From Alphaproteobacteria bacterium (lineage in GTDB: Bacteria; Pseudomonadota; Alphaproteobacteria; UBA6615), in assembly GCA_022449545.1 (NCBI GenBank), contig JAKUPN010000014.1, forward strand, positions 1-51,537: a stretch of DNA of 51,537 nucleotides. Direction: 5' to 3'. Positions 1 to 51,537 of this stretch are shown here, piece by piece. The translations under genes were made by a program, and so were the position numbers. Within the stretch, counting starts at the first letter, position 1, and each line of letters starts with the position of its first letter. The notes under the pieces were generated by a model that was given only the letters and a program-made list of their open reading frames with translations, searched no databases and was not told where the DNA came from.

Positions 1-280
1 AATAAATACTGGTGAGTTTTTAAATCGATGGACAAATGGGCGATTTTTAGCATCACCGCATCGCGTTATTCCACCAAAGAAAGATAGTTATTCAATGGCT
101 CTTTTCTTCAATCCAAGTCCTGACACAATTGCTGATCCACTAGATACTTGTGTTAGTGAGGATAACCCAGCGAGGTTTGAGCCAGTGAGTATTTATGATT
201 ACCTAATCTGGTATAATGAAAAAAACTACTCTCCGATCGCTGGTGGTACTCGGACTGACATTAAACCAAAATCCTTTTAA
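1..280 (+). CDS. 2-oxoglutarate/Fe(II) oxygenase, isopenicillin N synthase type (C-terminal part)
   Basis: The gene enters from the left edge; codons are in phase from position 2 and end at a TAA at 278-280. The last ~92 residues are present. They carry the NTG(E)..W.NG..ASPHRV block of the family, whose His is the distal iron ligand, and the following Y-S-x-A-L-F-F-N strand. In the next gene the matching strand reads R-Y-S, the usual 2-oxoglutarate carboxylate-binding Arg and Ser; here the Arg position is Ser (S-Y-S). The next gene is a paralogue starting 7 bases after this stop, so the two are probably co-transcribed. The substrate is unknown. The family call is firm; activity is not, because the N-terminal half is outside the window. 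Confidence 0.8.
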   Translation, partial: INTGEFLNRWTNGRFLASPHRVIPPKKDSYSMALFFNPSPDTIADPLDTCVSEDNPARFEPVSIYDYLIWYNEKNYSPIAGGTRTDIKPKSF

Positions 281-287
281 ATCGAAT

Positions 288-1310
288 ATGAACATCCAGC
301 CAGACTTTGCTCCTCCTCCAACTAAAGTTACTGATCAAGTAATACCAGTAATTGATATTGGACCATTGTTGGCGCAAGAGAACGATGCGATTAATTGTGT
401 CGCGGAACAATTGAACATTGCATGTTCTAACATTGGTTTTTTCTTTGTAACTAATCACGGAATTTCAGAGGATGTCATAAGCAAATCTTTTGAGATTTCT
501 AAGGAGTATTTTTCTCTGCCTTTTGAAGAAAAGATGAAGGTAAGGATGAATAGGCATCAATGTGGTTATATGCCACCAGATGTGGCAATCCATAATGATA
601 CTTTTGAGATAAGAAATACAGCGCTAACGGCTCAGCATAGTGAGGCGTTTAAATTTACATTTGATTTGAACCAAGATCATCCTGACTTTGGGAAAAACAT
701 AAGGTTTAGGGGGCATAATAAGTGGCCGGATTCAGATGTTTGTCCAGGACTTCATGAGGCTTTTATGGGTTTTCATAACTCTTTTCAGTCTCTTGGCATG
801 TCTCTACTAGCCCCATTGGCTATATCTTTAGATTTACCCCATAACTATTTTAACAAATATTTTATTGATTCTAGCTCAATGACTCGAATTGCTTATTATC
901 CTCCAATTGATGGGAAGTCTAACCAGGTTGCGTTACCAGGACACAGGGATAGTTCGTTTCTTTCATTCATTCCACCAGCTACTAGACCAGGACTAGAAAT
1001 TATGACAAATAACGGCGAGTGGATCGAACAGCCCATTGTTAATGATGCAGTTTTGGTTAATACAGGTACGGCCCTAGTTGAGTGGATTAATGATCGTTAT
1101 TTGGCTACACCTCATAGAGTTAGAGCAGATTCACAAGAACCTCGCTATTCTAATATTTTTTTCTTTTATCCTAATGTTTATTCTTTATTAGAGTGTCCAG
1201 AAACATGTCTTAGTCCTGCAAATCAAACCAAGTATCCGCCATTTACTTTTGGAGATTTCCATGCAGGGTTCTGTGAAAGAAATTTTGGATATGCTGAAGA
1301 TTGGAATTAA
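288..1310 (+). CDS. 2-oxoglutarate/Fe(II) oxygenase, isopenicillin N synthase family
   Basis: The protein has 340 residues with the whole family architecture: an N-terminal non-haem dioxygenase domain (IPVIDIGPLL near residue 20, FFFVTNHGI near 51) and a C-terminal jelly-roll. Iron ligands are His219-x-Asp221 and His276; Arg286-Tyr-Ser288 is the expected co-substrate site. It should couple oxidation of a small molecule to decarboxylation of 2-oxoglutarate, or act as an oxidase; the substrate is not readable. An in-frame upstream start at 216 would overlap the previous gene, so the ATG at 288, seven bases after that gene's stop, is preferred; no clear ribosome-binding site is seen, which suits translational coupling. 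A paralogue lies directly upstream. Confidence 0.88.
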   Translation: MNIQPDFAPPPTKVTDQVIPVIDIGPLLAQENDAINCVAEQLNIACSNIGFFFVTNHGISEDVISKSFEISKEYFSLPFEEKMKVRMNRHQCGYMPPDVAIHNDTFEIRNTALTAQHSEAFKFTFDLNQDHPDFGKNIRFRGHNKWPDSDVCPGLHEAFMGFHNSFQSLGMSLLAPLAISLDLPHNYFNKYFIDSSSMTRIAYYPPIDGKSNQVALPGHRDSSFLSFIPPATRPGLEIMTNNGEWIEQPIVNDAVLVNTGTALVEWINDRYLATPHRVRADSQEPRYSNIFFFYPNVYSLLECPETCLSPANQTKYPPFTFGDFHAGFCERNFGYAEDWN

Positions 1311-1456
1311 TACAACCTTACTGGCTTATCTGATTCCTTGTTTCCGAAATGAAAGGTGTTAATATGGTTTGTCTAATGCACAACCTAAAGTGCTGCACCA
1401 GACTGTAAGTCATTCACCGTTTTTATTAAAATACGTAAATCTTTGTTAAATAAAAA

Positions 1457-2233
1457 TTAAATTTCCCATTCAACATTTCCATCCATTCCAATCTGTTGGC
1501 CAGTAATATTCCGACCTGCCGGAGATGCTAAAAAGACAGCTAATTCACCGACTTCAGATGGGTCGATCCAAGTACGAAGGGATATGTACTTAAGAAAGCT
1601 TTGTTCTGCTTCCTCAAAGTCAATATTATTCTCAACTGCATGGTTGTTTAGTATCCTGCGCCCTCTATCATTATCTATAAGCCCTGGGAGAATGGCGTTA
1701 CATCTGATGCCAAAAGGGCCATATTCTCTAGCTACTGTGTGGGTTAAACCTAATACTCCTACCTTTGAGGCCACATAGGGTGATCTGAGTGGTAGAGCTA
1801 CTTTTGCTGATGCTGTCGATATATTTATAATTGTTCCACTTTTCTGAGCTTTCATTATTGGAGCTACATTTTTAATACAGTAAAACATCCCGTTAAGGTT
1901 AATATTAATAGTTTCATTCCAATCCTCATATGATATTTCCTCCAAAGGAGCTCTAGGTCCTCCAATTCCTGCATTATTTACCAAAACGTCTATGCCACCC
2001 ATTTCATGTGAAGCTGCGCTAACAAATTTCTCTACGTCACTTGTAAGTCCGACATCAGCAACAACACCTTTCAACCCATCACATTTTTGTGTTGCATCAT
2101 TGAGAGTTGAAGGAGAATTATCACAGATAAAAACGTCCGCTCCATTTAAGAGGAAACATTTAGCTATCTCGAACCCAATACCAGATCCACCTGCAGTTAC
2201 TATTACTTTTTGATTTTTATTTTCTTTTATCAT
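1457..2233 (-). CDS. Short-chain dehydrogenase/reductase (SDR)
   Basis: This is a 258-residue classical SDR. The nucleotide-binding motif reads TAGGSGIG at residues 13-20, where TGxxxGIG is usual. NNAG is at 86-89, the active-site YxxxK at Tyr153-Lys157 with Ser139/Ser142 before it, and a family-typical C-terminus (VFLASPAGRNITGQ) follows. It probably oxidises or reduces an alcohol or keto group with NAD(P). It follows the LysR gene on the same strand by 27 bases, so the two are likely co-transcribed. It converges with the dioxygenase pair, leaving about 146 bases between with no clear terminator. The substrate is unknown. Confidence 0.9.
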   Translation of the reverse strand: MIKENKNQKVIVTAGGSGIGFEIAKCFLLNGADVFICDNSPSTLNDATQKCDGLKGVVADVGLTSDVEKFVSAASHEMGGIDVLVNNAGIGGPRAPLEEISYEDWNETININLNGMFYCIKNVAPIMKAQKSGTIINISTASAKVALPLRSPYVASKVGVLGLTHTVAREYGPFGIRCNAILPGLIDNDRGRRILNNHAVENNIDFEEAEQSFLKYISLRTWIDPSEVGELAVFLASPAGRNITGQQIGMDGNVEWEI

Positions 2234-2260
2234 CGGATCAGTAGTTTATCTGTTTCAGAG

Positions 2261-3181
2261 TTATTTCTGCAGTTGTTCCCAATTTTTTGCTGATTTTTTT
2301 AAGGCTTCAGTAAGGTTATCCGCAAGCTCTCTGGAAGCGCGATTCAGAGGTCTCTGGGTTTGATGAATGAGATAATATTCTATTATCATTTTAGGCTTAA
2401 TTATCGGATTAACAGAGTACTTGTGGCTAGATATGTCGTCGATCACCGTTGAGACAGGAAGGATAGTAGACCAATCGGAATTTTGAACAAATTCAAGAAC
2501 ACCAAATAATCCATCCATTTCAAGAAGTCTGTCTACCTTTATGTCCCCCACACGTATGTGGCGTTCTATCAGGCCTCTAAGGCTGTGTTGTGGTGAGGGG
2601 ATCACAAGCTTAATTGGATCAAGGTTAGGTAAATGTACTGGATTAAGTTTATTAGAACATTCACTTTTTGTTTTTGAGACTAATACGAGAGGTTCTGATG
2701 AGAGTGCTCTTAAGATTAGACCCTCTTGTGAAGGCGGTTCTGTGATAATTGCCATGTCAAGTTCACCTGAGATAACCCAGTCCGTAAGTGTACCAGAAAA
2801 TGCTTCTACAATGCGAATGTCAACATTAGGTAACGTTTCGGTATAGTTTGGTAAAACTTGGGGTAAAACGCTTTTTGTAACGGTTGGAATTAGTCCGATT
2901 GTAAGGGCTCCAGCTATTTCACTGGCCCAATCTCTCATTCGCTGTTCAGCGTTTTCCACTTCTCCAAGTATAGAGATGCAGTGATTGTAGAAATGTTGCC
3001 CAGCTCTCGTTGGCTTTGCTCCCCTAGCATGTCGCGTAAATAGTTGTACAGATAACGATTCTTCAAGATTTCTTAATTGAAGACTCAAACTAGGTTGAGC
3101 GCAATTCAGCCTGGTAGCAGCACGATTTATGCTTCCTTCCTCATAAACGGCTATAAATGATCTAATATGTCTTAAGTCCAC
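2261..3181 (-). CDS. LysR-family transcriptional regulator
   Basis: The protein has 306 residues, the normal LysR length. Residues 1-60 are the winged helix-turn-helix (LRHIRSFIAVYEEGSINRAA, then QPSLSLQLRNLEE); the rest is the periplasmic-binding-protein-like effector domain. The start is GTG at 3179-3181 with no strong ribosome-binding site. It is transcribed away from the flavin monooxygenase gene at 3333 across 151 bases, the classic LysR layout in which the regulator controls the divergent gene. An inverted repeat at 3217-3245 is a candidate operator. The SDR gene downstream is probably in the same transcript. It is the only recognisable transcriptional regulator in the window; its effector is unknown. 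Confidence 0.93.
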   Translation of the reverse strand: MDLRHIRSFIAVYEEGSINRAATRLNCAQPSLSLQLRNLEESLSVQLFTRHARGAKPTRAGQHFYNHCISILGEVENAEQRMRDWASEIAGALTIGLIPTVTKSVLPQVLPNYTETLPNVDIRIVEAFSGTLTDWVISGELDMAIITEPPSQEGLILRALSSEPLVLVSKTKSECSNKLNPVHLPNLDPIKLVIPSPQHSLRGLIERHIRVGDIKVDRLLEMDGLFGVLEFVQNSDWSTILPVSTVIDDISSHKYSVNPIIKPKMIIEYYLIHQTQRPLNRASRELADNLTEALKKSAKNWEQLQK

Positions 3182-3216
3182 TGTATAAAAACCATATTTA
3201 AAAGTTGTTGTGTTAT

Positions 3217-3245
3217 AGTTTCATAAGATAGATAATATTGAAACT
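3217..3245. promoter_or_regulatory. Candidate LysR operator: interrupted inverted repeat
   Basis: AGTTTCA (3217-3223) and TGAAACT (3239-3245) are perfect inverted 7-base arms separated by 15 bases. They sit between the divergent lysR and monooxygenase genes. The right arm overlaps a -35-like TTGAAA (3239-3244), followed after 16 bases by a weak -10-like TTTAAC. LysR proteins bind interrupted dyads of this kind near the divergent promoter. The region is AT-rich, so chance cannot be excluded. Confidence 0.35.
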
Positions 3246-3332
3246 TATTATTTGTTTTATTTAACTCGAGTTGGTTATTCTAGTAATTATTAAATTTTTA
3301 TATTTTCAACTAGATAGATGTAGGGGCAAAAC

Positions 3333-4559
3333 ATGGCGCTACCAAAAGTAATATTACAGCTTTATCCTATGTTTCCTGCTGAAGGGGAAGATGGCAGGAA
3401 GGCTTTAAGGCCACTTGGTAATGACGTCGATATGTATCACAAAATCGTACATGAGTGGACGGATATCGTTAAGGAAGCAGATGAAATGGGTGTTTGGGGT
3501 ATTTCCACCATAGAACATCATTTTCATTCTGAAGGCTACGAAGTTGGACCAAATCCTGGAATTTTAAATTCTTATTGGGCAAGCCAGGTAAAGAATGCTC
3601 GCGTGGGGGCACTTGGTTATGTTGCCGCTACTCAGGATCCAATTCGAATAGCTGAAGAGACTGCCATTCTGGATCATCTAACCCAAGGTAAATATTGGGT
3701 AGGATTTGCTCGTGGTTATCAATCACGTTGGACCAATACAATCGGCCAGTTTTCTGATTCCGTAGCTACTGTTTCTGATGGCAGTGAAAATGATAAGCGT
3801 AATAGAGAAATCTTTGAAGAACGTGTTGAAATGATACTCAAGTGTTGGACGGAGGAATCCGTTCGTCTTGATGGCAAGCACTATCAAGCTCCATATCCAC
3901 TTGAGACTGGTGTAGAAGATTATCCAGCTTGGAAAATTGCTTCAGAGGCAGGAGTTCAGGGTGAAATTGATGAGAAGGGAGCAGTTCAGAGGATTAGTGT
4001 AGTCCCTAAACCTTATACTAAACCTCATCCACCAGTAATGGTTGCTGCATCGAAAAGCCCTGATTCAATAAAGTTCTGCGCTAAGCACGGGTTTATACCT
4101 ACTTACTTTATGACGACTCAAGGCATGTCGGAGTTAGTTGATTTATATGTTGAAGAAGCTACTAAGTATGGTCGTCATTATATTAGAGGTCAGAATCAGA
4201 ATATAGTACGCTGGCCCCATATAACTAAAACTTCTGATGACTACGATCGAAAATTACGTGAATATGACCTTGATATATATAAAAACTTCTACGGACCCTT
4301 TTTTCCACAATTTCCTCAAGGAAGTGATGATGAACTCGTTCAGTCCATGAAGGACTCTGGGATCTTCATAGGAGGCACACTTGATGAGTCAATTGAAGCT
4401 TGGAAAGAAACGTATGCTGAGGTGCCCGCTGAGTACATTACTTTAATTTATCATTGGGCTCAGCAACCTAAAGAAGACATGATGGAAGAATTATCATTAT
4501 TCATGGAGAAAATCTTGCCAGAGCTTGAAATACCCGACTTTGCGATGGCTGCTGAGTAA
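3333..4559 (+). CDS. LLM-class flavin-dependent monooxygenase
   Basis: The 408-residue protein belongs to the bacterial-luciferase-like superfamily (F420/FMN TIM barrel). Features seen are the N-terminal strand with VKEADEMGVWG followed by the histidine-rich IEHHFHSEGY, a mid-barrel LGYVAATQDPIRIAEE segment, DHLTQGKYWVGFARGYQ, and PPVMVAASKSPDS. Such enzymes use reduced FMN and oxygen to hydroxylate, desulfonate or insert oxygen into small organic substrates. The start ATG has a good ribosome-binding site (AGGGG at 3322-3326). It is divergent from lysR, which probably regulates it. A flavin reductase partner is not adjacent; a nitroreductase-fold protein lies at 25132. The substrate is unknown. 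Confidence 0.88.
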   Translation: MALPKVILQLYPMFPAEGEDGRKALRPLGNDVDMYHKIVHEWTDIVKEADEMGVWGISTIEHHFHSEGYEVGPNPGILNSYWASQVKNARVGALGYVAATQDPIRIAEETAILDHLTQGKYWVGFARGYQSRWTNTIGQFSDSVATVSDGSENDKRNREIFEERVEMILKCWTEESVRLDGKHYQAPYPLETGVEDYPAWKIASEAGVQGEIDEKGAVQRISVVPKPYTKPHPPVMVAASKSPDSIKFCAKHGFIPTYFMTTQGMSELVDLYVEEATKYGRHYIRGQNQNIVRWPHITKTSDDYDRKLREYDLDIYKNFYGPFFPQFPQGSDDELVQSMKDSGIFIGGTLDESIEAWKETYAEVPAEYITLIYHWAQQPKEDMMEELSLFMEKILPELEIPDFAMAAE

Positions 4560-4586
4560 CCATTTAGTTATTTTATAATGAAGTTT

Positions 4587-4622
4587 AATCGGTCGTCCTA
4601 TAAATTTGTAGGACGATCGATT
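4587..4622. terminator. Long hairpin between convergent genes
   Basis: Bases 4587-4600 and 4609-4622 form a 14-bp stem (core GTCGTCCTA / TAGGACGAT, one G-T pair) with an 8-base loop. It lies between the convergent monooxygenase and CaiB genes, where a bidirectional terminator is expected. A good T-run is missing on either side, so intrinsic termination is likely but not certain. Confidence 0.5.
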
Positions 4623-4661
4623 GCGTATGGTCTCTATAATATATTTGGGCGTTAGATTATT

Positions 4662-5888
4662 TTATCCTATGATACCTTCTGATTTAAGTTCCTTTATTTT
4701 TTTATCATCCATTCCTAGTTTTTCTTTAAGTATTTCCGTTGTATGTTCTCCCAATAATGGTGGGTGTCTGTGATATTCAACAGGTGTTTCTGATAGGCGT
4801 ATTGGACTAGCTATTAATTTTGCACCGCCGGATTCTATGAGAGGATGGTCCATTGAAACAATCATTTTACGTGCTTGGACATGTGGATCGGAAAATGTTT
4901 GTTCCAGGTTATTAATGGGGCCGCACCCAATTTTCATTTTTTCTAGCTCCACTAACCAGTAATCCGTCGGATGTTTTTTAATTATAGATTGTATCTTATC
5001 TACTACTTCATTTCGATTATTAACCCTGGCATCATTAGTTGCAAAGTTGGGGTTATTAGGAAGATCTTTCTCTCCTGTAAAATCGCAGAATGTTTTAAAC
5101 TGGCTGTCATTACCTATTGCTAACACTATATGACCGTTAGATGTTTCAAATACTTGGTATGGCACTATGTTTGGGTGGGCATTTCCTAGTCTTTCGGCTT
5201 CACCAGAATGAAGGAAATTCATTCCTTGATTAGCTAACCATGCTACTTGAGTGTCAAGCATTCCTATATCTATATATTGCCCTTGGTTAGTAACTTCAGC
5301 ATGGAGAAGTGCTCCGTTTATCGCTACAGCAGCAAACATTCCAGACATTATATCAGCGATTGGAACTCCTACTTTTTGTGGTTCCCGATTCTGCTCTCCT
5401 GTTATTGACATGATCCCACCCATGCCCTGAATTAAAAAATCGTAACCAGGTCGTTTTGAATAAGGACCTGTTTGTCCAAAGCCGGTAATTGAACAATAAA
5501 CGAGTTTTCCATTAACTTGTTTTAAATCTTCATAACCTAATCCATACTTAGATAAATTACCTGTCTTGAAATTTTCTACAAGAACGTCAGCATTTAAGGT
5601 CAGTGCTCTGAGGATGTTTTGTCCTTTTTTGGTGGTTATATCTAGTTCGATAGAGCGCTTGTTGCGATTAGCGCTCATGTAATATGCACTTTCTGTTGTT
5701 TCTGTTCCATTATCATCTGTTACGAATGGTGGTGCAAAATTGCGTGTATCATCGCCGGAACTGGGTCGTTCAACTTTTATGACATCAGCACCCATATCCC
5801 CTAAAATCTGAGTGCAATAAGGCCCAGCTAATACTCGGGTTAGATCTATGATAGTAATGCCACTTAAGGCGCCTTTGTTATTAGACAT
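4662..5888 (-). CDS. CaiB/BaiF family CoA-transferase (family III)
   Basis: The 408-residue protein has typical family III length and order: ITIIDLTRVLAGPYC near residue 12, GADVIKVE at 33-40, SANRNKRSIELD at 72-83, and the SITGFGQTGPY block near 133-143. The motif VPIADIMSG carries the expected catalytic Asp179. Such enzymes move CoA between carboxylic acids and thus activate an acid at the expense of another acyl-CoA. It is divergent from the beta-hydroxyacid dehydrogenase at 5989 over 100 bases. A second CaiB gene (35578) lies near another such dehydrogenase, so the pairing recurs. The acid substrate is unknown. Confidence 0.93.
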   Translation of the reverse strand: MSNNKGALSGITIIDLTRVLAGPYCTQILGDMGADVIKVERPSSGDDTRNFAPPFVTDDNGTETTESAYYMSANRNKRSIELDITTKKGQNILRALTLNADVLVENFKTGNLSKYGLGYEDLKQVNGKLVYCSITGFGQTGPYSKRPGYDFLIQGMGGIMSITGEQNREPQKVGVPIADIMSGMFAAVAINGALLHAEVTNQGQYIDIGMLDTQVAWLANQGMNFLHSGEAERLGNAHPNIVPYQVFETSNGHIVLAIGNDSQFKTFCDFTGEKDLPNNPNFATNDARVNNRNEVVDKIQSIIKKHPTDYWLVELEKMKIGCGPINNLEQTFSDPHVQARKMIVSMDHPLIESGGAKLIASPIRLSETPVEYHRHPPLLGEHTTEILKEKLGMDDKKIKELKSEGIIG

Positions 5889-5988
5889 ATATTTATCCAG
5901 AGGTAGTGGTATTAATGAAATTATTGTAAGTAATTAATAGATTGAGGTTTTTATTAATATTTAAAAAAGATATTTAACGGAGAAAACC

Positions 5989-6888
5989 ATGGAAGTCGAT
6001 AACTTAAAAATAGGTTGGATTGGAACAGGAAAAATGGGTTCTCCCATGAGTGCTTGCTTAGCTAAAGCAGGATTTTCAGTTTCTGTGTTTGATATTGATT
6101 CTGGAAACATGCAGGCATCAATTGACTCTGGAGCAAAGGGAGTAAACTCGAAACAAGAGCTAGTAATGGAATCTGATATTGTTTTTTCAATGATACCTAA
6201 TGATGCTGCTCTGCTAAACGTAGCATTAGATGATGATGGTATATTATCTTCAATGACTCCAGGTTCAACTTATGTGGATATGAGTACGGTTTCTCCATAT
6301 GCTTCAGAGAATATAGCTAAAGAGTCAAAAACGAAAAACATTGATTTTCTCTGTGCTCCAGTATCTGGAAGCACTATTCTCGCGGAGCAGGGCAATTTGA
6401 CTATTATGGCGTCTGGTTCTTCCAAAGCTTATGACATGGCGAAGGGGTTATTCGATATAATCGGTTCAAAAAACTATTATGTGGGGACTGATCAACAGGC
6501 CCTATATCTAAAATTATCTATTAACCTTCTTGCTGCCTCAACGGTTGCCGCACTGGCTGAAGCAACTACACTTGGTAGAAAGGGGGGGGTAGATTGGGAT
6601 TTAATGTTGGATGTTATGAACGAAAGTGTAATTGCGTCGCCTTTGCTGAAATATAGTATACCTCCACTGAAAAAACGTGATTTTTCTCCTGCTTTTGCAG
6701 CTGAACAAATGAATAAGGATATGGGATTGATAGTTAAGGCTGCCGAAGACGTGGATGTGCCAGTATCTGTAGCACTAATGGTGCGGGATCTTTACCGGTC
6801 TATCGTAGAAGATGGCCATGGATCTGAAAACCTTACAATTGCAGTGCGAGAGATTGAAAAAGCTGCAGGACTTGGGGAACCATCCTAA
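5989..6888 (+). CDS. Beta-hydroxyacid dehydrogenase (3-hydroxyisobutyrate dehydrogenase family)
   Basis: The protein has 299 residues. The NAD(P) motif GWIGTGKMGSPM lies at 9-20; the substrate-binding APVSGS at 123-128 is the family signature; Lys175 with Asn179 (LYLKLSIN) is the catalytic site. Members oxidise 3-hydroxyacids or reduce semialdehydes such as tartronate or methylmalonate semialdehyde. The start at 5989 has a clear GGAG ribosome-binding site. It is divergent from the CaiB gene and ends 11 bases from the convergent glnK stop. A second family member lies at 33914, again close to a CaiB gene. The exact substrate is not predictable. Confidence 0.9.
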   Translation: MEVDNLKIGWIGTGKMGSPMSACLAKAGFSVSVFDIDSGNMQASIDSGAKGVNSKQELVMESDIVFSMIPNDAALLNVALDDDGILSSMTPGSTYVDMSTVSPYASENIAKESKTKNIDFLCAPVSGSTILAEQGNLTIMASGSSKAYDMAKGLFDIIGSKNYYVGTDQQALYLKLSINLLAASTVAALAEATTLGRKGGVDWDLMLDVMNESVIASPLLKYSIPPLKKRDFSPAFAAEQMNKDMGLIVKAAEDVDVPVSVALMVRDLYRSIVEDGHGSENLTIAVREIEKAAGLGEPS

Positions 6889-6899
6889 GTCCCTTGATA

Positions 6900-7238
6900 T
6901 TAAAGTGCTGAGCTTCCAGTTTCTCCAGTACGTATCCTTAAGGCTTCACCTAAATCGAAAACAAATATCTTTCCGTCTCCAATTTTTTCTGTATTAGCAG
7001 CTTGCCTAATTGCGTCTACTGCATTATCAGCCATAGAGTCTTCAACTGCAATTTCTACTTTAATCTTGGGTACAAAACTTACTTGGTACTCAGCTCCACG
7101 ATATATTTCTGTTTGACCCTTTTGCCTACCATAGCCTTTTACCTCGCTAACGGTCAGACCTTCTACTCCAACTCCCGTTAAGGCCTCCCTAACGTCTTCT
7201 AGTTTATGGGGCTTAACAATTGCAACGATAAATTTCAT
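6900..7238 (-). CDS. glnK: Nitrogen regulatory protein P-II (GlnK/GlnB)
   Basis: The 112-residue protein is full-length P-II. It starts MKFIVAIVKPHKL; the T-loop contains EIYRGAEY with Tyr46 and Tyr51, the latter the uridylylation site; the C-terminus has DAIRQAANTEKIGDGKIFV. P-II senses ATP/ADP and 2-oxoglutarate and is modified by GlnD according to glutamine status. The GlnK form plugs AmtB. It lies downstream of amtB on the same strand (86-base gap containing a perfect hairpin) with its own GGAGAG ribosome-binding site. The usual proteobacterial order is glnK before amtB, so this arrangement is reversed. GlnK rather than GlnB is inferred from the amtB neighbour. Confidence 0.95.
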   Translation of the reverse strand: MKFIVAIVKPHKLEDVREALTGVGVEGLTVSEVKGYGRQKGQTEIYRGAEYQVSFVPKIKVEIAVEDSMADNAVDAIRQAANTEKIGDGKIFVFDLGEALRIRTGETGSSAL

Positions 7239-7261
7239 TGAACTCTCCGTTTTAATTTATG

Positions 7262-7291
7262 GCATATACAGGTCTAAAGACCTGTATATGC
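7262..7291 (-). other. Perfect intergenic hairpin between amtB and glnK
   Basis: GCATATACAGGTC (7262-7274) and GACCTGTATATGC (7279-7291) are perfect 13-base inverted arms with a TAAA loop. On the transcribed (minus) strand no T-run follows; the glnK ribosome-binding site comes about 19 bases later. It could protect the upstream amtB mRNA, attenuate read-through, or separate expression of the two genes. Confidence 0.55.
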
Positions 7292-7324
7292 TTAGTTGCG
7301 TTCTACACATAAAAGGAAAACTCT

Positions 7325-8545
<1,221 letters not shown>

Positions 8546-8884
8546 AATTACACTCCCTAATAGGATTAAAGATTTATGAGGAGTATACCTTAGGAATTTC
8601 TTAGCAGTCTTGCCTCAAATTATAGCAACATGCCTAAATGATGAGCATAATATGATTACGAAATTATAAAAATTTCTTTGAACTAACTTCGTTTTTTTAC
8701 TTTTTATATAAACAAAGAACCTTCTATTTCTTAAATTCAAAGGACATTATATCAGGCATCTGGGTTCTGTTAATTAAAGGAACCCATAAGGTAGATTCAG
8801 TTGCCAAATATTTATAGAAAGCCTGTTAGGCATTCAGTAGCTCTCAGACTATATTTCTAATCCTAAGAAGACATAAAGGTTTAG
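8546..8884. other. Non-coding region upstream of amtB
   Basis: This 339-base AT-rich gap separates the amtB start from the redoxin stop, both minus strand. It should hold the amtB promoter; a minus-strand TATAAT lies at 8619-8624 (shown as ATTATA on the plus strand), without a convincing -35. A small hairpin, TGGGTTC (8761-8767) with GAACCCA (8780-8786) and a 12-base loop, may end the redoxin transcript but lacks a T-run. No coding sequence or RNA gene was recognised. Confidence 0.5.
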
Positions 8885-9610
8885 TTATTCGGCAGCGGCA
8901 ATATTTTTTTTCTTTCGTTTTTCAAGCCATGTCTGAATATCTAGTTTGAAATGCATATAATAAACCTTGGGGAATACTTTTAATATATCGTAGAGTGCGA
9001 CCCAACCTCCCTTAAGAGTCACTGGTATTGTTATCCAAGGCGCAGCTCCTATGATTGGTACATGTTCATTCGTATTTATTTCATCTCGATTTGAAAGAAC
9101 CCCATCAACATTGTTAGCAAATGACCAATCAGCGCGATATATGACTTTTCCTTCAGGGTTTATTACATAAACCGTATTTGGTAGCAGTCCCCAACTATGG
9201 TGCCAAGTGCCCTTAACATCGTCGACAGCAATTTTTCGTTCTTCGCTATAATCGTCCCTATTTCGTTTAGCGTAAGCTATTTTTTCATCAATGGTTTCGG
9301 CTTGATGGGCTTTCTCACCTGGATGAGCTTCTCTTACGTAAACTACTAGCCACTCAACGTCTTCATACTTGTTTTTCAGTTTAGCGAATGGCTTAACGTT
9401 TTTCACATACATAGGGCAGGTTAGGCTCCCGGATTCAATAACTAACCATTTGCCCTTATAGTCAGATAACTGGACTTCATTACCATCTAAGTCAGTAAAT
9501 GTGTAATTATAGTCAACTTCTTCGCCAGCTTTAGGGCCTGGAAAATATCCCAATTCGTAATTACTCATTTTAAAACGGGGATACCGATATGTTTCATCAC
9601 GTGCGGCCAT
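8885..9610 (-). CDS. Deiodinase-like redoxin (thioredoxin fold)
   Basis: The protein has 241 residues from the ATG at 9610, chosen over an in-frame start at 9643 because GGAGGAGG stands 6-7 bases upstream. It has a thioredoxin-like fold: GNEVQLSDYKGKWLVIESGS, then Gly-Ser-Leu-Thr-Cys65-Pro at the position where iodothyronine deiodinases carry selenocysteine (GSxTUPP), and YVREAHPGE near 91-99, matching the EAH active-site segment of that family. Later WSFANN and a C-terminal WLEKRKKKN tail are seen. Bacterial relatives are probably thiol peroxidases or reductive enzymes rather than hormone deiodinases. It is likely a separate transcript from the downstream-facing amtB. The exact reaction is unknown. 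Confidence 0.78.
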   Translation of the reverse strand: MAARDETYRYPRFKMSNYELGYFPGPKAGEEVDYNYTFTDLDGNEVQLSDYKGKWLVIESGSLTCPMYVKNVKPFAKLKNKYEDVEWLVVYVREAHPGEKAHQAETIDEKIAYAKRNRDDYSEERKIAVDDVKGTWHHSWGLLPNTVYVINPEGKVIYRADWSFANNVDGVLSNRDEINTNEHVPIIGAAPWITIPVTLKGGWVALYDILKVFPKVYYMHFKLDIQTWLEKRKKKNIAAAE

Positions 9611-9737
9611 GAGTAACCTCCTCCATAAAGAATTTTTGATCATATTAGCAATATGTACTTCGCGTGAAAATACTCTTAGTAAGTTCTTTTAAACACGATT
9701 ATACAGTGTATATATATTTTATCTAAAATTTAAAAGA

Positions 9738-10946
9738 TCACTTCCACCAATGTAAAGCATCTTGTTGCTCTCCTTGCTGTCCGCTTGGGCCTCCACCGCC
9801 AGAACGCAGGTAGATGTTTCTTTCATAACCCTCCTTATATTTTCCAGATAGCGCTTCACATAACCAGTCCATACACATCATATGACAGTCTAAGCGGGTG
9901 CTGTCCCCATGAAATAATGTCGCTTGATGATAGTTATCTTCATAAACCCATAATTCTTTAGGGGCTGTTATCTTCTGATAAAAATCATAAATTAATTCTA
10001 TTGGACTTCGCGAATCATATTCACCAACTGTTAGTAAAACTGGACATTTAATTTCTGATTCACGTCCAGACACAGTCATCATTTGCACCCAAGAGTCCAA
10101 TTCAGTTTCACTTGAAGCACCCATTAGGTAGCCAAACAGTTGCTTATATCTTGGGGAGAAAGTGTCCAAAATATAATACTTATCGATATAGGAGGCCCAT
10201 GGACCAGCGACAGCCTTTATTCGTTCATCGCCGGACGCTGCTGCTTGAAGTCCCCAAAAAGACCCCATTGAGTGTGATTGTATAACGATCGAATCAGGGT
10301 CTACTTCCTCTCTTTTTTGTAAATAGTCTACAACCGCTAAAATAGCACGTTCATAATTGTCAGGAGTAAGTTTTATGTTTCTAAGATTGCTAGTTCCCTG
10401 TCCAGGACCATCCATGACCAGCATATGCATATTTCGATGATGGGCATGATTTACCCTCGGATCGGGATAAATCTCTTTTGTCATATCGCAACCAGGTATA
10501 TAGATTAAAACTGGTGCTTTAGATTTATTAGGTAATATATGAAAATTACATTGTAATTCTACACCCTCAAAGGGTATTTCTAATCTTTCCAAAGGGTATG
10601 GACAAAATTCCATTACTTTTTCATAATTTGCTAAACATCTTCCATGGAGATACGCCTTCTCGTCATTAGTTTCTAATACAGGGTGTTGGGCATTAGCAAA
10701 TGTTTGTGATGCCTGATAATAAAGTTCAAAAGCAGTTGCGCTATGACCTGCTTTTTCTTCTTCTTGAGCCACTCTCTCCAGCCTCTGTCCCATACGGCCA
10801 AGATGTTTTGAAATCTGTGCATGGCTTTTTACGCTTTTGGGAAGTTGTCTGCTTTCCTCATCCCAATGGAATACTCTGCCCGTCTCTTTAACTACATAAT
10901 CATATACCCACTGTTGTCGGTCTCTCTCTAGTCGCGGTGTTCTCAT
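9738..10946 (-). CDS. Alpha/beta hydrolase with N-terminal helical domain
   Basis: The 402-residue protein has about 120 residues of helical domain before a hydrolase core: LIYIPGCDM (oxyanion region), MDGPGQGTS, the nucleophile in SHSMG (Ser226), then Asp311 (GEYDSRSP) and His340 (EDNYHQ) as the probable triad. This layout resembles the 2,6-dihydroxypseudooxynicotine hydrolase / FrsA-type group, which cleave C-C or ester bonds. The C-terminus is Gly/Gln-rich. A same-length paralogue lies at 41382. It sits 39 bases after an SDR on the same strand, with an AAGGAAA ribosome-binding site, so the two form an operon. The substrate is unknown; an esterase is the alternative. Confidence 0.85.
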   Translation of the reverse strand: MRTPRLERDRQQWVYDYVVKETGRVFHWDEESRQLPKSVKSHAQISKHLGRMGQRLERVAQEEEKAGHSATAFELYYQASQTFANAQHPVLETNDEKAYLHGRCLANYEKVMEFCPYPLERLEIPFEGVELQCNFHILPNKSKAPVLIYIPGCDMTKEIYPDPRVNHAHHRNMHMLVMDGPGQGTSNLRNIKLTPDNYERAILAVVDYLQKREEVDPDSIVIQSHSMGSFWGLQAAASGDERIKAVAGPWASYIDKYYILDTFSPRYKQLFGYLMGASSETELDSWVQMMTVSGRESEIKCPVLLTVGEYDSRSPIELIYDFYQKITAPKELWVYEDNYHQATLFHGDSTRLDCHMMCMDWLCEALSGKYKEGYERNIYLRSGGGGPSGQQGEQQDALHWWK

Positions 10947-10985
10947 TGGAATTTCCTTTTAATCAAAATTTAATCATCCACGTTG

Positions 10986-11765
10986 TTAAACGGCTGTCCA
11001 ACCCCCGTCAATGGTGAGGCTCGCACCAGTAATTAGCTCTGACGCCGGTGAGGCAAGAAAAACAACTGAGCCAGTTATATCACTTATCTTCCCCAGTCTT
11101 CCCATAAGTATCCTGTCCATTACAAATTGACTAAACTCAGGATTTTCAAACATAGGTTTAGTCATCGGTGTTTCTACAAATGTTGGTCCAATACAATTGC
11201 TTCTAATTCCATCAGCAGCCCCTTCTGCGGCTATAGCCTTACTCATGCCTTCAACAGCATGTTTTGTAAGACAATATACTGTTCTGCGGGGTGAGCCTAC
11301 ATGGCCCATTTGGGAGGACATATGAATGATGCTTCCACCATGACCTACTTTCAGCATCACCCTCATTGCGGCTTGAGCTACCATAAACATTGATTTGACA
11401 TTAAGCTCAAGTAAGAAGTCTAAGTGTTCTTCTGTAACGTCAACAAATGGTTCTGGTATATTAGAGCCTGCATTATTCATAAGTATATCGATACGATCTA
11501 AAGTCTCAATTTTGCTCTTAATTTGTTCTGTATCAGTAACATCGCATACTAACGGAGTTGCTTTGCCCCCTGCATTAATGATCTTTTCGCTAACTTCTGT
11601 AAGCTCAGATTCAGTTCTACTAATCAGGATAACTTCGGCTCCAGCACCTGCCAGCGCTAAAGAACAGCCTTCGCCAATTCCTCTTCCAGCACCGGTGACA
11701 ACAGCCGTTAATCCATCAAGGTTCATGGATGGTGCTGAAAAAGAGTTTGCACTTAAAGTATCCAT
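10986..11765 (-). CDS. Short-chain dehydrogenase/reductase (SDR)
   Basis: A classical 259-residue SDR: TGAGRGIG at 24-31, NNAG at 97-100, Ser151, Tyr164-x3-Lys168, and the C-terminal VFLASPASELITGASLTIDGG. It is probably an NAD(P)-dependent alcohol or keto dehydrogenase. The start ATG has a strong AAGGAG site. It is the first gene of a two-gene minus-strand operon with the alpha/beta hydrolase, and is divergent (210 bases) from the first of three cyclase-family genes. That layout hints that oxidation, C-C or ester hydrolysis and ring hydrolysis act on related compounds. The substrate is unknown. Confidence 0.92.
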   Translation of the reverse strand: MDTLSANSFSAPSMNLDGLTAVVTGAGRGIGEGCSLALAGAGAEVILISRTESELTEVSEKIINAGGKATPLVCDVTDTEQIKSKIETLDRIDILMNNAGSNIPEPFVDVTEEHLDFLLELNVKSMFMVAQAAMRVMLKVGHGGSIIHMSSQMGHVGSPRRTVYCLTKHAVEGMSKAIAAEGAADGIRSNCIGPTFVETPMTKPMFENPEFSQFVMDRILMGRLGKISDITGSVVFLASPASELITGASLTIDGGWTAV

Positions 11766-11975
11766 TGATAAAAACTCCTTATTTGTGTTTTTGTTTCTTT
11801 TATATTTAGCTGTTCCTATAATCTATGCTCAATTAAATGTTTTAAATTAAATTTATGCATATAAATTATGAATTCACACTTGCCAAAACATACTACTATG
11901 ACGATAAGGTTTTATTAAGTTTTGATAAATCTAATTAAACTATAAGTTAACAATTATTTTAAGGATGATAATAAA

Positions 11976-12989
11976 ATGGCGGCAAAAAAAACTGCAACTA
12001 AAGGTAAGGCAAAAAATAAAAACTCTCCAAGGAGAAAAGGTCTTACTAAAGCTGATGTCCTTAGAAAGTGTAAGCAATTAAGCAATTGGGGCAAATGGGG
12101 GCCTAAAGACGAGCTTGGTGTTCTAAATTATATAACTCAAGAAGATATAGCCAATGCAGCTTCCTTAATAAAAAGGGGTAAAGTGTTTAGGTTGGGTCTT
12201 AATTTAGATGAAAATGGACCACAAAACGGACTGTTTGGTGGTCGCTGGAATCCGATGCATCAGATGTTGGCTACAGGGACAGACGCTGTTCAGGGGATTC
12301 AAGAGCCGTTAACAGGGATGCGATATGCCGACGATGCAATAAATTTACCAACACAAGCAGCGACTCAATGGGATGCATTAGCGCATGTGTTTGTCGAAGA
12401 CAAAATGTGGAACGGGTATAATGCAACCTTGGTTGACACACGAGGTGCCCATAAAAACGCAATTGATAAATTTGCGGATAAAATGGTTGGACGCGGCGTT
12501 TTATTAGATGTTGCACGTTATAAGAGAAAAAAGAGACTTGCAGATGGGTATGGCATAACCATTGATGATCTAGAAAATACAGCTAAAAAACAGGGCGTTG
12601 ATGTTCGACGTGGAGATTTTGTGCTCATCAACACAGGACAAATGGCTGATTGTTTAGATAAAGGGAAATGGGGTGGATACGGTGGAGGAGATGCTCCGGG
12701 CTTAGCTTTTGAAACCGTTGACTGGATACATAAAAAAGAGATAGCTGGGATTTGTTCAGATACATGGGGAATAGAAGTTAGGCCAAATGAGACGGTCGAC
12801 GGAACTAATCAGCCATGGCATTGGGTTACGATTCCTTATATTGGAATTGTTCACGGTGAAATCTGGTATCTTCGTGAACTAGTAGAAGATTGCAAAAATG
12901 ATGGAATTTATGAGTTCTTTCTGTGTGCTCCTCCTCTAGTCATAACGCGAGGAACCGGTTCCCCAATAAATCCCCAAGCTATAAAATAG
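11976..12989 (+). CDS. Cyclase-family (kynurenine-formamidase-like) metal hydrolase, copy 1
   Basis: The 337-residue protein belongs to the superfamily of kynurenine formamidase and isatin hydrolase. It has WGKWGPKDELGVLNY near the start, the metal-site region TQWDALAHVF, RRGDFVLINTG, CSDTWGIEVRPNET, PWHWVTIPYIG and the GSPINPQAI end. The usual HxGTHxDxPxH metal motif reads Q-x-A-T-Q-x-D-x-L-x-H, as in the two following copies. A lysine-rich tail of about 22 residues precedes the conserved part and is missing from copies 2 and 3; the AAGGATG site before the ATG supports this start. It probably hydrolyses a cyclic or linear amide, imide or lactone. First of three tandem paralogues. Confidence 0.87.
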   Translation: MAAKKTATKGKAKNKNSPRRKGLTKADVLRKCKQLSNWGKWGPKDELGVLNYITQEDIANAASLIKRGKVFRLGLNLDENGPQNGLFGGRWNPMHQMLATGTDAVQGIQEPLTGMRYADDAINLPTQAATQWDALAHVFVEDKMWNGYNATLVDTRGAHKNAIDKFADKMVGRGVLLDVARYKRKKRLADGYGITIDDLENTAKKQGVDVRRGDFVLINTGQMADCLDKGKWGGYGGGDAPGLAFETVDWIHKKEIAGICSDTWGIEVRPNETVDGTNQPWHWVTIPYIGIVHGEIWYLRELVEDCKNDGIYEFFLCAPPLVITRGTGSPINPQAIK

Positions 12990-13141
12990 ACAAAACAAAC
13001 GAGTTTAGTAGAATGTGAAATTAATTAATGATGGTTTAATAGGTTTTAGTTTATGACGGATTAGACTCCAACAGGGTTTTAAACTACTTTTTACATACAG
13101 AGTGTCCCATAAACTGATGCTTATGCTTGGGAGGTATAAAT

Positions 13142-14107
13142 ATGCCACGTCGTTATGATGAAAGCAGCTTGACTATGGCTGATCTTGAAGCCATGTCAGA
13201 AAAATGTAGTAATTGGGGGCGCTGGGGACCTGACGATGAAATTGGAACTCTTAATTTTATAGGTCCTGAGGAACTCAAACATTCCGCGAAAATGGTTAAA
13301 CAGGGTAAATCAATTTCTCTGGGACTTGATTTTAACCAGGATGGGCCACAGACAGGTAAGTTTAGGCGCTTTAATCCTGTGCACGTGATGTTGGCTACAG
13401 GAACCGATGCTGAAGCTGGTAAGCATACTCATCCTAATATTCAATACGCAGATGATATGGTTACTATGCCACTTCAATGCGGGACTCAGTGGGATGCCTT
13501 AAGCCACATATTTAACGAAGGTAAAATGTGGAATGGTTATGATGCTTCCATGGTGGATGCTAATGGGGCACGAAAAAATGGCATTGAGAATGTTAAAGCT
13601 AAAACGGTTGGTAGGGGGGTGTTATTAGATGTGGCTAGGTTTTGTGGTGTCTCCTCACTTGAAGATGGTATGGCTATAACCATAGATGACTTAAATCAAA
13701 CTGCGGAGCACCAAGGTGTTGAAATTCGTCGTGGGGATATAATAATAGTTCGGACTGGTCATATGGATCGTTGTCTTGCTAAAGGTGATTGGGATGGCTA
13801 CTCAGGTGGTGATTCTCCGGGCATGGCGTTTGAGACTGCTGAGTGGGTATTTGAGAAAGAAATTGCAGCAGTCTGCACTGATACATGGGGATGCGAAGTA
13901 CGACCTAATGAAATTGAAGATGCTTTTCAACCATGGCATTGGGTTGTTATCCCTAAAATGGGATTGACTTTAGGAGAGATATTTTATCTTAAAGACATTG
14001 GGGAAGATTGTGCTGAAGATGGAGTTTATGAATTTTTATTCTGTGCTCCTCCATTGCCTATAACTGGAGCAGTAGGGTCACCTATTAATCCTGTTGTTTT
14101 AAAATAG
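13142..14107 (+). CDS. Cyclase-family metal hydrolase, copy 2
   Basis: The protein has 321 residues from the ATG at 13142, supported by GGGAGG at 13129-13134; an in-frame TTG at 13127 overlaps that site and is rejected. The sequence closely parallels copy 1: WGRWGPDDEIGTLNF, the metal segment GTQWDALSHIF (Q-C-G-T-Q-W-D-A-L-S-H), MWNGYDASM, RRGDIIIVRTG, CTDTWGCEVRPNE, PWHWVVIP and GSPINPVVL. It lacks the basic N-terminal tail. It sits 152 bases after copy 1 and 52 before copy 3, all on one strand. Function is as for copy 1; the three may differ in substrate. Confidence 0.88.
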   Translation: MPRRYDESSLTMADLEAMSEKCSNWGRWGPDDEIGTLNFIGPEELKHSAKMVKQGKSISLGLDFNQDGPQTGKFRRFNPVHVMLATGTDAEAGKHTHPNIQYADDMVTMPLQCGTQWDALSHIFNEGKMWNGYDASMVDANGARKNGIENVKAKTVGRGVLLDVARFCGVSSLEDGMAITIDDLNQTAEHQGVEIRRGDIIIVRTGHMDRCLAKGDWDGYSGGDSPGMAFETAEWVFEKEIAAVCTDTWGCEVRPNEIEDAFQPWHWVVIPKMGLTLGEIFYLKDIGEDCAEDGVYEFLFCAPPLPITGAVGSPINPVVLK

Positions 14108-14159
14108 ATTTTAGCAGCGGCTTATTTGAAGTAATTAAATTTTATAAAAGGAGAGACAA

Positions 14160-15143
14160 ATGCATCGTTATGATGATCCAAAATATAGATTTGAAATGGA
14201 TAAAATTTATGAAAAAACAGAAAGTTGTAAACAATGGGGCAAATGGGGACCTGATGATGAGTGGGGAACCCAAAATTATGTGACTGCTGAAGATCGAGTT
14301 AATGCCGCTAAACTAGTAAAAAGGGGTGACGTGTTTGCTCTTGGCCTTAATTTGGATGATGAGGGGCCACAGAATGGATTGTTTGGTGGCAGATGGAACC
14401 CAATACACACCATGTTAGCCACTGGAACTGATGCGGTGCAGGGTAAACAAACTGTTCCTGGAAAAAAATATGCCAGTCAATATGCTGATGATTCTGTTTC
14501 ATTGCCGCTACAATGTGCAACACAGTGGGACGCTCTAGGTCACGTATTTAATCAGGATAAAATGTGGAATGGCTATGATGCTACCCTAGTTGGAGCAAGG
14601 GGTGCAGATAAGTGCGCTATCCATAAAATGCGTGACAAAATGGTTGGCCGTGGGGTCCTACTCGATATAGCTCGCTGGGCTGGAGTTGATAGTCTAGATG
14701 ATGGAACGGCCATTGATGCTGAAGATTTAGATGCGTGTGCTGCTGCACAGGGTGTTGAAATTCGCCGCGGTGACACTGTTATTTACAGGACTGGACACAT
14801 GGAACGGTGTCTAAAAGCTGGTGAATGGGGTGGTTATGCGGGTGGAGATGCTCCCGGTGTATCTTTCCATACTGTTGACTGGATGAAAGATATGGAAATA
14901 GCAGCTATTTGTGCTGACACCTGGGGATGCGAAGTAATTCCTAATGAAACAGATGACGTTTTTCAGCCCTGGCATTGGATAGTTATTCCTATGATAGGTA
15001 TTACAATGGGTGAAATATTTTACCTGAAAGACCTTGCTAATGACTGTGCTGAGGACGGTGTTTATGAATTTATGTTTGTAGCTCCACCTCTTCCCGTAAC
15101 CAGAGGCGTTGGGTCACCTATTAATCCTCAAGCAATAAAATAA
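14160..15143 (+). CDS. Cyclase-family metal hydrolase, copy 3
   Basis: The protein has 327 residues, with AAGGAGAG just before the ATG. Motifs follow copies 1 and 2: WGKWGPDDEWGTQNY, the shared stretch GLFGGRWNPIHTMLATGTDA (as in copy 1 but absent in copy 2), ATQWDALGHVF, RRGDTVIYRTG, CADTWGCEVIPNE, PWHWIVIP and GSPINPQAI. Copy 3 therefore shares an insertion and the C-terminus with copy 1, and motif details such as WGCEV with copy 2. It has a small extra insertion (KKYASQYADD). A strong terminator follows at 15166, so the three copies end one transcription unit. Confidence 0.88.
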   Translation: MHRYDDPKYRFEMDKIYEKTESCKQWGKWGPDDEWGTQNYVTAEDRVNAAKLVKRGDVFALGLNLDDEGPQNGLFGGRWNPIHTMLATGTDAVQGKQTVPGKKYASQYADDSVSLPLQCATQWDALGHVFNQDKMWNGYDATLVGARGADKCAIHKMRDKMVGRGVLLDIARWAGVDSLDDGTAIDAEDLDACAAAQGVEIRRGDTVIYRTGHMERCLKAGEWGGYAGGDAPGVSFHTVDWMKDMEIAAICADTWGCEVIPNETDDVFQPWHWIVIPMIGITMGEIFYLKDLANDCAEDGVYEFMFVAPPLPVTRGVGSPINPQAIK

Positions 15144-15165
15144 ATTTCCACAACATTTCAATAAT

Positions 15166-15193
15166 AGGGTCGGCATTATGTCGACCCTTTTTT
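15166..15193 (+). terminator. Rho-independent terminator after the cyclase genes
   Basis: AGGGTCG (15166-15172) and CGACCCT (15182-15188) form a 7-bp stem with a 9-base loop, followed by a run of T to 15193. It lies 22 bases after the stop of cyclase copy 3, on the same strand. Confidence 0.85.
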
Positions 15194-15219
15194 GATTTAA
15201 CTTTCAGAAAGGATCTAAC

Positions 15220-15570
15220 TTGATTAATACAAAATACATATATATTGCGAGTATGGATATTGATTCTGAGAAGGAAGAATTATTTAATGAGGTTTATGAA
15301 ACCGAACATATCCCAGCCCTATTGAGTGTACCAGGTGTTAATTCAATTTTTAGAACGGTTTCAGAACCATTTTCAATGATTATGGGTGGAGTTGAGAACA
15401 AAATTAATCTAGAAGAAGAGCCTAAGTACTCAGCTTATTACGAGATTGATTCACCAGAGGTTTTAGTCACAAAAGAATGGGCTGAGGCTGTTGAAGTTGG
15501 CCGGTGGCCTGCAGAGATTAGACCATTCACTAGTAATCGCAGGCAAGTGCTAAGAAAGATTTTAATTTAA
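15220..15570 (+). CDS. Small EthD-like / dimeric alpha-beta barrel protein
   Basis: The 116-residue protein starts at a TTG (15220-15222) with AAAGGA about 7 bases upstream. The order KYIYIASMDI, a helix with EVYETEHIPALLSVPGV, then SAYYEIDSPEVLVTKEW resembles the ferredoxin-like dimeric alpha-beta barrel proteins (EthD, DUF4286 types), with the characteristic Y-x3-HIPxLLxVPG segment. Such proteins are small enzymes or accessory factors in catabolic clusters. It lies between the cyclase genes and the histidinol-dehydrogenase-like gene (94 bases to the latter). Its function is not known. Confidence 0.7.
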   Translation: MINTKYIYIASMDIDSEKEELFNEVYETEHIPALLSVPGVNSIFRTVSEPFSMIMGGVENKINLEEEPKYSAYYEIDSPEVLVTKEWAEAVEVGRWPAEIRPFTSNRRQVLRKILI

Positions 15571-15664
15571 CATAATTGTAAGCTGAAGTTTTATTGTTAA
15601 TTGTTTTTCAATTGAGTGATTTTGATGTAAATCTTTATTTCGTAGCTTAATAAGGAAATATTTT

Positions 15665-16966
15665 ATGGCAATTGAATTTATTAAAACAGGAATCGATTTG
15701 AACGTAGCCGATGAAGCCGATTCTAAGGTGCGTGAAACTGTTGAACAAATTCTTGATGACGTTAGAGTTAATGGAGATATCGCAGTAAGAAAGCTTTCTG
15801 ACAAATTTGATCGATGGACCCCAGAAAGTTTTCGACTAAGTGATAAAGAGATACATGATTTAATAAATACACTCTCTCAACAGGCTATTGATGATATACA
15901 ATTTGCCCAAGCCCAAGTGAGAGGCTTTGCCCAAATTCAGAAAGATTCTCTTCGAGATGTAGAGGTTGAAACGCTGCCCGGTGTTACACTTGGTCATCGA
16001 AACATTCCGGTTAATAGTGTTGGGTGTTATGTACCTGGTGGGCGCTACCCGATGGTAGCGTCAGCTCATATGAGTATTGTAACTGCTAAGGTTGCTGGTG
16101 TTTCACGCATCATTGCTTGCACCCCTCCCAATGAAGGAGGACCTCATGCGGCCACTATAGCCGCTATGCATATGGCTGGAGCTGATGAAATTTATTGTTT
16201 GGGCGGCGTTCAATCTGTTGCTGCAATGGCTATTGGTACGGAAACTATAGATCCTGTGGCCATGCTTGTAGGTCCAGGAAATGCTTACGTGGCTGAGGCA
16301 AAACGTCAATTGTATGGGCAGGTTGGTATCGATCTTTTTGCTGGACCTACCGAAATATTAGTAGTTGCAGATGAAACCTCTGACGTAGAGGTTGTGGTAG
16401 TTGACCTTTTAGGACAGGCGGAACATGGACCTAACTCACCGGCCGCATTAATTACAACCTCAAGAGATTTAGCTGAGGCAGTTCCTCAAGAGGTAAAAAG
16501 GCAATTAGAAGTATTACCGACGGCAGAAATTGCTGGAGAGGCTTGGGATGTTTATGGACAAATTATTCTCTGTGATACACGCGAAGAAATGCTCAAAGAA
16601 GCAGATCGTCTGGCTTATGAACATGTTGAAATTTTGACTTCTGAGCCACGTTGGTTTTTAGAAAATATGACTAATTATGGAGCTCTATTTCTGGGACCAG
16701 AAACAAATGTTTCATATGGAGATAAAGTGATAGGAACAAATCACACTTTGCCCACCAAAGGGGCAGCAAATTATACTGGCGGGCTGTGGGTTGGAAAGTT
16801 TATGAAAACTTGCACTTTTCAAGAAATAACAGAAGAGGCTAGTGTTTTGGTAGGTGATTACTGTTCTAGACTATGTGAGATAGAAAGATTTTGGGGTCAC
16901 AAAGAGCAAGCTGATTTAAGGTTAAGAAGATATGGCGGTCGAAATATAGGGATTGGGTCTAGGTAG
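15665..16966 (+). CDS. Histidinol-dehydrogenase-family NAD-dependent dehydrogenase, probably catabolic (HpsN-like)
   Basis: The 433-residue protein keeps the full histidinol dehydrogenase layout: VPGGRYPM near 123, [11 protein letters not shown] at 203-213, AGPTEILV at 226-233, zinc ligands Gln251 and His254 (QAEHG), Asp353 and probably His412, and the general-base pair Glu319-His320. The substrate loop reads [21 protein letters not shown] instead of the biosynthetic NHVLPT.GYA type. That is the pattern I associate with catabolic relatives such as sulfopropanediol 3-dehydrogenase HpsN. It stands alone, far from any his gene, beside a TRAP transporter. I infer oxidation of an alcohol to an acid in two NAD steps; the actual substrate is uncertain. 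Start supported by AAGGAAA. Confidence 0.85.
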
Positions 16967-16974
16967 GCTACCCT

Positions 16975-17001
16975 AAAAAAAAGGGCGGCCAGTGGCCGCC
17001 C
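16975..17001 (-). terminator. Rho-independent terminator of dctP
   Basis: GGGCGGCC (16983-16990) and GGCCGCCC (16994-17001) make a GC-rich 8-bp stem with a 3-base loop. Eight As precede it on the plus strand (16975-16982), giving a T-run on the minus strand, so it ends the dctP transcript. It may also stop the convergent dehydrogenase transcript. Confidence 0.88.
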
Positions 17002-17026
17002 AAATAATTACATTAGATAATGAGAT

Positions 17027-18112
17027 TTATTTAATTGTATATTGATAGATTGGTTTAGCGCCACCCTCCACTATCAGAGCCTGAAGACGATTAAAGCTCT
17101 CGGAACCTGGGACGCCCTTGGCATTATATTCGTTAGCTTTCTCTTGAACCCATGGTTCAATTTGGATGGCCATTTTTTTACGTTCTGTATCACCGAGATC
17201 ACGGACGGTCACACCCTGTTTCTTGAGATTCGCTAATGCAGTACTATATTTAGTTGTGCTTTCATCACCAACAGCAGCTTCATATACAACAATTTCTTCC
17301 GTGATAATCTTTTTTATTTCTGCAGGAAGGCCTGCCCAAAACTTATTATTTGCGGCTAATGGATAGGCAACAACAGAGCCCCAACCCATTGTGGTATAAT
17401 ATTTAGCTACTTCTCCGAATTTAAACCCATAATATGGGGCTGGGAATATGACAACTCCATTGTAAATACCTGACTGCAATGAGTTGTAAACTTCATTTAG
17501 GTTTGTTTGTACTTTTGCAGCACCAGCATAATCTAACCATGGTAGGTTAGGTCCTGCTGCCCCAATTTTTACACCTTTTAGCTGCTCCGCTTTTGTCCAT
17601 GGGAAGGTTGTGCCTAAGCCATAATCATCGCCAGCGCCACCGCCTAAATAAGTTTGTTTATATTTTTGGAATACATCATGGAAATATTTGTATTCCTTAT
17701 GTAATTTTTTAGTTGCAGGTCCTACGATAAGCGGATCTCCAGAAAGGAAAGGTGTGAAGTAATTGATATTATGAACAAATAACTTTGTTGGTTCGAAACA
17801 GGAACAAACTGCTCCGATGTCGACTAGACCTTTCTGGGTAGACTCTAGAACCTCAAAAAGATTAGCCATAGTTCCACCATAGCCTTCAATAAATCTTACC
17901 GTGTGATTAGTTTCAGCTGCGACTCTTTTGGTTACATTAGGTACCAATGTCTTTTGAATCTGATTTACCACAGCTAGAGGTGGAGCAGGATGACCTGCTG
18001 CTATCCTAATTTTGAAGTTATCAGATTGGGCTATTGTCACAATTGAAGTTAAGCTTACTGCGGCGGCCCCCATAATAAGGGAAGCTCGTAATAGTTTATC
18101 AAATACTTTCAC
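17027..18112 (-). CDS. dctP: TRAP transporter solute-binding protein DctP
   Basis: The 361-residue protein has an N-terminal signal peptide (basic start, hydrophobic residues ~10-28, cleavage probably after TIA near residue 28). Typical DctP segments follow: FKIRIAAGHPAPPLAVVNQI, TQKGLVDIGAV, WTKAEQLKGVKIGAAG, LNEVYNSLQSGIYNGVVIFP and FWAGLPAEIKKIITEE. It captures an organic acid or related solute in the periplasm and delivers it to DctQM, encoded divergently from 18380. The start is GTG at 18112 with GGGAG upstream. A good minus-strand promoter (TTGAAA, 16 bases, TATAAA) lies at 18172-18199 with inverted repeats on both sides. The ligand is unknown; the neighbouring dehydrogenase may use it. 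Confidence 0.93.
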   Translation of the reverse strand: MKVFDKLLRASLIMGAAAVSLTSIVTIAQSDNFKIRIAAGHPAPPLAVVNQIQKTLVPNVTKRVAAETNHTVRFIEGYGGTMANLFEVLESTQKGLVDIGAVCSCFEPTKLFVHNINYFTPFLSGDPLIVGPATKKLHKEYKYFHDVFQKYKQTYLGGGAGDDYGLGTTFPWTKAEQLKGVKIGAAGPNLPWLDYAGAAKVQTNLNEVYNSLQSGIYNGVVIFPAPYYGFKFGEVAKYYTTMGWGSVVAYPLAANNKFWAGLPAEIKKIITEEIVVYEAAVGDESTTKYSTALANLKKQGVTVRDLGDTERKKMAIQIEPWVQEKANEYNAKGVPGSESFNRLQALIVEGGAKPIYQYTIK

Positions 18113-18150
18113 TTGTTTTCTCCCTAAATTTTGATCTAAATAGTTTAATT

Positions 18151-18216
18151 ATTTGTTGTTTAACCACAAATTTTATATAGCATGCATTGATTTTTTCAAT
18201 TTGTGAAGTCACAAAT
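18151..18216 (-). promoter_or_regulatory. dctP promoter flanked by two ATTTGT inverted repeats
   Basis: On the minus strand, TTGAAA (18194-18199) and TATAAA (18172-18177) are spaced 16 bases, a near-consensus sigma-70 promoter reading into dctP. A perfect palindrome, ATTTGTGA-AG-TCACAAAT (18199-18216), abuts the -35. A looser copy, ATTTGT (18151-18156) with ACAAAT (18166-18171), sits just downstream of the -10. Two related dyads around one promoter suggest a regulator-binding pair controlling dctP, and perhaps dctQM on the other side. The TGTGA/TCACA spacing of 2 rules out a standard CRP site. Confidence 0.5.
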
Positions 18217-18379
18217 ATACATTTACTTTTGTATCGATTTAGTTTTTATGTAATTTAAGATCTAGGTTTTAACTTTTCTTTGGACCTCATTTTGCTTTGA
18301 AGTACTATAGTAAAAATTGTTTATCATAATTCTCGTCTAAAACAAGCACCCGTAAGAATGGTTCTGGGAGGAACCTATA

Positions 18380-18886
18380 ATGATTGATAGTATATTTAAC
18401 AGTGTTACCCGCGCTTGTAGTACGATAGCTGCCTTTTGGGCCTTATCTTTGGCTTTTCTAATTCTTTACGATATTGCTGGCCGTGCCTTTTTTAATTCCC
18501 CTTTTGATGGAACTATTGAGATTGTAGCTAACTCAATGGTTTCAATACTATTCTTGCAAATGCCTTATACTATTTATCGTGGTGCTCACCTCAGGACAGC
18601 GATTGTATACCAAAATCTTGGCGATTATGGCCAACGCACGATAGATTTTATTGTGGCTCTTTTGGGAATCTGGTTTTTTTATTCGATTGCACTTGGAAGC
18701 TGGGAGGATATGATTATTGGTTGGGAAGTTGATGAACGAGAAGGCGAGGGGTCGATTAGTGTTCCAATTTATCCGGTACGAACGCTACTGTTTGCCTTTG
18801 CGGGAATATCTTTAATTGCCTATTTATTGCTTGCAGTGCATGCGCTTTTTGGCACCCGTCCAGCAACAGAGGTGGCGGATCAGTAG
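18380..18886 (+). CDS. dctQ: TRAP transporter small membrane subunit DctQ
   Basis: The 168-residue protein has four predicted membrane segments (about residues 12-32, 45-65, 88-108, 130-152), the DctQ pattern, with the family-like FLQMPYTIYRGAHLRTAIV stretch after segment 2. It forms the membrane complex with DctM. The start has a good GGGAGGA site. It is divergent from dctP over 267 bases and followed by dctM after 89 bases. The split of dctP onto the opposite strand is a common but not universal TRAP arrangement. Confidence 0.9.
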   Translation: MIDSIFNSVTRACSTIAAFWALSLAFLILYDIAGRAFFNSPFDGTIEIVANSMVSILFLQMPYTIYRGAHLRTAIVYQNLGDYGQRTIDFIVALLGIWFFYSIALGSWEDMIIGWEVDEREGEGSISVPIYPVRTLLFAFAGISLIAYLLLAVHALFGTRPATEVADQ

Positions 18887-18975
18887 AGTTTAACCACTAA
18901 TATTGAGATAGTTTGAAAGATCGAATATCAAACTTCTAATGAAAAAGATTGAATAAATAGAGGAACGTTAGAGAA

Positions 18976-20325
18976 ATGGATCCCACAACAGTCGTAGTCT
19001 TGATGCTCATAGCATTAATTTTAATGGTTATTATGGGCATACATATTGGTATTTCATTAGGTATAACTGCGTTGGTAGGGACCTGGATGATGTATGAAGC
19101 CTATGAGCTCGCAGCTGGGCAAGTTGGTAGTGCTTCATTTTTTGCTCTTAGAAACTTTATTTTTGCTGTAGTCCCTCTATTTGTATTAATGGGGGAGTTT
19201 GTTAGCCGTTCTGGCTCTGCTGGTGACTTATACCGCGTAATGAATTTCACAATGAAAAGGGTTCCGGGTAGACTCGCCGTGGCTACTGTCGCTGGCAATG
19301 CAATTTTTGCGGCTGTTACTGGCACAAGCCTAGCCTCGGCTGCTGCCTTCTCCCGACTGGCTTATCCTGAGATGATAGCTGCGGGCTATAGTCGAAAATT
19401 TGCACTTGGCTCGGTGGCTGGAAGTGCATGCCTTGGAATGCTGATACCTCCTAGTGTACTTCTGATTATTTGGGGCATAGTGACTGAAATTTCCATTGGA
19501 TTCTTATTTCTCTCAGGAATTTTGCCTGGTATTATTTTAGCAACTTTAATGGCTTTTTATAGTTCAGGAATGGCCGTATTAAAGCCTTCTGTAGCCCCGA
19601 CAATCGATTCAACTGCTGGAGATAAGTTAACTCGTCAAGAAATTATAAGTGGCAGTGGGGTTATTGCTCTAATTTTCGTTGTACTAGGAACAATTTGGGG
19701 TGGATTAACAACTCCATCAGAAGCAGCCGCTATCGGCGCCTTAGGAGGGCTAATTCTAGCTCTGATCAAAGGAGTTCGTTGGGATGGCATCAGAGAATCT
19801 ATTATTGATTCGGGTAAAGTTATAGCGCCAATTTTGTTCCTTCTTGTTACAGCCCAAATGTATGCGAGGCTTCTCACTACAGGCGGTATCACAGGTATGA
19901 TAACTGAGGCCATAACTGGATCTGGTTTAGATCCTAATCTGGCAATTTTAGTGATGATTGTTATATGGCTAATACTTGGAATGCTTTTGGACTCAGGCTC
20001 TATAATACTTTTAACTGTTCCAATTTTTTGGCCGATTGCTCAGGCGTTTGGCTATAACGAGTATGCATTTGCTATTATGGGTATTCTTGCAATTGAAGCT
20101 GGCCTCTTAACTCCACCTGTCGGGTTATTGGTCTATGCAGTTAAAGGAGCAGTTCCGGATAAAACTGTGCAGTTGTCTGAAATATTTTCAGGGTCGATAC
20201 CATATTGGATATTGATGCTTTTTGTTCTAATTCTTGTTTGGATTTTACCAGATTTAGCGACTGAACCTATCGTTTGGAGCACGGATATTAAGTTTAATCA
20301 TCAAATTGGTTTTACTTGGCGATAG
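18976..20325 (+). CDS. dctM: TRAP transporter large permease DctM
   Basis: The 449-residue, strongly hydrophobic protein has about 12 membrane segments. Family marks are VPLFVLMGEFVSRSG, TGTSLASAAAFSR, SACLGMLIPPSVLLIIWG, LTTPSEAAAIGALGG and EAGLLTPPVGLLVYAVKG. It is the sodium-driven transport subunit of the DctPQM system. AGAGG precedes the ATG. A strong terminator follows at 20349, so dctQM forms one unit. The transported compound is unknown. Confidence 0.95.
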   Translation: MDPTTVVVLMLIALILMVIMGIHIGISLGITALVGTWMMYEAYELAAGQVGSASFFALRNFIFAVVPLFVLMGEFVSRSGSAGDLYRVMNFTMKRVPGRLAVATVAGNAIFAAVTGTSLASAAAFSRLAYPEMIAAGYSRKFALGSVAGSACLGMLIPPSVLLIIWGIVTEISIGFLFLSGILPGIILATLMAFYSSGMAVLKPSVAPTIDSTAGDKLTRQEIISGSGVIALIFVVLGTIWGGLTTPSEAAAIGALGGLILALIKGVRWDGIRESIIDSGKVIAPILFLLVTAQMYARLLTTGGITGMITEAITGSGLDPNLAILVMIVIWLILGMLLDSGSIILLTVPIFWPIAQAFGYNEYAFAIMGILAIEAGLLTPPVGLLVYAVKGAVPDKTVQLSEIFSGSIPYWILMLFVLILVWILPDLATEPIVWSTDIKFNHQIGFTWR

Positions 20326-20348
20326 ACTAACATTCTATTATTTTAAGA

Positions 20349-20377
20349 GCGATGCGGAATTGAACGCGTCGCTTTTT
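20349..20377 (+). terminator. Rho-independent terminator after dctM
   Basis: GCGATGCG (20349-20356) and CGCGTCGC (20365-20372) form an 8-bp stem with one G-T pair and an 8-base loop, followed by TTTTT (20373-20377) and more Ts. It lies 23 bases after the dctM stop. Confidence 0.88.
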
Positions 20378-20440
20378 ATTTTGTGCTAATGAATATAGTA
20401 TTGTCACATCCTAAAATCTTTTTAACTGAGGCGATTTATT

Positions 20441-20977
20441 ATGAGTAATATTAAAGTAATTAAAAAGTCTGATATGTTGAAGAGGGTAGCTTTGTGGAGT
20501 GACTTGAAACCAAATTCACAAATGTTCGTTGACACCAGGCTTCCAGAGCATGAAAGAGATTTGTATAGCGTTATTGGTCCGGGAGTTTCTGAAGATAAGG
20601 AAACAAGGCCAGCTATTACAGACGCGCAAGACTTTAACCTTGCCTATATTGGCGCGGAACCCGGTAAAGGCGCTGCACTTCATTCCCATCCGACTGTTGA
20701 GGTCTTTGTTCCTCTAACCGGAAAATGGTCCATCTACTGGAATGAAGGTGATGAACAAGAAGAGGTAATAATTAGTCAAATGGATTGTGTTTCTGTTCCT
20801 CCTGGAGTTTTACGAGGATTCCGTAATGTTGGTGAGGAGCATGCATTTCTCATGGGCATTGTTGGCGGTTCTGATAGCGGTCATGTCGACTGGGCGAAAT
20901 CAGTCATTGATCGAGCCAGAGAGACTGGTCTCCAATTAGATGAAAATGGCTACATTATAGAAGATGGTGATCGATAA
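20441..20977 (+). CDS. Single-domain cupin protein
   Basis: The 178-residue protein has one cupin core: GAALHSHPTVEVFVPLTG with metal ligands His81, His83 and Glu87, and the second motif VPPGVLRGFRNVGEE. There the usual ligand histidine appears replaced by Arg (GVLRGFRN rather than GVxHxFRN). It could be a dioxygenase-like, isomerase-like or sensor cupin. It stands between dctM and the convergent iron-sulfur subunit gene, with a GAGG ribosome-binding site. The sequence does not resolve a specific function. Confidence 0.78.
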   Translation: MSNIKVIKKSDMLKRVALWSDLKPNSQMFVDTRLPEHERDLYSVIGPGVSEDKETRPAITDAQDFNLAYIGAEPGKGAALHSHPTVEVFVPLTGKWSIYWNEGDEQEEVIISQMDCVSVPPGVLRGFRNVGEEHAFLMGIVGGSDSGHVDWAKSVIDRARETGLQLDENGYIIEDGDR

Positions 20978-20992
20978 ATATATTATCTTTTT

Positions 20993-21472
20993 CTATTTAG
21001 GTTTACGCTGAATAGAAATTGTTTCTATCGCATCCACTATTGCTTGGTATCCAGTGCATCGGCAGTAATTACCAGAGATAAACTCACGTATCTGGTCCCG
21101 TGATGGATTAGGATTCTCTGACAATAGCTCTTGAGCTGTTAAGAGAAATCCTGGTGTACAGAAGCCGCATTGCAGCGCATTTCGTTTAAGAAACTCGTCT
21201 TGAAGATCCGATATTTCCCCACCATCAGAAACTCCTTCTATCGTTTCCACGTTTGCCCCGTCAACCTGCGCAGCAAGCATTAGGCATCCTCGTACTATGT
21301 TGCCATCGACCCTTATGGTGCATGCTCCACACACACCGTGTTCGCAACCCACGTGGCTACCAGTTAGTTCGAGTTCATATCGAATGAAGTCAACCAAGTT
21401 TGTTCTTGCAGAAACTCTTCGGCTAACTGATTGTCCATTAACAGTTACGTTTATATCGACATTTTTTTCCAT
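20993..21472 (-). CDS. Molybdenum hydroxylase small subunit, two [2Fe-2S] clusters (CoxS-like)
   Basis: The protein has 159 residues from the ATG at 21472; an in-frame TTG at 21490 would add six. The N-terminal ferredoxin domain carries GCEHGVCGACTIRVDG and a later GC; the helical domain carries the second cluster, CGFCTPG...CRCTGY. This is the electron-transfer subunit of xanthine-dehydrogenase-family enzymes. It follows the FAD subunit gene by 30 bases. The molybdopterin subunit is not adjacent; the only one in the window is at 38069, about 16 kb away. Confidence 0.92.
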   Translation of the reverse strand: MEKNVDINVTVNGQSVSRRVSARTNLVDFIRYELELTGSHVGCEHGVCGACTIRVDGNIVRGCLMLAAQVDGANVETIEGVSDGGEISDLQDEFLKRNALQCGFCTPGFLLTAQELLSENPNPSRDQIREFISGNYCRCTGYQAIVDAIETISIQRKPK

Positions 21473-21502
21473 GGTGTGCTCGATTGTCAAAGATTGTCTA
21501 TT

Positions 21503-22357
21503 TTATGAAATTAAATCAGCAAGAGCACGGGCAGTTATTACTCTCGCTAGATGCATTTTCATTTCCGGAGGACCATTTAAGTCATCCATTGGGCTTAGAT
21601 CTGCTTCAAGTGCTTTTTGCGCTTCTAGTACTACTTCTTCAGAATAAGATTTGCCTTCTAGTAGATTGATAGCTTGCTTAGCCATTATTGGTTTATCTCC
21701 AGCACCAAAATATGCTAATCGTACATTTTTAAAAACAGAATTTTCGACAATACTTTGTGCTGCTAAACCTATGATAGCGTAATCGCCTTGGCGCCTGCTC
21801 AATTCAACAAACGCCGTTTTTTCATTCTGTTGTAACGTCGGAGCCTCTATGGCTATTAGTATTTCTGTTTCTTTAAGATTGGTTTCAAACAATCCAAGAA
21901 AGAAATCTTCAGCTTCTATTTTTCTTTCTTCATTACGATTTTTAACGGTGAAAATAAAACCCGATGCTTTAGCGACAGCAGGAAGTTCAGCGGCCGGATC
22001 TGCAAATGCAATACTACCTCCAATGGTACCACGGTTTCTTATGGCATGATGAGCTATGTGTGGTACAGCTTTTGAAATAAGAGGTAGGTGTTTGGTCACT
22101 ATGTCAGAGCTAATTAATTGATTATGACGAACTAAAGCGCCTAGTGTAACTTTGCCATTATTAACCTCTATGTCTGATAGGCCATCAATCTGATTAATAT
22201 CAATCAATACCTTTGGAGCTGATAGACGCATATTTAAGGTTGGCATAAGACTTTGCCCACCTGAGAGTATGCGTGCATCATCTCCGTATTCTTCCAGAAG
22301 GTCGAACGCTTCTTCAAGTGATTTAACTCTCATATATGAGAAAGGTGCCGGTTTCAC
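21503..22357 (-). CDS. Molybdenum hydroxylase FAD subunit (CoxM-like)
   Basis: The 284-residue protein has the two FAD-binding motifs of this family, LSGGQSLMP (near 32-40) and IRNRGTIGGSIAFADPAAELP (near 106-126), and the C-terminal CO-dehydrogenase flavoprotein domain. It passes electrons from the iron-sulfur subunit to an acceptor. The order here is FAD subunit then Fe-S subunit, without the large subunit. It is divergent from the seven-gene operon beginning at 22605 (247 bases between). Confidence 0.92.
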   Translation of the reverse strand: MKPAPFSYMRVKSLEEAFDLLEEYGDDARILSGGQSLMPTLNMRLSAPKVLIDINQIDGLSDIEVNNGKVTLGALVRHNQLISSDIVTKHLPLISKAVPHIAHHAIRNRGTIGGSIAFADPAAELPAVAKASGFIFTVKNRNEERKIEAEDFFLGLFETNLKETEILIAIEAPTLQQNEKTAFVELSRRQGDYAIIGLAAQSIVENSVFKNVRLAYFGAGDKPIMAKQAINLLEGKSYSEEVVLEAQKALEADLSPMDDLNGPPEMKMHLARVITARALADLIS

Positions 22358-22539
22358 GTTTCTATCCCCGCTAATCCATTCAATTGTTCACGCTGATAGT
22401 TATTACGTAGTTAATTAGATTATAATAACAGTTAAAGATAAAATGAAAGCAATAAAATAAATTAAGATATTCAGCGCATAATCACTCTGTAGTCTTATTA
22501 AATTACATTTTGTAGAAGATTCCACAAATAAATTTCCAT

Positions 22540-22570
22540 TTTACAGGCTAGACTTGTTTTACGTTATAAT
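22540..22570 (+). promoter_or_regulatory. Candidate promoter of the 22605-28084 operon
   Basis: A perfect -10 TATAAT lies at 22565-22570. A -35-like TTTACA is at 22540-22545 with a long 19-base spacer. Transcription would start about 25-30 bases before the GST start codon. Judged by eye only. Confidence 0.4.
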
Positions 22571-22604
22571 ATTTTTTTATGATCTCAAAATCATGGGGGG
22601 TATA

Positions 22605-23219
22605 ATGTTAATCATATGGGGAAGAAACACGTCTTCGAATGTTCAAAAACTATTATGGGCTAGTACTGAAATGGAACTCCCTTTTGAACGGAAAAATATG
22701 GCTGGAAAATATGGTTTCACAGACGAATATCTTAAATTGAATCCTAATAGCGTTGTCCCGACAATTGATGATGATGGATTTGTTTTATGGGAATCTAATG
22801 CTTGTTTGCGATATTTAGCTTCAACATATGGCGAAGGTAGTTTGAAATTAGTTGATGCTCAAATGCTTGCGAATGCTGATAGATGGATGGATTGGTGCAC
22901 CACGACGATGTGGAATTCGCTTCGTCCTGTGTTCCATGGGTTAGTTAGAACAGAGGAAGGTTTGCGGGATATAGACTTTATAAATAAAAGTGCTGAGGAG
23001 ACAGGTGAGATATTGTTAATACTTGATAGCTGGCTTTCTGATAAATTATTTGTATGTGGTAAACAGTTCAGTATAGGGGATATACCACTCGGTATTGCTG
23101 TTTATCGCTGGCTGGCAATGGATATAAAACGTCCTGAAAGGCCTAATATTCTTGCTTGGTATGAAAGATTATGTCAGCGTCCAGCATATAAAGAACACAT
23201 AATGATTCCGTTACAATAA
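22605..23219 (+). CDS. Glutathione S-transferase family protein
   Basis: The protein has 204 residues from the ATG at 22605, preceded by GGGGGG; upstream in-frame starts at 22593 and 22554 are disfavoured. The N-terminal thioredoxin-like half has WGRNTSSNVQKLLW, NPNSVVPTIDDDG and ESNACLRYLA, the glutathione-binding pattern; the helical half has FSIGDIPLGIAVYRW. It may conjugate glutathione or act as an isomerase or thioether-cleaving enzyme. First gene of a tight plus-strand operon; the next begins 19 bases later. Confidence 0.87.
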   Translation: MLIIWGRNTSSNVQKLLWASTEMELPFERKNMAGKYGFTDEYLKLNPNSVVPTIDDDGFVLWESNACLRYLASTYGEGSLKLVDAQMLANADRWMDWCTTTMWNSLRPVFHGLVRTEEGLRDIDFINKSAEETGEILLILDSWLSDKLFVCGKQFSIGDIPLGIAVYRWLAMDIKRPERPNILAWYERLCQRPAYKEHIMIPLQ

Positions 23220-23238
23220 ATGGCATTTGGTAAGGAAA

Positions 23239-24108
23239 ATGAAAATATTTAAGGATCGAGTACCATATTCCGCAATTGTAGATCGTCCACCTTTAAAACT
23301 TCCTGACGGAAAACGAATGGCTGTTTGGTTTATCGCTAACGTAGAAGATTGGGATGTCTCAAGACCTATGCCTCGAACAGTATTGCCCCCGCCTATGGGA
23401 GTTCCGTTGCTTCCTGATTTACCTAACTGGTCTTGGCATGAGTATGGAATGAGGGTTGGGTTTTGGAGAATTGCAGAAGCATTTAAAAAATTCAATGTGC
23501 GTCCAACCATGGCCGTGAATGGAAGGGTTTGTGAAAACTATCCACGTATAGCTGAGGAGGCGCTTAAGCTAGACTGGGAGTTTATGGGGCATGGCTACCT
23601 GCAAGGTCCTATGCACAAACATGATGACCAGCAGGAACAGATTGATAGAGCATGTGAAGCTATAAAAACCTTTAGTGGTAAAAAAGTACGTGGTTGGGAA
23701 AGTCCAGGGTTAACGGAGACATTTCAAACTATTGATTATTTGGCACGAGCGGGTATCGAGTATGTTGCTGATTGGGTTCTTGATGATCAACCAGTAGAAA
23801 TAGAAACAACAGAGGGGCCTATAATTTCTGTTCCTTATACAGTTGAAACGAACGATATTACCATGATGGCTTTGCAACAACATAGCTCTGAAGAAATGTT
23901 TAAGCGTTCGAAGGATCAGTTTGATCGTCTATATCTGGAAAGTGAAGAGACGACGCGGATTATGTCGATAAGTCTACATATGTATCTAACTGGTGTACCT
24001 CATAGAATTCGTTATTTGGAAGAAATCATTGAGTATATTCAGGGTCACAGAGATTGTATCATAATGACAGGTGAAGAGATACTAGATTGGTATCTGGAGA
24101 ATAAGTAA
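23239..24108 (+). CDS. Polysaccharide-deacetylase-fold (PuuE-like) hydrolase
   Basis: The 289-residue protein is a NodB-fold enzyme of the PuuE/allantoinase-like branch rather than a true polysaccharide deacetylase. Evidence: N-terminal WFIANVEDWD, the metal-binding EFMGHGYLQG region, GWESPGLTETFQTIDYLA, YVADWVLDDQPVEI, and PYTVETND. No signal peptide is visible, so it acts in the cytosol. PuuE relatives hydrolyse cyclic ureides or amides, or small N-acyl compounds. The ATG at 23239 follows AAGGA. It lies between a GST and a 2-hydroxyacid dehydrogenase in the same operon. Confidence 0.82.
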   Translation: MKIFKDRVPYSAIVDRPPLKLPDGKRMAVWFIANVEDWDVSRPMPRTVLPPPMGVPLLPDLPNWSWHEYGMRVGFWRIAEAFKKFNVRPTMAVNGRVCENYPRIAEEALKLDWEFMGHGYLQGPMHKHDDQQEQIDRACEAIKTFSGKKVRGWESPGLTETFQTIDYLARAGIEYVADWVLDDQPVEIETTEGPIISVPYTVETNDITMMALQQHSSEEMFKRSKDQFDRLYLESEETTRIMSISLHMYLTGVPHRIRYLEEIIEYIQGHRDCIIMTGEEILDWYLENK

Positions 24109-24130
24109 ATTATTAGGCAAGGTGGTCTAA

Positions 24131-25060
24131 GTGGCTCTATTAGTAACCCCCCCTGTTTTGGGAACCCTGGAACAATGGCGAGACGGTTTAAAATCCTTAA
24201 TGCCCGAACTTGAAATTCGGCTGTGGCCGAATATTGGGGATCCAGAAGACATTCATTATATACTCGTTGGCCGTTTCGATTTAAATGATATGCCAGATCT
24301 TCCTAATTTACGGGCTCTTATGCCGATGTTCGCAGGTTTAGATCACTTACTTTATCATCCCAAATGTCCGCCTGTAGCAATATTACGAACGGGACAACCA
24401 AGAGGCGATAAAGCTATGACAGAATACGCTGTCATGCATGTTTTAAGACACCATAGGAGAATGCAGGAGTACCAAATTCAACAAAAGCATAAAAAGTGGG
24501 AGGTTTTAAACCAAAAGCAACCACATGAACAGACTATTGGATTTATGGGTTTTGGGCAAATGGCAGCTTCACCCGCAAGGATATTGGTTGAAATGGGGTT
24601 TGATGTTTCTGCGTGGGTCAGAAATGTAAGAGAAGAAGATTTGGTCAAACTATATTTTGGCCAAAATGATTATATAAGTTTCTTACGAAGAACGAATATT
24701 TTAGTTTGCTTGTTACCTCTGACGAATTCTACTAAACATATTTTGTCGGCCGACACCTTTAAGGAATTACCCAGAGGGGCCTCAATTATTAATCTAGGTC
24801 GTGGTGAGCATCTTGTAGAGGAGGATCTAATTAAATATTTAGACAGTAATCATTTAAGGGGGGCAACTTTAGATGCAACTTCGCCTGAACCCCTTCCCAA
24901 GGAGAGTCAGTTGTGGAAGCATAAAAAAATCACAATAATGCCTCATGTGGCTCGACGTGTTAGACCAGAGAGTGTAGGGCCGCAAGTTATTGAAAACATT
25001 AGGCGTGATATTTCTGGGCTACCGTTTCTTTGGCAGGTTGATCGAGAGGCAGGATATTAA
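24131..25060 (+). CDS. D-isomer-specific 2-hydroxyacid dehydrogenase (GhrA-like)
   Basis: The 309-residue protein has the NAD-binding motif GFMGFGQMA at 137-145 and the catalytic set Arg224 (NLGRGEHLVEEDL), Glu253 and His272 (MPHVARR), as in glyoxylate/hydroxypyruvate reductase A. It interconverts a 2-keto acid and a D-2-hydroxy acid. The start is GTG at 24131 with AAGGTGG upstream. It is the third gene of the operon, 22 bases after the deacetylase-fold gene. A keto acid released by the downstream FAH-family hydrolase would be a logical substrate (inference). Confidence 0.9.
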   Translation: MALLVTPPVLGTLEQWRDGLKSLMPELEIRLWPNIGDPEDIHYILVGRFDLNDMPDLPNLRALMPMFAGLDHLLYHPKCPPVAILRTGQPRGDKAMTEYAVMHVLRHHRRMQEYQIQQKHKKWEVLNQKQPHEQTIGFMGFGQMAASPARILVEMGFDVSAWVRNVREEDLVKLYFGQNDYISFLRRTNILVCLLPLTNSTKHILSADTFKELPRGASIINLGRGEHLVEEDLIKYLDSNHLRGATLDATSPEPLPKESQLWKHKKITIMPHVARRVRPESVGPQVIENIRRDISGLPFLWQVDREAGY

Positions 25061-25131
25061 TATTTTTATTTTTATATTATCATGAGTTACTTTCATCTGA
25101 GATTTGAACCGATTGGGAAAGGTTATTAAAG

Positions 25132-25704
25132 TTGCGAAAAGATAAAGGCTCTGAATTATTAAATCGTCAATCTATCCCTCCAAGATTGGTGGGTGATCCT
25201 GGCCCTACAGATGATGACATTAATTATATGCTAGATGCGGCTGTGCGAGCTCCTGATCATGGTGCCGTCAGACCGTGGAGATTTCATGTTATACAAAAAC
25301 AAGCACTTGAACGTTTAGGCCAGGTTTTTGCTGAAGCCCTCCAAAGGAGGGATAAGGAAGCTTCTAATGAGGCGCTTGAAAAGGAGAGAAAACGTCCTCT
25401 GCGCGCCCCACTTATAATTACTGTCTGTGCTAAAATTGATGAAGAGAGAACGAATAAAATACCAGTTGTTGAACAAGTTGTTTCAGCAGGCACTGCATGC
25501 CAGAATATTCTGTTAGCTGCTCATGAAAGAGGGTATGGCGCTATGATGTTAACTGGCGCAAATGCCCATGATCCATACGTTAAAAGAGCATTTGGTTTAA
25601 ATGACAGGGATGAAATTGTTAGTTTTATCTATATAGGGACGCCCTCTTCACAATATATAGAAAAAGAGCGTCCCCATGCTCAAGAATTTACTAAATATTG
25701 GTAA
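25132..25704 (+). CDS. Nitroreductase family protein (YdjA-like)
   Basis: The 190-residue protein is a short FMN-dependent nitroreductase. Signature segments are QSIPPRLVGDPGPTDDDINYMLDAAVRAPDH, then RPWRFHVI, AGTACQNILLAAHERGYGAM and a final FIYIGTPS. The branch resembles E. coli YdjA. It reduces quinones, nitro compounds or flavin with NAD(P)H, and could supply electrons to an oxygenase. The start is TTG at 25132 with AAAGG before it. Its position inside the operon suggests a redox role in the same pathway. Confidence 0.87.
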   Translation: MRKDKGSELLNRQSIPPRLVGDPGPTDDDINYMLDAAVRAPDHGAVRPWRFHVIQKQALERLGQVFAEALQRRDKEASNEALEKERKRPLRAPLIITVCAKIDEERTNKIPVVEQVVSAGTACQNILLAAHERGYGAMMLTGANAHDPYVKRAFGLNDRDEIVSFIYIGTPSSQYIEKERPHAQEFTKYW

Positions 25705-25736
25705 TATATAACTTTGGATCCAATAAAATCTGACCT

Positions 25737-26291
25737 ATGACAAAATTCGATATACCAGAAAATTTAAAGAATATAAAATATTATAAGGCTCCTTCTGATT
25801 CACGGGTAGTTGCCATACATATAAATGGAGATTTTGATGAATTTGAACAGTTCCCTCCATTTATGGATACTCAAGAGGAACGAGATCATATCCTTAAAGC
25901 TTACAATGTTGATCCAGAATCTGAACGGAAAAATAAGGCACACCTAACAGCAGATGATTGGCCGTTGCAGGTGATAATGTTAAATCGAGACCCTGGAGGT
26001 ACCACGGCTGCTCATTATCACGTTCCGGATGAACCATTGCCGGATCATCCTACGAGACATCAGATTTTATTGTGTCAAAGAGGCAGTGCAAGAATTGGTA
26101 TTGTTACAACTGAAGGTGATTATCTAGGAGATGTTGTTTTAAAGCCTAATGATCTAGTCCTAATGCTAGAAGGGCATGAGGTTGAATTTCTTGAGAAGGG
26201 AACTCGTTTGGTTGAGATTAAGCAGGGACCCTTTCCTGTTACCGACGAAGCAGACAAGGTTGATCTGAAAATCAGGACTAATAAAAAGTGA
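25737..26291 (+). CDS. Cupin-domain protein
   Basis: The 184-residue protein has one recognisable cupin core: HYHVPDEPLPDHPTRHQILLCQRG with His93, His95 and a later His108-Gln109, then LKPNDLVLMLEGHEVEFL. The expected Glu ligand is not in its usual position. No obvious ribosome-binding site is seen, but it follows the nitroreductase by 32 bases and its stop overlaps the next start (GTGA, 26288-26291), so translation is coupled with the FAH-family gene. Function is unknown; a role with that hydrolase's substrate is likely. Confidence 0.75.
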   Translation: MTKFDIPENLKNIKYYKAPSDSRVVAIHINGDFDEFEQFPPFMDTQEERDHILKAYNVDPESERKNKAHLTADDWPLQVIMLNRDPGGTTAAHYHVPDEPLPDHPTRHQILLCQRGSARIGIVTTEGDYLGDVVLKPNDLVLMLEGHEVEFLEKGTRLVEIKQGPFPVTDEADKVDLKIRTNKK

Positions 26292-27346
26292 AATTAGCAA
26301 CATTTAGAGTGGAAACATCAATAGGTCCATTTGATCGATTTGGTGTTGTTATCCTTAATGGTGGGGTGAATGATACGATTATCAACTCTCGAGAAAATAA
26401 AGGGATTGTACTGGATGTAAACTTTATATTTGCGGCGATGGAGAATTCTAAAGGCATTGATAATTGCAATGAGAGGGCAAATATTTTCTGTCCCTCCAAT
26501 CTTGCTGCTTTTTCAAGTCTATATTTAAATGACTTTAGTTCTTTAGATAAATTAATTGATTGGATATCTAATAATAAAGACTCAAGAGGGCCCAGAGGGG
26601 AAACTCTTGCTTGGAGTTTAGAGGATGTATCACTTATGCCGCCGGTTTCAACTGTACCAGTCCTAAGGGATTTTGCCGCATTTGAGGATCATCTGGAAAA
26701 TACATTTGGCAAGATGGGGCTCAAAATACCTCCTGCTTGGTATGAGCAACCAACGGCTTTCAAAGGCAATCCGACCACGTTATTTGGCCATGATGTAGAA
26801 GTGCCTTGGCCGCGTTATACCGATAAACTTGATTATGAATTAGAGTTAGCAGTCATCATTGGCAAACCAGCCTTAAATATAGAGGAGAGCAAAGCATCAG
26901 AGCATATAATGGGCTACACCCTTCTTAATGATTTTTCGGCACGAGATACACAACGTGGTGAGATGAATGTTAGTACAGGTCCATATAAAGGCAAGGATTT
27001 TGCGTGGGGTCTTGGTCCGTGGGTTGTTACACCTGATGAGTTTGGTGATCCAGCAGATTTAAAAATGGCTGTTAGAATTGATGGAGAAGTATGGGCAAAT
27101 TCAACGCCTGGTCCCATGAAATGGACTTTTCCAGAAGCTATTTCATACACATCACAGGATGAACCATTACAAGTTGGAGAGGTGTTGGGTTCTGGAACTG
27201 TCAACAACGGTTGTGGTTTTGAAATTGATCGGTGGATAAAACCAGGATCTGTAGTCGAACTGGAAGCTGACCGCATAGGTGTTTTGAGGCATATAGTAGG
27301 TTCTCCTGAAGGAAAGCCAATAAGATGGAAGAGATCAGAAAAATAA
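26288..27346 (+). CDS. Fumarylacetoacetate hydrolase family protein
   Basis: The 352-residue protein has the FAH fold with its metal ligands: RDFAAFEDH (Asp128), YELELAVIIG (Glu184, Glu186) and LNDFSARD (Asp215), followed by KDFAWGLGPWVVTPDE and a late GEVLGSGTVNNGCG. Such enzymes hydrolyse the C-C bond of acylpyruvates or decarboxylate or hydrate related keto acids. The start GTG overlaps the cupin stop by 4 bases. A GST follows 30 bases later, a common neighbour when maleyl-type isomerisation precedes hydrolysis. The exact substrate is unknown. Confidence 0.92.
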   Translation: MKLATFRVETSIGPFDRFGVVILNGGVNDTIINSRENKGIVLDVNFIFAAMENSKGIDNCNERANIFCPSNLAAFSSLYLNDFSSLDKLIDWISNNKDSRGPRGETLAWSLEDVSLMPPVSTVPVLRDFAAFEDHLENTFGKMGLKIPPAWYEQPTAFKGNPTTLFGHDVEVPWPRYTDKLDYELELAVIIGKPALNIEESKASEHIMGYTLLNDFSARDTQRGEMNVSTGPYKGKDFAWGLGPWVVTPDEFGDPADLKMAVRIDGEVWANSTPGPMKWTFPEAISYTSQDEPLQVGEVLGSGTVNNGCGFEIDRWIKPGSVVELEADRIGVLRHIVGSPEGKPIRWKRSEK

Positions 27347-27376
27347 AGTCTTCAGGAAAAGAGAGGGAGAAGTATA

Positions 27377-28084
27377 TTGATTAATGCGTATACGTGGCCA
27401 ACACCTAACGGACATAAAGTTCACATAATGCTTTATGAATGTGATCTTGAACATGAAATAGTACCTATTGACATCTTAAATGGAGATCAATTTAGTCCCG
27501 AATTTTTGTCTATAAGCCCGAATAACAGAATACCAGCGATTGTAGATAGTGATGGTCCTGATGGAAAAGAAATATCTATTTTTGAAACAGCAGCTATTTT
27601 ATGCTATTTAGCGAATAAATCTGGCAAATTTTTGCCTAATGTGAGCACTGAACCTGTCAATCACTTTAGGGTTATGGAATGGCTAATGTGGCAAATGGGC
27701 GGCATTGGGCCAATGATGGGTCAGTCCAACCATTTTCGTAGATATGCTCCTGAGACTATACCTTATGCCATAGATCGTTACTTTAATGAGGTAAAGAGAT
27801 TATTTGGCGTTGCTGACAAAAGGCTTTCTGATAATCGGTTTCTAGCGGGTGATGAATATTCAATAGCTGATATAGCCTGTTTTCCCTGGATGCGAGGCTA
27901 CAAGAGGCATGAAGTTCCGATAAGTGATTTTCCCAATATAGAAAGATGGTTTGATGAAATCGGTTCAAGGCCTGCTGTTCAAAAAGGCCTTGATGTACTA
28001 AATGACAAGAGACGCACAGAGGCTCCTAAGGGAAAAGAGTGGGAGATCATGTTTGGTAAAGATCAATTTAAACGTAGAGGTTAA
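27377..28084 (+). CDS. Glutathione S-transferase family protein (YfcG/nu-like)
   Basis: The 235-residue protein has the YfcG/YghU-type N-terminus TWPTPNGHKVHIMLYECDL and the glutathione-binding NNRIPAIVDSDGPDGKEISIFETAAIL, then a helical domain with DEYSIADIACFPWMRGYKRH. It may be a disulfide-bond oxidoreductase, as in YfcG, or a catabolic isomerase. The start is TTG at 27377 preceded by GAGGGAGAAG. Last gene of the seven-gene operon. Confidence 0.9.
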   Translation: MINAYTWPTPNGHKVHIMLYECDLEHEIVPIDILNGDQFSPEFLSISPNNRIPAIVDSDGPDGKEISIFETAAILCYLANKSGKFLPNVSTEPVNHFRVMEWLMWQMGGIGPMMGQSNHFRRYAPETIPYAIDRYFNEVKRLFGVADKRLSDNRFLAGDEYSIADIACFPWMRGYKRHEVPISDFPNIERWFDEIGSRPAVQKGLDVLNDKRRTEAPKGKEWEIMFGKDQFKRRG

Positions 28085-28161
28085 AGCTTATTCTTTTACA
28101 ATGCCTTACAATCATGGTTATAGAAGTAAATGTAAGATTACTGTCTATGTAGTTATAGAAT

Positions 28162-28854
28162 ATGCCATTTCTTCCATTATATGACTCAAATCCGCGGGTA
28201 AATGTTAAACTTCATTATGTAACGATTAGTTTAATAGCTGTTAATTTGTTTTTTTTTATAGAAACAATTAGCTCTGTTAGGATCGGGTTTGGGGAAACAT
28301 TAATTGGTTATACTCTTTTACCCGCCAGGTTGTTTGGAGATTTGAATCTGCCATTAGAAGCCCAGGGGTTTGGTGTTGTATTTTCCCTGATTAGTTATCA
28401 GTTTTTACATGGAGGTTGGGAGCATCTTATTTTTAATATGCTTTTTCTTTGGGTTTTTGGAGATAATATTGAAGATAAGTTGGGCCATAAAAAGTTTATC
28501 GCGTACTATCTAATGTGTGGTATAGCCGGTGGGGTATTGCATTCGCTAGTTAATACTACATCATTGAATCCAACGATAGGAGCCAGCGGAGCTATTGCGG
28601 GAATTCTCGGAGGCTATATTTTACTTTACCCTCGCGCGAGACTATTGGTCTTGGCATTTGGATTCATACCTGTTCGTTTACCAGCGCTGCTAGTAATAGG
28701 AGCTTTTTTTGCTCAAGATTTAATTTGGGGGATTACTGGAACAGATGCAATTCAAGGAGTCGCGGTGTGGGCTCACATTGGGGGTTTTATATGTGGGGCA
28801 ACATTAATTTTTTTGCTTGATAGGAAATCTATAGCTCTATTCAAGAAAGTTTAA
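28162..28854 (+). CDS. Rhomboid-family intramembrane serine protease
   Basis: The 230-residue membrane protein has six hydrophobic segments. Catalytic Ser142 is in GASGAIAG and His205 in WAHIGGF; the HGGWEHLIFNMLFLWVFG segment with His88 and Asn92 is the oxyanion/helix-2 signature, and the N-terminus PLYDSNPR is family-typical. It cleaves membrane proteins within the bilayer. It is probably a housekeeping gene, unrelated to the catabolic operon ending 77 bases before it; no ribosome-binding site is obvious. Confidence 0.93.
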   Translation: MPFLPLYDSNPRVNVKLHYVTISLIAVNLFFFIETISSVRIGFGETLIGYTLLPARLFGDLNLPLEAQGFGVVFSLISYQFLHGGWEHLIFNMLFLWVFGDNIEDKLGHKKFIAYYLMCGIAGGVLHSLVNTTSLNPTIGASGAIAGILGGYILLYPRARLLVLAFGFIPVRLPALLVIGAFFAQDLIWGITGTDAIQGVAVWAHIGGFICGATLIFLLDRKSIALFKKV

Positions 28855-28936
28855 AATTTATCGATTTTAATTATAACCGAATTTATAGACTTTTACTAAA
28901 ATTTATTAGTTGATGATGCTCTTATATTTCTTTGGT

Positions 28937-29533
28937 TTAGATGCCTTCAATGATTACTATATTGGAATCAGAGGCATCAGTTCGTATTTCAAGAAGTGGG
29001 GCGTATGCATCTGACTTATAAAAATCATACACAGAATCTTTATTCAAAAAACCTCCAATTACCACTCGATCAAGGTGATAATTTCCCTCAATTACCTCAC
29101 ATTTTCCTCCTCTGGCCAAATATGTTCCTTCCAGTCTTTCGAAAACATCTGGGACTCTTTCTGCGTATTTATTATAGAGTTCCATATTCTCCATAATTAT
29201 ATTTCCGAGAAGAAAGCCTTTCATGCTTTTTGTGTCTGGATTTGATGTAACGCCTTCGGTCAGCCATACATCTGATGTGGTTGATTTGTGTCTAATTTCT
29301 GCTATGGGTCTATATTCAGGATCTGAAACAAAAGATAAGGCCTTTTCGTATGTAGGAAATTCTATTACAGCGACACGATTCCCGGGCCAACTACCCTCAA
29401 CCACTTCATAAGTTCCTCCTCTAATGATGTAATGACCCTCATGTTTGGTGACTATTGAGGGGACTTCCTTAATATATTCTTTATAAACGATAGGGTCGTG
29501 AACAGTCATTGCAGCCATTAGATAAGCGGACAT
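28937..29533 (-). CDS. DUF1330 protein with two tandem domains
   Basis: The 198-residue protein is an internal duplication. Residues ~1-97 and ~104-198 each have the DUF1330 pattern: a beta strand, a YxxYxxxVPxxxxxxxGxYxxRGGxxxVxEG segment, then a helix ending in Y.P.lEIR. DUF1330 is a small dimeric alpha-beta barrel fold, normally one domain of about 95 residues, so this fusion would form the dimer within one chain. GAGGAAA precedes the ATG. Function is unknown. Confidence 0.82.
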   Translation of the reverse strand: MSAYLMAAMTVHDPIVYKEYIKEVPSIVTKHEGHYIIRGGTYEVVEGSWPGNRVAVIEFPTYEKALSFVSDPEYRPIAEIRHKSTTSDVWLTEGVTSNPDTKSMKGFLLGNIIMENMELYNKYAERVPDVFERLEGTYLARGGKCEVIEGNYHLDRVVIGGFLNKDSVYDFYKSDAYAPLLEIRTDASDSNIVIIEGI

Positions 29534-29709
29534 GTTATTTCCTCACAAACTAATTTTGTTTAATCAAAATCTTTTAAACATTTGATATTTTAATGAAATA
29601 ATAAATTCTATTCATATAAACAGCAATAATTTAAAGTCATTGGATTGACAGTTGAGGTCAGTCTAAGTAACAACAAAAATGCATACGTCGTGAAAACCCA
29701 CTCTGATGC

Positions 29710-29801
29710 GGAGGGGTGGCCGAGTGGCTGAAGGCGACGGTTTGCTAAATCGTTATAGGGTTAACGCTCTATCGAGGGTTCGAATCCCTCTCCCTCCGCC
29801 A
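29710..29801 (+). tRNA. tRNA-Ser (anticodon GCT)
   Basis: The 92-base gene has acceptor arms GGAGGGG (29710-29716) and TCCCTCC (29791-29797), discriminator G and an encoded CCA (29799-29801). The D arm has GGCCGAGTGGCTGAAGGC. The anticodon loop TTGCTAA is closed by a 5-bp stem and gives GCT, reading AGC/AGT. A long variable arm, typical of serine tRNAs, and a T arm GAGGG-TTCGAAT-CCCTC follow. The serine identity is clear from class II shape plus anticodon. Confidence 0.97.
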
Positions 29802-29944
29802 CTATCCGTATATAAGTTAATTGTTTGAAATATCTTTATAGAGAGTTATTAATCATGGCATTTAACTTTTTATCAATTTAGTAAAACATTAATAAAAAAC
29901 ATTCATTCTTCTAAATGCTTTCTTAAAAAGTCAGGAGTAAATTG

Positions 29945-31756
29945 ATGACCAAACGATCCACTAAAGTATACGCAAAGGACGCCAAACGTGATGATGGTTA
30001 TCTTGATAGCCAGTCCTGGACGAATATCTGGGACGGGATGCGTATCGATTGGGATGTACCCATCAAGATGGATGATGGTCTTGTCTTGCGGTGTGATGTT
30101 TTTAGGCCAGTGGAAGATGGCCTGTATCCGGTCATTATGTCATATGGTCCCTATGGTAAATTCCTACAATTCGACGATCCAGTTTTCGGTGACCAATGGC
30201 GTCGGATGTGCGAGCAACATCCGGATGTACCTGCCGGTTCGAGCAACAAGTATCAGAACTGGGAGGTTGTAGACCCTGAGAAGTGGGTGCCAGACGGTTA
30301 TGTCGTTGTAAGAGTAGATTCTCGTGGTGCTGGACGTTCGCCGGGAATTCTCGATATTTGGTCAGCTCGAGAAGCAAAGGATCAGGCTTTGTGTGTAGAC
30401 TGGGCTGGAGGTCAGTCTTGGTCGAATGGTAAAGTTGGACTTTCAGGGATTTCATATTACGCAATGAACCAATGGCAGACTGCTTCACTCCAGCCTAGAC
30501 ATCTTGCTGCAATCTGTCCCTGGGAAGGTGCAGCTGATTTCTATCGTGACATGGGGCGACATGGCGGAATTTATTGTGATGGTTTTGCAAAACCTTGGTC
30601 GGAGGCTCAGGTATACTCTGTGCAGTACGGTCGAGGTGAAAACGGTTACCGGTCACGAATGAACGGCCATCTCGTCTCGGGTCCAGTTACGCTTAGTGAA
30701 GAAGAACTTGGCACAAATCGCAGAGATTTTGATTTCGATTGTGTTTCTAACACTTTGGATACGAATGAATACTGGCAGTCGCGGATGCCAGACTGGGATA
30801 AGGTCAAGGTACCTATGCTTTCTGCCGCAAATTGGGGTGGGCAAGGGTTGCATCCAAGGGGTAACTTCGAAGGGTTTGTACGCTCTAAATCAGAAGAGAA
30901 ATACTTAGAAGTTCACGGTATCGAGCACTGGACAGAGTACTATACGGATTACGGCGTCGAACTTCAAAAGAGATTCTTTGGTCACTACCTTAAGGGAGAG
31001 GATACTGGCTGGTCCATGCAGCCAAGAGTACAACTCCAGGTGAGGCATGCTGATGGCACTTTTGTCGAGCGTCACGAAAATGAGTGGCCTCTAGAGCGCA
31101 CCCGATGGACCAAATATTACCTTGAGACAGGCACTCATTCTATGTCGACGGAGTCACAAACTACTTCTGAGTCCGTCACTTATGCGGGTTTTAGCGATGG
31201 TGTTACTTTTATGACGATCCCGTTGAAAGAGGAACTCGAGATAACAGGGCCGATAGCTGTGAAGCTTTGGGTTTCTTCAGAAACTGAGAACGCGGACCTG
31301 TTCGTGGTCATTAGGGCATTCACGCCTGACATGCAGGAGATCGTTTTTCAGGGGGCACTCGATCCCTGTACCCCGGTTGCCCAGGGATGGCTACGTGTTT
31401 CGCATCGAAAACTCGATTCCGAATTGAGTCTTAGCTATCGCCCATATCATACCCACGATCAAGAGCAACTACTGACACAAGGAGAGATATATGAAGTTGA
31501 TGTTGAAGTCTGGCCTACCTGTATTGTCGTAGAACCAGGCACACGCTTGGCAGTCACAGTACGAGGTAAAGACTATGTCTATCCTGGAAAATCTAACGTT
31601 AATCTTGGCAAGTATGAAAACTGGACGGGATCTGGCCCGTTTACCCATGACGATCCGCGTGACCGTCCGGGAGATGTGTTTGGTGGGGATGTGACTCTAC
31701 ATTCTGGGCCCGATAGGCAAGCCTATGTTTTACTCCCGATTGTTCCATCGGAATAG
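29945..31756 (+). CDS. CocE/NonD family hydrolase (X-Pro dipeptidyl-peptidase S15 type)
   Basis: The protein has 603 residues from the ATG at 29945, with AGGAG 8-9 bases upstream (an in-frame TTG sits just before it). The N-terminal alpha/beta hydrolase has VVVRVDSRGAGRSPG and the nucleophile motif GISYYAMNQW (Ser170). The C-terminal jelly-roll has LKEELEITGPIAVKLWVSS and LEVEP-type strands. No signal peptide is visible, suggesting a cytosolic acylase or esterase. Base composition differs sharply from neighbours: one sampled 60-base line has 29 G+C versus 12 in the next gene. It begins 144 bases after a tRNA gene. Recent acquisition is likely. Confidence 0.9.
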   Translation: MTKRSTKVYAKDAKRDDGYLDSQSWTNIWDGMRIDWDVPIKMDDGLVLRCDVFRPVEDGLYPVIMSYGPYGKFLQFDDPVFGDQWRRMCEQHPDVPAGSSNKYQNWEVVDPEKWVPDGYVVVRVDSRGAGRSPGILDIWSAREAKDQALCVDWAGGQSWSNGKVGLSGISYYAMNQWQTASLQPRHLAAICPWEGAADFYRDMGRHGGIYCDGFAKPWSEAQVYSVQYGRGENGYRSRMNGHLVSGPVTLSEEELGTNRRDFDFDCVSNTLDTNEYWQSRMPDWDKVKVPMLSAANWGGQGLHPRGNFEGFVRSKSEEKYLEVHGIEHWTEYYTDYGVELQKRFFGHYLKGEDTGWSMQPRVQLQVRHADGTFVERHENEWPLERTRWTKYYLETGTHSMSTESQTTSESVTYAGFSDGVTFMTIPLKEELEITGPIAVKLWVSSETENADLFVVIRAFTPDMQEIVFQGALDPCTPVAQGWLRVSHRKLDSELSLSYRPYHTHDQEQLLTQGEIYEVDVEVWPTCIVVEPGTRLAVTVRGKDYVYPGKSNVNLGKYENWTGSGPFTHDDPRDRPGDVFGGDVTLHSGPDRQAYVLLPIVPSE

Positions 31757-31850
31757 TATGTAAGGTGTCTATATTATTGTTAACAACTAGAGTTAAAATA
31801 GCTCTGCGTTACACCTAGAATTGTAACTTCCCATTGTTGCTGTCTTAATT

Positions 31851-32402
31851 ATGCAAATAAAACTAGTGCACATATCAATTATAATCCTGTTGGTGCAAAG
31901 TATTCCCTGCTATGGACAGAATCATTATCTTGATAAGGAGGGTTACAATCGTTCAACCTTAAAATATTCGGACTTTTCTGATCTTAATAAGACCCTATAT
32001 GGGAAAGCTGTTGTCACGGATGGTGATTCATTAAAAATTTCGAATAGGAGAATAAGGTTACTCGGCATAGATGCGCCAGAACTTAATCAAAAATGCTCTG
32101 ATATTAATGGCTTAATCTATCCTTGTGGACGAATATCTAAAGATGCACTGATTAAGAAAGTTTCTTTTAAAAATGTAATTTGTTATTTTAAAAATACAGA
32201 TAGATACGGTAGAGTCATTTCAGTTTGTTGGCTCGATAAAGTCAATATAAATTCTTGGTTAGTCTTAAATGGTTATGCAGTGGCTTACAGGCGTTACTCA
32301 AAAGCGTTTATTAAAGATGAGATGAGAGCCCGTGAGACAAAAAAAGGGATATGGTCAGGTAAGTTTGAGAAGCCGGAAGTTTGGAGACGAATGAACCGAT
32401 AG
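31851..32402 (+). CDS. Thermonuclease-family (SNase-like) secreted nuclease
   Basis: The 183-residue protein has an N-terminal hydrophobic stretch (about residues 5-18, then CYGQ), a likely signal peptide and possible lipobox (IPC at 18-20). The staphylococcal-nuclease-like domain has VVTDGDSL (55-61), RLLGIDAPE with Arg69 and Glu77, and DRYGR with Arg121, matching the calcium and catalytic residues of the family. It should cut nucleic acid outside the cytoplasm. It is markedly AT-rich. It follows the CocE gene by 94 bases without an evident functional link. Confidence 0.88.
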   Translation: MQIKLVHISIIILLVQSIPCYGQNHYLDKEGYNRSTLKYSDFSDLNKTLYGKAVVTDGDSLKISNRRIRLLGIDAPELNQKCSDINGLIYPCGRISKDALIKKVSFKNVICYFKNTDRYGRVISVCWLDKVNINSWLVLNGYAVAYRRYSKAFIKDEMRARETKKGIWSGKFEKPEVWRRMNR

Positions 32403-32461
32403 TAATAAATTATTTAGTTTGTTTTGGTTTATTCAAAAACTAAAAAATAGTATTTTTTAAT

Positions 32462-32908
32462 CTAATTTACTGGTTCATATTTCTCGACCCCTCCAAGGCT
32501 TGATAGGTCTTCGACCCTTCCTCTTAGTTCAAGTGTGTTACGATCAGGGTCTCTCAAGAAGACAGAAACATGGCCATCCTCACCAAAGGCGACGGGTCCC
32601 TGTGTTATTTTAATACCGTTTTCATTAAGTTTCTCTATAGTATTTTTAATAGAGTCTACTCTGAATGCTATGTGCGTGAATCCGGGATATTTATCCATTT
32701 CATCCATCAATATATTATTATTTTTATTTGTATTATTAGCGTTAAATATTATGTTAATTTCGACATCATGATCATTTTTCATTACTATAACATCATCGTT
32801 GTCTGCAGCCCGAACCAATTTGAAATCAAATAAATTATAGAATTCTATTGCGCGGTCTTTGTCGGCAACTCGTATGCCTATATGGTCAATACTTTTGATT
32901 TTAATCAT
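32462..32908 (-). CDS. Glyoxalase/VOC-superfamily protein
   Basis: The 148-residue protein has the paired beta-alpha-beta-beta-beta modules of the vicinal-oxygen-chelate fold: SIDHIGIRVADKDRAIEFY (His9), an EINII strand, GFTHIAFRV (second His) and RDPDRNTLELRG (Glu). These are probable metal ligands, as in glyoxalase I and related lyases and dioxygenases. It contains an Asn-rich low-complexity loop near residues 55-65 (NANNTNKNNN). The substrate is unknown. Confidence 0.85.
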   Translation of the reverse strand: MIKIKSIDHIGIRVADKDRAIEFYNLFDFKLVRAADNDDVIVMKNDHDVEINIIFNANNTNKNNNILMDEMDKYPGFTHIAFRVDSIKNTIEKLNENGIKITQGPVAFGEDGHVSVFLRDPDRNTLELRGRVEDLSSLGGVEKYEPVN

Positions 32909-33014
32909 CTTTACCGTTCCTATTCAGCTAGCACATCTTTCACTAATTGAAATATTTCTTTGCCCATGAATTGTATAATTCTGATTATGTTTTAGACATT
33001 TTCTTAATGGCATT

Positions 33015-33821
33015 TTAACTATTAGGTTGAATATCAAGTTTAGCTACGATACCAGAAAGTCTTTCATTTGGGGCAGGATAAATATCTAGTACGATAGGGT
33101 CATGTCCAGGAATGATATGGTTTTTAGTTTCTGCTTTTTCTCTAAGACGTTCATAGCCACGAATCGTATCATCTAGATTGAAAATTATTGGAAATGGATT
33201 AGCCTGATTCATGTTTTCATAAAAGTGGCTCGTATCTGAGGCTAAGACCACATATCCACGTTTTGTAAGGACTCTAACAAACTGTAGACCCATTGTGTGT
33301 CCGCCAACATGATGCACAGTAATACCAGGAGCAACTTGTCCGACTCCATCGTAGAAGGTGACACGACCCTCAAATACATTTTTTACCATGCTAGTAATGT
33401 GCTCAATTGAAAATGAGTGATTCATAACGTCTGTGCACATATGTGGACCTGTTGCAAAGTGCATTTCGCTCTCTTGCAGGTGGAATTTAGCTGAAGGAAA
33501 TTCAGCATGCCCACCTATGTGATCGTAGTGAAGATGGGTTACAATAACGTTTTCCACTTTCTTCGCGTCAATTTGAATAAGTGATAATGATTCCGTAATA
33601 CTTCTCTGTATATTACGGCCTCGGGCTGATGCTTCTGATTCATCAAAGCCAGTATCAATGACTATTGTTTGGTCTTCAGAGGTGGCTACCCATATGTAAT
33701 AGTCAAGAGGCATTGGAGTTGAGTCATGGGGGTCAGTGTTTAAAAAATTATCATTACGGATTCGATTTATGGAAGTCGCGTATTTTACTGCATAAAGTTC
33801 CCATATTTTTGGATTAGTCAT
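33015..33821 (-). CDS. Metallo-beta-lactamase-fold hydrolase (AHL-lactonase-like)
   Basis: The 268-residue protein has the zinc motif THLHYDHIGGH (His96, His98, Asp100, His101), a later VGGHTMGL histidine, LASDTSH and a final PGHDP. The N-terminal WVATSEDQTIVIDTGFDES is typical of the N-acyl-homoserine-lactonase-like branch, which hydrolyses lactones. AGGAGAT precedes the ATG. It is divergent from the dehydrogenase at 33914. Quorum-quenching activity is only one option; a catabolic lactonase fits the neighbourhood equally well. Confidence 0.85.
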   Translation of the reverse strand: MTNPKIWELYAVKYATSINRIRNDNFLNTDPHDSTPMPLDYYIWVATSEDQTIVIDTGFDESEASARGRNIQRSITESLSLIQIDAKKVENVIVTHLHYDHIGGHAEFPSAKFHLQESEMHFATGPHMCTDVMNHSFSIEHITSMVKNVFEGRVTFYDGVGQVAPGITVHHVGGHTMGLQFVRVLTKRGYVVLASDTSHFYENMNQANPFPIIFNLDDTIRGYERLREKAETKNHIIPGHDPIVLDIYPAPNERLSGIVAKLDIQPNS

Positions 33822-33913
33822 CGATATCTCCTAATCGACTTGTAGTTGTCTCAAATGCAAGTAAGTATAACTGAGTTTTATTTGATCATGAGTAGAATTA
33901 AGGGGCAAATGTT

Positions 33914-34771
33914 ATGACTGATTATGGTTTTATTGGCCTAGGTAGTATGGGCTCTGCAATGAGCGCCCATTTGGTCAATGCGGGTCTTACTCTTCATTGT
34001 TACGATTCGGCTGGAACTGCCAAACTGGCGCCAGAAGGAGCGCAAGTAAAATCTGGTGTTGGAGAAGTCGCAAAATTTTCGGATATAATTTTTTTGAGTC
34101 TACCTGATGGTAAAATTGTTACGCAGGTGGCAGAAGAAATTTTAAATGCGACAGAACGTAAAACTAAGACAGTTGTTGATTTATCAACAACTGGTCCTGA
34201 ATCAGCAATGTTTATTTCTTCAATATTATCCAAATCAGGCATAGTTTTTATTGATGCTCCTGTCAGTGGTGGTAGGACCGGTGCCATAAACGCAAGTCTG
34301 GCTTTAATGTGTTCAGGTCCCGATCGATCAATTAAAGATTTACATAAGATATTTTCTTTTATCGCCTCTAACGTAATTCATGTTGGTAAGGAGCCCGGTC
34401 AAGCACAGGCGATGAAACTATTGAACAACTTCTTATCAGCGACCTCTATGGCTGCTACATCAGAAGCTGTTTTATTTGGGAGGTCTCATAATTTAGAGTT
34501 AGAAACTATGTTATCTGTTTTAAACGTCTCAAGTGGAAGAAATACTGCTACGGAAGACAAGTTTCCTAATCGGATAGTAACAGAGACATATGATGCAGGG
34601 TTCACAGCATCTCTCATGTCAAAGGATGTTAGCCTTTTTAGAGAACAAGTTAAGAAAGCAGGAACGCCATCAAGAATTATTGAGGTGGTCTCTGCTCTTT
34701 GGAATGAGACAACTCAATTTGTACCAGAAGGAGATTTTACTGAAATATATCGGTATCTAAAAAATAACTAA
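33914..34771 (+). CDS. Beta-hydroxyacid dehydrogenase (3-hydroxyisobutyrate dehydrogenase family)
   Basis: The 285-residue protein has GFIGLGSMGSAMSAH at the NAD(P) site, the DAPVSGG signature at 114-120, and catalytic Lys168 with Asn171/172 (KLLNN). It oxidises a 3-hydroxyacid or reduces a semialdehyde such as tartronate semialdehyde. The start has AGGGG upstream. The last four bases overlap the convergent crotonase gene. With that gene and the CaiB gene beyond it, it parallels the pair at 4662-6888. Confidence 0.9.
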   Translation: MTDYGFIGLGSMGSAMSAHLVNAGLTLHCYDSAGTAKLAPEGAQVKSGVGEVAKFSDIIFLSLPDGKIVTQVAEEILNATERKTKTVVDLSTTGPESAMFISSILSKSGIVFIDAPVSGGRTGAINASLALMCSGPDRSIKDLHKIFSFIASNVIHVGKEPGQAQAMKLLNNFLSATSMAATSEAVLFGRSHNLELETMLSVLNVSSGRNTATEDKFPNRIVTETYDAGFTASLMSKDVSLFREQVKKAGTPSRIIEVVSALWNETTQFVPEGDFTEIYRYLKNN

Positions 34772-35556
34772 GTGCCAGTAAATTGTGGTTTACGTTTTTC
34801 AATAAAGGCTGTCCGGCCTTCTAAGTAGTCATTGCTGGCAAAACAAGCAGAAACTTGTTCTTCGCATAGTGCTATGTTCCTATCAGGGGGTGCTTTTAAA
34901 TTTTCTACAACTGCAGTCTTGACTGCTCGGATTGTTAGGGGTGCATTACTGGAAATTCTATCTGTGTACCCATCACAAAACTCTGTTAAAGCATTACTTG
35001 GTACAATTCTGTTTATTAATCCCATTATCATTGCTTCCTCAGCATTAAACTGTCTAGCAGTATAAAATATTTCCATAGCAAAGGAAGGTCCGACAATTTG
35101 CATCAACCTTTCTATGCCGCCAGCGGGATAACCAAGTCCTAATTTTGCAGCTGGTACAGCAAATCTTGAGTCGTCTGAAGCAATTCGTAAATCACAACAT
35201 AAGGCAATCGCAAGTCCTCCACCTATGCAGTAGCCTTTGATTTTTGCAATTGTCGGAATGGGCGAATTAAACAGTGTGTCCTGAAAATATTTAACTGCCT
35301 GATTATATTCGTCTATATCCTGCCTCGAGTTTCTCTCTTCTCCGAATTTCGAAATATCAGCCCCAGCAACAAAAGCTTTTTCTCCTGCGCCTGATAAAAC
35401 TATGACCCTAATGTCATTAGAGGCTATACATTCTTCTATTGCAGTTGCTCCTTCACGCCACATTTCAAGTGACATCGCGTTATGACGTTTTGGATTATTA
35501 AAAGTTATTTTACCTATGCCATTGTCGCGCTCTAATATAATTTGTTCACTGTTCAT
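34768..35556 (-). CDS. Enoyl-CoA hydratase/isomerase family protein lacking the hydratase glutamates
   Basis: The 262-residue crotonase has the oxyanion-hole segments AGADIS and GYCIGGGLAIALCCD intact. At the two positions that carry Glu in true enoyl-CoA hydratases, Ala is found: Ala116 (GGGLAIA against GGGCELA) and Ala136 (FAVPAAKLG against FGQPEILLG). Classic hydration is therefore unlikely; another crotonase reaction on a CoA thioester (isomerase, thioesterase, decarboxylase or C-C lyase) is more plausible. It is 21 bases downstream of the CaiB gene on the same strand, with an AGAGG site, so both act on related thioesters. Confidence 0.88.
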   Translation of the reverse strand: MNSEQIILERDNGIGKITFNNPKRHNAMSLEMWREGATAIEECIASNDIRVIVLSGAGEKAFVAGADISKFGEERNSRQDIDEYNQAVKYFQDTLFNSPIPTIAKIKGYCIGGGLAIALCCDLRIASDDSRFAVPAAKLGLGYPAGGIERLMQIVGPSFAMEIFYTARQFNAEEAMIMGLINRIVPSNALTEFCDGYTDRISSNAPLTIRAVKTAVVENLKAPPDRNIALCEEQVSACFASNDYLEGRTAFIEKRKPQFTGT

Positions 35557-35577
35557 GTGTTTTTCCTCTTCAATTTA

Positions 35578-36771
35578 CTAAACTATTCCTTTTGATCTTA
35601 GTTCTTTGATGTCCTTTTCTGTATAGCCTAAGTCAAAAAGGATCTCTTCTGTATGTTCTCCTGCTTCTGGCGGTGATACCGCAAACGAAGAAGGTGTTCT
35701 TGTTAGGTTTACTGGCTGTCTAACAAATTCACTTTTTGTTGATGAATTCGTACTTAAAGGCTGAGCCATTTTAAGCTCTTGCACTTGAGGATCAGAGAAA
35801 ACTTCCTCGATATTATAGATTGCACCACAGGGAACCCCGACTTCATTTAATTTTTCTATCCATGTCTCGGTATTTTCTGTTTTTGTTATGTTATTTATTT
35901 CTTGGTTCAATAAGTCACGATTATCAGATCTAGATTTGCTATCAATATAATTTTGATCTTCCAGCCATTCGGGTCTTCCAATCACTTCACAAAATCTATG
36001 CCATATGGGTCCTCCTGCAACAGCTATATTCATATAACCGTCAGATGTCTCAAAAACGCCTGTTGGTATACTTGTGGGGTGATTATTACCTGCTTGCCAA
36101 GGAATTTCTTTATCTATCAGCCATCTAGCAGACTGAAAATCAAGCATAAAAATTTGTGCTTCTAGTAATGATGTGTGAAGCCATTGTCCTATGCCGGATG
36201 ACTGACGTTCAATAAGGGCTAAAAGTATACCTTGGGCGCAAAATATACCTGCAGTAAGATCTGCGATGGGGATCCCTGCTCGAACTGGGCCTTGATTGGG
36301 AAGGCCAGTTATAGACATCAATCCACCCATTCCTTGTGCAATTTGATCAAAACCAGGCCTTTTCGCGTAAGGGCCGAACTGACCAAATCCGGATATGCTT
36401 GCTAATATTATTCTTTGATTTACCTTATTAAGGTTTTTGTAATCTATGCCGAGACGGTTTTTGACGTCTGGTCTATAATTTTCAACTACTATGTCAGCTT
36501 TTTCTACTAATTGATTAAATATTCTAAGACCTTCTTTATCTTTTAGATTTAGACTAAGAGACCTTTTATTACGATGAAGGTTTTGAAAATCTGATCCATG
36601 TCTATTACTTGATAAACCTCCCTGGGCTTCTAATGCTTCGGGAATTTCAATTTTTATTACGTCTGCTCCCCAATCAGCGAGCTGTCTAACACATGTTGGT
36701 CCAGATCGGACTCGAGTTAAATCAAGTACGGTAATATCATTTAAAACTGTTGCGGCTGGTAAATGTGGCAT
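35578..36771 (-). CDS. CaiB/BaiF family CoA-transferase (family III)
   Basis: The 397-residue protein has LDLTRVRSGPTC near 16, GADVIKIE near 35, HRNKRSLSLNL near 66, ASISGFGQFGPYAKRPGFD at 124-142 and the catalytic-Asp motif IPIADLTAG (Asp171). The C-terminus ends AGEHTEEILFDLGYTEKDI, as expected. It transfers CoA between acids and heads a two-gene operon with the crotonase. It is the second member of its family in the window, clearly diverged from the one at 4662. The acid substrate is unknown. Confidence 0.93.
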   Translation of the reverse strand: MPHLPAATVLNDITVLDLTRVRSGPTCVRQLADWGADVIKIEIPEALEAQGGLSSNRHGSDFQNLHRNKRSLSLNLKDKEGLRIFNQLVEKADIVVENYRPDVKNRLGIDYKNLNKVNQRIILASISGFGQFGPYAKRPGFDQIAQGMGGLMSITGLPNQGPVRAGIPIADLTAGIFCAQGILLALIERQSSGIGQWLHTSLLEAQIFMLDFQSARWLIDKEIPWQAGNNHPTSIPTGVFETSDGYMNIAVAGGPIWHRFCEVIGRPEWLEDQNYIDSKSRSDNRDLLNQEINNITKTENTETWIEKLNEVGVPCGAIYNIEEVFSDPQVQELKMAQPLSTNSSTKSEFVRQPVNLTRTPSSFAVSPPEAGEHTEEILFDLGYTEKDIKELRSKGIV

Positions 36772-36859
36772 TTCAATAATACTCTCTTGTGGCAGAAATT
36801 ATATATTAGCCTAAAATAGTTGCTTTATATGAATTTAAATTTTTTTCGGAGAATAGAAA

Positions 36860-37183
36860 ATGGCATTTTATGAGTTACGTCAATACAAAGTATGGCCTGG
36901 TAAAATGGATGAATGGGTCAACTTTATGGAGAAAGAGATTATCCCATTTCAAATATCTAAGGGTATGGTTATTACTGGTAGCTTTCGTGGAGAAAAAGAC
37001 GATACTACTTATATTTGGCTTCGAAGGTTTGAAGATGAAAAAAGTAGAGAAAAACTCTATAAAGATGTTTACGAAAGTGATCACTGGAAAAACACAATTG
37101 CTCAACATATACCAGACTTACTGGATCGCGACGGTATGATTATTACCAGAATTGTACCAACTCTAAAATCAACCTCCCAGTAG
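36860..37183 (+). CDS. NIPSNAP-family protein
   Basis: The 107-residue protein matches the NIPSNAP small alpha-beta barrel: YELRQYKVWPGKMDEWVNF, SFRGEKDDTTYIWLRRFEDE, and a tail YESDHWKNTIAQHIPDLLDR. The fold is a dimeric ferredoxin-like barrel; bacterial members occur in catabolic clusters, with poorly known function. The ATG has GGAG upstream. It is divergent from the CaiB-crotonase operon and followed by an SDR after 56 bases. Confidence 0.85.
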   Translation: MAFYELRQYKVWPGKMDEWVNFMEKEIIPFQISKGMVITGSFRGEKDDTTYIWLRRFEDEKSREKLYKDVYESDHWKNTIAQHIPDLLDRDGMIITRIVPTLKSTSQ

Positions 37184-37239
37184 TCTAGTATAATTTAATT
37201 ATTAATTCGGTTTTAATTATTGTTTTTGGGAGACCAGTT

Positions 37240-38010
37240 ATGTCAGATACCGACTTATCTAATAGGCCTGTTGCATTAGTTACTGGAGCTTCATATGGCT
37301 TAGGAGCTGAAATAGCTATTACTTTGGCTCGTGATGGATTTAATGTGGCGGTGACTGAGCTTAGTGCCAAAGACCTAGACCAAACTGTAACTGCAATTGA
37401 GGAGGAAGATGGAGCGAGAGCCGCTTCATTCGATCTTGATTTAAGAGAAACCGGAAGCCTAAAAGAAGCGGTAGAAGGCACGATAAGCGCTATGGGAAAG
37501 ATAGATGTCTTGGTTAATAATGCCGGATTACTTATTGCTAAGCCTGCTCTTGAGGTTACTCTTGATGATTGGGATCAAGTAATGTCCATAAATGTTAGGG
37601 GTTGTTACTTTATGTCTCAGTACGTAGCTCGTCACCTAATAGAGGAAGGAAGGTCTGGCAGTATAATAAATATAGCTTCAACTTTTACTGTAATAGGCAC
37701 GCCTAATGTATCTCCTTATGGTGTGTCAAAGGCTGCTGTGGGCGGAATTACAAGACATTTGGCTGTTGAATGGGCTAAATATGGCATACGTGTAAACGCT
37801 GTTGCTCCAGGTACAGTTGAGACTAAATTAAGGGCGAAAATATTAGCTGCTGATCCTGAACGCAGAGCAACCAATATGGCGAAAATTCCAATGGGGCGTT
37901 TTGGAACACCAGAAGATATGGCTGGTGCCGTATCGTATTTAGCTAGCCCTTCGTCATCTTATGTTAATGGTCATGTGCTCACTGTTGATGGAGGACTGAC
38001 TATTTCCTAA
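37240..38010 (+). CDS. Short-chain dehydrogenase/reductase (SDR)
   Basis: A 256-residue classical SDR with TGASYGLG at 15-22, NNAG at 93-96, Ser147, Tyr160-x3-Lys164 and the C-terminal YLASPSSSYVNGHVLTVDGG. It has GGGAG before the ATG. It is probably an NAD(P)-dependent alcohol or 3-hydroxyacyl dehydrogenase. It is followed by the molybdopterin-subunit gene after 58 bases, likely in one transcript. Third SDR of the window; the substrate is unknown. Confidence 0.92.
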   Translation: MSDTDLSNRPVALVTGASYGLGAEIAITLARDGFNVAVTELSAKDLDQTVTAIEEEDGARAASFDLDLRETGSLKEAVEGTISAMGKIDVLVNNAGLLIAKPALEVTLDDWDQVMSINVRGCYFMSQYVARHLIEEGRSGSIINIASTFTVIGTPNVSPYGVSKAAVGGITRHLAVEWAKYGIRVNAVAPGTVETKLRAKILAADPERRATNMAKIPMGRFGTPEDMAGAVSYLASPSSSYVNGHVLTVDGGLTIS

Positions 38011-38068
38011 AATTCTTTATGATTTTTTTATCATATGATCAATACTTCATATCTGGGAGTAAAAAGAA

Positions 38069-40384
38069 ATGCAATTTGGTATAGGACAGCCAGTCAAGAG
38101 AAAAGAAGACCCTAAATTTCTTAAGGGGTTAGGACGGTATGTATCAGACATGACATTACAAAGGCAGAGTTACGCTGTGTTCGTTTACTCCAATTATGCC
38201 CATGCTGATATCAAGTCTATAGACATCTCTGCGGCAATAAACCTTCCGGGAGTAATTTCTGTTTTAACTGGACGCGACTATGTTGGTGATGGAATGGGGC
38301 CTACTGGCGGAGTTATGCCTGAAGATATGGGAGGCCCCCCAGGGCATCGGACTTCTCATCTGCCGCTCGCCGTTGAAAGAGTTAGATTTGTTGGTGAAAG
38401 AGTGGCTGTCATAATAGCTGAAACTGAAGAACAGGCACGTGATGCTGTAGACCTTATTGCAATAGAGTACACCGAACTTCCAGCTGTGGTTATGGCGAGT
38501 GACGCAATAAAAAATAACGCGCCTCAAGTCTATAAAGAAGCTGATAATAATATAAGTTTTACACTACAATCAGGTGACTCTGCCAAAGTGGAATCGGCTT
38601 TTTCTAAAGCTGATCACATAACAAAATTATCTCTTCATAATAACCGTATTGATGCTGTGACAATGGAACCTAGAGGATGTTTGGGGGAATTTGACGCCAG
38701 CAATGGTCGTCTTAACTTTTATACGAGCACCCAAAATGTTCATGGGATAAGGCAAGGGCTTGCAAGCCAAAATCTGAACGTTCCTGAAAGCATGATACGT
38801 GTGATTGCTGGTGACGTTGGAGGCGGTTTTGGCATGAAAGGTCACGTTTATCCTGAGGAGGCGGTAGTTGCTTGGGCCTGTAAACGCGTGGGGAGGCCAG
38901 TTAAATGGATAGCGACACGCAGTGAATCCCTCATGGGAAATGATCATGGACGTGATCAATCCGTTGATGCGGAACTGGCGCTTGATGGGAATGGTAAATT
39001 TGTTGGGTTGCGATGGCGAGGGCTGCACAATGTGGGTGCTTATATTGAAGGAGCTGGGGCCATTCCTCCTCTCTTTGCGGTCAAATTAGCACCTACTGTA
39101 TATGATATTCCGGCTGTTGATGTGACGAATAAGGCAGTTTTTACTAATACTTCTCCAACAGTGCCATATAGAGGCGCAGGAAGACCTGAAGCTGTTTACA
39201 TTATGGAAAGATTAATTGACCTTGCTGCGCAGGAAACAGGTATAGATCGAGCAGAAATAAGAAAAATAAACTTTATAAAACCAGATGATATGCCTCACAG
39301 TACTGTTACAGGTTGGACTTATGATACAGGTGAATATTCTGCTGCTTTAGAAAAATGTCGAGATCTATCTGATTGGAATGGATATGAGAATCGAGTGATG
39401 CTTTCTAAAGAGAAAGGTCTGTATAGAGGCCGCGGCATTGTCTATTACGTAGATAACACAGGAATATTTAACGAAAGAATGGAGATACGGTTTGATCCGA
39501 GTGGTACGATAACGATTGTGTCTGGTGTCTTGTCTCATGGGCAGGGTCATGAAACCACTTTTGCTCAAATGGTGTCTGAATGGTTGCAGGTACCTTTCGA
39601 GCATATTCGACTTACTCAAGCAGATACTGACGAAGTTCCTATAGGACGAGGTACATACGCCTCGCGTTCAATGATGGTTGGGGGCAGTGCTCTTCAAGCC
39701 GCAGCAAATGATGTTATAGAGAAAGGCAAGAAATTTGCTGCACACTTTATGGAGGCTAATGTCACTGACATTGAGTTTTCTGATGGAAACTTCGTTATAT
39801 CAGGTACTGATAAAGAGATGTCTCTCACTGAAGTCGCTAAAATGTCGTTTATGCCGGTTCATCTGCCAAGTGAAGAGCTAGGAGTTGGTCTACAGGGCGT
39901 AGGAGCGTTTTCTGCTGAAGTACCGAGTTTTCCAAATGGTTGTCATATAGCTGAAGTAGAAGTCGATTCAGAAACAGGTGAAGTAATAATTGATAGGTAT
40001 AGTGTTGTTGATGATATAGGTACGGTCATCAATCCATTGTTAGCTCGCGCTCAAATTCACGGAGGCGTAGTTCAAGGGGTAGGGCAGGCTTTAATGGAAG
40101 ACCTTTATTATGACCGAACAAGTGGACAATTACTTTCTGGATCATTCATGGATTATGGGATGCCACGAGCAGATGTGATGCCAGACATAAAAGTAGAGTT
40201 TAATCCAGTTCGGAGTAAATCTAACCCTATTGGGGCGAAAGGTGTTGGAGAAGGTGGTACTGTGGCAAGCACTCCTACGATAGTTAACGCAATACTTGAT
40301 GCGCTCAAGTCATTAGGCGTCACCAGAATAGATACTCCTGTAACATCCAAAAGAATTTGGGAGGCGATTAATTCGGTCGCTTAA
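38069..40384 (+). CDS. Molybdenum hydroxylase large (molybdopterin) subunit
   Basis: The 771-residue protein is full length for a CoxL/XdhB-type subunit. Seen are GIGQPVKRKEDPKFLKGLGRY at the start, the molybdopterin segment GDVGGGFGMKGHVYPEE, PYRGAGRPEAVY (366-377) and the conserved active-site Glu728 in GVGEGGT. The active-site loop is not the Cys-containing AYRCSFR of CO dehydrogenase, so this is a hydroxylase of another substrate, such as an aromatic heterocycle or aldehyde. It has no adjacent small subunits; a pair lacking this subunit sits at 20993-22357. It overlaps the convergent purU by 4 bases. Confidence 0.93.
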   Translation: MQFGIGQPVKRKEDPKFLKGLGRYVSDMTLQRQSYAVFVYSNYAHADIKSIDISAAINLPGVISVLTGRDYVGDGMGPTGGVMPEDMGGPPGHRTSHLPLAVERVRFVGERVAVIIAETEEQARDAVDLIAIEYTELPAVVMASDAIKNNAPQVYKEADNNISFTLQSGDSAKVESAFSKADHITKLSLHNNRIDAVTMEPRGCLGEFDASNGRLNFYTSTQNVHGIRQGLASQNLNVPESMIRVIAGDVGGGFGMKGHVYPEEAVVAWACKRVGRPVKWIATRSESLMGNDHGRDQSVDAELALDGNGKFVGLRWRGLHNVGAYIEGAGAIPPLFAVKLAPTVYDIPAVDVTNKAVFTNTSPTVPYRGAGRPEAVYIMERLIDLAAQETGIDRAEIRKINFIKPDDMPHSTVTGWTYDTGEYSAALEKCRDLSDWNGYENRVMLSKEKGLYRGRGIVYYVDNTGIFNERMEIRFDPSGTITIVSGVLSHGQGHETTFAQMVSEWLQVPFEHIRLTQADTDEVPIGRGTYASRSMMVGGSALQAAANDVIEKGKKFAAHFMEANVTDIEFSDGNFVISGTDKEMSLTEVAKMSFMPVHLPSEELGVGLQGVGAFSAEVPSFPNGCHIAEVEVDSETGEVIIDRYSVVDDIGTVINPLLARAQIHGGVVQGVGQALMEDLYYDRTSGQLLSGSFMDYGMPRADVMPDIKVEFNPVRSKSNPIGAKGVGEGGTVASTPTIVNAILDALKSLGVTRIDTPVTSKRIWEAINSVA

Positions 40385-41253
40385 TAAAACACGACCGTTC
40401 GATCTTCGTGGGTGATGACACGATGTTGAATGTGATAACGCACGGCTCTAGCTAAAACTAAACTTTCTAAATCCCTTCCCACGCGCTCTAACTCTTGAGG
40501 ATGTTGTGCATGGGTAACTCGTGTAGTTTCTTGATCGATAATCGGACCCTCATCGAGATTAGGAGTAACATAATGCGCCGTTGCCCCAATGAGTTTTACC
40601 CCTCGAATGTAGGCCTGATCATAGGGCTTTGATCCTTTAAATCCTGGTAAGAAGGAATGGTGAATGTTTATAACCCGACCTTTGAGAATTTCACAGGTTT
40701 CGGGAGTTAGTATTTGCATGTATCTTGCTAGAACTGTTAACTCGGTGTTTGTATCTTCGATGATTTTTAAAACTTCATTTTCTTGTTGAGTTTTTGTTTC
40801 AGGTGTAATTGGTAAGTAATGATAGGGTATATCATAGAATACAGCACGCTGTTCTTGGTCTAGATGATTTGAAATGATGCCGACGACATCAACTTCTAAA
40901 GCCCCGATACTTACTCTATAGAGAAGATCATTTAAGCAATGTCCCGGCTTAGAAACCATAATTAATACTCGTGGTTTGTGGCCTTGATTATAAAGTTTCC
41001 AGTTCATAGAGAACCTTTGTGCAATTGGGTTAAACGAACTTTCTATATTTTCTACAGAAGGAGTTGTTTCGCCTGCACCAAATACTGTACGCATAAAAAA
41101 TTGCCCAGATATTTCGTCGTCGAACTGTGCAGATTCTAGAATATTGCATCCCTGCTGTGCTAAAAAGCTAGCAACTTCTGCAACGATACCCATTTGATCA
41201 GGACAAGACAGATTTAAAATATAACGCCTATCAAACTCTTGACGTTTTGGCAT
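40381..41253 (-). CDS. purU: Formyltetrahydrofolate deformylase
   Basis: The protein has 290 residues from the ATG at 41253 (GAGAGG upstream; a TTG at 41265 is less likely). The N-terminal ACT domain covers about residues 10-85 (NLSCPDQMGIVAEVASFLAQQG). The formyltransferase-fold part has the PurU hallmark SKPGHCLNDLL and the catalytic region NIHHSFLPGFKG with His198, then EGPIIDQE. It releases formate from 10-formyl-THF to balance the one-carbon pool. It is convergent with the large molybdenum subunit and divergent from the hydrolase at 41382. PurU may also dispose of one-carbon units from demethylation reactions. Confidence 0.95.
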   Translation of the reverse strand: MPKRQEFDRRYILNLSCPDQMGIVAEVASFLAQQGCNILESAQFDDEISGQFFMRTVFGAGETTPSVENIESSFNPIAQRFSMNWKLYNQGHKPRVLIMVSKPGHCLNDLLYRVSIGALEVDVVGIISNHLDQEQRAVFYDIPYHYLPITPETKTQQENEVLKIIEDTNTELTVLARYMQILTPETCEILKGRVINIHHSFLPGFKGSKPYDQAYIRGVKLIGATAHYVTPNLDEGPIIDQETTRVTHAQHPQELERVGRDLESLVLARAVRYHIQHRVITHEDRTVVFY

Positions 41254-41381
41254 GATTCCTCTCAAAAAATTTGTTTTACAATATTTACAATATCTATATT
41301 TAAGTATGTTTGAATATAATTTATATTCTTCTTTTAAAATGTATTAGACGATTAATTAGGATTTATAAAAGGATATAGGAC

Positions 41382-42590
41382 ATGGCTAAACCTCAATTGC
41401 GACAAGAACAGGGATGGATCTTTGATAACTTTCTTATGCTTTCAGAGAACGAAGATATTCTTCATCCAGGTATTATGGGAACGCGTCTCATTAGAGGGTT
41501 TATGCTTGAAGATTTGCATGCAGTCTACAAAAAGGTTACAGGAAGAAGATCTTTTCCGAAGGCCTGGTTCAAACGGGCAAGTTCATTAGAATCTGCTGCC
41601 AAAGCCGCTGAAGATAGTGGGCAGCTTGTAACCGCTAGAAAATTATATCACAGAGCTTCACTATGTTTTGGGCGCGCGCAACACCTCATACCTGTACATG
41701 GAAATGAGGAAATGAATAAGGCGTATAAATTATTATACGAATGTTATGATAAAGTCATTGATCTATCCAATGGGGGTATGATCAAAAATTCATTAGAGTT
41801 TTCACCAGGCAAAAAGGTTCATTGTGTTTTTCATAAAGCTGCTGGTGAAGGGCCAAAGCCAACAATCCTTATTATTCCGGGCATGGATGCTATTAAGGAA
41901 GACGTTGTTAACCCTTTTTCAAACGATTATCTCGAACGTGGTATTAACGTTTGTGCGCTGGATGGTCCGGGTCAAGGTGAATGTAACTATAACGCCGTTT
42001 GGCTAAGCCAAGATAACTATCAGATAGCTGCTTCAAGGGTCATTGATATGCTTGTAGAACGTGAAGATGTAGATCCCAATAAAATTGGTGTCATGGGAAT
42101 GAGCATGGGGTCTCGGTGGGGCGTTCAAGTGGGTGCTCATGATAAACGTGTAAAAGCTGTATGTGGTCAGATGGCTAATGTTGGATCATTTGACATAATT
42201 TTCGAACAAGCTCAGCCTAACTTTAAGCGAATCTTTATGTATATGACTGGTTACACTAACGAAGATGAATTTGATAAGTTTATACTTAAGATGGATTACC
42301 TACCAGATGTTGCTAAGCGATTGAGCGTGCCTCACTTGCTTGTTGCTGGTGATATGGATGAATTATGTACGCCAGCGGATATTAAGACCTTTAGAGAAAG
42401 TCTGGCGGGGCCAACAGAATTATGGCTCTATGAGGGTGTCTTTCACCCTATGGGGGAAGTAGCTGGAGAAATATACCCAGCAATGTCCGATTGGCTTTTA
42501 AAAACTTTAAATAACGGCAGGTCCAAAGACTATGAAAAAACAGTTTATGTTGAAGAAGGTAGAAATTTAGGTGACTACGATCATGGGTAA
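41382..42590 (+). CDS. Alpha/beta hydrolase with N-terminal helical domain (paralogue)
   Basis: The 402-residue protein parallels the one at 9738 in length and order: helical N-terminal domain to about 130, ILIIPGMDAIKED, ALDGPGQGE, nucleophile GMSMGS (Ser241), Asp326 (AGDMDELC) and His355 (EGVFHP). It resembles 2,6-dihydroxypseudooxynicotine hydrolase / FrsA-like enzymes that cut C-C or ester bonds. AAAAGGA precedes the ATG. It is divergent from purU and convergent with the lyase gene at 42626. Different substrate from its paralogue is likely, since the C-termini differ strongly. Confidence 0.86.
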   Translation: MAKPQLRQEQGWIFDNFLMLSENEDILHPGIMGTRLIRGFMLEDLHAVYKKVTGRRSFPKAWFKRASSLESAAKAAEDSGQLVTARKLYHRASLCFGRAQHLIPVHGNEEMNKAYKLLYECYDKVIDLSNGGMIKNSLEFSPGKKVHCVFHKAAGEGPKPTILIIPGMDAIKEDVVNPFSNDYLERGINVCALDGPGQGECNYNAVWLSQDNYQIAASRVIDMLVEREDVDPNKIGVMGMSMGSRWGVQVGAHDKRVKAVCGQMANVGSFDIIFEQAQPNFKRIFMYMTGYTNEDEFDKFILKMDYLPDVAKRLSVPHLLVAGDMDELCTPADIKTFRESLAGPTELWLYEGVFHPMGEVAGEIYPAMSDWLLKTLNNGRSKDYEKTVYVEEGRNLGDYDHG

Positions 42591-42625
42591 AATTATTCTT
42601 TTGACTGAGTGTTCTATATTAATAT

Positions 42626-43624
42626 TTACTCAGCCGCATTCTTAGCAAGTGCTAATCTAGCTTTTTCAGGTAGTCCTGTCGCTTCTATTTCTTGTATGAA
42701 TGCAGATTTAGATTCCTCGTCCATTTCTAGTACCGGTGGGCGCACCGGCCCTCCGTCCATCAAGATGCATTCCTGCCAGTATTTCATTTCTGACATGGGC
42801 ATTCTTCCTTTGCGCCAGTAACCTTGTATCCATTTTGAGTGTAGTTCTCTAATGGGATTTAGTGATGCTGCAAGTTTTGTTGCCTTTTCAATTTCCCCAT
42901 TCAGTGCGTACTTTGTATACTCATTAATAGGCAAGTGACCTGGCACCTGATACAGATGAGGATTGTAGTTGATTAGCCATTGGTGGCCAAGTTGAGTCAT
43001 ATTGTGCAACCATGGTGCTTCATCAGCTACAGAAATAACTACTTCTTCTCCCACGCTGGCTTCTAACGATATGGTAGCTGCTGGTGCGGGATCAGCCTGT
43101 TTTATTGCAACTATATTTGGCAAAGATATAAGCCGTTTAGCGAGACTTGGATTAATTGGGTGACAATTGGAGGGAACATTAAATAGTACAATACCTATTT
43201 CAGTTCGCTCAGATATGTATTCATAAAAGGAGTAAACTGAATCATCGTTACCTGCTGCGACATAGGGTGTTAAGATAATTACGAAATCAAAACCTATGTC
43301 CCAAGCATGGTTGGCTAGCATTGTAGCATCTTTTACTGATTGATGATGACATCCTGCTATTTGTGGTATTCGACCATTCGCCGCATCGATCATAATTTCA
43401 TGAGCGTGTTTTCTTTCGTCATTCGGCATTGACCAAAACTCAGCGATGTTACCAGAACAATAATGCCCATCGATTTCAAGCTTTGTTATGATATGATCCA
43501 TATTACGGCTGTTTGCTCTATCGTCGAATTCATCTGCCTCGTTCCAACAATAGGGCATTGCAGTCCAAACTCCACGTAACATCTCCTTGGCGGCTTCTTT
43601 GGATTCATATTTGTTATATTTCAT
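42626..43624 (-). CDS. Dihydrodipicolinate-synthase-fold lyase, atypical active site
   Basis: The 332-residue protein is a class I aldolase of the DapA/NanA family. The Schiff-base lysine is Lys175 (NIVAIKQADP). Upstream, where DapA has Tyr133 in YNVP, this protein has Phe148 (VLFNVPSN), and the usual GTTGE motif reads SGNIAE. So the normal proton-relay tyrosine and the paired threonines are missing, and lysine biosynthesis is unlikely. It should act as an aldolase, hydratase or decarboxylase of a keto acid. AAAGGAGA stands before the ATG. It follows a cupin gene on the same strand by 50 bases. Confidence 0.85.
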   Translation of the reverse strand: MKYNKYESKEAAKEMLRGVWTAMPYCWNEADEFDDRANSRNMDHIITKLEIDGHYCSGNIAEFWSMPNDERKHAHEIMIDAANGRIPQIAGCHHQSVKDATMLANHAWDIGFDFVIILTPYVAAGNDDSVYSFYEYISERTEIGIVLFNVPSNCHPINPSLAKRLISLPNIVAIKQADPAPAATISLEASVGEEVVISVADEAPWLHNMTQLGHQWLINYNPHLYQVPGHLPINEYTKYALNGEIEKATKLAASLNPIRELHSKWIQGYWRKGRMPMSEMKYWQECILMDGGPVRPPVLEMDEESKSAFIQEIEATGLPEKARLALAKNAAE

Positions 43625-43674
43625 GCGGTTTCTCCTTTATAGAAACAACAATACTTGTGCCGTTATATAAATCA

Positions 43675-44073
43675 TTAGTTTGATTTTATATTTGCCATTG
43701 CTTTTTGTAGTTCCTCGGCAGAGTCAGCCTTATTATAGTCCTGACTATGTCTCCCGTCACCAGCAGGACTTTTTACAGACCAAAATAAGCAATGACCGTC
43801 TACAGGTAAAATCCCGTGTCTAATATTTCTAGGGATATGTACAACATCGCCGGATTCTATAGTAGTAATATCGTCGCCAAGGACCATGCGCAATTTTCCT
43901 TCTAAAAGGTATATAAACTGTTCCTCGTTGGGATGAAAATGAGGAGGAGGTGCAATTCCTTCTTCGTAATGAACAAGAGCTGCTTTCATGAACTCTCCTA
44001 CAAAACTCTTCATTAAGGCTGGTGCAGTATCATCAGGCTTGAAGTCGATATCAGAGAGCTTGTGATGGGGCAT
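43675..44073 (-). CDS. Cupin protein
   Basis: The 132-residue protein is a compact cupin with full metal set: PPPHFHPNEEQFIYLLEG (His45, His47, Glu51) and VVHIPRNIRHGI (His86). Such small cupins act as dioxygenases, isomerases or lyase helpers. It heads a two-gene minus-strand operon with the atypical DapA-fold lyase. Across a 262-base divergent region lies a second DapA-fold gene, also followed by a cupin, so the lyase-cupin pairing occurs twice. Confidence 0.85.
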   Translation of the reverse strand: MPHHKLSDIDFKPDDTAPALMKSFVGEFMKAALVHYEEGIAPPPHFHPNEEQFIYLLEGKLRMVLGDDITTIESGDVVHIPRNIRHGILPVDGHCLFWSVKSPAGDGRHSQDYNKADSAEELQKAMANIKSN

Positions 44074-44275
44074 ATTTATATCCTCGTAGATTATACAAAG
44101 TACATTTACTCAAATTACTCGAAAAATAGGGTATTTAAGAAAATGTGATTATAATGGTTAGTTTAAACACTTTTACTTTAAAAAAAACTCATTAATTCAT
44201 ATTTGATAAACTTAAATTTGTTTTTTGAATAATTGTAGAATATTATGAGTATGTTTATTGATTAGTAAAAATCGT

Positions 44276-44300
44276 ATCAATTGTATTAGATATAATTGAT
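44276..44300 (+). promoter_or_regulatory. Palindrome over the promoter region of the lyase gene at 44336
   Basis: Bases 44276-44286 and 44290-44300 are inverted 11-base arms (outer ATCAATT / AATTGAT) with one mismatch and a 3-base centre. A TATAAT sits inside the right arm at 44291-44296, 40 bases before the ATG, so a regulator here would cover the -10. A further ATTGAT half-site is at 44257-44262. No clear -35 is present. The surroundings are very AT-rich. Confidence 0.38.
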
Positions 44301-44335
44301 TATATTCAAATAATGAACTTCGGGACATTTAAATA

Positions 44336-45295
44336 ATGGCTAGATTTCGTGATTATATTCCTCAAGGAGTGATTCCAGCAGCTTTATTAGCATTTGATGA
44401 TGACTTCGAGATAAATGAATCAGAAACTCGACGTCATTTTCTGTATCTATCTAACGTAGAGGGTGTGACTGCAATAACAGTAAACGGTCACTCTTCCGAA
44501 GTACATGCATGCAGTCATGATGAACAATCATTAATACTCCGCCTTGCCAGTGAAACCGTTGGTGATTATACCCCGCTTATAAACGGCATATATGCAGATG
44601 GAAGTATTGAAGCTGCGCGACTGGCTAAAATGGCTGATAACCTAGGTGCGTCTGCGCTTCTTTGTTTTCCTCCTAATTCAATGAGGATGGGAGGAATACA
44701 GCACCGCCCAGAAATGGCATTGACGCATTTTAAACGGATTGCTGATGCGACGGATCTTCCATTAATTGTTTTTCAATATGGAGATGAATTAGCATACTCA
44801 TTGGATACACTGATTGAGCTTGTAGAAGAAGTTCCAAGTATAGCTGCTGTTAAAGATTGGTCAGTACCACAAAAACACGAAACCCACATAAGAGTATTAC
44901 AATCATTGCCGCGTCCAGTAAATGTTTTGTCAACAAATTCAGCCTGGTTATTGTCTTCATTGGTTATGGGGGCAAATGGTTTGTTGTCTGGTGCGGGATC
45001 AGTAATCGCAGAGCTCCAAGTTAAATTATTTAGAGCTGTGCAATCAAACGATTTAGAAACAGCAAAAGAACTAGCTGATTCAATTTGGCATACTTCAGGT
45101 GTATTTTACAAAGATCCATTTGGGGATATGCATAATCGTATGAAAGAAGCGCTAGTTCTGCTAGGACGACAGAATAAGGCAGTGGTTCGACCACCTTTGG
45201 TAAAACTTAAGCAGACCGAAGTAGCCATGATTGCAGAAGCGCTGGATGCTGCCGGGATTTCATCAGATGAATCCTCGAGAGCTGCTGCTGAATAA
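44336..45295 (+). CDS. Dihydrodipicolinate-synthase-fold lyase, atypical active site
   Basis: The 319-residue protein is a DapA/NanA-fold class I aldolase with Schiff-base Lys173 (IAAVKDWSVP). The position of the DapA Tyr133 is Phe146 (LIVFQYGDE) and the GTTGE motif reads NGHSSE (residues 50-55). It is therefore not a normal dihydrodipicolinate synthase, and it is distant from the lyase at 42626. It ends SSRAAAE. It is divergent from the cupin-lyase operon and followed, after 160 bases, by another cupin. The reaction is probably aldol cleavage or dehydration of a sugar-acid or keto acid. Confidence 0.86.
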   Translation: MARFRDYIPQGVIPAALLAFDDDFEINESETRRHFLYLSNVEGVTAITVNGHSSEVHACSHDEQSLILRLASETVGDYTPLINGIYADGSIEAARLAKMADNLGASALLCFPPNSMRMGGIQHRPEMALTHFKRIADATDLPLIVFQYGDELAYSLDTLIELVEEVPSIAAVKDWSVPQKHETHIRVLQSLPRPVNVLSTNSAWLLSSLVMGANGLLSGAGSVIAELQVKLFRAVQSNDLETAKELADSIWHTSGVFYKDPFGDMHNRMKEALVLLGRQNKAVVRPPLVKLKQTEVAMIAEALDAAGISSDESSRAAAE

Positions 45296-45455
45296 AAAAT
45301 TAGGGCAAGTTCTGAGGGTTAGGTGCTGAATAACTAATTATTTCATTATGGTAGTTTTATTTTTTTGAGTTATTTATTCTACATTTATTGTTAATGTTTA
45401 TTCGATATAGATATTTATTTTAGAATTAAATTTTATGAATTAAGAGGTAAGAATA

Positions 45456-45785
45456 ATGACTACTGCTGCTGCAAAATCCTACACGACATTATCAGATGAT
45501 CGAACCGCTCCTGAACATATAGTTCTGCACGAAGATGAACATTCGAGAATGATTTATTACGTTATTCAGCCTGGTGAACAGACTGGATGGCACACACATG
45601 AATTAGATTACACTGTAATACGTGTCTCAAAAGGAACACTTACTTCTCATTTTTCTGATGGCACTAGCACAGATTTTAATTATGAGCCCGGAACAACATC
45701 TTCATATAAAGCTCCGGTTGAGCATAATGCTATTAATACTGGTGATACACCAATCATAGGATACGAAATAGAGTTTAAAAACTAA
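45456..45785 (+). CDS. Cupin protein
   Basis: The 109-residue cupin has QPGEQTGWHTHELDYTVI (His46, His48, then Asp51 where Glu is usual), a GTLTSHFSDG turn and VEHNAINTG with a final ligand His. AGAGG stands before the ATG. Its stop overlaps the convergent peptidase stop by 4 bases. It may form a transcription unit with the upstream lyase. The specific role is unknown. Confidence 0.82.
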   Translation: MTTAAAKSYTTLSDDRTAPEHIVLHEDEHSRMIYYVIQPGEQTGWHTHELDYTVIRVSKGTLTSHFSDGTSTDFNYEPGTTSSYKAPVEHNAINTGDTPIIGYEIEFKN

Positions 45786-47176
45786 TTATTAGGTAAATCG
45801 TTCCCGATATCCCAGAAAAGTCCTGCTGTAATCTGTAACCCCTCCTTTGCTATGGAGGTTAGCATATGCTCATTTGGAGCATGCTGTGAACAGCCAGTAT
45901 AAGAGTGGGGTATCCAGATGGTAGAGAGATTTAAAGTGTCCATAAAAACTTCATTTGGTATACTGCCGCCTATGTTGGGAACAACAGCAGCCGGTTTTCC
46001 TAACGTTTTTTGAATCGAATAATTAGTTAATTTAGCCCAGTAATCGTTGTGATCTAGTCGTGTCGCCTTCATGCTCGACATACGCGATGGTTTAACCTCT
46101 ATGTCTTTGTAACCATTTTCAATCAGATGCTTTTTCAAGGAAGGCAATACTTCATCAGCATTGGTCCCTACAACGTACCTAAGTTGACATATAGCTCTAG
46201 CAGATGGGGCTATAGCATTTTGAGTTCTCTCAATGTCACCTAATTCCATTGCTAAAACAGAGAAACTATTCCATCCAAAAACTCTTTCCTCTGGAGATAA
46301 ATCTTTTTCACCCCAGTTTTTATCTATAGGTGGAGAGTTTGAACCACCAGAGATTTTAAGTTTTTTGATAATGGATTTTATTTCATTATTTAAAGAATTA
46401 GGTTTCCATGAAGGAATATTTATTTGCCCTCTCTGGTCTACTATAGAGGAGATAGCATTAGACAGAATGATACCAGGATCGCTTATCAGTCCTCCCCAAT
46501 TACCAGAGTGATGTGAGCCTTTTCTTAAATTAAGACTCATTTCAAAATTAATTAGCCCTCTTGAACCTAGCACTATTGTTGCTTGATCTGGATCTACTCG
46601 AGGTCCATCAGAAGCTATAAGGACATCTGCAGATAAATCATGACTTCTGCTGGTACAAAAATCATGTAATCCTCTTGATCCCATTTCTTCATCACTTTCA
46701 ATCAAAATTTTGCAGTTGAATCCAAGGTTTCTCTTTTCTTTTAGTATATGTTGTAAACAAGATATAATTATCCAATGTTGTCCTTTGTTATCTGCTGTTC
46801 CTCTTCCAAATATTTTATTTCCCCTGATAGTAAGTTTCCACGGATCTAAGCCTTTTTCCCATTTATCTTCTTGTCCAACAACTACATCTGCGTGACCATA
46901 GATTAGGACCGTAGGTAAGTCCTTATCTTCTATTCTTTTCGCGATTAAGATTGGTCCTGCTTTAGGATTGGGGTTATCTGATATCTCAGTTTCAAAATCA
47001 TATCTATTTAAAGATGGAACAAGATGATCTAAAAAGTAGTTATGTAATCCTTGCAGAGAATTATCGATCTGGCTCTCTGTTTTCGCTTCTATTAAAAGGT
47101 TTAAATCTTTTATAAACTCTCCATCATCGAAATATCTTTCGATTGATTTGATTACTTTGTTTCGATCATTAGACAT
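45782..47176 (-). CDS. M20-family metallopeptidase / amidohydrolase
   Basis: The 464-residue protein has the M20 di-zinc set: YGHADVV (His95, Asp97), GRGTADNKGQ (Asp129), ESDEEMGSRG (general base Glu163 with Glu164), IASDGPR, and the late HAPNEH histidine. A dimerisation domain is inserted (RKGSHHSGNWGG). No signal peptide is visible. It hydrolyses dipeptides, N-acyl amino acids or similar amides in the cytosol. It is divergent from the flavin monooxygenase at 47242 across 65 bases, which suggests it may release an aromatic amine or acid for that enzyme (inference). Confidence 0.92.
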   Translation of the reverse strand: MSNDRNKVIKSIERYFDDGEFIKDLNLLIEAKTESQIDNSLQGLHNYFLDHLVPSLNRYDFETEISDNPNPKAGPILIAKRIEDKDLPTVLIYGHADVVVGQEDKWEKGLDPWKLTIRGNKIFGRGTADNKGQHWIIISCLQHILKEKRNLGFNCKILIESDEEMGSRGLHDFCTSRSHDLSADVLIASDGPRVDPDQATIVLGSRGLINFEMSLNLRKGSHHSGNWGGLISDPGIILSNAISSIVDQRGQINIPSWKPNSLNNEIKSIIKKLKISGGSNSPPIDKNWGEKDLSPEERVFGWNSFSVLAMELGDIERTQNAIAPSARAICQLRYVVGTNADEVLPSLKKHLIENGYKDIEVKPSRMSSMKATRLDHNDYWAKLTNYSIQKTLGKPAAVVPNIGGSIPNEVFMDTLNLSTIWIPHSYTGCSQHAPNEHMLTSIAKEGLQITAGLFWDIGNDLPNN

Positions 47177-47241
47177 ATTTATATCTTACTGTGAATATCT
47201 ATATAATACCAATTTGGTTATTACATTTGAGGTCTGAAGGA

Positions 47242-48375
47242 ATGAAAATATTAGTTATTGGTGGAGGTCCATCAGGTCTTTATTTTTCTTACCTTATAAA
47301 AAGGGCACACCCAGGCATAGAAATAAAAGTTGTAGAACAGAATCCGAATAATGCCACTTTTGGTTTTGGCGTAGTGTTTTCTGATAAAGCGTTAGAATTT
47401 TTACATGCTGGTGATGAACAAACATATAATTATTTAATGCCCCATATGAAATATTGGTCAGATTTAAAAATTGTTCATAAAGATGAGCATATGGCAATTG
47501 ATGGTAATGGTTTTGCTGCAATTGGCCGCTTGCAGCTGCTAAAGTTACTTCAGTCTCTTTGTTTAGAAATAGGAGTTTTATTTGACTTTAATACAGAGTT
47601 TAAAGATATAAACAGTAATTATGATTATGATTATATTATAGCTGCTGACGGGGCAAATTCTTCTATTAGAAAAAGTTTCCAAGAGGAATTTAAGTCCTCT
47701 GAGACCATTCTTAAAAACCCATTTATTTGGTTCGGTACAACAAAGTTATTTGATTGTCTGAGTCTTACATTTCGATTAAACAATGATGGCGTTTTTTGTG
47801 CTCACCATTATCCTTATAATTCTGAAATGAGCACATTTATAGTTGAGACAGATCCCGAAACGTATAAAAAAGCTGGTTTTTCGGTTCAAGATGAGCATTC
47901 TATTAAGTCTTATTGTGAGCAAGTATTTGTTACTGATTTGGAGGGGCATGAGTTATTAACCAATAAATCAGTTTGGCGTTGGTTCCCTCAAATATGGAAT
48001 GAGCGGTGGAGTTATGAAAATATTGTTTTAATAGGGGACGCTTTACACACAGCACATTTTTCAATTGGTTCTGGAACACGTCTTGCAATGGAAGATGCTA
48101 TTTGCCTTTTTGAAGCTATAAATGAACATCAGACAGATAAAAAATCTGCATTAAGCCAGTATGAAGAGAAACGTCGTCCAAAGTTAGAAAAACTAATAGA
48201 TGCTTCTATTGCAAGCGCTCTATGGTATGAGAGAATGGGTGAACTTGTTAAAAGTCTTCAGCCTTACGAGTTTGCAAAAAGCTATATGACAAGGACCGGC
48301 AGGGTAAGTGATAAAAAATTAAAGTTGATAGCTCCAAACTTTATGGAGAAATATTCTAATTCGAATACTAGTTAG
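47242..48375 (+). CDS. FAD-dependent aryl-CoA monooxygenase (salicylyl-CoA 5-hydroxylase-like)
   Basis: The protein has 377 residues from the ATG at 47242, supported by AAGGA; an in-frame start at 47191 is rejected. It has GGGPSGLYFS at the FAD site, TFGFGVVFSD, FAAIGRLQLL, WFGTTKLFD and GDALHTAHFSIGSGT (from Gly265). These stretches match salicylyl-CoA 5-hydroxylase and the N-terminal half of 2-aminobenzoyl-CoA monooxygenase. The old-yellow-enzyme half found in bifunctional relatives is absent, which favours simple hydroxylation of an aryl-CoA. The next gene, 11 bases later, is an aryl-CoA ligase. Whether the ring substrate is salicylate, anthranilate or another is not resolved. Confidence 0.88.
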   Translation: MKILVIGGGPSGLYFSYLIKRAHPGIEIKVVEQNPNNATFGFGVVFSDKALEFLHAGDEQTYNYLMPHMKYWSDLKIVHKDEHMAIDGNGFAAIGRLQLLKLLQSLCLEIGVLFDFNTEFKDINSNYDYDYIIAADGANSSIRKSFQEEFKSSETILKNPFIWFGTTKLFDCLSLTFRLNNDGVFCAHHYPYNSEMSTFIVETDPETYKKAGFSVQDEHSIKSYCEQVFVTDLEGHELLTNKSVWRWFPQIWNERWSYENIVLIGDALHTAHFSIGSGTRLAMEDAICLFEAINEHQTDKKSALSQYEEKRRPKLEKLIDASIASALWYERMGELVKSLQPYEFAKSYMTRTGRVSDKKLKLIAPNFMEKYSNSNTS

Positions 48376-48386
48376 GAAACTTAATT

Positions 48387-50000
48387 ATGGAAGTTAATGA
48401 TATAACAGATCGTGTCCCAAGGTCTTTGAAAATATCTAAAGACATAAACTTTGATCTTCCTGAAAAGTATAACGCCAGTGAAATTTTATTTGATAACCTA
48501 GAAAAACGACCAGATAAAATCGCTATTTATTCTGATAATGGTAATGCTACCTATAGAGAACTATGTGAAACTTCGAATAAAGTTGGCAATGCCTTGACCG
48601 GTATGGGGCTTAAACCATTTTCACGAATATTAATGGTTTTGGATGATACGGCAATTTATCCTTCAGCAATTTTCGGAGCAATGAGGGCAGGGTTTGTCCC
48701 GGTTTTGATAAACACGCTGTCTCCTCCAGAGATGGTTAATTATTATCTTAAAGATAGTCGATCAACCGTAGTTGTTATTAGTGAACCCTTCTCTCATTTA
48801 ATTACTGAAGAGACAGTATCTGGAACTCATTTAAAAACTTTAATAGTTGATGGAACAATAAAGGTAGACATTCCCGAAATCTCTTCGATTATCTGGAATG
48901 ACTGGATTAGCGGACATTCATCGTCTTTGGTGGCAGCAAATACAAGCAAAGATGATATGGCCTTTTGGATGTATAGTTCTGGTAGCACAGGGCGTCCGAA
49001 GGGAATCGTACATTTACATCATGACATGGCTTATACCAATGAATCTTATGCTAAAGATGTTCTATGCTTGACAGAAGATGACATATGTTATTCACCACCG
49101 AAGATATTCTTTGCTTACGGTTTTGGTAATTCTATAACTTTTCCATTTTCTGTAGGGGCCAGTGTTGTCTTAAGTACTGAGAGGCCCCAACCGGAAATAG
49201 TTTATAATCATGTTGAAAAGTATAAACCTACAGTGTTCTTTGGTTTACCAACTCTTTATAGTTCACTATTAAGTAATAGGGTTAAGAACGAAACAGCTTT
49301 TAACAGCGTTAGATTGTGTATTTCAGCTGCAGAAACTCTTTCCAGAGATTTATTTTCTGCTTGGAATTCTAGGTTTGATTTAGACATAATCGAAGGTTTA
49401 GGTTCTACAGAGGTATTGCATATTTATATTTCAAATAAATCAGAGGATTTTAAGGTAGGGTCCGCTGGAAAACCAGTTAAGGGTTATGAGGTTGAATTAA
49501 GAAATGATGAAGGTACAATTGTAGAAGGGGACGAACCCGGTGTTTTATGGGTTAGAGGTGACTCCAATGCGCCCTGTTATTGGAACAAACTGGATAAAAC
49601 CCTCGAAACTATGAAGGAGGGATGGATATATACTGGAGATAGATTTGAAGTAGATGATGAAGGATTTTATTATTTTCGAGGGCGTGCAGATGACCTAATT
49701 AAGATCAGTGGACAATGGGTATATCCACTTGAAATTGAACTTTGCTTGAAAAATCATCCCTCTATAAAAGAATGTGCTGTTTTAGGCCTCACCCTGGCTG
49801 ATGAACGAATGACTACAAAAGCTTTTGTCGTGCTCTCAGATGGGTATGAGGGGAACCAAATCATGACAACTGAGTTAAAGGACTATGCTCAGAAAAATTT
49901 GTTACCACATAAATACGCACGAGAGATAAGTTACATGAAGTCTCTTCCTAAAACTGGATCGGGCAAAATTGATAGACAAAAGCTTAAAGAAGATATCTAA
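48387..50000 (+). CDS. Benzoate-CoA ligase family protein
   Basis: The 537-residue adenylate-forming enzyme has the P-loop YSSGSTGRPKG (196-206), the PPKIFFAYGFGN segment, ISAAETLS, GLGSTEVLHIYISN, YTGDRF and catalytic Lys527 (TGSGKID). The DDTAIYPSAIFGAMRAGFVPVLINTL stretch is typical of benzoate- and 2-aminobenzoate-CoA ligases rather than acetyl-CoA synthetase. It should make the CoA thioester used by the adjoining monooxygenase. AGGA stands before the ATG. A ThDP enzyme gene follows after 91 bases. Confidence 0.91.
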   Translation: MEVNDITDRVPRSLKISKDINFDLPEKYNASEILFDNLEKRPDKIAIYSDNGNATYRELCETSNKVGNALTGMGLKPFSRILMVLDDTAIYPSAIFGAMRAGFVPVLINTLSPPEMVNYYLKDSRSTVVVISEPFSHLITEETVSGTHLKTLIVDGTIKVDIPEISSIIWNDWISGHSSSLVAANTSKDDMAFWMYSSGSTGRPKGIVHLHHDMAYTNESYAKDVLCLTEDDICYSPPKIFFAYGFGNSITFPFSVGASVVLSTERPQPEIVYNHVEKYKPTVFFGLPTLYSSLLSNRVKNETAFNSVRLCISAAETLSRDLFSAWNSRFDLDIIEGLGSTEVLHIYISNKSEDFKVGSAGKPVKGYEVELRNDEGTIVEGDEPGVLWVRGDSNAPCYWNKLDKTLETMKEGWIYTGDRFEVDDEGFYYFRGRADDLIKISGQWVYPLEIELCLKNHPSIKECAVLGLTLADERMTTKAFVVLSDGYEGNQIMTTELKDYAQKNLLPHKYAREISYMKSLPKTGSGKIDRQKLKEDI

Positions 50001-50091
50001 CCACAGAAACTAAAATTTTTAATTATTTTAAACAAAATCGATTATTCGTAAAATAAACGGATATAAATAATTCTTTTGAGGAGTAATAACG

Positions 50092-51537
50092 ATGACGATT
50101 ATGTCTGGTGCGCAAGTTATGGCAGATATGCTTAAGGGGTATGGTGTTACACATGTATTTATGGTTCCCGCTGTTTTGCGTCGCACTATGGTTGAATTGG
50201 AATTACGTACAGACATAAAACGGTTACATGTTCACTCAGAGAAGACAGCAGCCTACATGGCTGATGGTTATGCAAGGGCAACAGGAAGACCAGGCATTTG
50301 CATGGCACAGGTCATTGGAGCACTAAACTTGGCAGCAGGACTTCGAGATGCTCATTTGGCTCATTCACCAGTTATTGCTATGACTGGTGGCAGAGACCCT
50401 AGCACGAAGTTTCGCGGTGTTTATCAGGAGGTTGATGACGTACCAGCATTTGAACCAGTTACTAAGTTCAATGCTACTATCGATAGTGTTGATAGATTTC
50501 CGGATATGATTAGACAAGCATTTAGAGTGGCCGTATCTGGTACGCCAGGTCCTGTTCATTTGCAGTTTCAAGGTAATGAAGGGCAAATTGATGCAGAAGA
50601 GGCTGAAATGGAGGCTATTTGTGAGATGATGTTTAGTCAGGTTCCACCATTTCGACCTGAGCCATCTGAGACAGATCTTAGATCTGCGTTAGATCAATTA
50701 GAGTCCGCTGAACGGCCAGTGATTATAGCAGGTGGTGGCGTGAGAGCATCGGGTGCATCATCGGCGCTATTGGCTTTGGCTGAACGATTAAATATTCCAA
50801 TAGCTACTTCACTCAATGGTAAGGATTCTATTCCAGGCAATCATCCTCTTTCTGTTGGAGTGGTAGGCACTTACTCACGTGAGAGTGCTAACAGAGTGGT
50901 AAATGAAGCAGATCTAGTTGCTTTCATTGGCACTACCGCTGGAGGAATGACAACACATTTTTGGCAAGTTCCTCCCATTGGTATAGCTGCTATTCAGATA
51001 GATCTTGAACCTGAGACTATTGGAAGAAATTATCCTTTGAAAGCTTCGGTTCAAGCGGATGCCAAAGTTTCTTTGGAAAGAATGTTAGCCCTGACGAACG
51101 CTGAATCCGCTTCTAGCCGATCTAAGTGGATCGAGAGGGCATCCTTGATTGTAAACGAATGGAGAGGAAAGTTTCATGATTTATTAAACTCTGACTCTTT
51201 ACCAATAAGACCTGAACGTATCTGTAATGACTTATCAAAGCACTTACCAAATGATGCTATTGTTGTTGCGGATACTGGTCACGGAGGAATGTGGATGGGT
51301 GGGATGTATGATCTGCGTTCACCAAATCAAAGTTACATGAGGAGCGCAGGTCATCTGGGTTGGGCTTTTCCTGCCGCTCTAGGTGCTAAATGTGGCGCGC
51401 CAGACAGACCTGTTTTTTGTTTCACTGGTGATGCCGGATTTTGGTATCACATCGCTGAAGTTGAAACAGCGGCTCGTTGGGGTATAAAAACCGTAACCCT
51501 TGTAAATAATAATAGTTCTGGAAATCAGTCTAAGAGA
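50092..51537 (+). CDS. Thiamine-diphosphate-dependent enzyme, acetolactate-synthase type (C-terminus outside window)
   Basis: The gene starts at an ATG (50092) with GAGGAG upstream and runs open for 482 codons to the right edge. The N-terminal PYR domain has the cofactor-activating glutamate Glu50 (VHSEKTAAYMADGYARATG); a central domain follows (VIIAGGGVRASG near 210-220); the PP domain has the magnesium/ThDP motif GDAGF (446-450) with VNNN later. Such enzymes cleave or form C-C bonds next to a carbonyl (decarboxylases, carboligases, lyases). It is probably the third gene of the aryl-CoA operon, but its substrate and last part cannot be seen. Confidence 0.9.
   Translation, partial: MTIMSGAQVMADMLKGYGVTHVFMVPAVLRRTMVELELRTDIKRLHVHSEKTAAYMADGYARATGRPGICMAQVIGALNLAAGLRDAHLAHSPVIAMTGGRDPSTKFRGVYQEVDDVPAFEPVTKFNATIDSVDRFPDMIRQAFRVAVSGTPGPVHLQFQGNEGQIDAEEAEMEAICEMMFSQVPPFRPEPSETDLRSALDQLESAERPVIIAGGGVRASGASSALLALAERLNIPIATSLNGKDSIPGNHPLSVGVVGTYSRESANRVVNEADLVAFIGTTAGGMTTHFWQVPPIGIAAIQIDLEPETIGRNYPLKASVQADAKVSLERMLALTNAESASSRSKWIERASLIVNEWRGKFHDLLNSDSLPIRPERICNDLSKHLPNDAIVVADTGHGGMWMGGMYDLRSPNQSYMRSAGHLGWAFPAALGAKCGAPDRPVFCFTGDAGFWYHIAEVETAARWGIKTVTLVNNNSSGNQSKR

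Follow-up and report, generated by a model that had tools for sequence, protein, structure and literature searches.

A diverged CehG/CehH-like ligase and hydroxylase pair, probably for CoA-mediated salicylate breakdown, in an alphaproteobacterial genome

The gene names cehG, cehH and cehI are said to go back to the work of Zhou and colleagues in 2021 on Rhizobium sp. X9. A paper titled on CoA-mediated salicylate catabolism in this strain (doi 10.1111/mmi.14771) is cited in PMC11335346. For Streptomyces sp. WA46, an excerpt of PMC4600096 gives the scheme of SdgC, a salicylyl-CoA 5-hydroxylase, as CoA activation, 5-hydroxylation, hydrolysis and gentisate cleavage, and a CoA-mediated gentisate pathway with the same chemistry is described for Massilia in an excerpt of PMC13215587.

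Like CehG/CehH/CehI, the locus studied here carries a gene for a stand-alone flavin hydroxylase and, after it, one for a benzoate-CoA-ligase-type ligase, so the gene order is the same. Our hydroxylase is 45% identical to two annotated cehH proteins, and our ligase 47.5-48.6% identical to two annotated cehG proteins. Unlike the CehG/CehH/CehI clusters, however, the locus lacks linked genes for a thioesterase, IclR, gentisate dioxygenase, MaiA and FAH and has a divergent M20 gene instead, and its hydroxylase falls outside the cehH-containing clade of our tree. The reaction order that we propose is identical to that of the SdgC scheme, compared by description, whereas in the SdgC-related actinobacterial clusters the hydroxylase frame spans 517-534 aa and the ligases are of other types.

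We consider it fairly probable, from sequence comparison, that the gene pair at 47242-50000 is a diverged CehG/CehH (SdgC-like) module for CoA-mediated salicylate catabolism whose ring-cleavage genes are unlinked. The ligase would use ATP to convert an ortho-hydroxylated benzoate, most likely salicylate, into its CoA thioester, and the hydroxylase would add a hydroxyl group para to the existing one (C5) and so form gentisyl-CoA. Completing the route to central metabolism would fall to enzymes with genes at other places in the genome: a hotdog thioesterase, a gentisate 1,2-dioxygenase, an isomerase and an FAH hydrolase. The divergent M20 amidohydrolase would probably liberate the acid from a conjugate with an amino acid, or process peptides, and the ThDP gene that follows the ligase would belong to another transcription unit.

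Table 1 Genes and intergenic region of the locus.
Feature	Position	Strand	Basis
M20-family metallo-amidohydrolase, 464 aa	45782..47176	-	NF005478/PRK07079 638.2 bits vs cut-off 330; Pfam PF01546
Divergent intergenic region, 65 bp	47177..47241	.	Between M20 and hydroxylase genes
Stand-alone FAD-dependent aryl-CoA hydroxylase, 377 aa	47242..48375	+	NF006101 N-terminal half; PF01494; tree
Aryl-CoA ligase, 537 aa	48387..50000	+	TIGR02262; ligase tree
ThDP enzyme, acetolactate-synthase type, cut at 482 aa by contig end	50092..51537	+	PF02776, PF00205, PF02775

The hydroxylase, the ligase and their relatives

The window, that is, the whole stretch of 51,537 nucleotides that was analysed, is contig C6 of genome G000 (2.25 Mb, 47 contigs, completeness 95.94%). 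The mechanical open reading frame of the hydroxylase opens at GTG 47191 (394 aa); the ATG start of Table 1 is preceded by GAAGGA and gives the length of the orthologue in G002, a genome of the same genus. The ligase gene begins 11 nt past the hydroxylase stop codon. Promoters for both directions probably lie in the 65-bp region between the M20 and hydroxylase genes. A promoter-like TTTATA-18-TATAAT at 47178-47207 has 10 of 12 matches, and such matches do not exceed the shuffled background (18 against a mean of 22.2 in shuffles); promoter-like and terminator-like sites were given no evidential weight. Against G002, dN/dS (Nei-Gojobori) was 0.089 for the hydroxylase, 0.090 for the ligase, 0.081 for M20 and 0.042 for the ThDP gene, and all four genes are under purifying selection.

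The hydroxylase aligned only to positions 1-382 of the 768-position model NF006101 (bifunctional salicylyl-CoA 5-hydroxylase/oxidoreductase), scoring 386.7 bits, which is below the cut-off of 1078. The old-yellow-enzyme (OYE) half is therefore missing, and the preliminary description was right to call the monooxygenase stand-alone. Its translation contains GGGPSGL, ADGANSSIR and GDALHTAHFSIG, which we take to be flavin-monooxygenase motifs. It is the sole strong copy in G000, where the three matches have E=2.8e-263, 1.6e-4 and 2.1e-4, and a contig-database scan returned one match only, distant and partial.

By sequence, the solved structures nearest to the hydroxylase are the VioD proteins 8gqr and 3c4a (E=4.2e-54 and 1.4e-49), so a biosynthetic tailoring enzyme of the VioD kind, rather than a catabolic one, had to be considered. 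The two do share a sequence family; nevertheless, the window hydroxylase reached just 237.9 bits with the VioD equivalog NF053547, far under its cut-off of 620 and lower than its score with the salicylyl-CoA hydroxylase half. The substrate of VioD, an enzyme of violacein biosynthesis, is not known to be a CoA ester. In addition, a benzoate-CoA-type ligase is linked to the window gene, and biosynthetic genes were unrecognised among the neighbours scanned, which makes a VioD-like role the least likely of the readings that we weighed.

The stand-alone form of this hydroxylase is not unusual. Matches at E <= 0.001 were found in 36 of 60 relatives, and the strong ones are mostly stand-alone frames (about 370-450 aa) or fused frames (about 750-850 aa). 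Among genomes sampled from the window's class, probably Alphaproteobacteria, 80 of 385 had a match at E <= 1e-60, and 192 of 72,556 plasmid records matched. From the genome and plasmid matches we chose 57 rows for a tree, in which the stand-alone hydroxylases form a single 42-row clade (support 100/100) that includes the window enzyme and two proteins whose records name them cehH (salicylyl-CoA hydroxylase), separate from 15 rows of fused and longer enzymes. Within it, the window clade comprises five rows (window, G002, G001, G008 and G014; 99/98), with the window and its two same-genus rows deviating in letter make-up; G010 was omitted, its gene being split across two contigs. The window clade groups weakly (82/82) with a plasmid enzyme of Rhizorhabdus wittichii RW1. 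A neighbouring 30-row clade (100/99), outside which the window enzyme lies, holds both cehH proteins, plasmid enzymes of gentisate-type clusters and another clade from the window's own family. Two rows (L057, L058) have very long branches and an unsure placement.

The ligase passed TIGR02262, a subfamily model of the benzoate-CoA ligase family, with 523.9 bits against a cut-off of 375.25. In a ligase tree of 28 rows, the window ligases sit in a 21-row clade (100/99) apart from the outgroups, namely the solved benzoate-CoA ligase 2v7b, a Thermus protein annotated as a member of the benzoate-CoA ligase family and ligases of fused-enzyme clusters; 2v7b and a Haladaptatus row have long branches. 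Three ligases (L200, L072, L203) were removed beforehand as too distant, and that of L187 was missed by the ORF picker. Each of the 21 ligases of the clade adjoins a stand-alone hydroxylase or, in a single case, is fused to one. Rhizobium leguminosarum strain Vaf10 has an annotated 910-aa protein that combines hydroxylase and ligase with the same order, which supports the two activities acting in sequence. The genes are also neighbours in 5/5 window-clade rows. Homology and this conserved linkage lend good support to the predicted CoA-dependent ring hydroxylation, as had been put forward from the window alone.

Since the window clade lies outside the cehH-containing clade and its grouping with RW1 is weak, its substrate may have changed. 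The same chemistry could act on another activated benzoate, such as 2-aminobenzoyl-CoA, 3-hydroxybenzoyl-CoA, or 4-hydroxybenzoyl-CoA with an NIH shift. What is formed could then lead to gentisate or to another ring-cleavage enzyme. The separate clade with its own conserved M20 partner fits such a change, and PMC10815724 cites some Bacillus, and Haloarcula, as converting 4-hydroxybenzoate to gentisate. On the other hand, the window ligase groups with the ligases of hydroxylase-linked clusters and retains their motifs, for example PKIFFAYGFGN, SAAE and GLGSTEVLHIY, which presumably line the acid pocket. The fused enzymes of the 2-aminobenzoyl-CoA monooxygenase/reductase (ACMR, NF006101) type also fall separately, together with their ligases: the N-terminal monooxygenase half is homologous to the window enzyme and about 40% identical, but the window enzyme lacks the C-terminal half and lies outside the ACMR-type enzymes in the tree, a comparison that the preliminary description had suggested, and the ligases of ACMR-type clusters are 28-34% identical to ours. 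The tree rows included no 4-hydroxybenzoyl-CoA 1-hydroxylase sequence, an enzyme which we take to be of the PhgB type. Overall, we regard another benzoate as a rather unlikely substrate, and salicylate as the preferred one.

The neighbouring ThDP gene

Contig C6 terminates at the last base of the window, within the ThDP gene. G002 is continuous here, and when it was matched to G000, C6 ended at query base 1529 and contig C44 started at 1531; the missing end of the gene was located at G000:C44:3-227. It is followed on C44 by GlnRS, FMN reductase, a two-domain VOC protein, flavin reductase, nitrile hydratase chains and an M23 peptidase. Over the initial 20 kb of this contig, blastp against the reference set (E <= 1e-6) recognised no gene for a thioesterase, a gentisate dioxygenase, an FAH or a MaiA protein.

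The enzyme carries three TPP-enzyme Pfam domains (Table 1), and the preliminary description had pointed to it in suggesting a possibly new route. On that reading, the enzyme would act after the hydroxylase and the route would bypass gentisate. The three genomes of the window's genus (G000, G001, G002) do carry the gene directly 3' of the ligase, on the same strand, with a gap of 91 bp in the window, about 75 bp in G002 and about 250 bp in G001. The best argument for a link is the neighbourhood shared by G008 and G010, in which the ThDP gene lies on the same strand ~10 kb and ~7 kb downstream of the ligase, respectively. TRAP genes stand in between there, so that gene loss may account for the tight spacing seen in the window's genus.

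The distribution of the gene speaks against a role in the route. Orthologues of at least 76% identity occur in 11 of the 15 genomes searched, including five (G005, G007, G011, G015, G021; 76-78%) that have no such pair: their only strong stand-alone hydroxylase belongs to another clade, and no window-type ligase adjoins it. TRAP-transporter genes are directly upstream of the orthologue in 6 of the 7 relatives outside the genus whose flanks were examined (G007, G008, G010, G011, G014, G021), and the seventh, G005, has no clear TRAP call. These calls come from Pfam in G010 (DctP/Q/M), G008 (DctQ/M) and G011 (DctM), from a similarity of 35-37% to a portion of a TRAP permease in G007 and G021, and from gene lengths equal to those of G008 in G014.

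The ThDP gene also differs in composition and rate, with a G+C content of 44.5% against 34.3-37.1% for the M20, hydroxylase and ligase genes. Its conservation exceeds that of these three genes in comparison with G002 (95% against 86-88%) and G001 (84% against 60-66%), and equally when G001 and G008 are taken together (83-84% against 60-68%). On distribution, TRAP linkage, slower evolution and higher G+C we rejected the ThDP enzyme as a pathway member; a route running through it is very unlikely, and the gene is probably a separate unit outside the pathway.

Ring-cleavage and other route genes

We compared gene context across the 57 rows, using stretches that mostly span 9-21 kb, with four shorter ones of about 4 kb. 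A window-type ligase is present in 5/5 window-clade rows and 16/30 rows of the cehH-containing clade. Gentisate-dioxygenase-like genes were found in the stretches of 9/30 cehH-containing-clade rows plus RW1, 0/5 window-clade rows, 3/15 fused and longer rows and 0/6 other rows; in the five window-clade stretches, linked thioesterase and IclR genes were likewise found in none. Together with the M20 counts given below, these numbers mean that the window layout differs from the known clusters twice, by the absence of ring-cleavage genes and by the presence of M20.

The named plasmid clusters with hydroxylase and ligase have a gentisate-dioxygenase-like cupin, FAH, maiA and mostly a thioesterase, and one has genes named cehG/H/I; the exceptions are one cluster with no annotated thioesterase and one stretch with no cupin or maiA. 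Eight of the 13 gentisate-dioxygenase-like genes (7 of the 9 in the cehH-containing clade) were scanned against NCBIfam. Four of them (L072, L184, L186, L188) passed TIGR02272 with 461-628 bits against a cut-off of 442.1, whereas the cupins of the RW1, L068, L069 and L070 clusters scored 226-273 bits. Because the scanned cehH-type and RW1 cupins (L067, L068, L069, L070) are below the cut-off, calling these clusters gentisate clusters is partly a matter of annotation and similarity; the RW1 record itself names its cupin gene gentisate 1,2-dioxygenase.

A whole-genome search of G000 for gentisate dioxygenase gave two matches, both on contig C12, and none on the window contig, in agreement with the earlier observation that no such gene was in view. 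The small cupins of the window (132 and 109 aa) are unsupported as ring-cleavage enzymes beside the 347-aa gentisate 1,2-dioxygenase at C12:116581-117624 (L115:8582-9625), which passed TIGR02272 with 522.2 bits. About 3 kb from it lies a 4HBT hotdog thioesterase (L115:12505-12936) that shares 35% identity with its counterpart in an Agrobacterium cluster. A MaiA-type isomerase (52% identical) is encoded at C3:23941-24576 and may serve tyrosine breakdown instead. The 11 FAH-family matches in G000, with identities of at most 46%, are not specific, and the dedicated FAH type (55-57%) occurred only in G003 and G007 among 8 genomes.

These dioxygenase, thioesterase, MaiA and FAH proteins are candidates for serving the pair, not proof that they do. 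The C12 dioxygenase has a PaaA-like oxygenase, a reductase and CoA-transferases as neighbours and is present also in relatives that lack the hydroxylase/ligase pair, so it may serve another upper pathway, and two or more such pathways may converge on gentisate in this genome. With the Agrobacterium-cluster cupin as query, some match was found in 20/20 relatives (own genome included), long and at E <= 1e-50 in 17/20, only weak in G014 and G019 and partial in G023. G014 has the pair, yet its dioxygenase-like match reached just E=1.8e-6 in an assembly of 510 contigs that is 92% complete.

The preliminary description had suspected a new route after hydroxylation and had named a gentisate gene set just downstream as the mark of an ordinary salicylate pathway. 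Such a set is literally absent there, where GlnRS and the other C44 genes follow, but the dioxygenase is present on C12. Since the genome has a gentisate dioxygenase and candidates for the remaining steps at other loci, there is no need to postulate a new route: relatives of the ligase and the hydroxylase are already known, and the locus looks like part of an ordinary breakdown route with scattered genes. The result removes a candidate new ring-degradation route and illustrates how a contig-limited view can make a scattered ordinary pathway appear incomplete.

Other window genes were also considered and rejected. The FAH- and GST-family genes (26288-27346 and 27377-28084) matched fumarylpyruvate hydrolase and isomerase weakly, at 31% and 27%, and their best NCBIfam models are other ones, with scores below cut-off. 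Two DHDPS-family genes (42626-43624 and 44336-45295) were tried as naphthalene-type hydratase-aldolases yielding salicylaldehyde; their solved-structure matches numbered 115 and 118, and the best 60 of these comprised DHDPS, N-acetylneuraminate lyase and related aldolases but no such entry.

The divergent M20 amidohydrolase gene

The M20 gene stands divergently about 65-75 bp off the hydroxylase gene in 6/6 genomes of the window clade, G010 included. In the context table, which leaves G010 outside, it is present in 5/5 window-clade rows, 66-74 bp from the hydroxylase match, against 0/52 other rows, and the link is thus special to this clade. It offers a concrete, testable idea on the source of the aromatic acid, which the M20 enzyme may release from an amino-acid conjugate. 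That M20 is a dedicated aroyl-amino-acid hydrolase is doubtful, as the solved structures most closely related to it are those of a carboxypeptidase and of dipeptidases, and two named relatives on plasmids adjoin ABC transporter genes, one of them annotated for peptide transport.

We judged it unlikely that M20, ligase and hydroxylase together form a module for an amide-conjugated aromatic acid, with M20 splitting an N-aroyl amino acid, or that the module serves a different aromatic substrate altogether. An example substrate for the amide-conjugate module would be salicyloyl-aspartate, from which the freed acid would be re-activated by the ligase, and the hydroxylase would open the way to gentisate.

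Neighbours of the window module

Upstream of the module, a conserved stretch of the window encodes an SDR, a molybdenum hydroxylase large subunit, a PurU-type deformylase and an FrsA-like hydrolase, together with two proteins of the DHDPS family and a pair of small cupins. On C44, the contig that continues past the window's right end, a two-domain VOC protein, extradiol dioxygenase-like and under the family cut-offs, adjoins flavin reductases and nitrile hydratase chains. In three relatives a protein of ~734-742 aa lies near the ligase gene; its sole match in the two copies scanned (L032 and L050) was a sub-threshold one to 4Fe-4S.

Coordinates of the features discussed
Feature	Genome or source	Position
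Conserved upstream stretch	Window	37240-45785
Two-domain VOC protein	G000, C44	L063:2660-5861
Gentisate dioxygenase cluster	G000, C12	116581-120935 (L115:8582-12936)
~734-742-aa protein	G008	L032:1277-3481
~734-742-aa protein	G014	L033:739-2955
~734-742-aa protein	G010	L050:2961-5189
Cupins, RW1 and cehH-type clusters		L067:9016-9867, L068:6770-7864, L069:7340-8434, L070:12331-13437
Variovorax cluster	Plasmid	L072:1141-10747
Rhizobium leguminosarum fusion	Plasmid	L073:7998-10727

Gentisate-type dioxygenases

The gentisate dioxygenase on contig C12 is clustered with a lone PaaA-like di-iron protein, an SDR, a 2Fe-2S/FAD reductase and a 4HBT thioesterase, and is adjoined by CoA-transferases. This cluster may represent a second CoA route to gentisate, one based on an oxygenase. 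G001 and G002, two genomes of the same genus, arrange these genes in a similar way. The cupins of RW1 and cehH-type clusters scored 226-273 bits against the gentisate 1,2-dioxygenase model TIGR02272, well under its 442.1 cut-off, and may form a distinct subgroup among gentisate-type dioxygenases.

Other settings of the hydroxylase

Another stand-alone hydroxylase clade of the same family occurs without the window-type ligase. In our context table, a BKACE (beta-keto acid cleavage) gene adjoins the hydroxylase in seven of its ten rows (L034, L037, L039, L040, L041, L043 and L044) and a 4HBT-type thioesterase is present in five; BKACE could supply the aroyl-CoA with no ligase needed. The Variovorax plasmid cluster combines gtdA, FAH, thioesterase, BKACE, 3-hydroxyacyl-CoA dehydrogenase, acyl-CoA dehydrogenase, crotonase, hydroxylase and AMP ligase. 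This gene content suggests that a side-chain route for hydroxyphenylpropanoids feeds the same hydroxylase. On the R. leguminosarum plasmid, hydroxylase and ligase are naturally fused (910 aa).
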